DNA of 57,115 nt from Thermodesulfobacteriota bacterium (GCA_034189135.1 JAXHVO010000138.1:1-57115); one strand, 5' to 3'; numbered from the stretch's first letter, positions 1-57,115 are shown. Made by a program: numbers and translations. The notes: generated by a model not told the origin, from the letters alone.

Positions 1-96
1 AAAGTCATCGAATTGACAAAGAACAATGAAACTGAATTACTTTATCGTAACATTTGTACTACTCTAAACGAAAATGAATTTAAAAAAGCAGCATAA
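1..96 (+). CDS. 3' end of a gene cut by the window edge
   Basis: Frame 1 is open from the first base to a TAA at 94-96 and gives 31 lysine- and asparagine-rich residues ending NEFKKAA. The start lies outside the window. The piece is too short to assign a family. It lies 29 bp upstream of the AlkD-like gene on the same strand, so the two may share a transcript. Confidence 0.4.
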   Translation, partial: KVIELTKNNETELLYRNICTTLNENEFKKAA

Positions 97-125
97 GTTT
101 TCGCTCAATTGGGGTTATACTAAAA

Positions 126-809
126 ATGAATTATTCAGAAGTACTAAAGCAACTAAAAAAATTATCTAATCCTGAAATCGCCAAGGCAAAACGTAACCGT
201 GGTAGTTTAGCAAAAAATGCCTACGGGATAATGGTAAAAGATTTAAAAATATTGGCAAAGGGGATTGGCACAAATCACTTCCTTGCACTAAATCTATTTA
301 AATCAGGCATCCATGAAGCAAAAAAACTTGCCAGCATGATCGACGAACCGGCAAAAGTAACGGAATTCCAAATGGAGGCATGGGTGAAAAAATTTGATTC
401 TTGGGACATTTGCGATTGCTGTTGTAGTTCTTTATTTGTAAAAACACCTTTTGCATGCAAAAAAATCTTTGAATGGTGTAACCGCAAAAGAGAATACGAA
501 AAAAGAGCAGCCTTCTCTTTAATGGCACACCTTGTTTTTCATGATAAAATAAGCAGTGATAACAAATTTGAAAGATTTTTCCCTATCATCAAACAAGAAT
601 CGACTGATGAAAGGAATTTTGTTAAAAAAGCCGTAAATTGGGCATTACGTCAAATAGGCAAAAGGAATATCAATCTAAACAAAAAAGCGATAGCAACAGC
701 AGAGGAAATCAAACGACTAAACTCAAAAAGTGCTCAATGGATCGCTAATAATGCATTAAACGAATTAACGAAAGAAAAAATAAATATTTTGGGATATCCT
801 AGGAATTAA
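126..809 (+). CDS. DNA alkylation repair protein, AlkD-like
   Basis: This 227-residue protein fits the AlkD/AlkC HEAT-like-repeat DNA glycosylase family, which removes alkylated bases such as 3- and 7-methylpurines. The diagnostic segments are WDICD at residues 93-97 and FVKKAVNWALRQIGKRN at 165-181. W93, D97 and W172 have the same spacing as the DNA-cleft residues W109, D113 and W187 of Bacillus AlkD; the residue match is seen, the activity is inferred from the family. Length is normal and no signal peptide is present. The ATG at 126 is the only sensible start, with a weak GGGG about ten bases upstream. Codon use is A/T-rich, like the partial gene before it and unlike the ribosomal region later in the window, which suggests recent acquisition. 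Confidence 0.85.
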   Translation: MNYSEVLKQLKKLSNPEIAKAKRNRGSLAKNAYGIMVKDLKILAKGIGTNHFLALNLFKSGIHEAKKLASMIDEPAKVTEFQMEAWVKKFDSWDICDCCCSSLFVKTPFACKKIFEWCNRKREYEKRAAFSLMAHLVFHDKISSDNKFERFFPIIKQESTDERNFVKKAVNWALRQIGKRNINLNKKAIATAEEIKRLNSKSAQWIANNALNELTKEKINILGYPRN

Positions 810-828
810 AAAGTATAATAACTCCTTC

Positions 829-858
829 CACCGGACCAAACCCACGGCTTGGCCGGTG
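829..858. other. Hairpin after the AlkD-like gene
   Basis: CACCGG-A-CCAA pairs with TTGG-C-CGGTG around a 9-nt loop, giving a roughly 10-bp stem with a small internal irregularity. It lies 20 bp past the stop codon. There is no T-run, so it is a weak candidate for a terminator. It could equally be a 3'-end-protecting hairpin. Confidence 0.3.
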
Positions 859-972
859 AAGACGAATGATAGTTAGCCCCGATAAAGAGTCCAAATCATA
901 TTTTGATATAATTGTTTATGGAAAATCACGGTACCTCCTTTTAGGATTTTTAAAATCGCTTTTCATGTAATT

Positions 973-1611
973 ATGGGAATTCAGATCATGAATTATGAAA
1001 AAAAAGTAAAAAAGCTGATGGATGGTTATGTTGGGGTAAAATTTAAATCACTTCAACGTTCAAAAGAGCTTCCAATTAACGTGAATGATTATTATATTCA
1101 GTTCAAACAAAACTGTGATCGCCTTAAAAATTATAACATGACACCTGAAAATGGTGGTAACGTAAGTATACGACATGAAAATGGTTTTATTATATCAGCT
1201 TCAGGTGCTAACTTAGGGATCATAGAAAAAGAAGAGCTGATTTTTGTTGAACAATGTGATGTTGGAGATGAGTTTGTCGTCTATCATGGGGAAATCAAAC
1301 CCTCTTCCGAGTCAATCATGCATTGGCTTATTTATAAAAATTATATGGAAACCAAAGCCATTATTCATGCCCACGATGAATTTGCCACCCGAACGGAATT
1401 ACTGTCAGGAGAGATTGAAGAATCAGAACATGAAGAACCGTATGGCACTGTTGAACTTGCTAACATGGCTATCTGCACGTTTAAAAAAGCAAAACGAATA
1501 ATTGTTTTGAAAAATCACGGATATGTGGCAATAGGACCGGATATCCATTCTGCCTGTGATATAGTTATTGATACCCACTTGCATCTACTTGGTAAGCAAA
1601 AGAACCGCTAA
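973..1611 (+). CDS. Class II aldolase/adducin family protein
   Basis: This 212-residue cytosolic protein has the full motif set of the class II aldolase/adducin fold (L-fuculose-phosphate aldolase type, zinc-dependent). GGNVS at 61-65 and SASG at 76-79 are the phosphate-binding loops. PSSES at 110-114 carries the expected catalytic Glu (E113). H132 and H134 of IHAHD and H182 of KNHG are the expected zinc ligands. Length matches the family. The natural sugar-phosphate substrate cannot be read from the sequence. An alternative start is the ATG at 988; neither start has a clear ribosome-binding site. The gene stands alone, and an IS110 remnant follows 28 bp downstream. Confidence 0.8.
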   Translation: MGIQIMNYEKKVKKLMDGYVGVKFKSLQRSKELPINVNDYYIQFKQNCDRLKNYNMTPENGGNVSIRHENGFIISASGANLGIIEKEELIFVEQCDVGDEFVVYHGEIKPSSESIMHWLIYKNYMETKAIIHAHDEFATRTELLSGEIEESEHEEPYGTVELANMAICTFKKAKRIIVLKNHGYVAIGPDIHSACDIVIDTHLHLLGKQKNR

Positions 1612-1639
1612 CACAGAGCCACAACCAAGGAGGCAGGCC

Positions 1640-1789
1640 ATGAACACTGTGAAATTTATTGGTATGGATGTCCACAAAAAAACAATCACCATTGCCATCG
1701 CTGATGAAGGTCGTCAAAAAGAACCCAGGATTTTTGGCACCGTATCTTACTTCATTGGGGAATTTTGCTGTTATTTGATACATCTGTAA
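1640..1789 (+). pseudogene. IS110-family transposase, N-terminal stump
   Basis: From the ATG at 1640 the reading frame gives MNTVKFIGMDVHKKTITIAI, the standard N-terminus of IS110/IS1111 DEDD transposases; the Asp of GMDVHK is the first catalytic acidic residue. Homology ends near position 1740. The frame then runs through unrelated residues to a stop at 1789, so only about 35 of the usual 350-400 codons survive. An AAGGAGG-like ribosome site precedes the ATG. It is a dead remnant of an insertion sequence. Confidence 0.75.
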
Positions 1790-2234
1790 ACAGAATTCGT
1801 ATGACGCTCACCAGACATTCAACACCCTGTAATTCTTTAGTATTTCACTCGAACCCTTGAATCCTTGGCCCCTTGTTGGAGCGTAGCGTAAATCCGCCTT
1901 TGGAGGGAGCCCTCTGGAACCACACCGACTAATTTGAAGATGATTCACCTGCCTTGTCTGAATTAACTACAACTAATCGGGAGATGACCCTCAGAAAAAA
2001 CTTAACCTGACCAGCCTCAAAACCTACCTTATGTCCATGAATTAATGCCAGTTTAAACCCGGCAATTAAATGGTTTATTTTTGGTATTCCCTTTTTCTCA
2101 ATATTTTTATATTTAACCTACATCGTTTAATGTGTTTGTGCCGGTAGTGCCAAGAGCCTTACCGGCACAACAATTTGAATCACACTTGTTTTTAGAAAGC
2201 TGAAAAGTACGTTATTGTTTAAAAGGAAGGTGAA
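1790..2234. other. Non-coding stretch after the IS remnant
   Basis: There is no convincing reading frame on either strand. It is probably debris left by the IS110 insertion and later deletions. The only ordered structure I see is the perfect hairpin listed at 2136-2170. Confidence 0.4.
2136..2170. other. Perfect 11-bp hairpin upstream of the phosphatase gene
   Basis: TTGTGCCGGTA and TACCGGCACAA are exact inverted repeats around a 13-nt loop, 65 bp before the phosphatase start. No T-run follows on either strand. It could be a REP-like unit or an operator. Nothing decides between these. Confidence 0.45.
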
Positions 2235-2705
2235 ATGGAAAGAAAGAAGGTTCTTTTTGTCTGTGCACGTCATGGGGCACGGAGCCGAATGGCAGAAGCG
2301 ATTGTCAAAAAGATCGCTTTTGGAAGAATTGAAGCTTACAGTTCCTGCTTCGACCCATGGAAAATCAGTCAGCTGACGATAGATGTAATGCGGGAAATGG
2401 GCATTGAACTTCCTGCAGAATCACCGAAGCCTATCTATAAACGATACAAAGAAAGAGATATTTTCGACTACGTTATTTTTCTTTGCTATAATGTCTCAAA
2501 GGAGCAGTGCCCTCTATTCAAAAGAACTATTGACATACTTTTCGCGAGAAAGGCTAAAACGGTCATCTGGTCAATTCCGGATTCTACAAAGCTCAGTGGT
2601 CCGGAAGAAAAAAGAAAGGTAGGTGCCAGGAAAATTAGAGATAAAATAAAATCAAAGGTTGTCTCATTTCTTTCACAAATTGGCATTGGCGCTATGGCTG
2701 CATAA
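2235..2705 (+). CDS. Low-molecular-weight phosphatase / ArsC-like protein
   Basis: This 156-residue protein has the LMW-PTPase fold signature at its N-terminus: beta-strand KVLFVC then the P-loop C10-x5-R16-S17 (CARHGARS), the phosphate or arsenate cradle of both LMW tyrosine phosphatases and thioredoxin-type arsenate reductases. A candidate general acid is D116 in WSIPDS. The ribosome site AAGGAAGG lies just upstream of the ATG. The C-terminal half lacks the neat Cys pair of classical ArsC, so phosphatase versus reductase is open. No arsenic genes are nearby. Confidence 0.75.
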   Translation: MERKKVLFVCARHGARSRMAEAIVKKIAFGRIEAYSSCFDPWKISQLTIDVMREMGIELPAESPKPIYKRYKERDIFDYVIFLCYNVSKEQCPLFKRTIDILFARKAKTVIWSIPDSTKLSGPEEKRKVGARKIRDKIKSKVVSFLSQIGIGAMAA

Positions 2706-2765
2706 CAACAAGTTGCAGTGGGTTAGCGAAACCACATCTAATGCTCGGCTGAAAGGAGGTAAGCA

Positions 2766-3133
2766 TTCCAATCTCCATAGATTATGACAGTAAACGTAAC
2801 GTTATTTTTTCAAAAGCCAAAGGTGTGATTAAACTTGATGATATCATTTCGTACTTTTCGGCTGCTGCCGCCTTTAATTTAAAAAAAAGATACCGCGTTT
2901 TTGCCGACTATTCTGATGTTACTATTGAGCTAAGCAATGACGATATTTATGAGATGGTACAACGACGAAAGTTGCTTCTGGATACAAATGAAAGAATCAG
3001 GATAGCCATTTATTGCAAGGAAAATTATGTGTTTGGCCTGGGAAGAATGTATGGGGCCTTACTCGGTGAGGATAAATACAATGTGATGGTTTTTCGCAGC
3101 CAGGAAGAAGCTAAGGTTTGGCTTGGGATTTGA
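2766..3133 (+). pseudogene. Small unknown protein, start lost and frameshifted
   Basis: A good Shine-Dalgarno sequence (GGAGG at 2755-2759) lies six bases before ATT at 2766, where an ATG would be expected. From there the frame reads xPISIDYDSKRNVIFSKAK and stops at 2828. The next frame, open from 2801, continues with VIKLDDIISYF and about 100 further plausible residues to 3133. The two halves join if one base is restored in GCCAAGGTG. The 102-residue piece from the GTG at 2825 is what automated callers would report, but that GTG has no ribosome site. I infer a gene with a mutated start plus a one-base deletion; a sequencing error could explain the frameshift but not the ATT. Confidence 0.5.
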
Positions 3134-3204
3134 ATGATTATGTAACCAGCCAAATAAACAGCCCTTCGCAGAAGACGGCTATTCGCTGAGGATGAAAAGC
3201 GACG

Positions 3205-3448
3205 TTATTTTTTCACAATCTTCTGCAGCTGATGAGGTCCGAAATAGATCGCGCCGATGGTGGATACCAAAAACATGATCTTGCCGGCCAGGGCCAGTAA
3301 AAATCCGGCACATTCCGCATCGAACCGATAAACTACGGCGGCGGCCGGGAGAAAAAAGAAAAAACACCTGAAAGGTCATCTTGGCCAGGATGCGCCTGGC
3401 CCTGGACTGCTCGGTGTTTTTTTGCGAAATAATGGCTACTTTCTCCAA
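3205..3448 (-). pseudogene. Small two-helix membrane protein, frameshifted
   Basis: On the minus strand, just past the helicase stop, one frame reads EKVAIISQKNTEQ..LAKMTFQVFF. The neighbouring frame continues as PAAAVVYRFDAECAGF..LVSTIGAIYFGPHQLQKIVKK and ends at TAA (3205-3207). They join if one T is removed from the T-run near 3350. The repaired product would be about 80 residues with two hydrophobic segments and a basic tail. The start is unclear: TTG at 3448 overlaps the helicase 3' end by 13 bases. Family not recognised. Either a decayed gene or an indel in a homopolymer. Confidence 0.4.
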
Positions 3449-5772
3449 AACTTTTGCAAAGCCAGGGCCAACTTTTCCCGACTCTGCACTTTAACGAGAT
3501 CCCATTCCCCGGGGAGGTGAGATCGATAGCGGTGAGTTCCATAGCGCTGATCAATTAACAGAACGACTCCCCGATCGGTTTCTGTACGAATCACGCGGCC
3601 TGCGGCTTGCAGCACCCGGTTGATGCCCGGATACTGGTAGGCATACTCGAAGCCGGCATTATGATGATCGGCAAAATAGTTGCGAATCAATTCATTTTCC
3701 GGTGAGATCCCGGGAAGGCCGACACCAACCACCACGGCCCCGGACAGTCTTTCGCCCACCAGATCAATGCCTTCACCAAATATGCCGCCCATGACGGCAA
3801 AACCGACCAGGGTTTGACGGTTTTCCCTGCTAAAGCGGTTAATAAATGCTTCTCTTTGGTTTTCACTCATACCAGGAACCTGAATGATCACCTCAACCTC
3901 CGGGCAATCGGATTGAAAAGCTTCCAATACCATCATCATATAGTCATATGACGGAAAGAAAACCAGGTAGTTGCCTGTTTTTTGACTGACAAGGGTGCGG
4001 ATGACCTGCGACACCTGTTTCTTGGTGGTATCCCGATCTCGATAGAGAGTGGATATCCTGTCGCAAACCAAAGCGTTGAGATTTTCCCCGGGAAATGGCG
4101 AAGGCAAAATTAAGCCGGTGGCACCTGCATCACAGCCCAGGATCTTTTTGAAATAATCCATGGGGGTCATGGTGGCCGAGAAAAAGATGGCTGCCTTGCA
4201 GCGCGTCAAGGCGTTGCCCAATTGGACAGATGGATCGATACAAAACAATTTGAGTTTGACATCTTTTTTTATTTTTTCCAAACAGGTGACATAGCTGTCG
4301 CCGTAATGTTCCGCCACCCTCATAAAACCGGATACGGTAAAAAACAGATCCAGCAATTCTTCGCGAAAGGGTGTTTTTATATTGAGCGACAGCCACCGCT
4401 CAGTCATTTTCAAAAAACCGCGCAGCAGGGGAAACAGATCTTCCGGGGCCTCTTTTTGGTGGTATGCCGGTGCGGATTGGTCACATTTTTTCCTGGCCTT
4501 GATCATCCAGGAATTGATTTTTCCCAGGCTTTTGTAAATGGGAGGGAGCTCTTTGCGTATGGCACGCTTGACATCCAGACACGGCTGTTTAAAGATCTCG
4601 GCTGAAAACATTTCCCGCGAGCGGTCCACCAGATTATGCGCCTCATCTATTAAAAAGGTGTATTCACCACTTTGTTCCAGGAAAAAGCGGCGCAAATAAA
4701 CCCGCGGATCAAATGCATAATTATAGTCGCAGATAATGCAATCGGCCCACAGCGACAGTTCAAGGGAAAATTCAAAGGGGCACACCCGGTGGTCACGGGC
4801 CACCTGCTCTATGGCAATGCGGGTGAAAGCATCCTGGTGGAACATGGCATTAATAGCTTCATTGACCCGGTCAAAATGTCCCCGGGCAAATTCACATTCC
4901 TCCGGACTGCAGGCGCTGTCCGGTTTAAAACAGATTTTATCCTTGGCAGTGAGGGTCAGAGACTTAAGCCTAATGCGGGCATGGCGCAGCTCATCTATGG
5001 CATGTTCCGCTGTAAAGCGACCGGTGGTTCTGGCCGTCAGGTAAAATATTTTTGCGGTCAGGCCCTCACCCATGGCTTTAACTGCGGGGAAAATGGCCGC
5101 CATGGTTTTGCCGATGCCGGTGGCGGCCTGAATCAACTCCTGACCATTATGTTTAATGGTTCGATAAACATCCACCGCCATTTTACGCTGGCCCGGGCGA
5201 TAGTGGGCAAAGGGAAATTGAAGCTCGCCAATAGATTTATCACGCAAAGTCTCCCAGCGAACAAGGGTTTCCGCCCATTGCAGGTAAACGGTCACCAGGT
5301 GCCGGAAAAAGACCTCAAGTTCCGCCAGTGTAAAGTGTTTTTTGACATGGTGGATTTCGCCGGTATCCACCTGGAAATAGGTCAGCTGCGTGTCGATTTC
5401 ATTCAGGTCATGGTCCAGCGCATAAAAATAGGCATAGGTTTTTAGCTGACCCCAGTGAATGGGATTCTCATGGCTTTTAACATAATCCAGGGTTCGGGTG
5501 GTGGTTTTTATTTCTTCAATCAACGCACCATCGGATTCTTGATAGATCCCGTCGATTCTGCCGCCGATGGTTAACTTGAATAAATCGGTTTCGATTTGAT
5601 GGGAGACCGCCACCTCGCAACGATAGTTTTCCGGACGCGATTGCTGGATTTTCTGATGGATTCGAATGGCATCCAGCGGTCGGGTGGAGGATAAAAATTC
5701 AAATGATAAGTCTCCCGAGCGCAGCACATGAGTCACCAGATCCCGAACCGCTATTTTGAGTGTTTTTTTCAA
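3436..5772 (-). CDS. DinG/XPD-type superfamily 2 DNA helicase with N-terminal PD-(D/E)XK nuclease
   Basis: This 778-residue protein has two parts. Residues about 45-165 look like a PD-(D/E)XK nuclease of the RecB/Cas4 type: D74 in GGRID, then E87-x-K89 in EEIK. Residues about 185-775 form an XPD/DinG helicase: Walker A ATGIGKT (217-223), four cysteines C281, C288, C293 and C331 in the position of the XPD iron-sulfur cluster, the DEAH box LIDEAH (374-379) and motif VI QAAGRVIRT near 720. Family knowledge says such proteins unwind 5'-3' and that the 4Fe-4S cluster is structural and redox-active. The nuclease-helicase fusion suggests DNA-end or flap processing. It is transcribed alone, and its 3' end overlaps the small frameshifted gene. 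Confidence 0.88.
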   Translation of the reverse strand: MKKTLKIAVRDLVTHVLRSGDLSFEFLSSTRPLDAIRIHQKIQQSRPENYRCEVAVSHQIETDLFKLTIGGRIDGIYQESDGALIEEIKTTTRTLDYVKSHENPIHWGQLKTYAYFYALDHDLNEIDTQLTYFQVDTGEIHHVKKHFTLAELEVFFRHLVTVYLQWAETLVRWETLRDKSIGELQFPFAHYRPGQRKMAVDVYRTIKHNGQELIQAATGIGKTMAAIFPAVKAMGEGLTAKIFYLTARTTGRFTAEHAIDELRHARIRLKSLTLTAKDKICFKPDSACSPEECEFARGHFDRVNEAINAMFHQDAFTRIAIEQVARDHRVCPFEFSLELSLWADCIICDYNYAFDPRVYLRRFFLEQSGEYTFLIDEAHNLVDRSREMFSAEIFKQPCLDVKRAIRKELPPIYKSLGKINSWMIKARKKCDQSAPAYHQKEAPEDLFPLLRGFLKMTERWLSLNIKTPFREELLDLFFTVSGFMRVAEHYGDSYVTCLEKIKKDVKLKLFCIDPSVQLGNALTRCKAAIFFSATMTPMDYFKKILGCDAGATGLILPSPFPGENLNALVCDRISTLYRDRDTTKKQVSQVIRTLVSQKTGNYLVFFPSYDYMMMVLEAFQSDCPEVEVIIQVPGMSENQREAFINRFSRENRQTLVGFAVMGGIFGEGIDLVGERLSGAVVVGVGLPGISPENELIRNYFADHHNAGFEYAYQYPGINRVLQAAGRVIRTETDRGVVLLIDQRYGTHRYRSHLPGEWDLVKVQSREKLALALQKFWRK

Positions 5773-5968
5773 ATCAAGTGATAATTGGGCGTATAAAAAA
5801 TCAGTGACGTGTTGTTCATATTCACCGAGATGAATGATTTATTGTGTTCGTATGCGATTTTAAACCGAGTTATTTTTAACAAAACCGGTTTGACAGCTGC
5901 CGGAAAGAAAGAGGAAATGTCAAACTGAGTCCACACCTTTTCCGGTTACTGCTGGTAATTTCAGCGAT

Positions 5969-6159
5969 GAGACCTTTGCAAAACGGCACTTTTTGTCCGA
6001 TTTCTGCATCCCCGATGAGCGGGATCTACGCTTCGCTTCGACAGGCTCAAATTTCAATCCTTGAAATATTCAATATATTCATGTGGTTGAAATTTTCGCC
6101 TTTCTTGAACTCGAACAGATAAGCGTAGACTTCGAAAATTACCATTTTTCAAAGGTCTC
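5969..6159. mobile_element. MITE family A, copy 1 (GAGACCTTTG ends)
   Basis: The 191-bp element begins GAGACCTTTGCAAAA and ends TTTTTCAAAGGTCTC, which are inverted repeats of one another. It is flanked by exact 5-bp direct repeats GCGAT (5964-5968 and 6160-6164), the mark of a transposition event. No coding capacity. A second copy in opposite orientation lies at 56379-56530. The parent transposase is not in the window. Confidence 0.85.
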
Positions 6160-6202
6160 GCGATTTACATATCCCGGCTTCCAGCAAAATCCTTAAGCAG
6201 GC

Positions 6203-6231
6203 TTGACACGCCAGGCCCTCTTTGCCATAAT
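6203..6231 (+). promoter_or_regulatory. Sigma-70 promoter for the CsgG/FlgO-like lipoprotein gene
   Basis: TTGACA (6203-6208), a 17-bp spacer and CATAAT (6226-6231) give a near-consensus promoter 42 bp before the ATG at 6273. It lies just downstream of MITE A, so the insertion did not disrupt it. Confidence 0.6.
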
Positions 6232-6272
6232 TGGCTGAAATAAAAACAAGTTCATTTGATTAGAGGCTTAAC

Positions 6273-7160
6273 ATGAAAAAGCATATTTTAGCAATCATTG
6301 GTTTATGGATAGTGCTTGCGCTGATTATGTGCTGTGCAGCAACAGGTGAAAAAAAGGATGCCGGAGAGGCGGATAAACCTCAGGTCCCGGAAGAAAAACA
6401 GGATCTCACCCTTGCCGGGCAGGTGGTGAGAGACCTTGCGGAAAAGGGAAATCTTGGAATTAGCAGGAAAGTGGCGGTGGTTCCTCTAAAAAATCTGGGG
6501 CAGGCATCAAAAGATGATGCCGAACTGATGGTGGAAGAACTGACCAACGCCATGATCAATGAAAAAGTCTTTACCGTGGTGGAACGCAGTCAATTGGGAA
6601 ACGTTCTAAATGAAATAAAATTGTCGGCCACCGGCGTTTTATCAGATGATGCGGCACAAAAATTCGGCAGCATCTCCAATGTTGAACTTTTACTGATTGG
6701 CACCTACTGTGTGGATAAGGGAAAAGAAAAACTTTCAGTTCGCCTGGTCCAGGTAAAAGACGGGGTGGCTCTATCGACTGCAACCGCATCTGCCCCGATA
6801 TCCGTTGATACGTCCGCTTCGATGTTAGCATCCAAAGCGGTTGGACCGGAAAAAACGACGGCGAAAGCACCAAAAAAATTCCCCGAGAAGCAAAACTGGA
6901 ATAAAGTGATTCAACGATCTATAGTTGCACTTAAAAAAAATCCCCGTGATGCCAGGGCGCGTATTCATCTTGGAATCGCTTATTATAAGACCGGCCGGAT
7001 AAAAAATGCACGCGAGCAGAAAAAAATTGTGGGCAGACTTTTGCGAGACCGACCGGCATTAAGAAGAAAATTACAACAAGAACTCAGAGTGCTGTTGGCT
7101 TTTGAAGAACAACATGACCCGCGCCGGCCCCGGAGACGCCCGGTCCCGAGAAAATATTAG
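6273..7160 (+). CDS. Lipoprotein with CsgG/FlgO-like domain and TPR-like C-terminus
   Basis: This 295-residue envelope protein has a hydrophobic leader (residues 5-19) running into CC at 20-21; the lipobox IMCC is not ideal. Residues about 60-185 match the CsgG/FlgO type of periplasmic domain: VAVVPLKN, then AELMVEELTNAMI, TVVERSQLGNVLNE and VELLLIGTY. This fold occurs in curli-secretion and flagellar outer-membrane accessory proteins. Residues about 205-245 resemble a TPR unit. The tail is Arg/Pro-rich. An outer-membrane assembly or secretion accessory role is inferred only. It has its own promoter and no partner genes. Confidence 0.7.
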   Translation: MKKHILAIIGLWIVLALIMCCAATGEKKDAGEADKPQVPEEKQDLTLAGQVVRDLAEKGNLGISRKVAVVPLKNLGQASKDDAELMVEELTNAMINEKVFTVVERSQLGNVLNEIKLSATGVLSDDAAQKFGSISNVELLLIGTYCVDKGKEKLSVRLVQVKDGVALSTATASAPISVDTSASMLASKAVGPEKTTAKAPKKFPEKQNWNKVIQRSIVALKKNPRDARARIHLGIAYYKTGRIKNAREQKKIVGRLLRDRPALRRKLQQELRVLLAFEEQHDPRRPRRRPVPRKY

Positions 7161-7196
7161 CTGTAAAGATGAGCGGTTCTTTTATTGATTCTTTAT

Positions 7197-7769
7197 TTAA
7201 GTTTGTATTGGAGCGGACTGTTTTATTTTCTCTTCATAAACCGAGAGCAGAAAAATGGTGGCCAAAGGCTGAGTAAAAAGCGATCCAATAAAAACAGCAC
7301 TTCCGGCAGCAGAAATACCTAGAAACAAGATTAGAACCACGATCTGATCAATGAATACACCATGGGTAATCATTTTATAGCTTTCCTGTATTGCTTCGAA
7401 TAGCCCCAGCTCCTTGTCTGTCATCAGGGGCAGCATGTAAAGACAGCAGAATGATACGGCCAGTGAGATAACTATTCCCGGCAGAACCAGCAGCATGAAT
7501 CCGATCATGGTGGCAATAAAAACCAGAGCTGAAAATCCTAACAAGGGCAAAAAGAGCTTCATGTGAGAAAATAAATCCTGTATCTTCGGCTCACGGCCAT
7601 CTCTGACTGTTAAGAGCATAGAATGCATATAGCCGGCCAACGTCACCGGTGCCAGAATGCCGATAGTAAAAAACCATAAAAGAAACATGACCAGCGTCAT
7701 AAAAATAAGGGGTGCAATGAACTTCAGCGTCAGATCCCATGCCGTTTCAAGATGATATTTAAAATTCAT
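7197..7769 (-). CDS. Polytopic membrane protein, DUF4013-like
   Basis: A 190-residue integral membrane protein with about five hydrophobic segments: a pair near residues 18-45, a long pair near 75-120, one near 140-165 and one near the C-terminus. The central PLMTDKELGLFEAIQESYKM and the overall hydropathy resemble the DUF4013/glycerophosphodiester-phosphodiesterase-membrane-type family, whose function is unknown. The ATG at 7769 is chosen because GAAGGAGAAATC sits directly upstream; the TTG six codons earlier is less likely. It converges with the lipoprotein gene, with 36 bp between stops. Confidence 0.6.
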   Translation of the reverse strand: MNFKYHLETAWDLTLKFIAPLIFMTLVMFLLWFFTIGILAPVTLAGYMHSMLLTVRDGREPKIQDLFSHMKLFLPLLGFSALVFIATMIGFMLLVLPGIVISLAVSFCCLYMLPLMTDKELGLFEAIQESYKMITHGVFIDQIVVLILFLGISAAGSAVFIGSLFTQPLATIFLLSVYEEKIKQSAPIQT

Positions 7770-7787
7770 GATTTCTCCTTCAATCAA

Positions 7788-8191
7788 CTATTAAAAGATG
7801 AAATTATTTTTGCGTCTGAACCTACTTGCATGAGTCCAAAAGAAAGTGAATTGGTAAAAAGTCGCGGAGTAATCACCGGAAGGCATCGTTTCAAGAGTCA
7901 TGTACCAGGCGTATTGATTTTTCAGGGACGAAAGATTATGCATATGGCATGATGAGTTTCCGGGAACCTTACCCACGCAGCAGATAAGGCTTTTTACGAC
8001 GCCGTTGAAGTATATTCAGATTATGTTTTTAATGTCAACAAAAAGGTCTCACCCAGTTAACTTAACAACCTGATTTATTATAACTTATTGATATGCGGGG
8101 CAAATAAACCAATCTTGTTAGCCCCATGGGGCGATGAATAAAAGGCGGTGCGTGACATACCGAATTGGTAAGAAACCACAGGGGACAGATG
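7788..8191. other. Intergenic region, no gene seen
   Basis: Both strands have only short frames without ribosome sites. Around 7990-8010 the sequence CTTTTTACGACGCC resembles the outer arm of the hairpin repeat found after pnp (54135-54228), so part of this gap may be an eroded repeat. It must also hold the promoter of the divergent membrane-protein gene, which I could not place with confidence. Confidence 0.3.
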
Positions 8192-8803
8192 ATGGAAAAT
8201 GAAAATGTATTTAAACAAACCTATGAAAATTATTTGGCACAGGTTGGCGGAATAGATTTTAATTCCGTAAAACAAAAGCTGGGGGTAGAAGTGGAAAATA
8301 ATGAGATGGCCATCCCGTTATTCGGCCAACCCCATAAAGTTTCTGCAGCCGGTATTTTCGATTCAGGTGGAAAACAGCCAACGCTCGATATGTGTGTGAT
8401 ACTCTGCAAATATATTCTTCTTTGCCCGCGGATTGATCCTAAAAGTAGCGATTGGGTATCATTCAGAGATCTTAAAGATTCAGGTCCGTTAACCAGTTAT
8501 TTTGCCAATGATGTAGAGCGGGCAATCGCTGATAATTTTAGTGGAAGAATACCTGATCTGAAAAATGCCGGCAGGGCACTGAAAGGATACGCACCGGATA
8601 TTGATGTTTCCTGCGATCTGGGTATGCAATTTTATGCCCTCCCGAAGATTCCGGTGGTGATGCTTTTTTACGATGCCGACGATGAGTTTCCCGCAACATG
8701 CTCTGTACTTTTTGAAAGGCGGACAGAAAATTATTTGGATCCGGAATGCCTGGCAATGGTCGGGAGGTGTCTTTTTACTTATCTGAACGATGCGACACAG
8801 TAA
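8192..8803 (+). CDS. DUF3786 domain protein
   Basis: A 203-residue soluble protein matching DUF3786, a family I know mainly from strict anaerobes and sulfate reducers, with unknown function. Typical features are FGQPHKVS near residue 40, the segment PTLDMCVILCKYIL and the C-terminal IPVVMLFYDADDEFPA followed by a Cys-containing CSVLFE. Adjacent ATG codons at 8189 and 8192 are both possible; 8192 has the better spacing (7 bases) from GGGG. No operon partners. Confidence 0.75.
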   Translation: MENENVFKQTYENYLAQVGGIDFNSVKQKLGVEVENNEMAIPLFGQPHKVSAAGIFDSGGKQPTLDMCVILCKYILLCPRIDPKSSDWVSFRDLKDSGPLTSYFANDVERAIADNFSGRIPDLKNAGRALKGYAPDIDVSCDLGMQFYALPKIPVVMLFYDADDEFPATCSVLFERRTENYLDPECLAMVGRCLFTYLNDATQ

Positions 8804-8852
8804 CGGTCAGGGGATAATTCCGCCCACGGTTTCTTGTTATATACTCAGGCAG

Positions 8853-8879
8853 TTTCCTCATTTAAAACGAAACATATTT
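8853..8879. repeat. Single arm of the TTTCCTCATT..AAAACG repeat
   Basis: This 27-bp segment is a close match to the right arm of the inverted repeat in the nusA-infB gap (46160-46189), with two mismatches. No partner arm is found nearby, so it looks like a fragment of a dispersed repeat. Confidence 0.5.
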
Positions 8880-8974
8880 TTTAGAATTACTATCAAATTG
8901 GGCGGTAAAGGCTGATATAGCGTTAATGGTGACCTTTACACTCCGGACAGCGACGGTAATGGAGGGCGTTTGAA

Positions 8975-9592
8975 TTGAAAAACTCATTATCGCACCATGA
9001 TACCATCAGCCGTAGGTTAAAGGAGTTGGTTCGGTTGGCCTACCGATCAGGTGCAAGCGGTGCTGCGGTTATTTCCCCAGCTGACATTGTGGTTGAGGAT
9101 GGTTTGGCGAATCTGTGCCGGGAAGGCCGATGTGAAGGTTACGGATTGTCAACCAGCTGCCCACCTTACGTTTCAGGCCCATCCGGGTTCCGGAAATTGC
9201 TGAAAAGTTATGAATATGCGATCGTGGTTAAGATCGATGTCCCCCTGGAGATCCTGCTTTCCGGTGAACGGCACGATATCATGAAACTGCTTCATGAAAT
9301 GGTTGCCGATATCGAACAGAAAGCCGTTCACACAGGGTACCCCGGTTCAAAAGCATTTGCCGGCGGTTCCTGTAAAAAAATCTTTTGTCATGACTATGAA
9401 GGCTGCAGTGTGCTGATGGGAAACGGCGAGTGCCGGAACCCCCGGCATGCCCGCCCATCCATGTCCGGTTTCGGTATCAACGTGTCCAAGCTGATGCAGT
9501 CGGCCGGTTGGACGATGAGCAGGTATAATGATTCAACTCACTCCGATACAGGCTCAACCGCACCGATTTGCGGACTGATTCTGATTGGCTAA
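8975..9592 (+). CDS. DUF2284 cysteine-rich metal-binding protein
   Basis: This 205-residue protein matches DUF2284, a family annotated as predicted metal-binding and common in anaerobes. Eight conserved-style cysteines are visible: C48, C53 and C62 in the first block (CREGRCEGYG..SCPP), then GSCKKIFC, a Cys in YEGCSV and one in GECRNP. They probably hold an iron-sulfur cluster or another metal. The start is TTG at 8975, supported by GGAGGG eight bases upstream and by the absence of any in-frame ATG before conserved sequence. It converges with the penicillin acylase gene, 28 bp away. Confidence 0.78.
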   Translation: MKNSLSHHDTISRRLKELVRLAYRSGASGAAVISPADIVVEDGLANLCREGRCEGYGLSTSCPPYVSGPSGFRKLLKSYEYAIVVKIDVPLEILLSGERHDIMKLLHEMVADIEQKAVHTGYPGSKAFAGGSCKKIFCHDYEGCSVLMGNGECRNPRHARPSMSGFGINVSKLMQSAGWTMSRYNDSTHSDTGSTAPICGLILIG

Positions 9593-9620
9593 ACTATTTT
9601 TCAACGATGCCAAACAAATT

Positions 9621-12047
9621 TTAAAGCGGTCTAAGGGTCAGGGTATCCTTTGTATGTTCTGTTATGGCTTTGTCACTGAACCACCAGTAAACCTTGTTGC
9701 CGTTCATGAAAGATTCGACCTGGTCTGTGGTATGAGGATCGAACTGTCGCCCGGTGACGCCCCCGGGTAAAGCAGCCAGGATTTTATCAGTATCAGCCAA
9801 ATCAGCGACCATCCTGAGAGAAGCGGAAACGGTAATTTTAAAGGGCTGGTTGAAATGGTAGAGCCCGCGGTAGAGGGTTTCTCCTGATCCGAACGACGGA
9901 TGGGAACCACCACCCAGCCATTGCTTACCGGCGCCTGACCTGCGGATAGGGCTTACAAGTTCATGTATATGCACCTTTCCCCATATCCATTTGGCAGGAT
10001 CTTCCCCCAAAATAGGGCTTAATTTCTTAGCCGCATTTACTGCTGCCTGATAAAAAATGTCATCAGAGGTTTCCTTTTTATCTTTTGTGTTTACCATGTC
10101 AAACCATGAAGACTTTCCTTCAAGCACCATTTTCTGAAGCCGTTCCTCCCAAAAGTACCAGTTATTCAGCATGGTTTGAGCAAGTTTTTCACCCAGTTCG
10201 TCGGAAAAAACAAGCAAGGCAAACTCTCGGTACACCGATTGGAATACGGTTGGCGCGGCTTTTTCCGGATGGTCGATAAAATCCCAGGCAGACAGGATAC
10301 TTCCCATATTCTTTGTATCCTCATGAGTTAAAAGAGCCTTGGCCATTACCGGAGCAATTTTCCCGGCCATGAGATTGACCGCATCCCGCTGGAACCTCCA
10401 GTGATCATCCGCCGATTTTTTGCCCGGCGCATCCATCAGTTCGATCAAGCGTCGATACCGATAGGAAGGTGAAGCATGGGTGGTATAGTAATAGGGAAAG
10501 TTCCGTTTAACCGTCATGTGGTTGCAGGTGCCGACCCAGCCGCGTGACGGGTTAAGGGCGTGGGGCATATCGTTGAAGGGTATCCAACCGGTCCAGTTGT
10601 CTTTATCATCTTTAACCACATAGGGGACTAGGCTTTCACCCTGAGTGCGAATGGGCAGCCTGCCTGTGGTTTGCCAGCCGAAGTTACCACTAGAATCAGC
10701 AAAAACAAAGTTCAAGGCGATCTGGTTAACATCTTTAAGGACTTGGCGAAGTTCCCTAACTGTCCGGCATTGCAAAAATTGCTCAAACCCAATGGAGCGC
10801 CCCATGGATTCAACACTGGACCACCGCAGAGATATCACCTTGTCGGTTTTCAAACCCGGCATTACTCCTGAAATAATCGGGCCCCGATGGGTGAGGCGTA
10901 TTTTGATCTTTTCTTCCCGGAAACCGTCAGGTGTAGCTTTGTCTTTGATTTTCAGTGTCTCTTCAATCACCTCAAACGGTATGGATCGGTTTCCTTCGAG
11001 GTAGTTGTTTTGATTATTCGGGTCCACTGTTTCAACATAAAGATCCTGCGTGTCGCCGTAGGCATTGGTCACTCCCACGGCCACATGATCGGTTCGGCCG
11101 ATTACCATCCCGCCAATGCCGGCAATGGTTGCCCCCACGGCGCGCATATCAGGGGTAATCAATCCGCAGGGATACCACGGGCCCGGCAGAATGTTGGCGT
11201 TCAGGTGAGGGTCGTTTGCCACAATGGGTTTACCAGCGGGTGACATATCGCCGCCGGTTGCCCAGTTGTTGCTGCCGATTTCCAATGGGCCATCGGCTAA
11301 AAAAGAAAGAAGATTTTGCTTAAACGCCATATCCAGCTGAGCGGCCTGAAAAGATGGACGGGTGATATTCGCAGTTGCCGGGAGTTCATCATCAGGGTTT
11401 ATGGTGATGGGAAAAATTTGAGCTGCTCTGGCCGCTCCCAGCTTTTCGACCAGCATTTGGGCAATGATTTCAGTATCGATATTGGCAGCGCTACCCCAGC
11501 CCATGTAGTACAAAATAGTCAGTGGATCGGCGATGTTCCACGGTTCCGGCTTTATGCCGGCAAGTTTGAATTCCAGGTGAATGTTTTTGGGTCGGGTTTT
11601 GATGAACTCGTTGATGCCGTCCACGTATTTTTGCAGATATGTTCGCGTTTTATCATTGAGGACTTTGGTGTGTTTTTTCGCATTGCGATAAAAACCGAGT
11701 GTCCTCATCCTGATATCCAGACTCTTGGCGTTCTCTCCGGCCAACTCCGATATTCGGCCGGAGGAAAAAAGCCGGGTCAGTTCCATTTGAAACAGCCGGT
11801 CCTGTGCGGTAACAAACCCCTGAGCCAGAAAAAGATCTTCCGTATTCCGGGCATAAATATAGGCCATGCCTTTTTCATCGCGTTTCACCTTTACAGGAGC
11901 CGACAATCCCGAAAGGGTCAGGTCTCCGTTTCTGGTATATCTGTTCAACGGAGAAGCACCGAATGGGTTGATGATGATAACAACGGCACCAATGATCACC
12001 ATAAATAGAATGATAACCAGGGCGAAAAATCTTTTTAACCACTTCAT
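9621..12047 (-). CDS. Penicillin acylase family Ntn hydrolase
   Basis: An 808-residue envelope hydrolase of the penicillin amidase (PvdQ/acyl-homoserine-lactone acylase/cephalosporin acylase) superfamily. Residues 8-27 form a signal anchor. The alpha-chain part carries LAQGFVTAQDRLFQMEL near 74-90. The catalytic serine is S259 in GSNNWA, which would become the N-terminus of the beta chain after self-cleavage. ANDPHL (277-282) and MAVDLAD-like C-terminal blocks follow. The family hydrolyses amide bonds of N-acyl substrates; whether this one acts on signals, antibiotics or lipids cannot be read from sequence. AAGGAGAA precedes the ATG. Confidence 0.88.
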   Translation of the reverse strand: MKWLKRFFALVIILFMVIIGAVVIIINPFGASPLNRYTRNGDLTLSGLSAPVKVKRDEKGMAYIYARNTEDLFLAQGFVTAQDRLFQMELTRLFSSGRISELAGENAKSLDIRMRTLGFYRNAKKHTKVLNDKTRTYLQKYVDGINEFIKTRPKNIHLEFKLAGIKPEPWNIADPLTILYYMGWGSAANIDTEIIAQMLVEKLGAARAAQIFPITINPDDELPATANITRPSFQAAQLDMAFKQNLLSFLADGPLEIGSNNWATGGDMSPAGKPIVANDPHLNANILPGPWYPCGLITPDMRAVGATIAGIGGMVIGRTDHVAVGVTNAYGDTQDLYVETVDPNNQNNYLEGNRSIPFEVIEETLKIKDKATPDGFREEKIKIRLTHRGPIISGVMPGLKTDKVISLRWSSVESMGRSIGFEQFLQCRTVRELRQVLKDVNQIALNFVFADSSGNFGWQTTGRLPIRTQGESLVPYVVKDDKDNWTGWIPFNDMPHALNPSRGWVGTCNHMTVKRNFPYYYTTHASPSYRYRRLIELMDAPGKKSADDHWRFQRDAVNLMAGKIAPVMAKALLTHEDTKNMGSILSAWDFIDHPEKAAPTVFQSVYREFALLVFSDELGEKLAQTMLNNWYFWEERLQKMVLEGKSSWFDMVNTKDKKETSDDIFYQAAVNAAKKLSPILGEDPAKWIWGKVHIHELVSPIRRSGAGKQWLGGGSHPSFGSGETLYRGLYHFNQPFKITVSASLRMVADLADTDKILAALPGGVTGRQFDPHTTDQVESFMNGNKVYWWFSDKAITEHTKDTLTLRPL

Positions 12048-12193
12048 GTCTATTCTCCTTTGGGGTCAGGTTAATTCGACTGACACAGATTGCTTTGCCG
12101 TTTAAAGTCCGGCATCTTCGAATTCAATTCGAATATAACTCACTTACCTTTTACCCGTCGTTTAAAATGTTAACCAACTCGTTTACCTGCAGA

Positions 12194-12607
12194 TTAATCA
12201 GGCGCTGAATTGGTTTTAACAAAGCTAAATTTGAATCCATCCGGCATTTTAATGGTTAAACAGCTTTCTTTAAATTCGACCAGGCATTGGATGGCCTCTT
12301 TTTCCTTCGGGCTGGTGAAAACCAGGTGTTGCCCGTTCACATGATAAGTGCCGGAAACATGTGTATCCTCCCAGCTGAAAATAAAATGACCGTTATGCTG
12401 AAAGAGGAGTACCACGCTTCCAGGCTTGGTAATCGGCGGGTGGTTCTTGAAAATAGGGTCATTGGGATATGTGATGATGGTGCTGCGCCAGTTGCCGGCA
12501 AGTGTTTGGGCGTTAATGGGTGAATGCTCAGAAACACCGGCAAAATGGCATCCGGTTACTAAGATTATGAGATAGATAAAGGTTATGCTGCCTATTGTTT
12601 TTGTCAT
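12194..12607 (-). CDS. Small lipoprotein, lipocalin-like/META style
   Basis: 137 residues with a clean lipoprotein signal: hydrophobic residues 5-16 and lipobox LVTGC with Cys at 20. The mature part begins with LAGNWRSTII, then VVLLFQHNGHFIFSWED, VSGTYHVNGQHLVF and a strand-rich end. This pattern of a small beta-barrel lipocalin-like domain is common in uncharacterised bacterial lipoproteins. Function unknown. It lies upstream of the acylase on the same strand, 146 bp before that gene's start, so co-transcription is possible. Confidence 0.6.
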   Translation of the reverse strand: MTKTIGSITFIYLIILVTGCHFAGVSEHSPINAQTLAGNWRSTIITYPNDPIFKNHPPITKPGSVVLLFQHNGHFIFSWEDTHVSGTYHVNGQHLVFTSPKEKEAIQCLVEFKESCLTIKMPDGFKFSFVKTNSAPD

Positions 12608-12762
12608 CAGGTCTCAGTTTGTTGTTTAAGATCGTTTAATACATCAGCATATAGTTAATCGGGCACGGAGTGTCAAGCGGGAAACCGGTCTTGCCGGTTC
12701 AGAATTTGCGCTTTAAACCATGGCCATTCCTTTAAATGTCTGCCTCTGATGAAATGATTGTT

Positions 12763-12792
12763 TTGACAACCCCGGGGTAAATCGGATATAGG
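12763..12792 (+). promoter_or_regulatory. Possible sigma-70 promoter for the transglutaminase-like gene
   Basis: TTGACA at 12763-12768, an 18-bp spacer and TATAGG at 12787-12792. The -35 box is perfect, the -10 box weak. It lies 75 bp before the start codon. Confidence 0.35.
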
Positions 12793-12867
12793 GTCAAACT
12801 GCCTGACAAAGACGAAACGAAAGATTGCGATATTCAATCACACTACATTTGAGGAAAGAGAGGAAAA

Positions 12868-13563
12868 ATGGGCAAGATTGATGATAAATATCTTTTGCCG
12901 ACCGCTATGATCGACAGCGATAGCCCGCTTATTATTGAACATGCTGAAAAAATAATTGATACTGCAGCAAGCCCGGCGGTTGAAAAGGCGGTAAAACTCT
13001 ACTATGCGGTCAGAGACGGGATCTGGTATGATCCCTATTATCCGTTTTACCGTCCCGAGCACTACCGGGCAAGTAATGTGTTAAAAAGCGGAAGGGGGTA
13101 TTGTGTGAGCAAGGCATCCCTTCTCTGTGCTTTGGGAAGAGCGTGCGGAGTTCCGTCACGCATCGGCTTTGCCACCGTGAGAAATCACCTGGCCACCAGG
13201 CAACTGATAGAGTTTTTAGGTACGGATCTGTTTGTCTATCACGGATTCACCGAATTTTATCTGGACGGAACATGGGTTAAAGCCACACCTGCCTTTAATA
13301 TCGAACTCTGCCGAAGGCATAAGGTTGTCCCCCTTGAATTTAACGGCCGGGAGGACTCTATTTTCCAGCCATTCAGCCTGGAGAAAAAACAGTTTATGGA
13401 ATACCTGGAGAATCACGGTAGTTACGCAGATATTCCGCTTGATGATATTTTGTCTGCATGGAAAGGGACCTATGGAGAAGAAAGGGTCAGGAAGTGGATC
13501 GAGGCTTTCGAACAGTCAGGAGGAATATCGCCCCGCGATTTTAGCCGGGAGGATGTGCTTTAA
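12868..13563 (+). CDS. Transglutaminase-like cysteine protease-fold protein
   Basis: A 231-residue protein of the transglutaminase-like (microbial, papain-fold) superfamily. The catalytic Cys is C79 in GRGYCVSKA, following the usual hydrophobic RASNVLKSG. The His is H125 in VYHGFTEFYLDG. The third residue of the triad, normally Asp, falls in KATPAFN (139-144), where Asn may replace it. No signal peptide is present, so it acts in the cytoplasm. GAGGAAAA precedes the ATG. The stop codon at 13561-13563 lies inside the 7-11 bp direct repeat created when element E inserted. Confidence 0.8.
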   Translation: MGKIDDKYLLPTAMIDSDSPLIIEHAEKIIDTAASPAVEKAVKLYYAVRDGIWYDPYYPFYRPEHYRASNVLKSGRGYCVSKASLLCALGRACGVPSRIGFATVRNHLATRQLIEFLGTDLFVYHGFTEFYLDGTWVKATPAFNIELCRRHKVVPLEFNGREDSIFQPFSLEKKQFMEYLENHGSYADIPLDDILSAWKGTYGEERVRKWIEAFEQSGGISPRDFSREDVL

Positions 13564-13564
13564 T

Positions 13565-13908
13565 TGAGGGATCGGGGAGCTTTTCTATCTCTACTCAACT
13601 CGCCCGGGGAAGCGCCCCTTTGGCCGTACAAGCCTTAACAAATGAGTACAGCACTCTGTACACGCCCCCTATCTTTTGCGTTAAATCAATGCAGGCAGCT
13701 ACGATCATTGCCGCCGTGGGAATCTGTTTATGGGGCTGGTTCAAATCCAATCTCAGTCCGCCTAATCGGACCGTACGTCTGTTCCTCGATATTATTGTTA
13801 ATGCTTGTACGGCCAAAAGGGGCGCTTCCCCGGGTGAGCTGATAACAATTATTAAAGCCCAATGGGTTTACAAAAAAGGCCATTAATAAGAAACTCCCCG
13901 ATCCCTCA
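13565..13908. mobile_element. Element E, copy 1: 344-bp hairpin element
   Basis: It begins TGAGGGATCGGGGAG and ends with the exact inverse. Inside, a 46-nt arm (13596-13641, starting CAACTCGCCCGG) pairs with 13795-13841 with few mismatches, around a loop of about 150 nt. The loop contains a smaller hairpin (GTCCG..CGGAC) and the tRNA-T-arm-like word GGTTCAAATCC. The direct repeat CTTTAATTGAG occurs at 13558-13568 and 13909-13919, consistent with a target duplication of at least 7 bp. No coding frame has a ribosome site. A second copy lies at 19507-19851. I do not recognise the family; it could be a MITE, a hairpin-transposed element or a structured RNA. Confidence 0.8.
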
Positions 13909-15076
13909 CTTTAATTGAGTGATAAAGATTTGCCACATGCGGTTTAAGGCGATCTTTAATGACTGTGACTTCCGGGGCTGCTGGATTATATGCATTTGCA
14001 ATGGATAAAGACAGGTCGTATAGCTGTGACTCCGGTAAAGCTGACAGGTAATCTAGGAAAAAATCAGCCTGGGGCGAAGGAATTAAACGACTTTGTGGTT
14101 TTAATGTCAGTGCCTGATAAAACCCCTTAAGGGTTTCTTCAACCGCGCAATCATCAGACCATACAATATCTCCGACTCCGTCTAATCTGTCAAGGCGCAT
14201 CCTGATGGACAGATTTAAAAAAAATACCAGCATACCATCAATGATGAACTTTAAATCTTTGTATTTTCCATCAGTGATATGGTGAGTGTCAAATAATGGC
14301 GCATATTGACGGACAGTAATGAGTTTCAGGTCCATCCCGTCTGGTTTAATTTTTATAACAAAATCTCCTGCGGCATGGTGCCAGGGAAATATTTGATTGA
14401 AGGTCTCCAGGTCGTAATATAAAGTCAGAATCATGGCAGCCCGCCGGTAAAGGGTTCTTGTCTGATTTTTTGAAAGAAAAATGCCGCTGTTTGCAGGGTC
14501 CCATACCCGTATTCTTTTGCCTGAACCAGTCGGTCCAGGCGAGAGGTGAAATTCGTTGTATCCTTCAAACCATTGCCCTAAAAACATACTTACGTTAAGA
14601 TTGTTGTCCAGGCAGATTTCATCTTTGCCGTAAACATCGGGGATGTATGAATGCTGAAATTTGCGGCCCAATTTTCGCAATAGTTCATATTCTCTGGCAA
14701 TACATCTTCTTCCTGTTGCAGAAACAGCCACATTCAATACAAAGGAAAACTTATTTCTTCCCACAATCGTTTCGATCCGTGCAGGATGATAAAATTCTCC
14801 GTGCTTTTCCTGAAAGATATTCACCCTGCTAATATCTGAAAGTTTTAGGGATTGATTGCTGATTTGCGATACAGCGCTTAAGATTATATGACAATCGTTT
14901 GCCGAAAGGAAAGATTGGGCTGCTGTAAAATAATCCCCATGGCAAAAATGAATGCCGGAAGACCCTTTGGGCTGTTTCCGGCTCACAGGTATTGATGATT
15001 TCCAGAGATTGCTGTTTTTTTGAACCTGATTTTTTATGTTGGAGAGGAAATAATTAAATGGCGGCTGGTTCGGCAT
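13883..15076 (-). CDS. Unknown protein, possibly kinase-like; C-terminus altered by element E
   Basis: 397 residues, not recognised. IAREYELLRKLGRKF..YIPDVYG near residues 127-150 and FPWHHAAGDFVIK near 230-242 recall the helix-alphaC region and catalytic loop of aminoglycoside-phosphotransferase/protein-kinase-like folds, but no Walker-type or full HxD motif is obvious, so this is only a suggestion. The last ten residues, KVRDRGVSY and the stop, are encoded by the terminal repeat of element E. Deleting the element in silico gives the ending HSIKAHPPG and a stop inside the convergent transglutaminase gene. Start at the ATG at 15076, 18 bp from MITE C. Confidence 0.6.
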   Translation of the reverse strand: MPNQPPFNYFLSNIKNQVQKNSNLWKSSIPVSRKQPKGSSGIHFCHGDYFTAAQSFLSANDCHIILSAVSQISNQSLKLSDISRVNIFQEKHGEFYHPARIETIVGRNKFSFVLNVAVSATGRRCIAREYELLRKLGRKFQHSYIPDVYGKDEICLDNNLNVSMFLGQWFEGYNEFHLSPGPTGSGKRIRVWDPANSGIFLSKNQTRTLYRRAAMILTLYYDLETFNQIFPWHHAAGDFVIKIKPDGMDLKLITVRQYAPLFDTHHITDGKYKDLKFIIDGMLVFFLNLSIRMRLDRLDGVGDIVWSDDCAVEETLKGFYQALTLKPQSRLIPSPQADFFLDYLSALPESQLYDLSLSIANAYNPAAPEVTVIKDRLKPHVANLYHSIKVRDRGVSY

Positions 15077-15094
15077 GGCATTATTATTTTATTA

Positions 15095-15434
15095 ACTCAA
15101 GTTTTGCACCCCTTAACAACGGTGGAGCCGGAATTGTTAAAGCGCCGATTGATGTTAAGGGTGTGAATCGAGACAGTTATATTATTTTCTTCCAGGGGAT
15201 ATGAATTGAATCAGTTGCAGCGCGTCCGGATATTTGGGATACAGTCTATCCGTTGCTAAACAATATAAAAGGGACGGTCTATCCCAACTATCCGGACACT
15301 GCGAAAAGGGGTAATAGATGACCCACATATCCCCTTACAGAAAAAAATATAACCGTTTCGATTCACATCTGATTTTATATGTTACGTGCCGTCAGGGCAT
15401 TTCTTTCCGCCAAACCGGGGTGCGAAACTTGAGT
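15095..15434. mobile_element. MITE family C, 340 bp (ACTCAAG ends)
   Basis: It begins ACTCAAGTTTTGCACCCC and ends GGGGTGCGAAACTTGAGT: 18-bp inverted repeats with one mismatch. The 5-bp sequence TATTA stands on both sides (15090-15094 and 15435-15439), a clear target duplication. Inside, 15217-15241 pairs with 15280-15302 (GTCCGGATA.TTGGGATA and inverse) to form a second long stem. It lies just upstream of the unknown gene at 13883-15076 and may have replaced or shifted its promoter. One short frame inside it is listed separately. Confidence 0.8.
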
Positions 15435-15440
15435 TATTAA
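15318..15440 (+). CDS. Possible 40-residue ORF inside MITE C
   Basis: ATG at 15318 has GGGG six bases upstream and the frame runs to a TAA that uses the right-hand target duplication. The product starts MTHISPYRKKYNRFDSHLIL and is basic. It may be a chance frame, or the leftover N-terminus of a transposase-type protein. Its end was created by the insertion junction, which argues against a conserved gene. Confidence 0.18.
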   Translation: MTHISPYRKKYNRFDSHLILYVTCRQGISFRQTGVRNLSY

Positions 15441-15569
15441 ATAAACCTGGGTCTTTGGGTCCGATCAGAGACAAAGCGCTAGGCCGAATTGATTGATCCA
15501 GATGACGAGTCATCGGTTGCGAGCGGTTAAAGGGAAAGATCCAGGCAACGTTCTTCGAACTCGCAGCCT

Positions 15570-16196
15570 CTACTTTTTCCTGTACTTTTCGATCTCTTTG
15601 AGTATTTCCGGTGCAACTTCGTAGCCGAGTTCAACTGCTTTGTCGCAGTGCTGCACGGCCATTGCATAATGCTCCTTTTCAAGGTATGCCACCGTAAGAT
15701 TATTATGGGCAACGGCAAAGCCTTCTTCAAGTTTAAGCGCCTTCATATTGGCCTCTATGCTTTCATCCACCATCCCTTTCATCAAATAAGCATTTCCTAA
15801 AGTGGTGTAAGCCTGAAGAAATTTTGGGTTCCATCTGGTCGCCTTTTCAAGAGCGGTAATTGCTTCTTCAATATTTCCCAGCTGAAGCTGTGCAAAGCCT
15901 ATGTTTGCCCAGCCCTCGGAAAATCCGGCCCTGGACTTTACCGCTCGCTTATTATATTCAAGGCAACCCTCCAGGTCTCCCTTTTGCAGACAGATTCCTC
16001 CCAGCTGTACATAAGCCTCGGCAAGATTCGGGCTGCAGTCAAGCGCAGCAAAAAGTTCATTTTGGGCTTCATCGTATTTTTTCAGTCCCAGGAGAGCAAC
16101 AGCAAGGTTATAATGAGATGTTCCGCATTCCGGGTTGCCGGCAAGGGCAGCCCGCTGCATGGCAATATATTCTTCCGCATTTTTTGCTTTAGGCAT
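15570..16196 (-). CDS. TPR repeat protein
   Basis: 208 residues made of about five tetratricopeptide repeats: YNLAVALLGLKKYDEAQNEL, AEAYVQLGGICLQKGDLEGC, SEGWANIGFAQLQLGNIEEA, LQAYTTLGNAYLMKGMVDES and AVAHNNLTVAYLEKEHYAMA. No signal peptide or extra domain is present, so it is probably a cytoplasmic scaffold for protein-protein contacts. AAGGAC precedes the ATG. Divergent from the strongly promoted small gene at 16439, which suggests a shared control region but not a shared function. Confidence 0.85.
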   Translation of the reverse strand: MPKAKNAEEYIAMQRAALAGNPECGTSHYNLAVALLGLKKYDEAQNELFAALDCSPNLAEAYVQLGGICLQKGDLEGCLEYNKRAVKSRAGFSEGWANIGFAQLQLGNIEEAITALEKATRWNPKFLQAYTTLGNAYLMKGMVDESIEANMKALKLEEGFAVAHNNLTVAYLEKEHYAMAVQHCDKAVELGYEVAPEILKEIEKYRKK

Positions 16197-16342
16197 GATT
16201 TTGTCCTTATAAATAATGGTTATTTTTCAAAAGTCTTTGGGAAATTGAATGCTCAGCAGGCTAAGTATGGCAGCAACTGTTGATTGTCAAGAAAAAACGA
16301 ATGACCGTGATTTGGCTTTATAAAAAACGCAACAATAGTTAC

Positions 16343-16371
16343 TTGACAGGGAAAAGTATTGATAATATAAA
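16343..16371 (+). promoter_or_regulatory. Strong sigma-70 promoter for the 110-residue unknown protein
   Basis: TTGACA (16343-16348), a 17-bp spacer and TATAAA (16366-16371): the best promoter match in the window. The start codon follows 68 bp later, behind an extended Shine-Dalgarno sequence. Both point to high expression. Confidence 0.7.
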
Positions 16372-16438
16372 AACCGGATATCAAGGTTAGAGAGAAAAGG
16401 GACTTTTTTATTTGAAATCTGAAAAGGAGGAGGTTCTC

Positions 16439-16771
16439 ATGGCGGATTATTACATTAATGTTTTTTTGGATGATGCAAAACTCAAGCAGATTGAAGATGC
16501 CGGTTTGGCCGATCAGGTTACCGAAATAGACGGTAAAAAGGCTATTCAGGTGGGTATGACAAAAAAGGACAAAAAGAAACTTCTTAAGGGTTTTGATGGT
16601 TGTACCTTCGACGATTCGAATACATGTATCCTCCCGGAAGATGGTGAGAATACGCTTATGTCAGTCATATCCGAAGTTAAGTCCCTTGATTGTATGAAGT
16701 TTGCAATCACCAAGCTTTATAATCCACTTGCAGGAAGGGGTATATCCGGAAGAGGTACCGGCGGGCGTTAG
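16439..16771 (+). CDS. Small soluble protein of unknown function, apparently highly expressed
   Basis: 110 residues, not recognised. The N-terminal part is charged (MADYYINVFLDDAKLKQIED), followed by EIDGKKAIQVGMTKKDKKKL, two cysteines in GFDGCTFDDSNTCILPED, another in SLDCMKF and a glycine/arginine tail GRGISGRGTGGR. The tail resembles RGG-type nucleic-acid- or surface-binding tails. The ATG at 16439 is fixed by AAGGAGGAGG just upstream; an in-frame TTG nine codons earlier is not needed. With its consensus promoter this gene appears built for abundant product. It stands alone, so context gives no function. Confidence 0.65.
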   Translation: MADYYINVFLDDAKLKQIEDAGLADQVTEIDGKKAIQVGMTKKDKKKLLKGFDGCTFDDSNTCILPEDGENTLMSVISEVKSLDCMKFAITKLYNPLAGRGISGRGTGGR

Positions 16772-16788
16772 TATTGCTATTGGGTTTA

Positions 16789-16981
16789 GGGCCTGGAAAT
16801 AAACCACTGATTGTTTTTGCAATGTTGCTTCGGACCATATTTGGTGGATCCTCTATGGCAAAATCCTCGACATAGGTTGACCTTTTCGGTTTTGCTCAAT
16901 CGGATTGACCAGGTAAACCCGGACTTCGAATCTGGGTTGAATCGGTGTGCCAATTCCAATGAGTGGTTGATTTCCAGACCC
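16789..16981. repeat. Inverted-repeat element, 193 bp (GGGCCTGG ends), MITE-like
   Basis: 16789-16813 (GGGCCTGGAAATAAACCACT and on) and 16957-16981 are 25-nt inverted repeats with three mismatches. No clear target duplication and no second copy in the window. It occupies most of the gap between the small unknown gene and dapA. The rest of the gap (16982-17208) shows nothing else. Confidence 0.5.
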
Positions 16982-17208
16982 ATTGCGCCCCCATTGAGAC
17001 TCAGGGAAAACGTTTCTTTTAATAAAAAAGGGGGCATTTTTTCCCAGGCTCATGTATGCTGCATTCCAACTTTCTTCCTTCATCCCCTGTTTGCAGGATC
17101 CTAAGAATATTTTCGAATCCAGCGGTTATTAAAGCTTGCTTTTCAGACTGTTCCAAGATTATTTTAAAAAACCATTTATATTTATTGAGAAGTTAAAAGG
17201 GAGGGCAC

Positions 17209-18243
17209 ATGAAAACAGGATGTTACACAGCACTCGTTACTCCGTTTAAAGGAGATGCAGTCGATGAGGAAGGACTCAACATGCTGATAGATTTTCAGAT
17301 AGAAAACGGCATAACCGGTATTCTGGCTGTCGGCACTACCGGAGAAAGCCCTGTTTTATCATGGGAAGAACATAATAAAGTGATTGAGGTGGTGGCAAGC
17401 AAAACAAAAAACAAATGCCTGTGTATTGCGGGCACCGGAAGCAATAACACCAAGGAAGCCATTGCGGCCACCGAACACGCGGTCAAATCAGGTGCAGATG
17501 CAGCCTTGCTGGTTGATCCGTACTATAATGGACCAAGCTCCCTTGAAATCCGCAAAGAATATGTCGGCCCGGTGGCAAAAGCCTTTCCTGATGTGGAGGT
17601 GATTCCCTATGTCATTCCCGGAAGGACAGGTGCGCAACTTTTACCGGAAGATCTTGCCCTGTTGAATAAAGAATTTCCAAACGTAAGCACGGTAAAAGAA
17701 GCCACCGGCAATATACAGAACATGAAGCATACCCGAGAATGTTGTGGGCCGAATTTTACTATTTTATCCGGCGATGACGGTATGACTTATGAAATGATGA
17801 CCAATCAACAGATTGCTGCAGCCGGTGTCATATCTGTAGCTTCAAATGTGACTCCAGGGGCCATTACGCGTATGGTTCAGCTCCTTGAGGATGGCCGTGC
17901 GGATGAAGCTGAAAACCTGCTGTCCGGGCTCAAACCTCTTTTTGGCCTCGTTACTGTGAGTACCATGGAAAGCACACCATATGGCGAAGCGGTTTGCCGG
18001 GCCAGAAATCCTCTTGCAATAAAAACATTGATGTCTATTCTCGGTATGCCCTCAGGAGGATGCAGGCAACCCTTGGGGAAAATGACTAAAAAAGGATTAA
18101 ACACCGTGATAGATGCTGCGAACAAAGTACAAAACAGCAATCCTGAAATATTCAAACCGCTGGCTGACTTTTTCGGTGTTGATGTGGAGAATCGTTTAAA
18201 TGACCCATCTGTTCTGCAAGGGCTGTATTACGAGGAATATTAA
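17209..18243 (+). CDS. dapA: Dihydrodipicolinate synthase family protein (DapA/NAL), C-terminally extended
   Basis: A class I (Schiff-base) aldolase of the DapA/N-acetylneuraminate-lyase family, 344 residues against about 290 for typical DapA. The signature GTTGES is at 42-47, the catalytic Tyr is Y134 in YVIPGRTG and the Schiff-base lysine is K163 in TVKEATG. The PGRT motif supports the DapA branch (pyruvate plus aspartate semialdehyde, lysine and diaminopimelate synthesis). The extra 50 residues at the C-terminus (FKPLADFFGVDVENRL and on) are not part of the core barrel. GGGAGG precedes the ATG. No other lysine genes are adjacent, so the pathway assignment rests on motifs. Confidence 0.8.
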   Translation: MKTGCYTALVTPFKGDAVDEEGLNMLIDFQIENGITGILAVGTTGESPVLSWEEHNKVIEVVASKTKNKCLCIAGTGSNNTKEAIAATEHAVKSGADAALLVDPYYNGPSSLEIRKEYVGPVAKAFPDVEVIPYVIPGRTGAQLLPEDLALLNKEFPNVSTVKEATGNIQNMKHTRECCGPNFTILSGDDGMTYEMMTNQQIAAAGVISVASNVTPGAITRMVQLLEDGRADEAENLLSGLKPLFGLVTVSTMESTPYGEAVCRARNPLAIKTLMSILGMPSGGCRQPLGKMTKKGLNTVIDAANKVQNSNPEIFKPLADFFGVDVENRLNDPSVLQGLYYEEY

Positions 18244-18246
18244 CCG

Positions 18247-18350
18247 GGATACGAGTTGCAGGTTGCGAGTTTCGGGGTACGGGTTATAAAAAAGGAATAT
18301 TTCCGATTAAGCACCCGCAACTCGATACACATACCTCGCAACCTGATTAG
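18247..18350. repeat. Palindromic repeat family D, short copy 1
   Basis: Core words shared with the other copies: CGGGTTATAAAAAAGGA, TATTTCCGATTA and CAACTCG-type palindromic units on both sides, giving an imperfect hairpin. It fills the dapA-galT gap. Read as protein it gives a false N-terminal extension of galT. Other copies: 24652-24857, 43199-43271 and 55619-55830. Confidence 0.7.
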
Positions 18351-18366
18351 AACATATCAAACACCC

Positions 18367-19431
18367 ATGCCCGAAGATCATTTTGAAAGCCTTAATTTTG
18401 ACAAGGAATCTGTGTCAGCCAGGTTCATCGCGCCTTCCGGAGAGGTGGTTGAAAAATTAATTGAGATTCGCACCAATCCCATTACCCGGCGTACATGTCG
18501 AATTGCATACAGCCGAATTGATGAAAAGGAGGCGGGTACGGATAGGCTTCCCCAGCCGCCACCTGACGCGAATAACACTTCCGAATGCCCGTTTTGCAGA
18601 CCCGGAGTGAACTCGAAAACCCCGCAGCTTTTGCCTGAAATCTCACCCGAACGTCGCCTGGTGCATGATGAATCAATCCTGTTCCCCAACCTGTTTCCCT
18701 ATGGGAGCTATTCAGCGGTGAGTCTTTTTGACAACCAGCATTTCGTAGAGATAGGCCAGGCCTCTTTGTCATCGTATACCGGTAGTTTTCTAAACTGCAG
18801 CAAATATTTCGATCGTGTCCTGTCCAACGATCCCGATGCGATCTACATGGCAATCACCCAGAACCACCTTCCTTCAGCCGGTGGTTCGCTGTTGCATCCC
18901 CACCTGCAGATAAACGCAGACAGGCTTGCTCCAAACCACCACCGCTTTATAGGAAAAAGAGCCCTGAGCTATTATAATCAAACAGGGGCATGCCTTTTTT
19001 CCGATTACTTGGCACATGAAAAAAAAGATGGCAGCCGGTATATAGGAAATACCGGTGCATGGCAGTGGGTGGCTTCCTTTGCCCCGGAAGGATTTTTTGA
19101 AATCTGGGGAATATTTCCCCAAAAAACATCTTTTCGCCAACTGGCTGATTCAGATTGGCAAGACCTGGCAAAAGGAGTTTTAAACACCCAGAGGTTTTAC
19201 CGAAGTTTTTGCAGGAATGGATACAACTTAGGAGTTTTGTTTATAGAAGATGAAAAGATACCCCTCGAGCTGCGCATGGTGATCCTTGCGCGCTCCAATT
19301 ACGCACCGTGGGTTAGAAATGACCACACAGGCTTTGAAGTCATGCTGGGAGATATGACCACATTCACTGCACCCGAGGAGACCGCGGAAAAGGCTAGACC
19401 TTTTTGGAGAAGAGAACAGCCGATTCCCTGA
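18367..19431 (+). CDS. galT: Galactose-1-phosphate uridylyltransferase-like protein
   Basis: 354 residues of the HIT-superfamily GalT group, which transfers UMP between UDP-glucose and galactose-1-phosphate in the Leloir pathway. A zinc site is suggested by CPFC (C74, C77). The active-site motif reads HPHLQ (H177-Q181) where Escherichia coli GalT has HPHGQ. PNLFPYGSYSAVSLF (107-121) is the substrate-binding strand. Gly to Leu inside the HPH motif may change the acceptor, so nucleotidyltransferase activity on another sugar phosphate is possible. I place the start at the ATG at 18367 because the upstream open frame is repeat D. Confidence 0.75.
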   Translation: MPEDHFESLNFDKESVSARFIAPSGEVVEKLIEIRTNPITRRTCRIAYSRIDEKEAGTDRLPQPPPDANNTSECPFCRPGVNSKTPQLLPEISPERRLVHDESILFPNLFPYGSYSAVSLFDNQHFVEIGQASLSSYTGSFLNCSKYFDRVLSNDPDAIYMAITQNHLPSAGGSLLHPHLQINADRLAPNHHRFIGKRALSYYNQTGACLFSDYLAHEKKDGSRYIGNTGAWQWVASFAPEGFFEIWGIFPQKTSFRQLADSDWQDLAKGVLNTQRFYRSFCRNGYNLGVLFIEDEKIPLELRMVILARSNYAPWVRNDHTGFEVMLGDMTTFTAPEETAEKARPFWRREQPIP

Positions 19432-19506
19432 TTCACCCAGAGAGGGTCGGAACCCGAAGCCTTTAAACCCGAGACCGGATAGCCCATTATTAAGTTTTAT
19501 TTATGA

Positions 19507-19851
19507 TGAGAGGTTGGGGAGTTTTTCAATCTCTACTCAGTTCGTCCGGTGGAGCGCCCATTTGCCCGTATCAGCCTTAACAAATAAGTCCGGCACTCTG
19601 TACACGCCCCCTATCTTCTCAGTTAAATCCATACAGGCAGAGACGACAAACGTTGCCGTGGGGTTCTGTCCCTTGGGGCTGGTTCAAATCTAATCTCAGT
19701 CCGCCGCAGGCGGACCGAACGCCGGTTTCTCGAAATGATTGTTAAGGCTGATACGGGCAAATGGGCGCTCCACCGGACGAACCGCTAACAATCGTTATAG
19801 CTCAAACGGTTCATAAAAAAGGCCATTGATAGGAAACTCCCCGACCCCTCA
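19507..19851. mobile_element. Element E, copy 2: 345-bp hairpin element
   Basis: It begins TGAGAGGTTGGGGAG and ends CTCCCCGACCCCTCA. The 46-nt arms 19538-19583 and 19739-19784 pair with only one mismatch. Compared with copy 1, eight arm positions have changed in both arms together, so pairing is preserved although the sequence has drifted. The loop keeps CTCTGTACACGCCCCCTATC, GGGGCTGGTTCAAATC and a GTCCGCC-gca-GGCGGAC hairpin. No clear target duplication. Its right end supplies the TGA stop codon of the minus-strand hydrolase gene. Confidence 0.8.
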
Positions 19852-20697
19852 CTTAAGATATAATAGTTTGGTGCATTTATCCTGGGTGGCCACATCGAGC
19901 CTGGTTTTACAGTTGTTTAATGCACTTCCCACCGTGCTTAAGGCTTTTTCAGGGGTATTATTGATTTCACTCAGGTGGGCCAGGACAACATGACGGAGGC
20001 GGTCATGGAGAAGCTCTTTGAGAAGGGTTGCCGAGTCATGGTTGGAAAGGTGTCCGGTTCTGCTCTTGATGCGCTGTTTCAAAGGCCAGGGATAGGGGCC
20101 GTTTATCAGCATGTCCGGGTCATGGTTGGCCTCAAGGATTAGCAGGGTGCATTCTTTTAAATGTTGTTTAACCATTAAAGTTGAAACACCCAGGTCTGTT
20201 GCAATCCCTATTTTTGTTTCGTTTTTTTCTACGGTAAAACCCGCCGGGTCTATGGCGTCATGAGATATGGAAAAAGGATGTAGAAACAAATGGTTGATAT
20301 TAAAGGCCGTGCCACACTCAAAATATCTCAGATCAGCGATACTTCCCAGTTGGGGTGAGGCTTTTTTTGTTTTATGACTGATATACACCGGTATATTAAA
20401 ACGGCGGGAAAGAACCCCCACGCCCTGAATATGGTCTGAATGCTCGTGGGATACAATAATGGCGTTCAGATTTTCCGGGCAAAGACCTTTTGTATCCAAC
20501 CTGCGCTGGATCTCAATACCTGACAAGCCTGCGTCAATCAGTATTGAAGTTGAACCATCGGTAACATAGGTGGCATTTCCCTTGCTTCCGCTTGCAAGCA
20601 TGCAAACCGAAAGCGTGAAATCCGGACACGGCGGTGAGAGTTCTGGTGCATCCTTGTCAGAAGTCATTGGATACTCTGGCGGCTTTCGTTCATGCAA
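19849..20697 (-). CDS. Metallo-beta-lactamase fold hydrolase, WalJ/YycJ-like
   Basis: 282 residues. The metal-binding motif SHEHSDH (H84, H86, D88, H89) follows the typical LASGSKGNATYV opening and LIDAGLSG strand of the WalJ/YycJ group, a likely 5'-exonuclease acting in DNA mismatch repair or cell-wall coordination in other bacteria. A later His in SHDAID and the C-terminal HLS motif complete the site. The ATG at 20697 has no good ribosome site and the ATG at 20664 is possible. The last codons TATCTTAAG run into TGA contributed by element E, so the original C-terminus may have been longer. Confidence 0.82.
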   Translation of the reverse strand: MHERKPPEYPMTSDKDAPELSPPCPDFTLSVCMLASGSKGNATYVTDGSTSILIDAGLSGIEIQRRLDTKGLCPENLNAIIVSHEHSDHIQGVGVLSRRFNIPVYISHKTKKASPQLGSIADLRYFECGTAFNINHLFLHPFSISHDAIDPAGFTVEKNETKIGIATDLGVSTLMVKQHLKECTLLILEANHDPDMLINGPYPWPLKQRIKSRTGHLSNHDSATLLKELLHDRLRHVVLAHLSEINNTPEKALSTVGSALNNCKTRLDVATQDKCTKLLYLK

Positions 20698-20974
20698 GTG
20701 AAAATAGTGTCAAAGCTCGAATGGCCTATTAATTGTTTCAAATTAGCTCCTCAGTATTTATTTCTCTTTTTACAACTTTTAAACCTTGCCGAGGCCGTCA
20801 GGATGTATTGTACTGATGATCTCTAAACCCAGCTGAAGAAAAAAATGCATGTTATGCCGAAGGTTTTATTATTATTTCTTTTATGTCAATCTGCAACTAC
20901 TATAATCTGGAACATCCCAACTCATTCGGTTCAGCCCTCAACAATCGAAATATCAGATATAAGGAGTGGTGGCA

Positions 20975-22351
20975 ATGAAAATCAGTGTCTTGAATGGAAG
21001 TCCCAAAGGCAAAACCAGCGTTACAATGCAGTATGTGCATTTCATCCAAAAAGAATTCCCCCAGCACGAACTGAAAATGATTAACATTTCTCAAAAAATT
21101 AGAAAGATAGAAAAAGAGCCACAGGCTTTTCAGCATATTATTGATGAGATCAGTGTTTCAGATGGCGTATTATGGGCGTCACCGGTTTATTTTTTCCTCG
21201 TGCCGGCGAACTATAAAAGATTTGTTGAACTGATTATAGAAAAAGATGCACAAAAGACTTTGCAAAATAAGTACACCGCTTTTTTATCCACATCGATTCA
21301 TTTTTTTGATCATACGGCTCATAATTATATGCATGCGGTCTGTGACGATTTCAAAATGAGATATGTCGGGTCGTTTTCTGCGGATATGTATGATCTAATG
21401 AAAACCAAAGAAAGACAAAGACTGCATCTGTTTGCTGAGAATTTTTTTAACACCATTGCAAACCATACATTCACTCTAAAAAATTATATGCCGCTCACCT
21501 GGCGAAATTTTGACTATCATCCAGGTGATGTAAAGAATAAAACAGAATTGGGCAACAAGAAAATCCTAATAGTGACGGATGTTGAAAGCCACCATAATAA
21601 CCTGGCAGGGATGATTGAAAGATTTAAGGGAGCCTTTTCCGCAAAAATTGAAACAATCAATTTACACGATTTACATATCAAAGGATCGTGCCTGGGATGC
21701 ATTCATTGCGGGTACGATAATCAATGCGTCTATGATGGTAAGGATGACTATATCGATTTCTACAATACAAAGGTAAAGGCTGCAGATATTATTGTTTGGG
21801 CGGGAACCATAAAAGACAGGTATTTGTCTGCCAGATGTAAATTGTTTTTTGACAGATCTTTTTTTAATGGTCACAAGCCATCCTTGGCTGGAAAACATGT
21901 CGGGTTTATCATTTCCGGCCCGTTAAATCAGATCCCCAACCTTCGGCAGGTCCTAGAGGCGTACGTTGAAATTCAACATGCAAATTCCGCCGGTTTCGTC
22001 ACCGATGAATATGGGGATTCGGCTGAGATTGATCGTTTATTACAATGTCTTGCCCATCGTCTTGTTCAGTTTGCTGATCGCAATTATTTCAAACCGCCCA
22101 CCTTTCTCGGTGTGGGCGGAACTAAAATTTTCAGAGATGAAATTTGGGGAAGGCTTCGCTTTCCATTCAGAGCGGATTACGTGGCTTACAAAAAAATGGG
22201 AATATTTGATTTTCCGCAAAAAAGATATAAAATGCGACTTCAAAATGCAATCATGCTGCTGCTGTCAAAATCACCGGTATTCAGAAAAGAAGTGAACAAA
22301 AGAATGGAAAAAGAAATGATCAAACCACTTCAACAGGTGCTTGAAAGGTAA
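20975..22351 (+). CDS. Tandem flavodoxin-fold NAD(P)H-dependent reductase
   Basis: 458 residues with two flavodoxin-like domains. Domain 1 starts KISVLNGSPKGKTSVT, an FMN-phosphate-binding loop of the NADPH-dependent FMN reductase/iron-sulfur flavoprotein family, with WASPVYF near 70. Domain 2 begins KKILIVTDVESHHNN near 192 and has CLGCIHCGYDNQC near 240, matching the cysteine-bearing loop of iron-sulfur flavoproteins, then VWAGTIKDRYLSARCK. Both look FMN-binding; electron transfer in the cytoplasm is inferred. AAGGAG eight bases upstream fixes the ATG at 20975. A basic tail (RKEVNKRMEKEM) ends the protein. Confidence 0.75.
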   Translation: MKISVLNGSPKGKTSVTMQYVHFIQKEFPQHELKMINISQKIRKIEKEPQAFQHIIDEISVSDGVLWASPVYFFLVPANYKRFVELIIEKDAQKTLQNKYTAFLSTSIHFFDHTAHNYMHAVCDDFKMRYVGSFSADMYDLMKTKERQRLHLFAENFFNTIANHTFTLKNYMPLTWRNFDYHPGDVKNKTELGNKKILIVTDVESHHNNLAGMIERFKGAFSAKIETINLHDLHIKGSCLGCIHCGYDNQCVYDGKDDYIDFYNTKVKAADIIVWAGTIKDRYLSARCKLFFDRSFFNGHKPSLAGKHVGFIISGPLNQIPNLRQVLEAYVEIQHANSAGFVTDEYGDSAEIDRLLQCLAHRLVQFADRNYFKPPTFLGVGGTKIFRDEIWGRLRFPFRADYVAYKKMGIFDFPQKRYKMRLQNAIMLLLSKSPVFRKEVNKRMEKEMIKPLQQVLER

Positions 22352-22370
22352 GTCGAACCGAACTAAGATT

Positions 22371-22394
22371 GAAAAACGACTGTTTGCTTCTAAT
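22371..22394. repeat. 24-bp dispersed repeat (GAAAAACGACTGTTTG)
   Basis: GAAAAACGACTGTTTGCTTC and four more bases recur at 46053-46076 with one mismatch. Here it sits in the short gap between two convergent genes. In the second place it abuts an inverted repeat in the nusA-infB gap. Confidence 0.55.
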
Positions 22395-22405
22395 GAAAAT
22401 ATCAG

Positions 22406-22996
22406 TTATACCAACATATCCGCTATGGCCATTTTTACTTTGGTGGTGATACCGATCGCCTGTTTCAACTCTTTTTCCAAAGAGGCCATCTTTAGGTAAA
22501 ATGGAGTCCGGTCAAACCTGAAGTAATCTTTTTCGCCACAATACTTTGAAAAAGCTTCGCATCCCGATCCGTATGTTATATCTCGACCGGGACGATGAAG
22601 TTCGTGTGGGATCCCATGCAACCTGCATATCATGGGGCGACTGGAATAGAGGATACACTTGCCATTATCATTAAGCGGGCACATGCGGCGAAGGCGTGTT
22701 CCTTTTCTGTCGGCTTCCAGCGATTTTCGTCTCACTTCCACTGCGTTTACTCTAATTTCGTTCTGTTTTTCGGGATCGAGTTGATGAAACGCTTTTAGAA
22801 TATACAGGTATTCCAAAACGGTGTGGTGGTAGAAACGAGTCATGCAGCAGTTGTCTTCGCATCCGGTGCAGTCGAATCCGTAGTAAGCGGCGGCTTCTTT
22901 GTATTTAAGATCCATTAATGCATAGATAGCTCTAAGTTGATTTAAAAAGCCATCCATATCCATTTGAGCCATTACTTTTTCGTAACACAGGTGCAT
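22406..22996 (-). CDS. YkgJ-family cysteine cluster protein
   Basis: 196 residues with the cysteine pattern of the YkgJ/Zn-Fe-chelating family: CTGCEDNCC near 44-52, CPLNDNGKCILYSSRPMIC near 112-130 with RLHG after it, and a last C in GSGCEAF. These proteins are thought to bind zinc or an iron-sulfur cluster; function unknown. It starts nine bases after the dGTPase stop on the same strand, so the two are co-transcribed. Confidence 0.8.
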   Translation of the reverse strand: MHLCYEKVMAQMDMDGFLNQLRAIYALMDLKYKEAAAYYGFDCTGCEDNCCMTRFYHHTVLEYLYILKAFHQLDPEKQNEIRVNAVEVRRKSLEADRKGTRLRRMCPLNDNGKCILYSSRPMICRLHGIPHELHRPGRDITYGSGCEAFSKYCGEKDYFRFDRTPFYLKMASLEKELKQAIGITTKVKMAIADMLV

Positions 22997-23005
22997 TGGC
23001 TACCG

Positions 23006-24061
23006 TCAAACAAGGGGAGAAGGGAAAAAGAGCTTGGAATAAAGGTTCATGGCATATCGGTCTGTCATACTGGCAATAATATCGCACACCGACAGTTCGT
23101 ATGGTTGATTTTTATAAATGAAATCAGCCAGTTCCATCCCCTTAAGTTCTTTTTTAAGCATCATTTCGTTATCTAGAAAATAGGAGTATAGCTCGGATAA
23201 GATCTTTTTCGCCTTTACAAACTCGTTGTGGACACGGGCAGAGCGGTAAACGTTATCATAGAGGAATTGCCTTAAAGTAGTCATGGCGGAATATACCTTA
23301 TCGCTCATGCGCAATTGAAGTTCTCCGTCTTGCTCTCCACTGGAAAAAATCAGATCTCTGATCATGGTTGTGGCGCGCTCTGAATGAGTCCGACCGATAT
23401 TTTTTACACATGAATCAGGGACTTGCTCTTCGGTGATCACACCGCTTCGTACGGCATCATCCAGATCATGATTCAAATAAGCCATGATATCCGCCACCCT
23501 TACAACCCTGCCTTCAATGGTGCAAGCCTGCTCACTGGGATCATCCGGGATAATCTTGCCATATCCTTTGGAGTGTTTTAAAATACCATCCCGAACCTCA
23601 TAGGTTAGATTAAGCCCCACCCCTTTGTTTTCCAGCACTTCTACCACCCTGAGGCTTTGTTGATTGTGAGAAAACCCATGGGAAAATATTTCCTGAAGTG
23701 CGGTTTCACCGCTATGACCGAATGGCGTATGCCCCAGATCATGCCCCACGGCAATGGCTTCAGTAAGGTCTTCATTCAGAAACATGGCACGCGCGATTGT
23801 TCTTGCAATTTGCGCGACTTCCAAGGTATGTGTCAGGCGTGTTCTGTATTCGTCACCCAGAGGAGATAGGAAAACCTGGGTTTTATGCTTTAACCGTCTG
23901 AAGGCATTTGAATAAACGATTCGGTCTCTGTCCATTTGGAAGGCGGTTCGAACCGGACAGGGCTCCTCTTCTTTTACACGGCCTTTTGTGTTTGCGCTTG
24001 GACATCCAAAAGGCGACATAAAATTTTTTTCACGTTTTTCGAATTCTTCTCGAATTGACAT
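23006..24061 (-). CDS. dgt: Deoxyguanosinetriphosphate triphosphohydrolase-like HD protein
   Basis: 351 residues of the dGTPase family, which splits dNTPs into nucleoside and tripolyphosphate and so controls the nucleotide pool. The HD metal site is complete: H78 in RLTHTLEVA, H107-D108 in VGHDLGHTPFGH and a distal D in MAYLNHDLDDA. The N-terminal RIVYSNAFRRLKHKTQVF is the usual family block. Length matches the short bacterial class. It is divergent from the HsdR_N-like gene (52 bp apart) and upstream of ykgJ. dNTPases of this family are also antiviral in some bacteria, but nothing here ties it to the defence locus 2 kb away. Confidence 0.88.
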   Translation of the reverse strand: MSIREEFEKREKNFMSPFGCPSANTKGRVKEEEPCPVRTAFQMDRDRIVYSNAFRRLKHKTQVFLSPLGDEYRTRLTHTLEVAQIARTIARAMFLNEDLTEAIAVGHDLGHTPFGHSGETALQEIFSHGFSHNQQSLRVVEVLENKGVGLNLTYEVRDGILKHSKGYGKIIPDDPSEQACTIEGRVVRVADIMAYLNHDLDDAVRSGVITEEQVPDSCVKNIGRTHSERATTMIRDLIFSSGEQDGELQLRMSDKVYSAMTTLRQFLYDNVYRSARVHNEFVKAKKILSELYSYFLDNEMMLKKELKGMELADFIYKNQPYELSVCDIIASMTDRYAMNLYSKLFFPSPLV

Positions 24062-24113
24062 AATTTTTTATTATTTCAAAGACAATTTTATATGTAAAGA
24101 GGAATTTCTTGAA

Positions 24114-24644
24114 ATGAACTCGGGTCATTTAATACTTGGCGAGCTGGTCGATTTTATCACCGGCCAAACCATCGAGGATACCCATGATGAGCGGTACAGG
24201 CAAAAACTGGCGCGGTTGCTTGTAGAACAGAAAGACTACAGCAAAAAACAGATCAAATCACGCTGGGATCTTCCTGTGAGGGCAGGGATAAACCAGGCTG
24301 TGGTGAAGATTGATTTTATGATCACCTTGTCAGATAAGATCTGCATGATAATAAAATACAGTCCCGGCTCGATGGTAACCAGGCATCGGCCTGTACTGGC
24401 GGCATCAAGACTTGTGGCCCCCTACCAGGTGCCTATTGCTGTTATAACCAACGGCGAAGATGCAGATGTCCTTGACGGCTATACCAATGAGGTTATTTCT
24501 ATCGGCTTTGAATCAATACCTGACAGACAGCAACTTACCCATCGGGTTGCGGATATTCACCTTGAGCCCATTCCCTCCAGACGGGCTGAAATGGAGTCAA
24601 GAATCATGTATGCTTTTGAAATCGACGGGAGTTGTTCTTTGTAA
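24114..24644 (+). CDS. Stand-alone type I restriction R-subunit N-terminal (HsdR_N-like) domain
   Basis: 176 residues corresponding to the HsdR N-terminal/PD-(D/E)XK-like domain without helicase. KIDFMITLSDKICMIIK holds the place of the D..ExK core. The Asp is present, but the Glu before the Lys appears to be Ile (MIIK), so cleavage is doubtful. The rest (GINQAVVK, APYQVPIAVITNGEDADVLD) fits the family well. Known small proteins of this type in sulfate reducers have no assigned role. The ATG at 24114 is preferred because the upstream open frame overlaps the divergent dgt gene. Confidence 0.7.
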   Translation: MNSGHLILGELVDFITGQTIEDTHDERYRQKLARLLVEQKDYSKKQIKSRWDLPVRAGINQAVVKIDFMITLSDKICMIIKYSPGSMVTRHRPVLAASRLVAPYQVPIAVITNGEDADVLDGYTNEVISIGFESIPDRQQLTHRVADIHLEPIPSRRAEMESRIMYAFEIDGSCSL

Positions 24645-24651
24645 TTACCCC

Positions 24652-24857
24652 GACAACGCAAATTACCAGCTTATAACAGCAGCTTATTTTTGTGTCATGC
24701 GATATTGCTGCGGGTTACGAGTTGCGAGGTACGGGTTAAAAAAAAGGATTATTTCTGATTAACAACACGCAACCCACAACTCGTAACCCGCAACACTCAC
24801 GTGATAGCCAAACAAGCTAAAAAAGGCGCATTATTGCTATCGATAAATTTCGTTGTA
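24652..24857. repeat. Palindromic repeat family D, long copy (about 206 bp)
   Basis: It starts ACAACGCAAATTACCAGCTT, carries the shared palindromic core (TTACGAGTTGCGAGGTACGG to CAACTCGTAACCCGCAAC) and ends CGATAAATTTCGTTGTA. Outer ends are imperfect inverted repeats (TACAACG/CGTTGTA). The copy at 55619-55830 matches along the whole length, which sets the unit boundaries. It exactly fills the gap between two convergent genes. Confidence 0.75.
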
Positions 24858-24866
24858 GGGTTACAA

Positions 24867-25970
24867 CTATTCTTTTTTCTGGTCTCCAAAAAGATCGTCT
24901 TTGGACGAACCCTTTTTAAATTTCAGGCTGCCTCTCTGGCCGTCGCTCATTTCATCAAGCATCTTCTCCATTGCTTCCAGGGAGATATCAGTGCCTTCTT
25001 TAACCATTTGGTCGAACATAGCCTTGATACGCCGCATGCTGGCTGCTTCAGCTTCAACATACTTTCCATCGATCATTTGGAAACGTGGATCGGTCGCCAG
25101 ATTCCCAAAGTGGTCCACCAGGCCAAATTGGCAACCGGCCGCATCGCCCAGGTCGGCAATTTCATCTGCAATTGCCGCCAATTCTTGGTTAAATCGTCTA
25201 ATTTCCTCAATGGCACCCTGATCACCCTCCTGTACACGTTTCAAGGCAAGCTGACGTTTTTTTTCAATATCTTTTTGTCTGGCTCTGAGAGATTCAAGCT
25301 TTTCCTTGCGAACCATTATGCGACTTTTAACATCATCCATAATACTTCGACCATTGGTCTTTAGTCGCTCGCGTTTTTCATTATGCCACTTCTCCCAATC
25401 TGCCTTTTCTTCGGCACTGCGAATTTTGCCCACCCCGTCTGTATCGGCGTCAATTTCCTGATTTTGAGTGATGGTCTTATCTTTTCCATCTCCTGCGACA
25501 CTGACCGTACCTTCGTCCACTCTGACGCGTACGGAACCATCATCAGCCACCGCAGTTTCAAATTCAGTTCCACGAACCCCGCACACCACAATAGGCGTAT
25601 TGACTTCGTATCCGGCCCTACCGCCGACTGCGCGGGAGACCTTATTCCAGATCCTACCAAAAAAAATCAGGATGGATGTCTTCTTTTGCTTTTGACGTTT
25701 GATGCCTGAAAGCACCATGGAGGAATTTTGCTGAACCACTATGATAGAACCATCGTCTAATAATATTTCCGCCTTCCCATCGGGACCGGTAAGTATTTTT
25801 GTCCCGGGTGCCAGTGTAATTCCTGCTCTGGCTATAGTTTTATCGGTTCCCGGGGTCTGTATCCACACTTTCCCGTTTACTTCTACAAGGCGTCCGCCCG
25901 TTCCATCTGCCATGGCCGGTGCGGTAAATAATAGTACGGCCATAAGGAAAACGATTATCCGAATGTTCAT
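24867..25970 (-). CDS. Secreted FecR-domain protein with coiled coil
   Basis: 367 residues with a signal peptide (residues 1-21, cleavage after AMA). Residues 25-175 form a FecR domain: VNGKVWIQTPG, ILTGPDGKAEILLDDGSIIVV and the strongly conserved VNTPIVVCGVRGTEFE. Residues about 185-280 are highly charged and heptad-like, probably coiled coil. The C-terminus has two short amphipathic helices. In other FecR-type proteins this domain reads out envelope signals; without a FecI sigma factor or receptor nearby it is more likely a structural periplasmic protein. AAAGGAGG precedes the ATG. Confidence 0.82.
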   Translation of the reverse strand: MNIRIIVFLMAVLLFTAPAMADGTGGRLVEVNGKVWIQTPGTDKTIARAGITLAPGTKILTGPDGKAEILLDDGSIIVVQQNSSMVLSGIKRQKQKKTSILIFFGRIWNKVSRAVGGRAGYEVNTPIVVCGVRGTEFETAVADDGSVRVRVDEGTVSVAGDGKDKTITQNQEIDADTDGVGKIRSAEEKADWEKWHNEKRERLKTNGRSIMDDVKSRIMVRKEKLESLRARQKDIEKKRQLALKRVQEGDQGAIEEIRRFNQELAAIADEIADLGDAAGCQFGLVDHFGNLATDPRFQMIDGKYVEAEAASMRRIKAMFDQMVKEGTDISLEAMEKMLDEMSDGQRGSLKFKKGSSKDDLFGDQKKE

Positions 25971-26010
25971 TTGAGTCCTCCTTTGCGTCTCAATGAAGTG
26001 TCGAAAATTT

Positions 26011-26118
26011 GTAAGCGTTCACAGGCACCGCATCTGCACGCGCTCAGAGCAACCAGCATAGCCTAACTATAGCTGGTCGCCCTGAGTACGCACATCTGCA
26101 GCACCTGTGAACGCTTAC
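26011..26118. mobile_element. MITE family B, IS66-like ends, at the edge of the defence locus
   Basis: A 108-bp palindrome starting GTAAGCGTTCACAGG and ending with its inverse. The remaining arm also pairs imperfectly to the centre, so almost the whole element is one hairpin. GAAAATTT flanks both sides (26003-26010 and 26119-26126), an 8-bp target duplication. GTAA-type ends and 8-bp duplications are what I know for IS66-family elements, so I infer a non-autonomous IS66 derivative. It separates the FecR-domain gene from the defence genes. Confidence 0.8.
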
Positions 26119-26312
26119 GAAAATTTATTGCTGAATTTGTATAAAAAAATGACTGAAAATTTCAAACCATTAATAAATTCAAAAAATTATAGGCGGAATA
26201 TACATTATGTGTCAAGCTGGAATTGCTATGCAGTAAAAAAACTGCTATGTGTATCAAAACTTGTTCGTCTTAAATACCCAACATCCTTGTTGGTCATGAA
26301 TAAGGAATAACA

Positions 26313-26588
26313 ATGCCAAAAATTTATGATAACATTGAAAACAAATTAAAAAAAGGTCTTAACAAGACTCTTGAAAAAGCCAAAAGAGCTGATTTTTGTA
26401 TTGGATATTTCAATCTGCGCGGCTGGAAGCAGATTTATCAGCAGGTTGAGAATCTGTCCGGCGATTATCTGTCGGAAGAATGTGAAGATGATACTAAATA
26501 TCATTGCCGTGTTCTTATTGGAATGCAGAGACAACCGATTCAGATTCTTGAAGACAATTTTAGTACAGATGGAAGGACGGTTACTTAA
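26313..26588 (+). pseudogene. N-terminal stub of a phospholipase D-like/SNF2 helicase
   Basis: 91 codons from an ATG with AAGGAATAACA upstream. MPKIYDNIENKL, RADFCIGYFNLRGWKQI and CRVLIGMQRQP are, from memory, the opening of about 1000-residue PLD-like-SNF2 helicases found in defence loci. The frame stops right after the GMQR strand, and the next gene begins two bases later. So at least 900 codons, including the whole helicase, are missing. The sharp join suggests an internal deletion. The short product may still be translated and coupled to the DUF499 gene. Confidence 0.6.
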
Positions 26589-26590
26589 AT

Positions 26591-29500
26591 ATGAAATACT
26601 TAAATGAACTATTGGAAATACGCGATTCTGTTTTTGAAAAAAAGTATCGGGATACTGTGTTGGAAATTACTGATTTGATTGAAAATAAAATTGATCCTGA
26701 AACGTTTTTTTCAGAAAACTTCATAACTGAAGGGATGAAAACACTTCTTAAAGGTGTTTTTGAGCGTTTTGATAATCCAAACAAAGACGGTTTGTTCAAA
26801 TTAACCCAGGCAATGGGTGGTGGTAAAACGCACAATATGATTGCTGCCGGTTTATTGTCACAAAAACCGGAGTTGAGAAATCAGATATTAAAAAGCGTAT
26901 ATAAACCAAAAATAAAAGACCCAATCAAGGTCATTGCTTTTTCCGGAAGAAATAATCCTACACATGGCTTTTGGGGTTATATTGCAAAAGAATTAGGCAA
27001 AAAAGAGACTTTCGATCACCTTTATAATCCATTGGATGCTCCAGGACAGTCAGACTGGATTAAACTTCTTCAAAGCAACAAACCTGTATTGATCTTATTT
27101 GATGAGCTGCCTGAGTATTTTAAATATGCTCTTAAAAAACAAATGGGAGCCGGAAATCTTGCAGACCTTACCACCAGGGCGCTTACAACATTATTTAATG
27201 CAACAACAAAAGATGAGCTTAATAATGTATGTATTATTTTTTCCGACCTTGAAGCGGCCTATGGTGAAGGCACAGATGCTATAAAATCAATATTGAACGA
27301 TTTTGAGAATGAAACCAGACGTACAGCAAGAAATCTAATACCTGTACAACAAAATACTCTTGAAATTTATCAAATTCTACATAAAAAGATTTTTAAAGAT
27401 CAGGCTCCTGACTCTGAAATAAACGAAATTGCAAAAGCCTATGGTAAAGTTATTGAATTTGCCGCCAACCAGGACCTTATCAATGAAACAAGAGCCCATT
27501 GGGAAGGTGCGATAAGAGAAAGCTATCCCTTTCACCCTTCTTTAAAAGACCTCTATGCCAGATTCAAGGAAAACCCCGGTTTTATGCAGACCCGCGGGCT
27601 TATTCGGTTTATGAGGACAATTGTTGCCAGAATGTGGGATGATAAAAATGGCTGGGCAGATAAATCCTATTTAATACATCCTTTTGATATCGATCCCAAT
27701 GATTCTGACACTAATTCAGAGTTAAACACCATTAACAGCACGCTGAATAATGCTGTTTCCAAAGACATAGCTGCAAATGGCAATGCTGTGGCGGAACAGA
27801 TTGATCAGGAACAGCAAAATCAGTTGGCAGGCAAAACAGCAAAACTAATTTATATGTCCTCACTTGCCACAGTTCAGGGTGCCACCAAAGGTTTAAATAT
27901 CAATGAGATTATCACTTACACTGCCGAACCTGGCAACAAAGATACTTTAGCTCAAATTAAAGCTAAAATACTCGATGAACTCCGTACCAGGGCCTGGTAT
28001 CTTCACCCGGACAATGCCGGCAGACTTCTTTTTAAAAACGTAGAAAATGTGACCTCAAAAATAAACAGCTTCACCAAAACATACGACAGCACTCAAGCAA
28101 GAAAAGTGATCAGAGATATCCTCAAAGAGATGTTTGAACCAAAGTTGAAAGACCTTTATCAAAATGTAAATGTGCTTCCTGCTGTTGATGAAATTAATGA
28201 AGAGAAGAATAAGGTTACTTTGGTTGTTTATGAACCATACAGCGGCGCCGGGATTCATCCTGATTTGCAAAGAAAATATGATGATACTCAATTTAAGAAC
28301 AGATTGATTTTCCTTACAAGCGATAATCAATCAATGGATGCGGTTTATGAAAACGCTAAAAACATAAAAGCAGCCGAAGCGGTAATAAGTGAATTCCAAA
28401 AGGAAAATTTTACAGCCTCTGACCCGCAATTCCAACAGGCTGTCGAGCTTAAGAATACTTATCAATTCAGGTTCAGGTCTGCTGTTACCAGTGTTTTTAC
28501 AAAATTATACTACCCCAGCAAAAGAGGCTTAAGTGAAGCAAATATAGAATTAAAGTTTGATAAAAATGAATATAACGGGGAAGAGCAGATCACAAAAACC
28601 CTGGACGCAAAACAAAAATTCACGAAAGAGCTTAGCTCAGATGCCTTTATTCAGCAAATTATTGTCAAACTTTTTAAAAATCAAAAAGAACTGCCCTGGA
28701 ATGATGTGCTGAACAATGCAGCCACTGAACCAAGCTGGGTATTGCATAAACCCGATGCTTTAGAGCAAATAAAAGACAGTCAGATTAAAAAAGACGCCTG
28801 GAGAATGGAAGGTAACTGGATTAAACAGGGGCCGTTTGAAAAGCCATCTACAGACGTGAGGGTTGATGTTATTGAAAGAGATTGGAAAACCGGCAAAACA
28901 AAAATCAACGTGGAAGCTGTCAGAGGGGATACCATTTATTATGCTTACAGTGATTCTGTTTCTGAGAACAGCCCTGAATTAAAAGATGAGAAATTGATAA
29001 CAGATGAAATGGTTATCTCATTTTTATGTGTTGACAGCAAAGGAGTGCATCACACCGGAAATTCTCTAACATGGGAACAGGATATTGAGATAAGGCGAGA
29101 CTGGAAACAACAAGGAGACAAATTTAAAGTTGAACTTCAAGCCCACCCCCATAACATAAAACTATTCTATACAAGTGATGGCTCGGATCCACTGACAAAC
29201 GGCGCTTCTTACGAAGATGGATTTATTGCGGACCCACTTTCCGTTATCCAGGCATATGGTGAAAAAAATGAAGTCAAATCTGAAATCGTTCAGTTTAAAC
29301 TGCCTGAAGCACATCAAACCGGACTTAAAGTTGATAAAAACAATCCTTTGACTTTTAAAAGAAAACAAAACTTTTCCTCCACAGCAGATAGTTATCAAAT
29401 ACTGGGCGCGATAAAAAATCACAATGCAACAGTCCAGAAAATTACCGTTAAAGCAAATCATGGACACCAATGGATTGAACTTGCAACCTCAGATTTACAG

Positions 29501-29677
29501 TTTAAGGCCGATGAATTAGAGAGCATCCTTAATTTTGTAAAAGACAACCTGCTAAGTAAAGGAGAAATCGAGTTGAGCTTTCACCGGCTGAAATTTTCAC
29601 ATGGACAGGACTTTTTAAACTTTATTGAAGATACCAATATAGAATATGAACAAACAGACATCAAACAAAGCATATAA
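26591..29677 (+). CDS. DUF499 AAA+-like ATPase of a defence locus
   Basis: 1028 residues, matching the COG1483/DUF499 ATPases. Walker A is QAMGGGKTH (73-81) and Walker B is VLILFDELPEYF near 158-169, with a long acidic and helical middle. The region from about 850 (WEQDIEIRRDW to FYTSDGSDPLTNG) looks like a beta-sandwich of the chitobiase C-terminal type. I know this family as a neighbour of DUF1156 methylases in prokaryotic defence islands. Its role is probably to drive the complex with ATP, perhaps moving on DNA. It starts two bases after the helicase stub and overlaps the DUF3780 gene by 32 bp. Strongly A/T-rich codon use. Confidence 0.85.
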   Translation: MKYLNELLEIRDSVFEKKYRDTVLEITDLIENKIDPETFFSENFITEGMKTLLKGVFERFDNPNKDGLFKLTQAMGGGKTHNMIAAGLLSQKPELRNQILKSVYKPKIKDPIKVIAFSGRNNPTHGFWGYIAKELGKKETFDHLYNPLDAPGQSDWIKLLQSNKPVLILFDELPEYFKYALKKQMGAGNLADLTTRALTTLFNATTKDELNNVCIIFSDLEAAYGEGTDAIKSILNDFENETRRTARNLIPVQQNTLEIYQILHKKIFKDQAPDSEINEIAKAYGKVIEFAANQDLINETRAHWEGAIRESYPFHPSLKDLYARFKENPGFMQTRGLIRFMRTIVARMWDDKNGWADKSYLIHPFDIDPNDSDTNSELNTINSTLNNAVSKDIAANGNAVAEQIDQEQQNQLAGKTAKLIYMSSLATVQGATKGLNINEIITYTAEPGNKDTLAQIKAKILDELRTRAWYLHPDNAGRLLFKNVENVTSKINSFTKTYDSTQARKVIRDILKEMFEPKLKDLYQNVNVLPAVDEINEEKNKVTLVVYEPYSGAGIHPDLQRKYDDTQFKNRLIFLTSDNQSMDAVYENAKNIKAAEAVISEFQKENFTASDPQFQQAVELKNTYQFRFRSAVTSVFTKLYYPSKRGLSEANIELKFDKNEYNGEEQITKTLDAKQKFTKELSSDAFIQQIIVKLFKNQKELPWNDVLNNAATEPSWVLHKPDALEQIKDSQIKKDAWRMEGNWIKQGPFEKPSTDVRVDVIERDWKTGKTKINVEAVRGDTIYYAYSDSVSENSPELKDEKLITDEMVISFLCVDSKGVHHTGNSLTWEQDIEIRRDWKQQGDKFKVELQAHPHNIKLFYTSDGSDPLTNGASYEDGFIADPLSVIQAYGEKNEVKSEIVQFKLPEAHQTGLKVDKNNPLTFKRKQNFSSTADSYQILGAIKNHNATVQKITVKANHGHQWIELATSDLQFKADELESILNFVKDNLLSKGEIELSFHRLKFSHGQDFLNFIEDTNIEYEQTDIKQSI

Positions 29678-30281
29678 AAGCTTAGGGTTTGGTTTTGACC
29701 CGGAGCAAAACCAGCACCATTTTGTGGTAATCATTCCCAACAGCCCAAAAGGTGAAGTAATGGTGCATGAACGTCACAGTTATGATGAGGACTTGAAAGT
29801 TGAAGCCCTGCATATGAATTTCGCGGGCTCACATTCAACCGGAAAAGTTCGACTGGATAGATTTAAATGGAAGGAAATTGATAATTTTCTGAAAATTGAA
29901 TTCAATCAGAGGCTCAGGCAGAGAAACCGCAAACACAAAAGCGTAAAATGGAAAATGGGCATGAATTATGTCCATCGCCTGTTTGGGAAAGAACTCATGG
30001 TGCTGACCTGGGCTGTTGAAGATGCAGAATTTAATAAAATTGGAACAGCTCTTGAAAACTGGCTGGGGCTGAAGCCCGAAGAAAGATGGTGGCTGTACAC
30101 AGTCACCAACGCGGCCACGGGACATCCTTTGCAGGGCAGAGGCCATGGATGGCGCAAAGCACTGCGTTTTGCTCTGACGGAAAATCCAGTACCTGAAGGC
30201 CGGTACACCCAAAGCCTTCTTGATGAAGAAAAACTGACACTATTTGAAGAAGAAAGCGATTACGAAGCTAATGATGAATAA
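29646..30281 (+). CDS. DUF3780 protein of the defence locus
   Basis: 211 residues matching DUF3780, a small family found, as I recall, only with DUF499 and DUF1156 genes. Blocks visible are FGFDPEQNQHHFVVIIP at the N-terminus, a basic centre (RLRQRNRKHKSVKWKMG), KELMVLTWAVEDA and ERWWLYTVTNAATG. No catalytic motif is seen; a structural or adaptor role is inferred. Overlaps the genes on both sides (32 bp upstream, 11 bp downstream), a sign of translational coupling. Confidence 0.85.
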   Translation: MNKQTSNKAYKSLGFGFDPEQNQHHFVVIIPNSPKGEVMVHERHSYDEDLKVEALHMNFAGSHSTGKVRLDRFKWKEIDNFLKIEFNQRLRQRNRKHKSVKWKMGMNYVHRLFGKELMVLTWAVEDAEFNKIGTALENWLGLKPEERWWLYTVTNAATGHPLQGRGHGWRKALRFALTENPVPEGRYTQSLLDEEKLTLFEEESDYEANDE

Positions 30282-33276
30282 TAGAGCGTTTATTGAAACA
30301 CAGTTTCCGGTAAACAGAATATCAAAAGAGAGTTATAAAGAACGAAAGGCAGGCGCAGGACAGACATTGACAGGACTTGGCAAATGGTGGGGCAGAAAGC
30401 CGCTTGTTATGGCAAGGGCTGCCATGATAGGTCTTTTACTTCCAGCCGGTGATAAACCTGAAAAAGACCTTGAGGTATTTCTAAAGCTTATGACCATGGA
30501 CAAAAATGCCTTGTGGCAACGGAAAAACAAAAGCATTCCCATTAAAGAACTCATTCCTTATCTAACACAAAAGGAAAAAGAAACCTGTTTAACCGATAAC
30601 AACGGCAAAATCCGATGGAAAATAGGGGTGCACAGGGAACAAAAAGCCGGACTTCAAAAAAAAGCCTTTTATCAGTTGAGTTATGATGAAAAGCTTAAAT
30701 ATTGCGCACGTCCTGAACAAATTGAAGGACCTTCTGAAAAAGCCTGGGAAATAATTAATGCGCATTGCAATACCCAGGCCAACAGCTTACAGGAATGGGT
30801 ACAGCAGATGGGGGAAGAACAATTTGGCGAAAGGCCCAAAGTAGGCGATGCATTTTGCGGGGGCGGTTCTATTCCATTTGAAGCGGCAAGGCTTGGATTT
30901 GAGGCTTTTGGAAGCGACCTGAACCCTGTGGCAGTCCTGCTCACCTGGGCATCGCTCAACATTATCGGCGGAGGAAAAGAAGTAAAACAACAGGTGGAAC
31001 AAGCTCAAAGGGATGTTTTTGAAAAAGTTGACAAGCAAATCACAGATTGGGGAATCGAGCACAATGAAAAAGGCTGGCGAGCTGATGCTTATCTCTATTG
31101 CGTGGAAGTTAAAAGCCCTGCCACCGGATTCCGGGTGCCGCTTGCCCCATCATGGGTGATATCTGAAAAATACAGGGTCTGCGCTGTTTTAAAATCAGAT
31201 CCAGCCAATAAACGATACAATTTTGATATTGTTACAAACGCGGACAATGCAACTTTTGAAAAGGCAAAACAGGGCACTGTGCAAAGCGGCAGTATGGTAT
31301 GCCCTGAAACCGGGAACAAATATCCTGTCTCCACCATCCGGGGTGATAAAAAAGTAAATGGAAAAACCCAATATGGCCTGCGTTTATGGGAAAACGAGGA
31401 TATAGTACCCCGGCCGGAAGATACCTTCCAGGAACGGTTGTACTGCATCCGGTATGTGGAAACGTTTTATGTGGCCCAAAAAGAAATTGAGTATAACGGC
31501 AAATTTTGGGAAAAAGGCGAAGAACTGACCAAAGAGAATGCCGAAGCCTTGCCGGATTTTGAAAAACTCATAGAGAAGAAGCTAAAGTGCGATTTCAGAA
31601 GGCACTATGTGGCGCCGGATAAAAACGATCTGAAGCGTGAACAAAAGGTGTTGGATCTGTTAAATGAACGGTTTGATGAGTGGCAGGAAAATGGATTTAT
31701 TCCATCATCAAAAATAGCCAGAGGATATAATACTGAACAGCCTATTAGAGAACGAGGCTGGACCCACTGGCATCATTTGTTTAATCCGAGGCAGTTGTTG
31801 ACTTGTGGTGCTTTTCAAAAAAAAATAGATTCCCAGAACAATAAAAAATTACAATATGTTGCAAGTATCGTTAGTACATTCCTGACAATAGATAGATATT
31901 CTCGATTATCAGGATGGGATACTCATATTTCAAAAGGCCCCGGTAATTCGGTTAATGTGTTTTATAATCAGGCTTTAAATACTTTATTTAGATATGGTTG
32001 CAGGGGCTTTATTAATCTTCACGAATTAATTATATCCAATTTTGAATATTACAATACAAATAATTCTGATGTATGCACTACTGATGCAAGAAAAGTTAAG
32101 GAACAAAGTCATTTCTGGATAACAGACCCACCCTATGCAGATGCAGTAAATTACCATGAATTGGGAGACTATTTTTTAGCCTGGTACGAACAACATCTGA
32201 CAAAGCTTTTTCCTAAATGGCACAACGACAGCCGTGCCAGCCTGGCGGTAAAAGGCAGCGGGAAAGATTTTAACCAGAGCATGGTGGAGGTGTACCGCAA
32301 CCTGAAAGACAATATGCCTGATAACGGGGCGCAGATCATTATGTTTACCCACCAGGATTCCCGTGTATGGGCTGATCTGGCTTTAATTGTCTGGGCAAGC
32401 GGCCTGAAAGTAACCGCTGCCTGGACCATCCAGACTGAAACCGATGCCGGGGGTATCAAAAAAGGCAGTTATGTGCAGGGAACTGTGGTAATGATTTTGC
32501 GCAAGCGTTTGGAGCAGGAGATTGGTTTTCTCTCTGATATTTATTCCGATATAGAATTTGAAGTAAAAGAGCAGTTGGATTTTATGACCGCCCTTGATGC
32601 CGGTGATAGCACCAATTTCAGTGACCCTGATTACCAGTTGGCTGCTTATGCGGCAGCGCTCAGGGTTCTTACCCAGTACGAAACCATTGAAGGCATCAAC
32701 ATCCAGCGGGAGCTGAAAAAAGACCGTGCCAAAAGGGAAGAAAATCCTGTAAACAAAATTATACAGGACGCGCTTAAAACCGCCATGGAGTATATGGTAC
32801 CAAAAGGGTACAGTAAAAAAGACTGGTATAAACTGTCATCAGAAGAACGGTTTTACCTGAAAGGCCTGCAGGTGGAGGCCGGCAAAGAGTACCGCTCAGG
32901 CGTTTATACTGAAATGGCCAGAGGTTTTGGTCTGCATGAATACAAATACATGTTAAAAACAAGCAAAGCCAATCAGACACGGCTTAAAACTCCGTCAGAA
33001 TTTAAATCCAGGGATTTGTATGGCGAGGGCTTTGGCTCCAGTTTGCTGCGCCATACCTTGTATGCGGTTTTTGCAGCAGGTAAAAATGAGCAACCCAAAT
33101 CAGGAAGAGATTTTCTTTATACTGAAAGAAAAGATAATTACTGGGAAGACCGTAAAATGATTATCTCTATTTTAAGGTTTATTATCGATAATACAGAAGC
33201 CATTTTGCATTGGGGAAAAGACAGGGAAGCGGCAAGGCTTTTGATCGGTTACTTAGAAACAGACACAACCTCATAA
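30271..33276 (+). CDS. DUF1156 adenine-specific DNA methyltransferase
   Basis: 1001 residues of the COG1743 type (zinc-ribbon-containing adenine methylase, DUF1156). GKWWGRKPL near 37-45 is the DUF1156 hallmark. SAM-binding motif I is DAFCGGGSIPFEA near 192-204. The N6-adenine catalytic motif is DPPY near 619-622. The zinc-ribbon cysteines are partly replaced (GSMVCPETGNKYPV keeps one Cys). The C-terminal part is helical. The methylase presumably marks host DNA so that the locus attacks unmodified DNA, by analogy with other modification-linked defences. The start overlaps the DUF3780 stop by 11 bp; ATG at 30274 is equally possible. Confidence 0.88.
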   Translation: MMNNRAFIETQFPVNRISKESYKERKAGAGQTLTGLGKWWGRKPLVMARAAMIGLLLPAGDKPEKDLEVFLKLMTMDKNALWQRKNKSIPIKELIPYLTQKEKETCLTDNNGKIRWKIGVHREQKAGLQKKAFYQLSYDEKLKYCARPEQIEGPSEKAWEIINAHCNTQANSLQEWVQQMGEEQFGERPKVGDAFCGGGSIPFEAARLGFEAFGSDLNPVAVLLTWASLNIIGGGKEVKQQVEQAQRDVFEKVDKQITDWGIEHNEKGWRADAYLYCVEVKSPATGFRVPLAPSWVISEKYRVCAVLKSDPANKRYNFDIVTNADNATFEKAKQGTVQSGSMVCPETGNKYPVSTIRGDKKVNGKTQYGLRLWENEDIVPRPEDTFQERLYCIRYVETFYVAQKEIEYNGKFWEKGEELTKENAEALPDFEKLIEKKLKCDFRRHYVAPDKNDLKREQKVLDLLNERFDEWQENGFIPSSKIARGYNTEQPIRERGWTHWHHLFNPRQLLTCGAFQKKIDSQNNKKLQYVASIVSTFLTIDRYSRLSGWDTHISKGPGNSVNVFYNQALNTLFRYGCRGFINLHELIISNFEYYNTNNSDVCTTDARKVKEQSHFWITDPPYADAVNYHELGDYFLAWYEQHLTKLFPKWHNDSRASLAVKGSGKDFNQSMVEVYRNLKDNMPDNGAQIIMFTHQDSRVWADLALIVWASGLKVTAAWTIQTETDAGGIKKGSYVQGTVVMILRKRLEQEIGFLSDIYSDIEFEVKEQLDFMTALDAGDSTNFSDPDYQLAAYAAALRVLTQYETIEGINIQRELKKDRAKREENPVNKIIQDALKTAMEYMVPKGYSKKDWYKLSSEERFYLKGLQVEAGKEYRSGVYTEMARGFGLHEYKYMLKTSKANQTRLKTPSEFKSRDLYGEGFGSSLLRHTLYAVFAAGKNEQPKSGRDFLYTERKDNYWEDRKMIISILRFIIDNTEAILHWGKDREAARLLIGYLETDTTS

Positions 33277-33281
33277 AATAT

Positions 33282-35963
33282 ATGTTAAAAAGATATTCTT
33301 CAAGAACAAAACGCTACCGGCAAACTATATTGCTCAAAAAACTTGAGAATGCACAGAGCTATGACCGGATTGCAGGCTATTTTTCATCTTCTATCCTGGA
33401 GATAGCCGGCGAATCTTTAAAGAGTATCAGCGGAAAAATCAGGGTTGTTTGCAACTCACATCTCGAAGCATTAGATGTAAAGACAGCAAATGCCGCGGTG
33501 CTCACCATGACCAGGGAGTGGAAAACCCAGATTGATAAACTATATGATGAACAGCTCAAATCACGCTTAAGTCTGTTGTATGAACTGCTCCGGACCGGTA
33601 AATTAGAGGTCAAAGTTCTCCCTAATGAATCATTTGGCCTGATGCATGGCAAGGCGGGTGTTATTACGATGGAAAGTGGAGAAAGAACATCATTTCTGGG
33701 CAGTGCCAATGAGACCAAAGCCGGCTGGCAATTAAATTATGAGCTGGTCTGGGAGGATAACGATGAAGAATCTGTGAGTTGGGTGCAGGATGAGTTTAAC
33801 GCGCTCTGGCATCATAAACTGGCCAGGCCTTTAAGTGAAGCCATCATAAATGACATCGATCGACTATCAGGTAGAAAAGAGGTAAGTTTCAAGCAGTGGC
33901 GGAATGAAAAGGATTTAAGGCCTGCTCTTGTGGAATCTCCTGTTTTCAGGCATTATAATGGGCTGTGGCCTCATCAAAAATACTTTGTACATAAGGCATT
34001 CCAGGAATTTAAATCAGGTCGGGGTACCCGCATGATACTGGCAGACCAAGTCGGATTGGGGAAGACAGTACAGATGGCTGCGGCAGCCATGTTAATGTCT
34101 TTATCTACCGGCAGATCTGGTTTGATCATTGCGCCCAAAACCTTGATTTACCAATGGCAGGACGAATTGATGAAACTGCTGCATCTGCCCTCTGCTATAT
34201 GGACAGGCCGGCACTGGGTAGACGAGAACCAAATCAAATACCCTGATTCCGATCCGATCAGAGCTATTAAAAATTGCCCTCGCCTTTTTGGTATTATCAG
34301 CCAGGGATTGATTACCCATGAAAATGAAGCAGTCCAAAAGCTTTTGGACATACAATTTGAGTGTGTGATTGTTGATGAAGCGCACCGCTGCCGAAGATCA
34401 AATTTAAAAAAAGACAGTTATGAAAAGCCGGACCCCAATAACCTGATGAAATATCTGCTTAAACTTTCTTCCAGGTGTAATAATATGATATTGGGGACAG
34501 CAACGCCTATGCAGTTATATCCGATTGAGCTTCATGATTTGTTAACTGTTCTAAGCGCAGGTTCGAGCCATGTGCTGGGTAACGAATTGAGCAAGTGGCA
34601 GCGTGCAAATGAATTTATTTTCAGGCTTGTATCCGGTGAAGAAGAAATCATAAACTATGAGCAATTATGGGACTATATTCGAAACCCCTTTCCACCTGCC
34701 AGAGAAAATGAATTACTATTTGGAACCATAAGGGATGAACTGAGAATGGCTTCCAATAAATCAACAATAAAAGGAAGCCGGTTAAATCAGCTCGGACATC
34801 GTCCAAAAGAGCGTTTGTTTGAGGAAAACAATCTTTTTCAAAAACATAATCCTTTTATCAGAAGCATCATCAGGCGGACAAGGACCTTTCTGGAGGAGAC
34901 AAATAATCCGGAAACCGGTGAGCCATATTTAAAAAAAGTTCGAGTTCAGTTGTTTGGAGAAAGTAATGATGAAGCGATATTACTGCCAGGATATTTAAAA
35001 GATGCCTACGATGCTGCCACAGAGTTTTGTACAGCTCTAAACAAAATTATGCCCGGTTCAGGATTTATAAAAACCTTGCTGCTTCGAAGAATGGGCAGCA
35101 GTATCATTGCCGGCAAAAATACAGCCCTGAAAATGAGAGGGGAATCATTTCACTTTGACGAGCATGAAGATGATGATGGTATTGAACAACTCTCCGGTAT
35201 AGCAACTAAAATTGGAAAAAATGAACGGGATATTCTTGAAAAACTTGTTCATTTTCTGGAGCGAGATAAATTAAATGACCCCAAATTTGAAGTCCTTTCT
35301 GATTTATTATTTCAAAAGCAGTGGCACACTCAGGGTTGTATTATTTTTTCACAGTATTTTGATACTGCGGCGTATTTTGCAGAGCTGACAGCGTCAAAAC
35401 ACCGGGAATTGAAAATCGGTTTGTATGCCGGTGCTGACAAATCAGGATATTGGCTGAATAAGCACTTTGCCCGATGCAAAAAGGAATATTTGAAAGGGGC
35501 TGTAACATCAGGCGAAATAAAACTTCTTTTTGGAACGGATAGTGCAAGCGAAGGCCTGAATCTCCAAAGGTTGGGAACCTTAATCAACCTTGACTTACCA
35601 TGGAATCCAACAAAACTGGAACAAAGAAAAGGCCGAATACAAAGAATCGGCCAGGTTCTGGATTCAGTAAAGGTATATAATATGCGCTATAAAGATTCAG
35701 TAGAAGATCGGGTACATGAAATATTAAGTGAACGTCTTCAAGGATTATATGACATATTTGGTCAAATACCCGATATTCTGGAAGATGTCTGGGTTGATGT
35801 TGCAGTGAACGATCTGGAAGAAGCCAAACGAAGAATAAATAAAGTAGAAACGCGCAGTTCTTTTGAAATTAAATACGATCAAATTCAGGACTTTGATTTT
35901 GAAACCTGCAAAAAAGTTGTAAATCAGCATGACATTGATGATGTTTTGTATAAAGCATGGTGA
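33282..35963 (+). CDS. Phospholipase D-like domain plus SNF2-family helicase
   Basis: 893 residues. Residues about 20-190 form a PLD-like nuclease domain: the HKD-type MHGKAGVI (120-127) followed by FLGSANET. Residues about 235-800 form a SNF2/RapA-like helicase: Walker A DQVGLGKT (254-261), DEAH in VDEAHRC near 364, GTATPMQ, and the C-terminal SASEGLNLQRL with RKGRIQRIGQ. Only one HKD half is clear, so it may dimerise, as single-motif PLD nucleases do. Predicted to translocate on and cut foreign DNA. The ATG at 33282 lies five bases after the methylase stop. The longer open frame upstream belongs to the methylase gene. Confidence 0.87.
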   Translation: MLKRYSSRTKRYRQTILLKKLENAQSYDRIAGYFSSSILEIAGESLKSISGKIRVVCNSHLEALDVKTANAAVLTMTREWKTQIDKLYDEQLKSRLSLLYELLRTGKLEVKVLPNESFGLMHGKAGVITMESGERTSFLGSANETKAGWQLNYELVWEDNDEESVSWVQDEFNALWHHKLARPLSEAIINDIDRLSGRKEVSFKQWRNEKDLRPALVESPVFRHYNGLWPHQKYFVHKAFQEFKSGRGTRMILADQVGLGKTVQMAAAAMLMSLSTGRSGLIIAPKTLIYQWQDELMKLLHLPSAIWTGRHWVDENQIKYPDSDPIRAIKNCPRLFGIISQGLITHENEAVQKLLDIQFECVIVDEAHRCRRSNLKKDSYEKPDPNNLMKYLLKLSSRCNNMILGTATPMQLYPIELHDLLTVLSAGSSHVLGNELSKWQRANEFIFRLVSGEEEIINYEQLWDYIRNPFPPARENELLFGTIRDELRMASNKSTIKGSRLNQLGHRPKERLFEENNLFQKHNPFIRSIIRRTRTFLEETNNPETGEPYLKKVRVQLFGESNDEAILLPGYLKDAYDAATEFCTALNKIMPGSGFIKTLLLRRMGSSIIAGKNTALKMRGESFHFDEHEDDDGIEQLSGIATKIGKNERDILEKLVHFLERDKLNDPKFEVLSDLLFQKQWHTQGCIIFSQYFDTAAYFAELTASKHRELKIGLYAGADKSGYWLNKHFARCKKEYLKGAVTSGEIKLLFGTDSASEGLNLQRLGTLINLDLPWNPTKLEQRKGRIQRIGQVLDSVKVYNMRYKDSVEDRVHEILSERLQGLYDIFGQIPDILEDVWVDVAVNDLEEAKRRINKVETRSSFEIKYDQIQDFDFETCKKVVNQHDIDDVLYKAW

Positions 35964-36012
35964 ATGCCTATATAGTATGCACTTTGAGTAAAAAGAGCAG
36001 CGGGAATTAATT

Positions 36013-36099
36013 ATGGCTAAAGAACTGCAAAACCAATTTTATGAAATCCTGAGTCAAATACAAAAAGGACAGGGAGAATATCTTAGAAAGAGAGAATAA
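36013..36099 (+). CDS. Possible 28-residue ORF or gene stump
   Basis: MAKELQNQFYEILSQIQKGQ then eight more residues and a stop. It starts like the N-terminal helix of several defence-associated proteins but is cut off at once. No strong ribosome site. It may be the remnant of a gene lost between the helicase and the AlbA_2 gene. Confidence 0.2.
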   Translation: MAKELQNQFYEILSQIQKGQGEYLRKRE

Positions 36100-36107
36100 T
36101 ATTAACA

Positions 36108-37451
36108 ATGGCAGAAAGTCAAAACATAGAATACAAAAAAACCTGGAGAGACGAATACCTCAAATGGATCTGCGGTTTTGCCAATGCCCGGGGAGGTACT
36201 CTTTTTATTGGAAAAGATGACTCCGGTAATGTGGTCGGTGTTAAAAATACTAAAAAGCTTCTTGAAGACATACCTAATAAAGTACGTGATATTTTGGGGA
36301 TTATTACCGAAGTAAATTTGCACATACAAAATGAAAAAGAATTTCTTGAAATCAAGGTGGACGCCTATCCAACGCCTGTCAACCATAAAGGGCAGTACCA
36401 TTTTCGCAGCGGCAGCACCAAGCAGGAATTGAAAGGCGCGGCGCTTGACCGGTTCCTTCTGAGCAAGCAGGGACTCAATTGGGACGGTGTGCCGTTGCCG
36501 AATATCGATCCTGGTGATTTTGACAGTAACGCTTTTAACCGCTTTCGTTCAATGGCGATGAAAAGCGGACGGATGGAAGAATCCGTAATGAAAGACACGG
36601 AAGAAAACATCATTGAGAACCTGATGCTCAAAGAGGGGGAGCATATAAAACGCGCAGCAGCTTTACTGTTTCATAAAACACCGGAGCGCTTTGTGACAGG
36701 CGCTTATGTTAAAATCGGATTTTTTAGAACTGATGATGATTTGCTCTACCAGGATGAGATTCATGGAAATCTTTTTATACAGGCGGAAAAGACGTTAGAT
36801 TTGCTGCTAACAAAATACTTGAAAGCGTATATCAGTTATGAGGGGATTCAAAGGGTGGAGAAATATCTCTTCCCAAGAAATGCACTGCGAGAAGCACTCC
36901 TTAATGCGATTATCCACAAAGATTACAGCAGTGGTGTTCCTATTCAAATCAGTGTTTATGAAGATAAAATCTATTTTTGGAACAATGGACGTCTTCCCGA
37001 GAACTGGACAGTTGAGCGATTGCTGGAAAAACACCCGTCTCAGCCTTATAATCCATTGATTGCCAATGCATTTTTTCGAACCGGTCTGATTGAAGCCTGG
37101 GGACGCGGAATAGAAAAAATACTTAATGAGTGTAAACAACATAACGCCCATCCCCCGATTTTCAATTATGAGCCATCCGGACTTATGCTGTTGTTTAAGG
37201 GAACCATTCCCGATTCGCAGGATAAGTTCTCATCGGAAACCAGCCAGAAAAGTTCACTGAAAAGTTCACTGAAAAGTTCACTGAAAATAGTACTGTGCAT
37301 GCAAGAGGATAAAAACATAACCATCCCTGAAATTGCTAAACAAATTGGAATTACAGAACGGGGGGTAAAAAAACAGATATCAAAACTTAAAGCGAATGGT
37401 AAAATTATGCGTGTTGGCCCGGATAAAGGCGGTTACTGGGAGGTGCTGTAA
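36108..37451 (+). CDS. AlbA_2 (Schlafen)-HATPase-winged helix regulator
   Basis: 447 residues in three parts. Residues 5-120: AlbA_2/Schlafen-type nucleic-acid domain (NIEYKKTW, ICGFANARGGTLFIGKDD). Residues about 245-345: HATPase_c_4 with REALLNAIIHKDYS and FWNNGRLP, formerly called RecG-like C-terminal in databases. Residues 395-447: winged helix TIPEIAKQIGITERGVKKQI. Between the last two lie three copies of KSSL from a 12-bp tandem repeat. Such proteins are usually DNA-binding regulators and often sit beside defence genes. It follows the helicase by 145 bp and may control it or be independent. Confidence 0.8.
   Translation: MAESQNIEYKKTWRDEYLKWICGFANARGGTLFIGKDDSGNVVGVKNTKKLLEDIPNKVRDILGIITEVNLHIQNEKEFLEIKVDAYPTPVNHKGQYHFRSGSTKQELKGAALDRFLLSKQGLNWDGVPLPNIDPGDFDSNAFNRFRSMAMKSGRMEESVMKDTEENIIENLMLKEGEHIKRAAALLFHKTPERFVTGAYVKIGFFRTDDDLLYQDEIHGNLFIQAEKTLDLLLTKYLKAYISYEGIQRVEKYLFPRNALREALLNAIIHKDYSSGVPIQISVYEDKIYFWNNGRLPENWTVERLLEKHPSQPYNPLIANAFFRTGLIEAWGRGIEKILNECKQHNAHPPIFNYEPSGLMLLFKGTIPDSQDKFSSETSQKSSLKSSLKSSLKIVLCMQEDKNITIPEIAKQIGITERGVKKQISKLKANGKIMRVGPDKGGYWEVL
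37248..37283 (+). repeat. Three 12-bp tandem units within the AlbA_2 gene
   Basis: AAAAGTTCACTG occurs three times without gaps and encodes the linker SSLKSSLKSSLK. Because the unit is a multiple of three, changes in copy number would lengthen or shorten the linker without breaking the frame. Confidence 0.85.
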
Positions 37452-37455
37452 TTTC

Positions 37456-37953
37456 ATGAATTATGAATATTTCATGAAAAAAGCGCTGATCCTGGCGGAA
37501 AAAGCGTTATTAAAGGGCGAATTTCCGGTGGGATGTGTGATGGTGTATCAAAACAAGGTGTTGGCTTCAGGTTCACGAATTCATTCGAAAGGAAGGGATA
37601 TTAACGAAACAGATCATGCTGAAATAATTGCATTGCAGCAACTTGCCGATAAAAAAAATATTGAAAAAAGCAAAGTGTCGGTTTTTTGCAACCTGGAGCC
37701 ATGTCTGATGTGCTATGGCGCCCTTATCTTAAGCGGCATTGGTGAAATCGTTTATGCCTATGAAGATGTAATGGGGGGCGGGACAAACTGTGACCTGTCG
37801 GTACTTCCCCCATTGTATAAAAATACCCGTATATCAATAATCCCGCACATATTACGAAACGAGAGCTTACAACTTTTTAAGATTTATTTCTCAAACCCTG
37901 AAACTCATTATTGGCAAGGCAGCCTTTTAGAGACATTTACCCTCGGCCAGTAA
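37456..37953 (+). CDS. TadA-like nucleoside/tRNA adenosine deaminase
   Basis: 165 residues of the zinc-dependent cytidine/deoxycytidylate deaminase fold. Catalytic HAE is H54-A55-E56 in TDHAEIIAL, and the second zinc ligands are C83 and C86 in EPCLMC. GEFPVGCVMV (21-30) is the TadA-type substrate strand. TadA converts adenosine-34 of tRNA-Arg to inosine; guanine deaminase is an alternative within the same superfamily. The ATG at 37456 starts four bases after the AlbA_2 stop. Confidence 0.82.
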   Translation: MNYEYFMKKALILAEKALLKGEFPVGCVMVYQNKVLASGSRIHSKGRDINETDHAEIIALQQLADKKNIEKSKVSVFCNLEPCLMCYGALILSGIGEIVYAYEDVMGGGTNCDLSVLPPLYKNTRISIIPHILRNESLQLFKIYFSNPETHYWQGSLLETFTLGQ

Positions 37954-38099
37954 TTGTGTTCATACAATTTTTTTCTTGCTTTTTTTTCTTGCTTTTCATA
38001 TTCTTGTTATATATATGCCACTATCCAAATTAGGTAGGGAATTGGTTAAAACCTGTTGTTGCAAAACCAGCGAACCTATATACAAAAGGGGGTAAAAGT

Positions 38100-38639
38100 A
38101 TAGCTATACACAGAAGAACAAATAGAGCGGCCATTTCAAACAGGATAAAAGTAAATCAAAACATCAGAGCAAAAGAGGTAAGAGTCATTGATCCCGAAGG
38201 CAATCAAGTCGGGGTTATCCCGACATACAGGGCGCTTGCAGCCGCTGCTGACCATGGTCTTGACCTGGTTGAAATCTCACCCAATGCAGATCCACCTGTT
38301 TGCAAGATAATGGATTATGGCCGCTACAAGTATGAACAGACTAAAAAGAAACAGGAAGCAAAAAAGAAACAGACCACATTTCAACTCAAAGAAATAAAAG
38401 TACGCCCAAAGACCGGCGAACATGATTTAATGGTTAAAATTGGGCACATAAAAAAATTTATCGAAAAAAAAGACAAGGTAAAGGTCACTGTCATTTTCAG
38501 AGGCCGAGAAATCACGCTTTCCGAGCTGGGCAGGAAGGTCCTTGATCAGATCGTGGAAAAAACAGATGATATCGCTGTAGTTGAGCAAAGCCCAAAATTT
38601 GAGGGGCGGACTTTAATTATGGTTTTAGCACCCAAATAG
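38100..38639 (+). CDS. infC: Translation initiation factor IF-3, AUA start
   Basis: Binds the 30S subunit, keeps the subunits apart and proofreads the start codon. The frame gives 179 residues including RAKEVRVIDPEGNQVGVI, the IF3_N block DHGLDLVEISPNADPPVCKI, a lysine-rich linker and IF3_C from about residue 95. The first in-frame ATG is at 38310, far inside the N-terminal domain, and no GTG or TTG precedes it. AUA at 38100 lies seven bases after GGGGG (38088-38092) and is the best start. AUU at 38133 is an alternative with no ribosome site. Rare starts are known for infC, where IF-3 represses its own translation. First gene of the infC-rpmI-rplT group. Confidence 0.9.
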   Translation: MAIHRRTNRAAISNRIKVNQNIRAKEVRVIDPEGNQVGVIPTYRALAAAADHGLDLVEISPNADPPVCKIMDYGRYKYEQTKKKQEAKKKQTTFQLKEIKVRPKTGEHDLMVKIGHIKKFIEKKDKVKVTVIFRGREITLSELGRKVLDQIVEKTDDIAVVEQSPKFEGRTLIMVLAPK

Positions 38640-38702
38640 TGCTGATTATAAGAGTCGATATTTGAGCCATCTTCATATTTTTTCAAAAGAATAAATAAAA
38701 AG

Positions 38703-38747
38703 TGGCGTGGGCGTAGATTAAGTTTGCTCACGCCATCTATTTTTTTA
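38703..38747 (+). terminator. Intrinsic-terminator-like hairpin between infC and rpmI
   Basis: TGGCGTG (38703-38709) pairs with CACGCCA (38729-38735) and the stem can extend by two more pairs. TCTATTTTTTT follows. It lies 14 bp before the rpmI start, so it would end transcription ahead of rpmI unless read through, a plausible attenuator of ribosomal-protein output. Confidence 0.6.
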
Positions 38748-38760
38748 CAAAGGAGATAAC

Positions 38761-38958
38761 ATGCCGAAAATTAAAACAAATCGAGCAGCGGCAAAGCGTT
38801 TTAAAAAAACCGGGACCGGTAAGTTCGTTTTTTCAAAATCCCATGGGAGCCATATATTAACCAAAAAGACGACCAAACGGAAACGTTCTTTGCGGCAAGG
38901 TCAGATTATAGATAAATCCAATCAAAAAGAACTGAAGCTGTTGCTCCCAAATGGTTAG
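38761..38958 (+). CDS. rpmI: Large-subunit ribosomal protein bL35
   Basis: 65 residues, the normal length. MPKIKTNRAAAKRFKKTGTG is the standard bL35 opening; the body is rich in Lys and Arg for 23S rRNA contact. AAAGGAG precedes the ATG. Confidence 0.97.
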   Translation: MPKIKTNRAAAKRFKKTGTGKFVFSKSHGSHILTKKTTKRKRSLRQGQIIDKSNQKELKLLLPNG

Positions 38959-39098
38959 CCTTGACGGCCTTATACAAAGGTTCCTGATCCATTTCAGCGG
39001 GAAGCTGAGTATCATTTCGTCATTATTCAAGGCACGATGAATACTTTTTACCAATGGTAAGTATATTATCCGTTTTAAACGGGATAAGGAGAAATATA

Positions 39099-39449
39099 AT
39101 GCGTGTGAAAAGAGGTTTTAAAGCAAGAAAACGCCGAAAAAAGGTTTTAAAATTGGCCAAAGGATTTCGCGGGGGACGCAGTAAATTATTTCGTACCGCC
39201 GCAGATGCAGTAGATAAGGCACTTATGTATGCATATCGAGACCGCAGAACGCGTAAGCGGGATTTCCGAAGACTCTGGATCGCTCGAATTAATGCTGCCG
39301 CGCGTATGAATAATTTGTCTTACAGCAAATTTATACACGGGTTAAAGCTTGCTAACGTCAGGCTTGACCGAAAAGTTCTTGCCGAACTGGCCGTGTCCGA
39401 CCCTTCCGGGTTTTCAAAAATAGCCAGCCTGGCATCACAGCAGGTGTAG
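39099..39449 (+). CDS. rplT: Large-subunit ribosomal protein bL20
   Basis: 116 residues. [20 protein letters not shown] and [20 protein letters not shown] are bL20 blocks. It is needed early in 50S assembly and autoregulates the infC operon in several bacteria. The ATG at 39099 is preceded by AAGGAG; an upstream in-frame ATG at 39054 would add 15 unrelated residues. The 140-bp gap after rpmI contains a short CCGTTTTAAACGG palindrome at 39070-39082. Confidence 0.95.
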
Positions 39450-39706
39450 CACTTCAACTTGGGATGTTATTTTGTAACCGTTCATAGTTGGCGGTGATAC
39501 ACTTCACGGCTACAAAGCATGAAGGCAAATTCCCAATTTCTAATTTCAACGTTCGTGACCGGTTTTGGGTGTTTTTATGGCATCTGGTCTTCGGGTGGCT
39601 TATTTCTGCCACTGAGGTACCGGGTTGCCAGGAAAGTACCAATATATCCGGTGTAGGTGACAAAAAATATTTTTGATTTTGATTGGGGTGATCGGGTAGA
39701 AAAAAA

Positions 39707-40714
39707 GTGCAAAAAACAATAGAACAAATTCATCAGGAAGCCATACATGAGCTTGAAGCCGCTGCGGAGGCTGAAGTTGTTCGTGCGCTTTCGGTCCGAT
39801 ATCTGGGCCGAAAGGGGGCGATTACTTCCTTTCTAAGGAATATATCCAAGTTACCACCCGAAAAGAGGCCTGAAGCTGGAAAAAAGGCCAATGAGACAAA
39901 AAAAACGCTGGATAAACTATTCAAACAGGCCTTAAAACGCTTGGACAAGCGTGCTGTTGATACCGACGACTATATTGATGTCTCCCTTCCCGGGAGGACA
40001 CCGTTTGCGGGCTCTATGCATCCCATCACGCAGATCACCCGGCTGATATGTGATATTTTTACCAATTTGGGATTTGATATTGTTGAAGGGCCGGAAGTTG
40101 AAGCAGATTATTATAATTTTGAAGCCTTGAATATTCCAAAGAATCATCCGGCAAGGGATATGCAGGATACGTTCTACATTTCGGATGATGTCGTTCTTAG
40201 AACGCATACCTCCCCTGTGCAAATCAGAACAATGGAAAACCGGACTCCTCCGGTGAGAATTATCGCACCGGGTAAGGTTTACCGGTGCGATTCCGATCTG
40301 ACGCATACCCCCATGTTTCACCAGGTTGAAGGTCTGCTGGTAGATCAAAACGTTTCTTTCGGAGATTTAAAAGGAACACTTACCACCTTTGTGCACCGGA
40401 TGTTTGACGATCGGATCAGCCTCAGATTCCGTCCCAGTTTTTTCCCTTTTACGGAACCGAGTGCTGAAGTAGATATTTTATGTGTCATGTGCAGAGGGAA
40501 AGGGTGCAGGGTTTGTTCCCAAACAGGGTGGCTCGAAGTGCTTGGCGCCGGCATGGTTCACCCTGCGCTTTTTGAAAATGTCGGATACGACCCCTCCCGG
40601 TTTACCGGGTTTGCCTTTGGCATGGGTATTGATCGTATTGCCATGCTGAAATACGGTATTGACGACATCAGAAAATACTTTGACAATGATTTAAGGTTCT
40701 TAAGGCAGTTTTAG
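39707..40714 (+). CDS. pheS: Phenylalanyl-tRNA synthetase alpha subunit
   Basis: 335 residues, class II catalytic subunit of the alpha2-beta2 enzyme that charges tRNA-Phe. An N-terminal coiled coil (residues 1-85) is followed by motif 2 around FHQVEGLLVDQ, motif 3 FTGFAFGMGIDRIAM near 302-316 and the usual RCDSDLTHTPMFHQ block. The start is GTG at 39707, the only start that keeps the coiled coil whole. The 257-bp leader before it shows no clear T-box or Phe-rich leader peptide. Confidence 0.95.
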   Translation: MQKTIEQIHQEAIHELEAAAEAEVVRALSVRYLGRKGAITSFLRNISKLPPEKRPEAGKKANETKKTLDKLFKQALKRLDKRAVDTDDYIDVSLPGRTPFAGSMHPITQITRLICDIFTNLGFDIVEGPEVEADYYNFEALNIPKNHPARDMQDTFYISDDVVLRTHTSPVQIRTMENRTPPVRIIAPGKVYRCDSDLTHTPMFHQVEGLLVDQNVSFGDLKGTLTTFVHRMFDDRISLRFRPSFFPFTEPSAEVDILCVMCRGKGCRVCSQTGWLEVLGAGMVHPALFENVGYDPSRFTGFAFGMGIDRIAMLKYGIDDIRKYFDNDLRFLRQF

Positions 40715-40715
40715 T

Positions 40716-43130
40716 ATGAAAGCAAGTATAGGCTGGTTGAACGATTATACCCCCATTAACATGGATGTGCATTCCCTTGCCAATGCCCTTACCATGGCCG
40801 GGCTGGAAGTTGAGGCGGTGACCGACCGGTTTGGCTACCTGGACAAAGTGGTTGTCGGCCGGATTGTTGAAATCGAACCTCACCCGAATGCGGATAAATT
40901 GAAACTTGTTAAGGTGGACGTGGGCCGTCAAACACTTGCTGTGGTATGCGGTGCTCCCAATGTTTCCCATGATATACTCGCGCCTGTGGCTCTGCCGGGC
41001 ACCGTCTTTCCCAACGGATTTACCCTTGAAAAAAGCATCATCCGTAAGGTGGAATCCGAAGGTATGATTTGCAGTGAAGCCGAGTTGGAACTGGGAAAAG
41101 ACAAAAGCGGGATAATGATCTTAAGCCCCTCTTTACCTGTCGGAGAAAAATTGTCAAAGGCGCTTAAACTTTCGGACGCGGTGATTGAAGTGGATCTGAC
41201 TCCGAACAGGCCCGATTGTCTCAGTATGATCGGAATCGCACGGGAAATTTGCGGGATTCAAAAAACAAAGATTAAATACCCGGATATGAGCCTTGATGAC
41301 CCGACAGATGATATTTCCGGGTTGGCCTCCGTTACCATTAAAGATCCGGATCACTGTCCGCGATATGCCGCCCGGCTGCTAACCGATATTACTGTTGGTC
41401 CCTCTCCTTTCTGGCTTGCCGACCGCCTGCTGTCTGTTGGTTTGAAACCGATAAACAACATTGTAGATATTACCAATTTTGTCTTAATGGAGACCGGCCA
41501 GCCCCTTCATGCTTTTGACTATGATCGTCTGGCTGAAAACAGAATCGTGGTGCGCCGGGCAAATGAAGGTGAATTGTTTACCACCCTTGATATGAATGAA
41601 CGGAAGCTGACCGCAGACATGCTGATGATCTGTGATGGCGAGAAACCGGTTGCTGTCGGCGGTGTCATGGGCGGACTCAATTCAGAAATTGAAGAGACAA
41701 CCACCAAAGTCCTTATTGAAAGTGCGTATTTTGATCCTATCAGTATTAGGAAAACTTCAAAAAAGCTGGGGCTTAACACGGAAGCTTCCCATCGTTTTGA
41801 ACGTGGGGTGGACCCGGAGGGGACTGTTCCAGCGTTGAACAGGGCTGCCCGGCTAATGGTAGAAATCGGCGGCGGCAAATTAGTTAAAGGAATCATTGAT
41901 GAATATCCAAAAAAAATTCCGCCAAAGACAATTCGCTTAAAAATAAGCAAAACCAACCGGCTCCTCGGCACCCAACTGAGCAGGGATGATATCAAGGAAC
42001 TGCTGGAATCCATTGGGCTTTCAGTTAAAAAAAATGACGCAGACACCTTGACGGTGGTTCCGCCTTCTTTCCGGGTGGACATTGAACGGCCGGAAGACCT
42101 TATGGAAGAGGTGGCACGTCTTTCAGGGTATAACAATATACCGACCACCTTTCCGAGTATACCTGCCAAGGCGCGAAAACCGATGAAACAGCTCGATACC
42201 CGAAGACGTATCCTGCAACTGATGACCGGTTTCGGTTTTTGCGAAACAATCAACTATAGTTTTATAAACAGCCTGTCCTGTGACCGTCTTAATCTACCAA
42301 CCGACGATTATAGAAGAAACACGGTTGATATTATAAACCCCCTTACTGAAGATCAGACGGTAATGAGGACATCCTTGGTTCCAGGTCTTCTTGAAACCGC
42401 ATATCGCAACATTTCAAAACAGCAAAAGAATCTCAAGCTGTTTGAAATGGGGAAAATATATATTAAAAAAGACGAGGACAGCCTACCGGAAGAAACAGAA
42501 ATGCTGGCAGGCCTCTGGACGGGTGTACGGCTGGATGATTCGTGGTATGCAAAAGAAACCCCCTGTGATTTTTTTGACCTAAAAGGGGCAGTTGAAGGGC
42601 TGCTAAAAGGCCTGAGTATCGATTCCATCCGATTCTCCGGTTTGGCGAACGATTTATGCGTTTATACAAAACCGGGATATACCGCAGAAATTTTCTCCGC
42701 CAAGGAACATTTGGGATTGGTGGGAGAGATTCACCCTCTCGTTCTTGGTAATTTTAACCTGAAGCAGGCAGTATATATTTTTGAACTTAGCCTCGACCGC
42801 CTCAATGCGCTTTTGCCTGACACCCGACAGTCAAAACCGATTCCAAAATTTCCGGCTGTTTCCCGGGATATCACCGTTATCGTTAACCAAAATACGGAAT
42901 CAGGGGCCATACTCGAATGTATTCAAAACATTCAAGAACAACTGGTTGAAAGCATGCATCTTTTTGATGTTTTTGCCGGCGATCCGATTCCGCCGGGAAA
43001 AAAAAGCGTTTCTATTAGAGTGACTTACAGATCCAATAAAAAAACACTTGAAGATGAGGATGTCGGCCATATACATAAAGCAATGACAGACAGACTTATT
43101 AAAGAATTTGATGCGGGTCTGCCTGAATAA
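40716..43130 (+). CDS. pheT: Phenylalanyl-tRNA synthetase beta subunit
   Basis: 804 residues, beginning two bases after the pheS stop codon. Domains in order: B1 and tRNA-binding (GRIVEIEPHPNADKLKL near 50-66), B3/B4 editing domain in the centre with TNFVLMETGQPLHAFD, B5, a catalytic-like domain, and the C-terminal ferredoxin-fold anticodon-binding domain (FPAVSRDITVIV to the end). The tRNA-binding domain at the N-terminus is typical of bacterial long PheT. Function follows from the family. Confidence 0.95.
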   Translation: MKASIGWLNDYTPINMDVHSLANALTMAGLEVEAVTDRFGYLDKVVVGRIVEIEPHPNADKLKLVKVDVGRQTLAVVCGAPNVSHDILAPVALPGTVFPNGFTLEKSIIRKVESEGMICSEAELELGKDKSGIMILSPSLPVGEKLSKALKLSDAVIEVDLTPNRPDCLSMIGIAREICGIQKTKIKYPDMSLDDPTDDISGLASVTIKDPDHCPRYAARLLTDITVGPSPFWLADRLLSVGLKPINNIVDITNFVLMETGQPLHAFDYDRLAENRIVVRRANEGELFTTLDMNERKLTADMLMICDGEKPVAVGGVMGGLNSEIEETTTKVLIESAYFDPISIRKTSKKLGLNTEASHRFERGVDPEGTVPALNRAARLMVEIGGGKLVKGIIDEYPKKIPPKTIRLKISKTNRLLGTQLSRDDIKELLESIGLSVKKNDADTLTVVPPSFRVDIERPEDLMEEVARLSGYNNIPTTFPSIPAKARKPMKQLDTRRRILQLMTGFGFCETINYSFINSLSCDRLNLPTDDYRRNTVDIINPLTEDQTVMRTSLVPGLLETAYRNISKQQKNLKLFEMGKIYIKKDEDSLPEETEMLAGLWTGVRLDDSWYAKETPCDFFDLKGAVEGLLKGLSIDSIRFSGLANDLCVYTKPGYTAEIFSAKEHLGLVGEIHPLVLGNFNLKQAVYIFELSLDRLNALLPDTRQSKPIPKFPAVSRDITVIVNQNTESGAILECIQNIQEQLVESMHLFDVFAGDPIPPGKKSVSIRVTYRSNKKTLEDEDVGHIHKAMTDRLIKEFDAGLPE

Positions 43131-43198
43131 ATATCAGAGTCCAAAGGGCTTGTCTTGGATTATCCCTGAAAGGGTTTATATCGTAAACACCATAAGTT

Positions 43199-43271
43199 TC
43201 GGGATGCGAGTTACGGGTTATAAAACAGGAATTATTTCCCATTAGCAACTCGCGACCCGTAACCCGCAACA
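43199..43271. repeat. Palindromic repeat family D, short copy 2
   Basis: Contains GATGCGAGTTACGGGTTATA, GGAATTATTTCCCATTAGC and CAACTCGCGACCCGTAACCC, matching the cores of the other three copies. It occupies the gap between pheT and the merR-type gene. Confidence 0.7.
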
Positions 43272-43368
43272 TGGGCCAATCAATCCGGCCTAGCCGTTTG
43301 CCTCTGACCCGATCCTTTGGGTTCGGGTATTTGCTTGATAAAACAAATAATCCAGTTGCCGACTCGAT

Positions 43369-43725
43369 GTGAGCATGCAGATGGAAAATCAACCCAGGCC
43401 CCAAATACCCGATAAATTATACTTCAAAATCGGAGAAGTGAGCGCCATCACCGGGCTTCCGACATACGTACTGAGATTCTGGGAAACTCAATTCACCAAG
43501 ATCAAACCCAAGCGTACCTCATCAGGTCAAAGATTATACCGGAAAAATGATGTCAAGACGGTTTTAACCATTAAAAGCCTTTTGCACGAAAAAAAATTTA
43601 CCATTAAAGGGGCGGTACAGCATTTAAAGATCGATCCCACGGCCAAAGACAAATCGTCGCTCTCTGATACATTAAAAGAAATACGTTTGGAGCTTGAAAG
43701 CCTCCGTCGCATGCTGGGTAAATGA
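43369..43725 (+). CDS. MerR-family transcriptional regulator
   Basis: 118 residues with a MerR winged helix at 18-85: YFKIGEVSAITGLPTYVLRFWE, then RLYRKNDVKTVLTIKSLLHE. A short coiled coil follows (LKEIRLELESLRRML) for dimerisation, with no sensor cysteines, so it is of the HTH-only type. A gene of this kind directly after pheT is a common arrangement, in which place it resembles IHF-alpha in proteobacteria; its target is unknown. GTG at 43369 is called; ATG at 43375 or 43381 may be the true start. Confidence 0.8.
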   Translation: MSMQMENQPRPQIPDKLYFKIGEVSAITGLPTYVLRFWETQFTKIKPKRTSSGQRLYRKNDVKTVLTIKSLLHEKKFTIKGAVQHLKIDPTAKDKSSLSDTLKEIRLELESLRRMLGK

Positions 43726-43762
43726 AAAAATAAGTAATATTCGGATTTATTTCTGAAAAATA

Positions 43763-43789
43763 TTGACAAGGTGTATTTTTTGTCATAGT
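43763..43789 (+). promoter_or_regulatory. Probable promoter of the tRNA-Gly gene
   Basis: TTGACA at 43763-43768 with CATAGT at 43784-43789 (spacer 15 bp), 16 bp upstream of the tRNA. The -35 box is perfect; the spacer is short. Confidence 0.4.
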
Positions 43790-43805
43790 TATTCAGCTTT
43801 GGTAA

Positions 43806-43881
43806 GCGGGCATAGCTCAGTTGGTAGAGTACAAGCTTCCCAAGCTTGGTGTCGCGAGTTCGAATCTCGTTGCCCGCTCCA
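43806..43881 (+). tRNA. tRNA-Gly (anticodon CCC)
   Basis: 76 nt including encoded CCA. Acceptor stem GCGGGCA pairs with TGCCCGC. D-loop AGCTCAGTTGGTAGAG, anticodon loop TTCCCAA with CCC at its centre, and T-arm GCGAG-TTCGAAT-CTCGT are all present. It reads GGG codons. No integration scar or adjacent direct repeat is seen. Confidence 0.93.
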
Positions 43882-44069
43882 TAAGCAGAGACCGTTGAAG
43901 GGGACATTTTTTCAAAAGTGTTTCGAAGTCCGCCTTTTCATTTACACGGGCCAGTATATGGGTAGAGCTTTTATGTATGTTTGGTTTGGAGTTAACTTTT
44001 TCCTATGGGTAATTACATGAACAGTTAAATCTTATAGCTCTACTGCAAAGGATATATCTGAATGAAAAG

Positions 44070-44097
44070 AACGGGCGACAGCCCGTTTTTTTATTTT
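44070..44097 (+). terminator. Rho-independent terminator after the tRNA
   Basis: AACGGGC-gaca-GCCCGTT forms a 7-bp G/C-rich stem with a tetraloop and is followed by TTTTTTATTTTT. It lies between the tRNA and rimP and separates their transcription. Confidence 0.85.
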
Positions 44098-44118
44098 TAG
44101 GGGCAAGAGAAAAGCCCG

Positions 44119-44658
44119 GTGAAAAAATATAAAAAAAGCAAAAATAAAAAGCTTGGCTCCAGGGGAAATGCGTTTCCTGTGGAAAACAGGATAAAAATAG
44201 CAGCCACTGTAAAAGATCTGGCTGAACCATTATGCGAAAGTGAGGGAATCGAACTTGTTTATGTTGAGTATCAGCCGGAGGCAGCAGGGATGATACTCAG
44301 GCTTTATATAGACAAACCACAAGGGGTGACGATAGATGATTGCACTTACATCAGTCGTCAGCTAGGCGATATCCTGGATGTAAATCTTGAAGGCGCCGGG
44401 GCATACAGGTTGGAAGTTTCATCCCCCGGGCCTGACCGCCCGCTGTGGAAAAAAAATGACTTCGACAGATTCAAGGGAAACCTTGCCAGGATAAAGACAT
44501 CTCACCCTTTTGACGGGCAAAAAAATTTTAAAGGAATTCTGCTTGGTATATCAGATGAAAAAGTAAAACTGATGGTTGATAACAAAAATGTCGCCATTCC
44601 ATTGGGGGAAATTGCAAGAGCGCGGCTGGTGAATTACGGAGAAAATCGATGTTTATAA
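44119..44658 (+). CDS. rimP: Ribosome maturation factor RimP
   Basis: 179 residues. RimP helps assemble the 30S subunit. Residues about 25-105 form the N-terminal domain with YVEYQPEAAGMILRLYID and TIDDCTYISRQLGDILDV, then YRLEVSSPGPDRPL, the family signature, at about 95-108. An SH3-like C-terminal domain follows. Start GTG at 44119; the first 20 residues are unusually lysine-rich and may not be conserved. First gene of rimP-nusA-infB, overlapping nusA by 10 bp. Confidence 0.93.
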   Translation: MKKYKKSKNKKLGSRGNAFPVENRIKIAATVKDLAEPLCESEGIELVYVEYQPEAAGMILRLYIDKPQGVTIDDCTYISRQLGDILDVNLEGAGAYRLEVSSPGPDRPLWKKNDFDRFKGNLARIKTSHPFDGQKNFKGILLGISDEKVKLMVDNKNVAIPLGEIARARLVNYGENRCL

Positions 44659-45971
44659 CAGATATAAAACATGTCGTTGACCAGGTAAGTCGAGATAAAG
44701 GTATCGACCGTGATATCCTGATCCAGGCACTTGAAGAAGCCTTAAAATCTGCGGCCAGGAAAAAATACGGAAATCAAATTGATATTGAAGTACAGTATAA
44801 TGAAGAGGTTGGTGAAATAGAGGTTTTCCAGTTTAAAGAAGTCGTAGAGGAAATAACTGAACCTGACCTCCAGATTGGCCTTGAAGAGGGACGTAAACTT
44901 GATGCGGAGTGTGAGATTGGCGACAGTCTCGGAACAAAAATGGACACCAGCACTTTTGGTCGAATCGCTGCCCAGTCAGCCAAACAGGTGATTATCCAGA
45001 AAATTAAGGATGCGGAAAAAGTTGCCATCTATTCAAGCTTTGTCACTCGAAAGGGTGAAATTATAAACGGAATTGTCCAGCGCATTGATCGTGGTGACAT
45101 TATTGTTAATATTGGCCAAACAGAGGGTATTCTTCCGGCGCGGGAACAGGTGCCAAGAGAAAGCTACAGACGAGGTGATCGCATAAGGGCATATATACTG
45201 GACGTTTTGGAGGATACGCGTGGTCCACAGATTGTCCTGTCAAGAACTCACCCGAACTTTCTCATTAATCTGTTCAAAACAGAAGTTCCTGAAATCAACG
45301 AAGGTATTGTCAACATCATGGGAGCAGCGCGCGAACCGGGTGTTCGGGCAAAATTTGCGGTCGCCTCAACCAGCTCGGACATCGATCCTGTAGGAGCTTG
45401 TGTCGGCATGAAGGGCAGCCGTGTCCAAAACGTGGTTCAAGAGCTCAGAGGTGAAAAGATAGATATCATATCCTGGCATGTTGATCCGGCGAAATTTGTA
45501 TGTAATGCTTTGGCGCCTGCTGAAATATCGAGAGTGATTATTGATGAAGATAATCGCTCCATGGAAGTCATTGTTCCGGATGAATTCCTGTCAATCGCCA
45601 TCGGAAAGAAAGGACAGAATGTGCGACTGGCTTCCAAGCTGTCAGGGTGGCACCTTGACGTTAAGAGCGAGACACTATACAGCGAAGCCATGAAAAGTGG
45701 ATATGAGTCTCTGGTGGCTTTGCCCGGAATAGGCGTTAGCATGGCTGATGCCCTGTATGAAAAAGGACTGTTTTCTGCTGAAGAAATCAGCAATGCCAGT
45801 GTAGAAGATTTGACCCAAATCAGGGGTATTGGTGAGGGGAAAGCCGAAAAATTAATATCCGCAGCAACGGAGCTGGTTAAAATGGCTGCAGAAAAAGATG
45901 AAACAGAAGATGTATCCGAAGATAAATCGGAAGATATAACCGAAAACAAACCCAATGATAAGGAAACCTAG
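44649..45971 (+). CDS. nusA: Transcription termination/antitermination protein NusA
   Basis: 440 residues. The N-terminal RNA polymerase-binding domain covers residues 1-125. S1 is near 135-200 (GEIINGIVQRIDRGDIIVNI), KH1 and KH2 are near 230-345 (DPVGACVGMKGSRVQNV, FLSIAIGKKGQNVRLA). A helix-hairpin-helix segment (LPGIGVSMADAL, IRGIGEGKAEKL) follows, then an acidic tail with DK-repeats. Modulates pausing, termination and rRNA antitermination. The start codon overlaps the rimP 3' end. Confidence 0.96.
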   Translation: MFITDIKHVVDQVSRDKGIDRDILIQALEEALKSAARKKYGNQIDIEVQYNEEVGEIEVFQFKEVVEEITEPDLQIGLEEGRKLDAECEIGDSLGTKMDTSTFGRIAAQSAKQVIIQKIKDAEKVAIYSSFVTRKGEIINGIVQRIDRGDIIVNIGQTEGILPAREQVPRESYRRGDRIRAYILDVLEDTRGPQIVLSRTHPNFLINLFKTEVPEINEGIVNIMGAAREPGVRAKFAVASTSSDIDPVGACVGMKGSRVQNVVQELRGEKIDIISWHVDPAKFVCNALAPAEISRVIIDEDNRSMEVIVPDEFLSIAIGKKGQNVRLASKLSGWHLDVKSETLYSEAMKSGYESLVALPGIGVSMADALYEKGLFSAEEISNASVEDLTQIRGIGEGKAEKLISAATELVKMAAEKDETEDVSEDKSEDITENKPNDKET

Positions 45972-46052
45972 GAACTGAGCGACATCATATCTTATTTGTT
46001 AAGTATGGTAACAGTCCCATAGGCGATTCCCCGGTCAAACCGGGCTAAAATG

Positions 46053-46189
46053 GAAAAACGACTGTTTGTTTCTAATAAATATATTCCGTTTTAAACGATG
46101 AAAAACTCGTATATAAGCGATGGTAAAGAAAGAACAGGACGACCAATACGCTCCAACAATTTCCTCATTCAAAACGGAACATATTTATG
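46053..46189. repeat. Inverted repeat and dispersed repeat in the nusA-infB gap
   Basis: 46053-46076 is the 24-bp dispersed repeat also found at 22371. 46074-46103 (AATAAATATATTCCGTTTTA and on) pairs with 46160-46189 as a 30-nt inverted repeat with about five mismatches and a 56-nt loop. A single arm recurs at 8853-8879. The gap has no reading frame, and the ylxR-type gene often found here in related genomes is absent. Confidence 0.6.
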
Positions 46190-46250
46190 GGGGTAACTAT
46201 ACCTGGCTTAAAGTTATTTATAAATGAGTCCTAAGCCAATAGGGGGATAG

Positions 46251-48848
46251 ATGGCAAAAACCAGAATATATGAACTTGCCAGAGAATTCAACATGACAAA
46301 CACTGTTCTCCTGGAAAAGATAAAGGAGATAGGTATCAGTGTGAAGAGCCATATGAGTGTTCTGGATGATGAAACTGTAGGCATGATTCAATCTGAGCTT
46401 TTCAGTAAAAAGCCGGATGCGATCGAAGAAGTACGCATTAAACCAACTGTGATCAGGCGGCGCAAAAGATCTGTTTCCAAGAAAGCGGTTCCCGAACCCA
46501 AGGTTCAGGCGGAAGAAGTGTTGACCGAAAAAAAACCTGAAGACAAGCCTGCTTCAGATAAAACAGTCGAAGAAAGCAAAACTTCAAAGGCAAGTGCTAA
46601 GATTAAAAAGGTTGAGAAAAAGGCTGCCGATAAGGCTGTGCCGAAAAAAGATGTCAAAGAAAAGGTTGAAAAACCGTCTACTATAAAAAAAGTTACTCCC
46701 AAAAAGAAAAAGGTTAAGAAGGAAGTTGCGGCAAAAATCATTAAATTGCCAACAACCCCTGTTGAAAAAACGCCTCGAAAGATAAAAGCCAAAGATAAAA
46801 AACCGGAACCAAAAGTTAAAACATCCACTCCATCCGTCAAGGCTGTGCCAAAAGTAATGCCCTTGAAAACGGATTTGCCTCCCAAGGAAGTAAAGGGAAA
46901 GAAACGAAAGAAAAAGACCGGCGAAAAAGATGGAGATCGAAAATTTTTTGAAAAAAAGATCTCTTTTAGAAAAAAAGCGGTTGTTGAAGCCAAAGATCTG
47001 TATTCCAAGAAACGTCGTGGTCGAAAAGACCGAAAAACAGCTAAAGGAAAAGCGGTTGGAACCGGACAGAAAACGCAGATTACGACCGCCAAAGCCATTA
47101 AACGAAGAATAAAAATCGATGAAACCATTATTCTTTCCGATTTGGCCAAACGTATGGGAATTAAGGCCGGTGAAATGATTAAAGCCTTGATGACCATGGG
47201 CGTTATGGCAACTGTCAATCAAACCATTGATTTTGATACGGCCGTTCTGGTTGCCTCAGAGTTTGATTATGAAGTCGAACGTGCCGCTTTTGAAGAAGAA
47301 ATTGTGTTAAAGGTGGAAAAAGATGATCCTGATAAAATGGTCGAAAGGGCGCCGGTAGTAACCATTATGGGCCATGTTGATCATGGTAAAACATCTCTTC
47401 TGGACGTGATACGAAAAACCAGAGTTACGGCTGCTGAAGCAGGGGGGATTACGCAACATATCGGTGCCTATAACGTTATGACTGATAACGGCCGAATCGT
47501 CTTTCTGGATACTCCGGGACATGAAGCTTTTACTGCCATGCGGGGAAGAGGCGCTAAAATGACGGATATCGTCGTTCTGGTTGTTGCTGCAGATGACGGG
47601 GTTATGCCGCAAACCATTGAAGCGATTAATCACTCCAAAGCTGCAGGGGTACCAATTATTGTGGCAGTGAATAAAATCGATAAGGCAAATGCGGATACTG
47701 AGAAAGTCTATCGCGAGCTTTCAGAAGAAGGGCTTACTGCCGAAGATTGGGGAGGAGACACCATTTTTGCCAGGGTTTCTGCAAAGCAAAACACCGGCAT
47801 TGATGAACTGCTGGAGATGATACTTTTGCAATCCGAAGTGCTTGAATTAAAAGCCAATCCGGAAAAGCCGGCTAAAGGGTATGTTGTTGAGTCAAAGATA
47901 GATCCCGGCAGGGGCGCAGTTGCGACAGTGCTTATACAGGACGGGACCCTTCATGCCGGAGATCCTGTTGTGTGTGGAATTCATTATGGAAAAGTTCGTG
48001 CCCTGTTGAATGACAGAGGACGTCAAGTGGAATCGGCCGGTCCGTCCATACCTGTTGAAGTGATCGGTCTTACCGGCGTGCCGATGGCCGGAGATGAATT
48101 GATTGCCCTTTCAGATGAAAAAAGTGCCAAACAGGTCAGTATTCATCGGGTACAGCGACAGCGCTCTAAAGAACTTGCCAAAACAAGTCGATTAAGTCTT
48201 GAAAAGCTATATGAAAAGATTCAGGAAGGTGAACTGAAAGACTTGAATATAATAATCAAAGCGGATGTCCATGGTTCCATTGAAGCGATCTCGGATTCTT
48301 TGACCAAACTTTCCAATGAAGAAGTAAAAATTAGTGTCATTCATTCCGCTACAGGCACCATTACGGAATCGGATATTTCTCTGGCGGCGGTTTCGGATGC
48401 GATAATTATCGGATTTAACGTTCGGCCAAGTCCCAAGGTTCAAGCCTTTGCCGGCGAAGAAAATGTCGATATACGTTTTTATAATATTATTTATGATGTG
48501 ATTAACGATATTAAAAGTGCCATTGTGGGGATGATGTCTTCGACTTTTGAAGAAAAGGTTCTTGGCCTGGCCGAGGTTCGTGAAGTATTCCATGTTCCCA
48601 AAGTTGGTTCCATTGCCGGCTGTCATGTGACCGACGGAAAAATCGAACGCGGGCAACTGTTGCGCCTTGTCCGGGACGGCGTTGTCTTGTTTGAAGGCAA
48701 GAATTCTTCACTTAGGCGTTTTAAAGATGATGTGAAAGAAGTTCAGAGTGGGTATGAATGTGGCATAGGAATTGAAAACTACAACGACATCAAGGTGGGT
48801 GACGTCATAGAATGCTATTATTTGGAAGAAATTAAACCCGAATTATAG
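46251..48848 (+). CDS. infB: Translation initiation factor IF-2
   Basis: 865 residues. IF2_N at 1-50 ([20 protein letters not shown]). A 230-residue lysine-rich linker follows, then a second IF2_N-like block near 285-340. The GTPase domain has GHVDHGKTS (374-382), DTPGH and NKID. Domains II to IV complete the protein ([11 protein letters not shown] to the end). It brings initiator tRNA to the 30S subunit. The long basic linker is typical of bacterial IF-2 and has very repetitive codons, which produces long false frames on the other strand. GGGGGATAG precedes the ATG. Confidence 0.97.
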
Positions 48849-48916
48849 CAAAAAATGGATCACTGCTCAGTCTTCAACCCAAATAGCTGTGTAGCTAAAA
48901 ATATGGTGCGTGTTCA

Positions 48917-49219
48917 ATGGTAGTGGGAATGGGAATTATTACATTCAGGTTACATGAATGTCACTCCTTGAAAGGCAAAAGAAAAATTATTAAATCGATT
49001 ATCCGCCGGTTGCAAAATAAGTTTAACGCTTCCGTGGCTGAGGTCGGTTTCAATGATATTTATCAAAGATCTCAAATAGGTTTTTCCCTGGTGGGAAACA
49101 ACCGAAAAGTGGTAAACTCAAAGATAGACAAGGTTTTTAATATGGCGGAAGAATTTGGACTTGGCGAAATCATTGATACTGAAATGGAAATCATCAGTAT
49201 AAACAATTTTAAAAGTTAA
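48917..49219 (+). CDS. DUF503 protein
   Basis: 100 residues of the DUF503 (YlxP-like) family: GIITFRLHECHSLKGKRKII at the start, VAEVGFNDIYQRSQIG in the centre. YlxP sits between infB and rbfA in many bacteria and is thought to help ribosome assembly. The position here is exactly that. It ends two bases before rbfA. Confidence 0.9.
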   Translation: MVVGMGIITFRLHECHSLKGKRKIIKSIIRRLQNKFNASVAEVGFNDIYQRSQIGFSLVGNNRKVVNSKIDKVFNMAEEFGLGEIIDTEMEIISINNFKS

Positions 49220-49221
49220 CC

Positions 49222-49602
49222 ATGATAAATTATGAGCGTTCTGACAGGGTAAGCGGCCTGATACAGCAAGTTCTGTCGGAGATACTCCAAAAAGGGATAA
49301 AAGATCCCCGTCTTAAAATGACCACCATTACCAATGTCAAAATGTCGCGGGATTTAAGAGTTGCGCGGATCTACTATGCCATATCCGGTGGAGAAAAAAG
49401 TGTCGAAGAAGTTGCCCAGGGATTTAAAAGTGCCAGGGGATTTGTGAAAAGATCTCTTGCCGGTAAGCTCGGGCTGCGTTATATGCCTGAACTTGAATTT
49501 TTTTATGACGACTCTTTCGATTACGGAGATCATATAAACAAAATTCTAAAGTCAATACAAAAGGAAAATGGATCGGATAATCAATCAACTGCAAAGCAGT
49601 AA
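49222..49602 (+). CDS. rbfA: 30S ribosome-binding factor RbfA
   Basis: 126 residues with the KH-like fold: ERSDRVSGLIQQVLSEIL, KDPRLKMTTITNVKMSRDL, AKIYY-type strand ARIYYAISG and LRYMPELEFFYDDS. Needed for late 16S processing. Its end overlaps the next gene by 35 bp. Confidence 0.94.
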   Translation: MINYERSDRVSGLIQQVLSEILQKGIKDPRLKMTTITNVKMSRDLRVARIYYAISGGEKSVEEVAQGFKSARGFVKRSLAGKLGLRYMPELEFFYDDSFDYGDHINKILKSIQKENGSDNQSTAKQ

Positions 49603-50539
49603 TCATGTTTTGCTGGCATCTCATGCAAACCCTGACGGTGATGCGGTCGGTTCCACCATCGCTATGGGGCTTTTGCTAAACGCAGCAGATAAGAAAATAA
49701 CTTTGTACAACGAAAGTTCGATTCCTGCCGTATATCGTTTCCTGCCCCGTGTTGAAATGATTGGAAATCAGCTTAATTCGGCCAATGAATTTGATACCGC
49801 CGTTATCCTTGATTGCAGTGATTTAGCACGTATCGGCACAGCCGCTTCCATGGTAAAGAATATACCGGCAATTATCAATATGGACCACCATATTTCCAAT
49901 AGCCATTTTGGTCATTTCCACTTCATTGATCCATCTGCCAGTTCAACTGCGGAAATAATTTACCAGCTGATAAAAAAGATGGATGTTGCCATTGATAAGA
50001 GCATGGCTACCTCGATATACACAGGGATATTAACCGACACAGGTTCATTTCGTTTTTCCAATACAACCCAGGCGGCTTTTGCCATATGTCGGGAAATGGT
50101 TGAAAAAGGAGTTGACCCTTCTGATGTTGCCCAGCATGTGTATGGCAGGTACTCTCTTGGCCGAATTAAACTTTTGAATCTTGCGCTAGATTCAATTGAA
50201 ATTCTGCATAATGGGAAACTGTCGATAATGACCGTTACCCAGGAAATGCTAAGCAAAACGCGTACAAGCGCTGAAGATATTGATGGTCTTATCAATTACG
50301 CCAGACGAATAGAAGATGTAAAAATAGCAGCACTTATTCATGAGAAACAAAACGGCGGACACCATTTAAAAGGTTCCGGCCAATTTCACATCAGCCTCAG
50401 ATCTGATGGAACTGTGGACGTTTCCGCCATTGCCGCTTCTTTTGGTGGAGGCGGGCATGCAACTGCAGCAGGATTCGACGTACAAGCAGGCCTGGATAAA
50501 ATAAAATCTGATATTGCAAACTTGTCAGAAAAAAATTAA
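49568..50539 (+). CDS. nrnA: DHH-family nanoRNase/PAP phosphatase
   Basis: 323 residues of the DHH/DHHA1 class. SHANPDGDAVGS (17-28) and NMDHHISN (the DHH motif) hold the manganese site; DCSDLARIG is in between; the C-terminal DHHA1 domain has FGGGGHATAAGF. NrnA degrades nano-RNA and 3'-phosphoadenosine-5'-phosphate. The ATG at 49568 lies within rbfA, behind AAAAGGAAA. Confidence 0.88.
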   Translation: MDRIINQLQSSNHVLLASHANPDGDAVGSTIAMGLLLNAADKKITLYNESSIPAVYRFLPRVEMIGNQLNSANEFDTAVILDCSDLARIGTAASMVKNIPAIINMDHHISNSHFGHFHFIDPSASSTAEIIYQLIKKMDVAIDKSMATSIYTGILTDTGSFRFSNTTQAAFAICREMVEKGVDPSDVAQHVYGRYSLGRIKLLNLALDSIEILHNGKLSIMTVTQEMLSKTRTSAEDIDGLINYARRIEDVKIAALIHEKQNGGHHLKGSGQFHISLRSDGTVDVSAIAASFGGGGHATAAGFDVQAGLDKIKSDIANLSEKN

Positions 50540-50624
50540 GCCTAAATTGCTTATAGTGGTTTTCTTTCAAAAACAGACCCGACAGCGCACTCAAGGGGAT
50601 CAGGTTTTACTTGGCAAATGATTT

Positions 50625-51584
50625 ATGAGCAGGTTATCCGGCATCAGAGATCCAGCTTCAAAAAACCGGAAGGAATTAAACGGCGTATTGGTTGTTGATA
50701 AGCCCGCCGGTATTTCATCGGCAAAAGTAGTTGCTATTGTAAAAAAAGCTTTGTCGGCCAATAAAGTTGGGCACACGGGGACGCTGGATCCTTTTGCCAC
50801 AGGTGTATTGGCATGCTGTATCAATCATGCGACCAAACTGGCAACGTTTTTTTTGCCAGGCAACAAGAAATACACCGCCCTGGTTCATCTGGGCGTTGAA
50901 ACTGATACACAGGATTCGACCGGGAACATTATAGCAACATGCAATAAGGTTGATTTTTCCGAAAATTTGATTCGGTCGGTATTTAAACGGTTTGAGGGAA
51001 AAATTGAACAGCTTCCGCCGGTTTTTTCGGCATTGAAACACAAGGGTGTGCCCCTTTACAAATTGGCCAGAAAGGGAAGACCCGTGCAAAAACCGTCAAG
51101 AAGTGTCTTTATTTCATACATAGACATCCTTGACATTAACTTGCCGTTTGTGAGATTTGAGGTTCTCTGCTCTTCAGGAACCTATGTCAGGACCCTTTGC
51201 GCGGACATAGGAACATCTCTTGGTTGTGGGGCTCATCTGAAAGAACTGCGGCGAACCGAAAGCAGTCAATTTTCAATCAGCGATGCGGTAACCATACCTG
51301 AGTTGAAAAAACTGGCAAAATGCGGGAAACTTTCCCGGCGTCTGATAACCATGACGGACGCATTGAAGGATATGACCGGTTTTATGGCAAATGATAATTT
51401 GACCCAAAAAATTTTTCATGGCAGTATCATCACTAGAAAGGATGTTTTCCCTGATTTAAAGAAAAATCAGACCGGCCAGGAGGGTTTGTTCAAGATTGTT
51501 AACCGCGAAAATAAACTTATTGCTGTATTAACCCTTGATAAAGGAAAAAACAGCTTTAAATATAACTGTGTTTTTCATACATAG
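50625..51584 (+). CDS. truB: tRNA pseudouridine-55 synthase TruB
   Basis: 319 residues. [20 protein letters not shown] opens the catalytic domain and the catalytic Asp is in [14 protein letters not shown] (residues 47-60). [15 protein letters not shown] is the later family block. It modifies U55 in the T-loop of most tRNAs. The C-terminal PUA-like region is short. Confidence 0.95.
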
Positions 51585-51622
51585 CATATAAATTCATCCC
51601 AATAACAGGAGGCAAACAAAAA

Positions 51623-51892
51623 GTGGTATTTACAACAGAAAGTAAAAAAAAGCTGATTGAAAAATTTAGGCTGCACGAAGAGGATACAGGTTCACCGGAA
51701 GTCCAGATTGGACTTTTGACCAACCGTATCTCCTATCTTACCGAGCATCTGAAGATTCATAAAAAAGACCATCATTCCAGAAGAGGTTTGCTGATGCTGG
51801 TAGGCAGACGCCGCAGACTATTAAATTATGTGAAATTCAAGGATGTGAACCGGTACCGAGCTATCATCGAAACCCTGGGTCTTAAGCGATAG
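51623..51892 (+). CDS. rpsO: Small-subunit ribosomal protein uS15
   Basis: 89 residues, normal length. [19 protein letters not shown] and [20 protein letters not shown] are the uS15 signatures. Start GTG at 51623, behind an ideal AGGAGG. Binds 16S rRNA h20-h22 and starts platform assembly. Confidence 0.97.
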
Positions 51893-51996
51893 ATCTGACC
51901 ACCCTTTATCTCTTCGGATCTGATGGTTTGGATGTTATTTTTAGAGTAGTTCTGATTTCAATAACCGGGAGATTACAAAACAGCTGGCGTAAAATT

Positions 51997-52041
51997 AAGT
52001 GGCTTTTTACACAGTGATCCTTTTAAAGTCACTTTATTTTT
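51997..52041 (+). terminator. Hairpin with T-run between rpsO and pnp
   Basis: AAGTGGCTTT (51997-52006) pairs with AAAGTCACTT (52025-52034) with one G-U pair, followed by TATTTTT. It ends ten bases before the pnp start codon. In enterobacteria the same junction carries a hairpin cut by RNase III; whether this one is a terminator or a processing site is open. Confidence 0.45.
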
Positions 52042-52051
52042 AGGAGAAAAC

Positions 52052-54136
52052 ATGGAAAATTTATTTAAAACGGATTTCGGAGGGAAATCCCTTACTATCC
52101 AAACAGGAAAGGTTGCAAAACAGGCTTCCGGTTCGGTGATGGTTCAATATGGAGAAACAATGGTGCTGGTTTCAGTCGTATCCGCCCATGAGGAACGGTC
52201 GACCGATTTTCTTCCCCTTACCGTTGAATACGTAGAAAAGATTTATGCTGCCGGCAGGATACCCGGTAATTATTTCAGGCGTGAAATAGGACGACCCAGT
52301 GAAAAGGAAACACTTACCTCCCGTTTGATCGACCGGCCGATCCGTCCCCTGTTTCCCAAAGGATATCGCTATGAAACTCAAGTCATTGCAACTGTTCTTT
52401 CAATGGATCAGGAAAATGATCCGGATATACTTGCTATGATCGGGGCATCCGCAGCTTTGGAAATATCAGATATTCCATTCGCAGGCCCCATCGCCTGCGC
52501 CCGTGTGGGTCGTATCAATGGTAACCTTGTGGTCAATCCGGCGATCAGTGATTATGAAAGTTCCGATATTAACATCATTGTTGCCGGTTCCAAAACAGGG
52601 GTGGTCATGGTTGAAGGTGGCGGAGATGTTGTCAGTGAATCCGACATGCTTGAAGCTGTTTTATTCGGTCACCGCGCCATGCAGCCTGTTATTGAGCTTC
52701 AGCAAAAATTAAAAGACGCTGCCGGAAAAGCAAAACGTCCTTTTGCCCTCCCGGAAAAAGATCCAGCCCTGGTAGACATGATTGAAACCAAAGCGATGTC
52801 TTCTATGCGTGAAGCTGTTCTGATTCCGGAAAAAATCCAGCGTTCGGCTTCTCTTCGTGCAGTTAAAGCGAAAATTTTTGAAAATCTTGGTGAAGACTAT
52901 GCAGATAGGAGAACGGAGGTATACGAAATCCTTAATGACATCCAGAAGAATATTTGCCGCATACTTATCTTAAAAGAAGGACGTCGTATCGATAACAGAA
53001 AGTTCGATGAAATAAGACCGATTACATGTGAAGCTGGCGTTTTGCCCCGACCTCATGGCAGTGCACTTTTTACCCGGGGAGAAACCCAGGTGCTGGGTGT
53101 GCTTACTCTTGGATCAGGCCGGGATGAGCAGCGAGTGGAAACGTTGAGCGGGGAAGAATTAAGGCCATTTATGCTGCATTACAATTTTCCGCCTTTTTCG
53201 GTTGGAGAGGTTAAAAGAATCGGCGGTCCCAGCCGCAGGGATATCGGCCATGGCGGGCTGTCAACAAGAGCCATTGAAAAAGTACTACCTTCCAAAGAAG
53301 AATTTGACTATACCATCCGTATTGTCTCCGAGGTTTTAGAATCCAATGGTTCTTCATCCATGGGCACTGTGTGCTCAGGAATACTGGCACTTATGGATGG
53401 AGGGGTTCCTATCAAAGCCCCTGTTGCAGGCATTGCCATGGGCCTCGTTAAAGAGGAAGACCAGGTGGTGATTCTCTCCGATATTCTTGGAGATGAAGAT
53501 CATACCGGGGATATGGATTTTAAGGTTGCCGGGACAAAAGACGGTATCACTGCGCTTCAGATGGATATAAAAATCCTAGAACTGTCACGAGAAATAATGG
53601 AAAAAGCCTTGGAACAGGCTCGCGTCGGCAGACTGTTCATTCTCGACAGGATGCTTGAGGCTTTGAAAGAGCCTCGTAACAAAATTTCACCTCACGCACC
53701 CACCATCATTACCATTAATGTTGTTCCCGACAAAATCCGCGAAGTGATCGGCCCAGGGGGGAAAACCATCCGCTCCATTCAAAGTGAAACAAATACGCAG
53801 GTTGAAATAGATGATTCGGGTCTGGTAAAAATTGCCGCTGTTTCAAAAAAGGATGGAGAGGCTGCAAAAGAGATGATAAACGAAATTATTGCCGTACCCG
53901 AAGTCGGACGAATCTATCAAGGGACGGTGGTCAAAATCATGGATTTTGGCGCGTTTGTGCAGATCATGCCCGGCACGGACGGGCTGGTTCATATCTCCCA
54001 GCTTGCCGATCATCGAGTGGCAAAAGTGACCGATATTGTAAAAGAAGGAGAAAAAATAAAGGTTAAAGTCCTAGAGGTCAACCGGGATGGAAAGATTCGC
54101 CTGAGCCTTAAAGCAGCGCTTGAAGAGGAAAGTTGA
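52052..54136 (+). CDS. pnp: Polyribonucleotide nucleotidyltransferase (PNPase)
   Basis: 694 residues. First RNase PH domain at about 10-145 ([34 protein letters not shown]), a helical linker, the second RNase PH domain at about 310-545 ([38 protein letters not shown] with the catalytic acidic residues), KH at about 553-612 and S1 at about 620-690. Phosphorolytic 3'-5' exonuclease of the RNA degradosome. AGGAG precedes the ATG. Confidence 0.97.
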
Positions 54137-54228
54137 TGGCGTCGTAAAAAAATTCCATCTACTGCGTTGTAGCCTTTTTATCCCCCTGATTTTTAGCGGG
54201 GGTATATGGAACTTTTTACTTAGCCATC
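54135..54228. repeat. Hairpin repeat after pnp (GATGGCGTCGTAAAAA)
   Basis: GATGGCGTCGTAAAAA begins at the pnp stop codon and pairs imperfectly with TTTTTACTTAGCCATC at the other end. An inner CCCCC..GGGGG stem lies at about 54182-54202. A short related word is seen near 7995-8010. Probably a REP-like element that also protects the mRNA end. Confidence 0.5.
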
Positions 54229-54304
54229 GGTATTACTTTTTACCAGACCAAAGTTGATTAGAGATAAAAGGCAGAAGGCACAAAGTCAGCAGAAAAAAGT
54301 AAAG

Positions 54305-54333
54305 AATCCACACCCAAAGGGTGTGGATTTTAA
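54305..54333 (+). terminator. Perfect 11-bp hairpin before the M16 peptidase gene
   Basis: AATCCACACCC-aaa-GGGTGTGGATT with a triloop, followed by TTTAAAA. It lies 21 bp upstream of the ATG. The U-tract is short, so termination may be partial. Confidence 0.55.
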
Positions 54334-54349
54334 AATTGAATAAAAAAGA

Positions 54350-55615
54350 ATGAAAAAAACCGTAAATAAAACAACTTTAAAAAACGGTGTCCGCATTCTG
54401 ACGAAAAAAATGCCCCATGCCCACAGCGTGTCGATGGGCGTATGGGTAGATGTTGGGGCCAGGGATGAATCGCTGAAGGAAAACGGGCTTTCCCATTTAA
54501 TCGAACACATGATTTTTAAAGGGACCCAAAAGCGGACGGCTTTTCAGATTGCCAAGCAGTTCGATGCTCTGGGTTGCAGTACCAATGCCTTTACCGGTTA
54601 TGAAAACACCTGTTACCATGCAAGAGTCATGGACAGCCACTTGGAAACCGTTGTTGATATTCTTTCCGATATTTTTTTAAACTCTGTTTTTGATGAAAAA
54701 GAGCTGGAAAAAGAGCGGCCTGTTATTTTACAGGAAATCGGAATGGTTGAGGATAATCCGGAAGAATATGTCCATGTCCTTTCAAATACCGCTTTCTGGG
54801 GGGACAATCCCCTGGGACGCTCTATTCTTGGAACCAAAGAAAACATACTTGGTTTCAGTGCAGATGATATTAGACATTTTTTTAAGCGCTTCTATCAACC
54901 GGACCGAATTGTCATTTCCATTGCAGGAAACCTTTCCCATAAAAAAGCGGTTGACCTGGTAGGCCCCAACTTTGAATCTGTCAAACCGGGTGATTCGTTC
55001 CCTGAACGGATGACTCCCTTGGCACATTCTGCCGTCAATCTGAACCACAGGGATTCGGAACAGGGGCATATCTGTCTGGGAGCAAAAGGGATATCTATTA
55101 CTGATCCCCGCAGGTTTGCATTTTCTATTTTAAATGCCGTTTTTGGGGGAAATATGAGTTCGAGGCTGTTCCAGAATTTACGGGAACAGAGAGGCCTGGC
55201 TTACTCTGTGTATTCTTTCATGTCGTCTTATGTAGATACCGGCATGGCAGGTGCCTATGTTGGCGTAGATCCCGGGAAAGCAAAGGAATCCATCGAGCTG
55301 ATCTTAAAAATAATGACTCAGCTCAAGGAAGTCCGGATAGGTGAATCCGAACTGGAAGAAGCCAAACAATACATTAAAGGAAATCTTTTTCTTGCAGCTG
55401 AAAGTATTGACAACCAGATGGTGCGCCTGGCACTGAGTGAAATAAATTTTAACCGGCATATTCCACTGGAAACAATGGTGGAGAAAGTAGAACGGGTGAC
55501 CGCAGATAATGTCCTCGAACTGGCAAAAGTGCTGTTTCAACCCGGGCATATGTCTTTGACCCTTCTTGGACCGACTGTCGATAAAGAGTCCTTTGAAGAT
55601 ATTTTAAGCTTTTAA
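54350..55615 (+). CDS. M16-family zinc metallopeptidase
   Basis: 421 residues of the pitrilysin/mitochondrial-processing-peptidase-beta type. The inverted zinc motif HLIEH is H49-H53, with the third ligand Glu near 129 (the E of VILQEIGMVEDNPEEY region). FQNLREQRGLAYSVYSFMSS near 275-295 is the C-terminal domain hallmark. No signal peptide. Genes of this type often follow pnp in proteobacteria and Gram-positives. Degrades peptides or processes proteins; substrate unknown. Confidence 0.9.
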   Translation: MKKTVNKTTLKNGVRILTKKMPHAHSVSMGVWVDVGARDESLKENGLSHLIEHMIFKGTQKRTAFQIAKQFDALGCSTNAFTGYENTCYHARVMDSHLETVVDILSDIFLNSVFDEKELEKERPVILQEIGMVEDNPEEYVHVLSNTAFWGDNPLGRSILGTKENILGFSADDIRHFFKRFYQPDRIVISIAGNLSHKKAVDLVGPNFESVKPGDSFPERMTPLAHSAVNLNHRDSEQGHICLGAKGISITDPRRFAFSILNAVFGGNMSSRLFQNLREQRGLAYSVYSFMSSYVDTGMAGAYVGVDPGKAKESIELILKIMTQLKEVRIGESELEEAKQYIKGNLFLAAESIDNQMVRLALSEINFNRHIPLETMVEKVERVTADNVLELAKVLFQPGHMSLTLLGPTVDKESFEDILSF

Positions 55616-55618
55616 TCC

Positions 55619-55830
55619 TACAACGCAACTTACCAGCTTTATTTAGCAACAATTTTATTTTGTGCCATGCGATATTGTTGCGTGTTACGGGTTGCGAGAT
55701 ACGGGTTATGAAAAGGATTATTTCCTATTAACAACTCGCAACACGCAACTCGTAACTCGGAACACTTAAGTGATAGGCAAACAAACAAGTTAAAAAAGAC
55801 GTATTATGGTTTTCGATAAATGTCCTTGTA
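55619..55830. repeat. Palindromic repeat family D, long copy 2 (about 212 bp)
   Basis: It starts TACAACGCAACTTACCAGCT and ends CCTTGTA, with the same palindromic core as the copy at 24652. Between the two copies, TGCCATGCGATATTG and AAACAAGTTAAAAAAG-type words are also shared. It lies between the peptidase stop and the dut start, so it is in the dut leader. Confidence 0.75.
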
Positions 55831-55840
55831 ATGTGATTTC

Positions 55841-56296
55841 ATGGATTCCACTCCGTTAGTTAAATTTCTTCTCCTCAGGCCAAAACAGGATGCAGATATA
55901 CCCTTGCCACGTTATATGACCCCCCAGTCAGCTGGAATGGATATCTGTGTAGCCATAGAAAATGATATGGTTCTTGAAGCCGGGGAAATCGCACTGCTTC
56001 CCACCGGATTTGCCATGGCCATTCCCCAAGGATTTGAAGCCCAGATACGTCCTAGAAGCGGTTTGGCCGTAAAACATGGTATCGGGCTTATAAATTCACC
56101 AGGGACTATAGATGCGGACTACAGGGGAGAGGTGAAACTAGCGGTGATCAACCTGGGCAAAGAGCCATACCTGTTCAGGCGGGGAGACAGAGTGGCCCAG
56201 ATGGTCATCCAAAAGGTATACCAGGCCGGACTTAAAGTCGTGGAAAAGCTTGATGAGACCGAACGCAATACAGGCGGTTTCGGGCACACCGGATGA
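55841..56296 (+). CDS. dut: Deoxyuridine 5'-triphosphate nucleotidohydrolase
   Basis: 151 residues of the trimeric dUTPase family, converting dUTP to dUMP. Motif 1 [10 protein letters not shown], motif 2 [10 protein letters not shown], motif 3 [12 protein letters not shown] with the catalytic Asp, motif 4 RGDRVAQMV and the C-terminal motif 5 [11 protein letters not shown] are all present. The start is ATG at 55841, directly after repeat D, with no strong ribosome site. Confidence 0.95.
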
Positions 56297-56337
56297 AACC
56301 AAGGGGAAACAGCTTTTTACCCGATCACTTATAGATA

Positions 56338-56372
56338 AAAATGGGCGGAAAAATTTTATCTTCCGCCTATTA
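56338..56372 (-). terminator. Hairpin between dut and the right-end gene
   Basis: GGCGGAA pairs with TTCCGCC around a 10-nt loop. On the minus strand it is followed by CATTTTTATC, so it can end transcription coming from the right-hand gene. On the plus strand no T-run follows. Confidence 0.5.
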
Positions 56373-56378
56373 TAAAAA

Positions 56379-56530
56379 GAGACCTTTGAAAAATGGTGAT
56401 TTTTATTCGAGTTCAAGGAAGACGATCCGCCTAAGGCGGATTAACCACAGGAATAAATGGAATATTTCGAGGATTAAAATTTAAGTCTGACGCAGAAATC
56501 GGATAAAAAGTGCCGTTTTGCAAAGGTCTC
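56379..56530. mobile_element. MITE family A, copy 2
   Basis: 152 bp, the reverse orientation of copy 1. It begins GAGACCTTTGAAAAATGG and ends CGTTTTGCAAAGGTCTC. AAAAA flanks it on both sides (56374-56378 and 56531-56535), again a 5-bp duplication. A CCGCCTAAGGCGG palindrome inside replaces a different stretch of copy 1. Confidence 0.8.
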
Positions 56531-56555
56531 AAAAACATAGCTATAGCAAAGTCTC

Positions 56556-57115
56556 TTATTTTTTCATGGCTTCAACCATATCGGGTGAATTGAACATTTC
56601 TTCTAGTTTCTGCCGGAAAGCGTCGGAGACTTTTTTTTCATATACTTTTAAAAATCCCATTCCTTTGATTTTACCGAGGTGATCATGTCCGGATAAATAC
56701 TTTTCGGCACGGACGTTACCTGAACGATTCATTACTTGCAATTTAAAATCGTAATTTAAGCCGAGATTTCCCCCTGCGCCCAGATCTGGTTTCCATTCTT
56801 TAAAACTAAGAAAAACCGCTTGGGGTGCTCCTTTTTCTGAAAATTTTTTCAAGACATTATTATAATCATCGTTCGGCGCAAGGCTTACGCGGATAGCTTG
56901 ATAGCCTTTTTTATTCAACGCATTGCTGAGTGCTTCGCACATATCTTCAGCCAGAGGACGACCGCTGGTTGTGGTCACATAAAATGGATTTCCCCAGCCG
57001 CCACGAATGATACCGGACAACTGCGGTTTGTTTCTTTGGGAAATGATAGGTTCACGCTGGTCCTGTACCCCTACAGAAATGATGTCCGTACCGGAAAATT
57101 TAAAATCAGGGGCAG
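56556..57115 (-). CDS. Partial unknown protein, lipoprotein/YajG-like style
   Basis: The frame is open to the right-hand window edge, so the start is missing; the TTG at 57020 is not a real start. The visible 186 residues contain FKFSGTDIISVGVQDQREP, then GRPLAEDMCEALSNALNKKG, APQAVFLSFKEWKPDLGAG, LNYDFKLQVMNRSG and a helical end. This strand-helix order is similar to YajG-type and other small envelope lipoproteins. Function not assigned. Confidence 0.6.
   Translation of the reverse strand, partial: APDFKFSGTDIISVGVQDQREPIISQRNKPQLSGIIRGGWGNPFYVTTTSGRPLAEDMCEALSNALNKKGYQAIRVSLAPNDDYNNVLKKFSEKGAPQAVFLSFKEWKPDLGAGGNLGLNYDFKLQVMNRSGNVRAEKYLSGHDHLGKIKGMGFLKVYEKKVSDAFRQKLEEMFNSPDMVEAMKK

Follow-up and report, generated by a model that had tools for sequence, protein, structure and literature searches.

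The two hairpin elements found in the window, the 57,115-nucleotide stretch of a Thermodesulfobacteriota bacterium genome analysed here (GCA_034189135.1, JAXHVO010000138.1:1-57115), are most likely non-autonomous transposons of the MITE type that belong to a new family. The overall reading proposed, which is held with good confidence, is that the elements are moved by a transposase, that their two long arms are matched to each other by copying of DNA while the core between them is sometimes inverted, and that this core is itself constrained and probably forms a structured RNA.

Both elements lie where the initial annotation had placed them (13565-13909 and 19507-19851), and its comparison of the left arms (13596-13641 and 19538-19583) was reproduced exactly: nine differences separate them, and at eight of the nine the matching base is present in the right arm (13795-13841 and 19739-19782). 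The ninth, at position 13598, is a mismatch within element 1; the arms of element 2 pair at 44 of 44 positions. Folded as single-stranded DNA, the two elements have z scores of -11.2 and -13.9 relative to dinucleotide shuffles (0 of 100 shuffles reached these values). Their parts are as follows.

13558 to 13565, no strand: left target-site duplication CTTTAATT of element 1, assigned from the sequence and the 8-bp rule from 52 copies
13566 to 13908, plus strand: element 1, a MITE with its core in orientation S (short end, forward core, long end)
13566 to 13595, plus strand: short end of element 1, with terminal repeat GAGGGATCGGGGAG
13596 to 13641, plus strand: left arm of element 1
13642 to 13794, plus strand: conserved core of element 1
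13694 to 13698: strand GGCAG of helix P1, in the core of element 1
13795 to 13841, plus strand: right arm of element 1
13842 to 13908, plus strand: long end of element 1, with terminal repeat
13909 to 13916, no strand: right target-site duplication CTTTAATT of element 1
19508 to 19850, plus strand: element 2, a MITE with its core in orientation S
19508 to 19537, plus strand: short end of element 2
19540 to 19583, plus strand: left arm of element 2, paired at 44 of 44 positions with its right counterpart
19584 to 19738, plus strand: conserved core of element 2
19700 to 19714: palindrome TCCGCCGCAGGCGGA in the core of element 2
19739 to 19782, plus strand: right arm of element 2
19783 to 19850, plus strand: long end of element 2, with terminal repeat

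In element 1, a GTCCG..CGGAC hairpin stands in place of the CTGCC partner of P1, and the target duplication of element 2 is no longer recognisable. The neighbours in the window are a transglutaminase-like gene and a metallo-beta-lactamase-fold gene. Two minus-strand open reading frames (13883-15076 and 19849-20697) terminate inside or at the MITE ends, with stop codons that come from MITE sequence; the metallo-beta-lactamase-fold gene takes its stop codon from the end of element 2.

At approximately 340 bp, the elements fall inside the MITE range of 50-500 bp, and the inverted terminal repeat GAGGGGTCGGGGAGTTT is present at both ends. Alignment of 71 distinct core-bearing copies from four genomes gave a common layout: a core of about 150 nt lies between two arms of about 44 bp, with a short end (about 35 bp) outside one arm and a long end (about 70 bp) outside the other. 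Perfect 8-bp target duplications flank 19 of the 52 copies with clear ends, versus 15 of 2,000 mismatched pairings, and follow the AT-rich consensus A-N-T-T-A-N-T-T. A first search of this genome (G000) scored 40 places, and a wider model of the core matched 95 times in it, 69 times in G203, and 33 times in G126. The core is non-coding, since some copies have stop codons in all frames and three-base periodicity is absent, and none of the ~340-bp elements holds a transposase-sized open reading frame. The terminal repeats, target duplications, copy number, and non-coding core therefore identify the element as a MITE, and the transposition that the initial annotation had offered as one reading of the hairpin is borne out by the terminal repeats, the 8-bp duplications, and the many copies.

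None of the genomes examined had a transposase between matching ends. Among end pairs up to 6 kb apart at 80 named loci, the longest span was 530 bp and none enclosed a transposase, and a search with the ends from G517 returned other short elements only, with no autonomous parent. Because no transposase was found, the case for transposition rests on the ends, the copy number, and the duplications, and a transposase presumably acts on the GAGGGGTCGGGGAGTTT ends. A 4-kb parent candidate (L205) was discarded when its open reading frames were seen to resemble ribosomal-protein genes. The long end was also considered as a transposase C-terminus and rejected (a single reading frame, not kept in other families), as was an integron attC site, since the elements are isolated insertions, scattered among host genes and marked by target duplications, and not cassette arrays. 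Plasmid and phage collections gave no match, and a search of viral contigs for the end pattern found none. In Rfam 15, the window elements had no match at gathering score, nor did the elements of 14 loci at E values up to 5; together with the literature searched, this agrees with the earlier statement that no described family has these features.

Within a copy the two arms are 96-97% identical (71 copies), versus approximately 79% between copies (G000). Their mismatches comprise 36 of G-U type, 28 of A-C type, and 49 transversions, and the excess of G-U over A-C is not significant (p = 0.38). Blocks have been inserted or replaced in both arms: L050 carries an 8-nt block CAGCCCCC in each, and in L289 the outer part of the arm is unlike that of its siblings, yet 71 of 74 positions are matched. 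Among the copies with recognisable duplications, arm mismatch is 4.4% versus a target-duplication mismatch of 5.4%, the latter value being biased low by the selection of recognisable duplications. The similarity of the two rates indicates that the arms were matched at insertion and have been drifting since, which places homogenisation in the active lineage or the transposition cycle, for which a replicative route would fit. In every family the arms are 36-74 bp long, and their sequence differs between families. L077 (G002 C119) is a derivative without the core, in which the arms pair perfectly over about 27 bp and leave a tiny loop. MITEs of 275-278 bp (L150, L151, L158, L172, L182, and others) have the same ends and imperfect arms, which, in contrast to the homogenised arms, look separately conserved between species.

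In about half of the copies, the core is inverted relative to the ends. The counts of orientation S versus I are 24 versus 25 in G000, 6 versus 10 in G001, and 1 versus 4 in G026, and the tree needs 18 changes of orientation, nine of which are forced by well-supported branches. For instance, L049 and L091, and similarly L042 and L065, have near-identical cores in opposite orientation. Family f30, with unrelated ends, has 10 copies in each orientation, and family f4 has both, as judged by eye. No single site carrying both orientations was seen, and the comparison of G000 with G001 gave no usable orthologous insertion sites. The copies are mostly intergenic, with convergent flanking gene pairs outnumbering divergent ones (23 versus 6, p = 0.002), and show no preferred orientation relative to neighbouring tandem genes (13 co-directional and 17 opposed, by hand count). 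Inversion on a smaller scale is seen in L110 (G152), where a short inner segment of the core (CAGAGACGG..CTGCCG) has been turned around.

In published work, template switching at inverted repeats both homogenised the arms and inverted the spacer (PMC8604942), and the process has been proposed or reported to maintain the stems of hairpins, including RNA hairpins (PMC8794818). Since the two outcomes found together are this published signature, the co-variation of the arms is not evidence for an RNA fold. The co-variation itself is real, and is best explained by DNA copying between the arms and not by RNA selection; copying from arm to arm, which the initial annotation had named as the competing explanation, is thus the correct one for the arms.

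The initial annotation raised the idea of an RNA on the basis of the arms; there it is not supported, but part of it survives for the core. Of 389 genomes of the order, 15, drawn from several families, contained matches to a covariance model of the core, and the wider model added two more genomes of the phylum; wherever the flanks were read, the core was flanked by long matched arms. A helix of five base pairs, GGCAG/CTGCC, occurs in the compensatory forms GGCGG/CCGCC, GGCAA/TTGCC, GGCGC/GCGCC, and GGCAC/GTGCC, which represent a modest number of events. In the MAFFT alignment A4, the column pair 53-131 of this helix has the top score among consistently complementary pairs, although several non-complementary pairs outscore it, as shared descent would produce, and support for the whole proposed structure is modest. 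In alignment A5, which was fitted to the proposed structure and leans towards it, six pairs change on both sides versus 2.9 in shuffles, and the GGCAG/CTGCC helix is paired in 98.9% of cells. Variation in a neighbouring core helix is mostly of the G-U kind, which suggests an RNA from the core-forward strand. A GCCCCC/GGGGC pairing in the core was dropped as evidence, being nearly invariant and hence uninformative. The core is under a constraint of its own, and its forward strand probably forms a structured RNA; the case for this RNA rests mainly on the one helix of five base pairs, and the core may be transcribed and have a function.

That helix is disrupted by a hairpin of the TCCGCC..GGCGGA type in about half of this genome's copies, including both in the window, and the disrupted copies have lost one of its strands. 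The loop hairpin GTCCG(CC)..(GG)CGGAC, described earlier as kept and re-paired between the two elements, is indeed present, but it is a derived replacement, with AGCGAGATAGCT in its place in about half of the genome's copies. The T-arm-like word GGTTCAAATC is not kept outside the genus, where GGTTCAATGG and GTCCAGGTCT are found, and the resemblance to a tRNA T-arm is probably a coincidence. As separate observations, the palindrome TCCGCC(N3)GGCGGA occurs twice in the window (19700-19714 and 56426-56440) versus 0.01 expected by chance, and it takes the place of the AGCGAGATAGCT hairpin in about half of the cores; another MITE (L221) also has it inserted in an arm. In G517, copies L292-L298 may have a second, diverged type of core within the ends typical of that genome, and GGCGG/CCGCC-like segments occur in some of them.

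The same core lies between differing outer ends: GAGGGGTCGGGGAG in families f1, f8, f25, and f28; TTATTACTCCGGCAA in f30; GAGAGCTTTGCATAACATC in f4, where two copies (L108 and L162) have a 5-bp duplication; GTAACTTCTCAA in G517; and another kind in G421. Conversely, GAGGGG ends with 8-bp duplications surround other hairpin interiors, in elements 121-180 and 275-278 bp long, in records from Desulfobacterales and Omnitrophota. The core is therefore a module without fixed ends, and is found with at least three unrelated kinds of end. It can be entertained, tentatively, that the unit of arms, core, and arms represents a mobile structured RNA of a new class, the bacterial equivalent of a SINE, that would ride unrelated DNA transposon backbones through the phylum, with a core acting in trans or on the host.

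In the mechanism proposed, a transposase would mobilise the element through its GAGGGGTCGGGGAGTTT ends and duplicate 8 bp of AT-rich target. During replication or transposition, the two arms would pair or recombine at the DNA level and one would be copied onto the other, such that they stay identical while their sequence changes; in some of these events the core would be inverted. Homogenisation would occur in the active lineage, and the arms of fixed copies would drift about as fast as the target duplication. Template switching may be the exact route, and RecA recombination or gene conversion could equally fit.

If the arms were instead matched by selection for a working hairpin, either RNA or extruded DNA that is recognised, for example, by the transposase, then compensatory mutations would account for the eight paired changes out of nine in the window and for the retention of 36-74 bp arms in every family despite sequence change. 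However, the mismatches have no wobble excess, blocks have been exchanged in both arms together, the arms of fixed copies diverge about like target duplications, and in 275-bp MITEs that share the ends the arms remain conspicuously imperfect. Additionally, recurrent inversion of the spacer is expected from recombination and not from selection. The selected fold that the initial annotation had read from the arm co-variation is thus considered unlikely. Inversion could also reflect a phase-variable switch, in which a dedicated site-specific recombinase uses the arms as its sites, and both orientations are indeed common in the well-sampled genomes. Yet the arm sequence varies between families and widely between copies, unlike recombinase sites, and orientation relative to tandem genes is about even (13 versus 17), which makes such a switch very improbable.

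A further alternative is that arms and core are an independent mobile module that has inserted, either way round, into several unrelated MITE backbones. The same arms-core-arms unit between GAGGGGTCGGGGAG, TTATTACTCCGGCAA, and GAGAGCTTTGCATAACATC ends and two further kinds would be explained in this way, as would GAGGGG ends around unrelated hairpin interiors; but the junctions within a family are the same for either orientation, which inversion accounts for in fewer events, neither an empty backbone nor a free arms-core unit was found, and the ends may have diverged or been swapped by recombination. An independent module is therefore regarded as doubtful. Most of the genomes are fragmented metagenome assemblies, in which flipped cores could be errors made at repeats. 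Arms of ~44 bp, however, are shorter than the usual assembly words and reads, and the flipped copies differ by several percent, sit inside contigs, have intact target duplications in many cases, and occur in genomes of several families, so the probability of assembly error is close to negligible.

Among known systems, the Chunjie (Geobacter) and QMITE (Coxiella) MITEs (PMC10969869) are similar to the MITEs described here in size, terminal repeats, high copy number, strong hairpin, target duplications (7-9 bp in QMITE2), and want of a transposase. Unlike these, the present elements have long internal arms homogenised per copy, a spacer in both orientations, and a core that is conserved across families and common to unrelated ends, with no parent element identified. 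Template switching (PMC8604942, PMC8794818), including quasipalindrome mutation in E. coli (PMC7202029), has the same paired outcomes of homogenisation and inversion, but the inverted spacers in PMC8604942 are of a few bp in yeast genes, whereas here the spacer measures about 150 nt, belongs to dispersed mobile elements, and has switched many times. Structured RNAs of Rfam 15 likewise have a conserved core and a covarying helix, although no family matches. REP palindromes (PMC3733652) are also multi-copy intergenic hairpins, of 20-40 bp, in contrast to ~340 bp with terminal repeats and 8-bp duplications.

The arms are a clear example from nature of a long stem whose near-perfect co-variation is the product of DNA copying and not of RNA selection. 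This is a warning for covariation-based RNA discovery, for which spacer inversion is a telltale control. The core, which probably forms an RNA, is the more interesting part of the element: it is undescribed, conserved across families, and common to unrelated transposon ends, and its function is now testable. As a minor observation, L231, L232, and the Omnitrophota loci L178, L179, and L181 have GAGGGGTCGGGGAGTTTTTC ends and 8-bp duplications around short hairpins (CGTCATTCCCGCGAAGGCGGGAATCC and CATCCTGAGC..GAAGGATC), which suggests that genomic hairpins of this kind can be MITE interiors.
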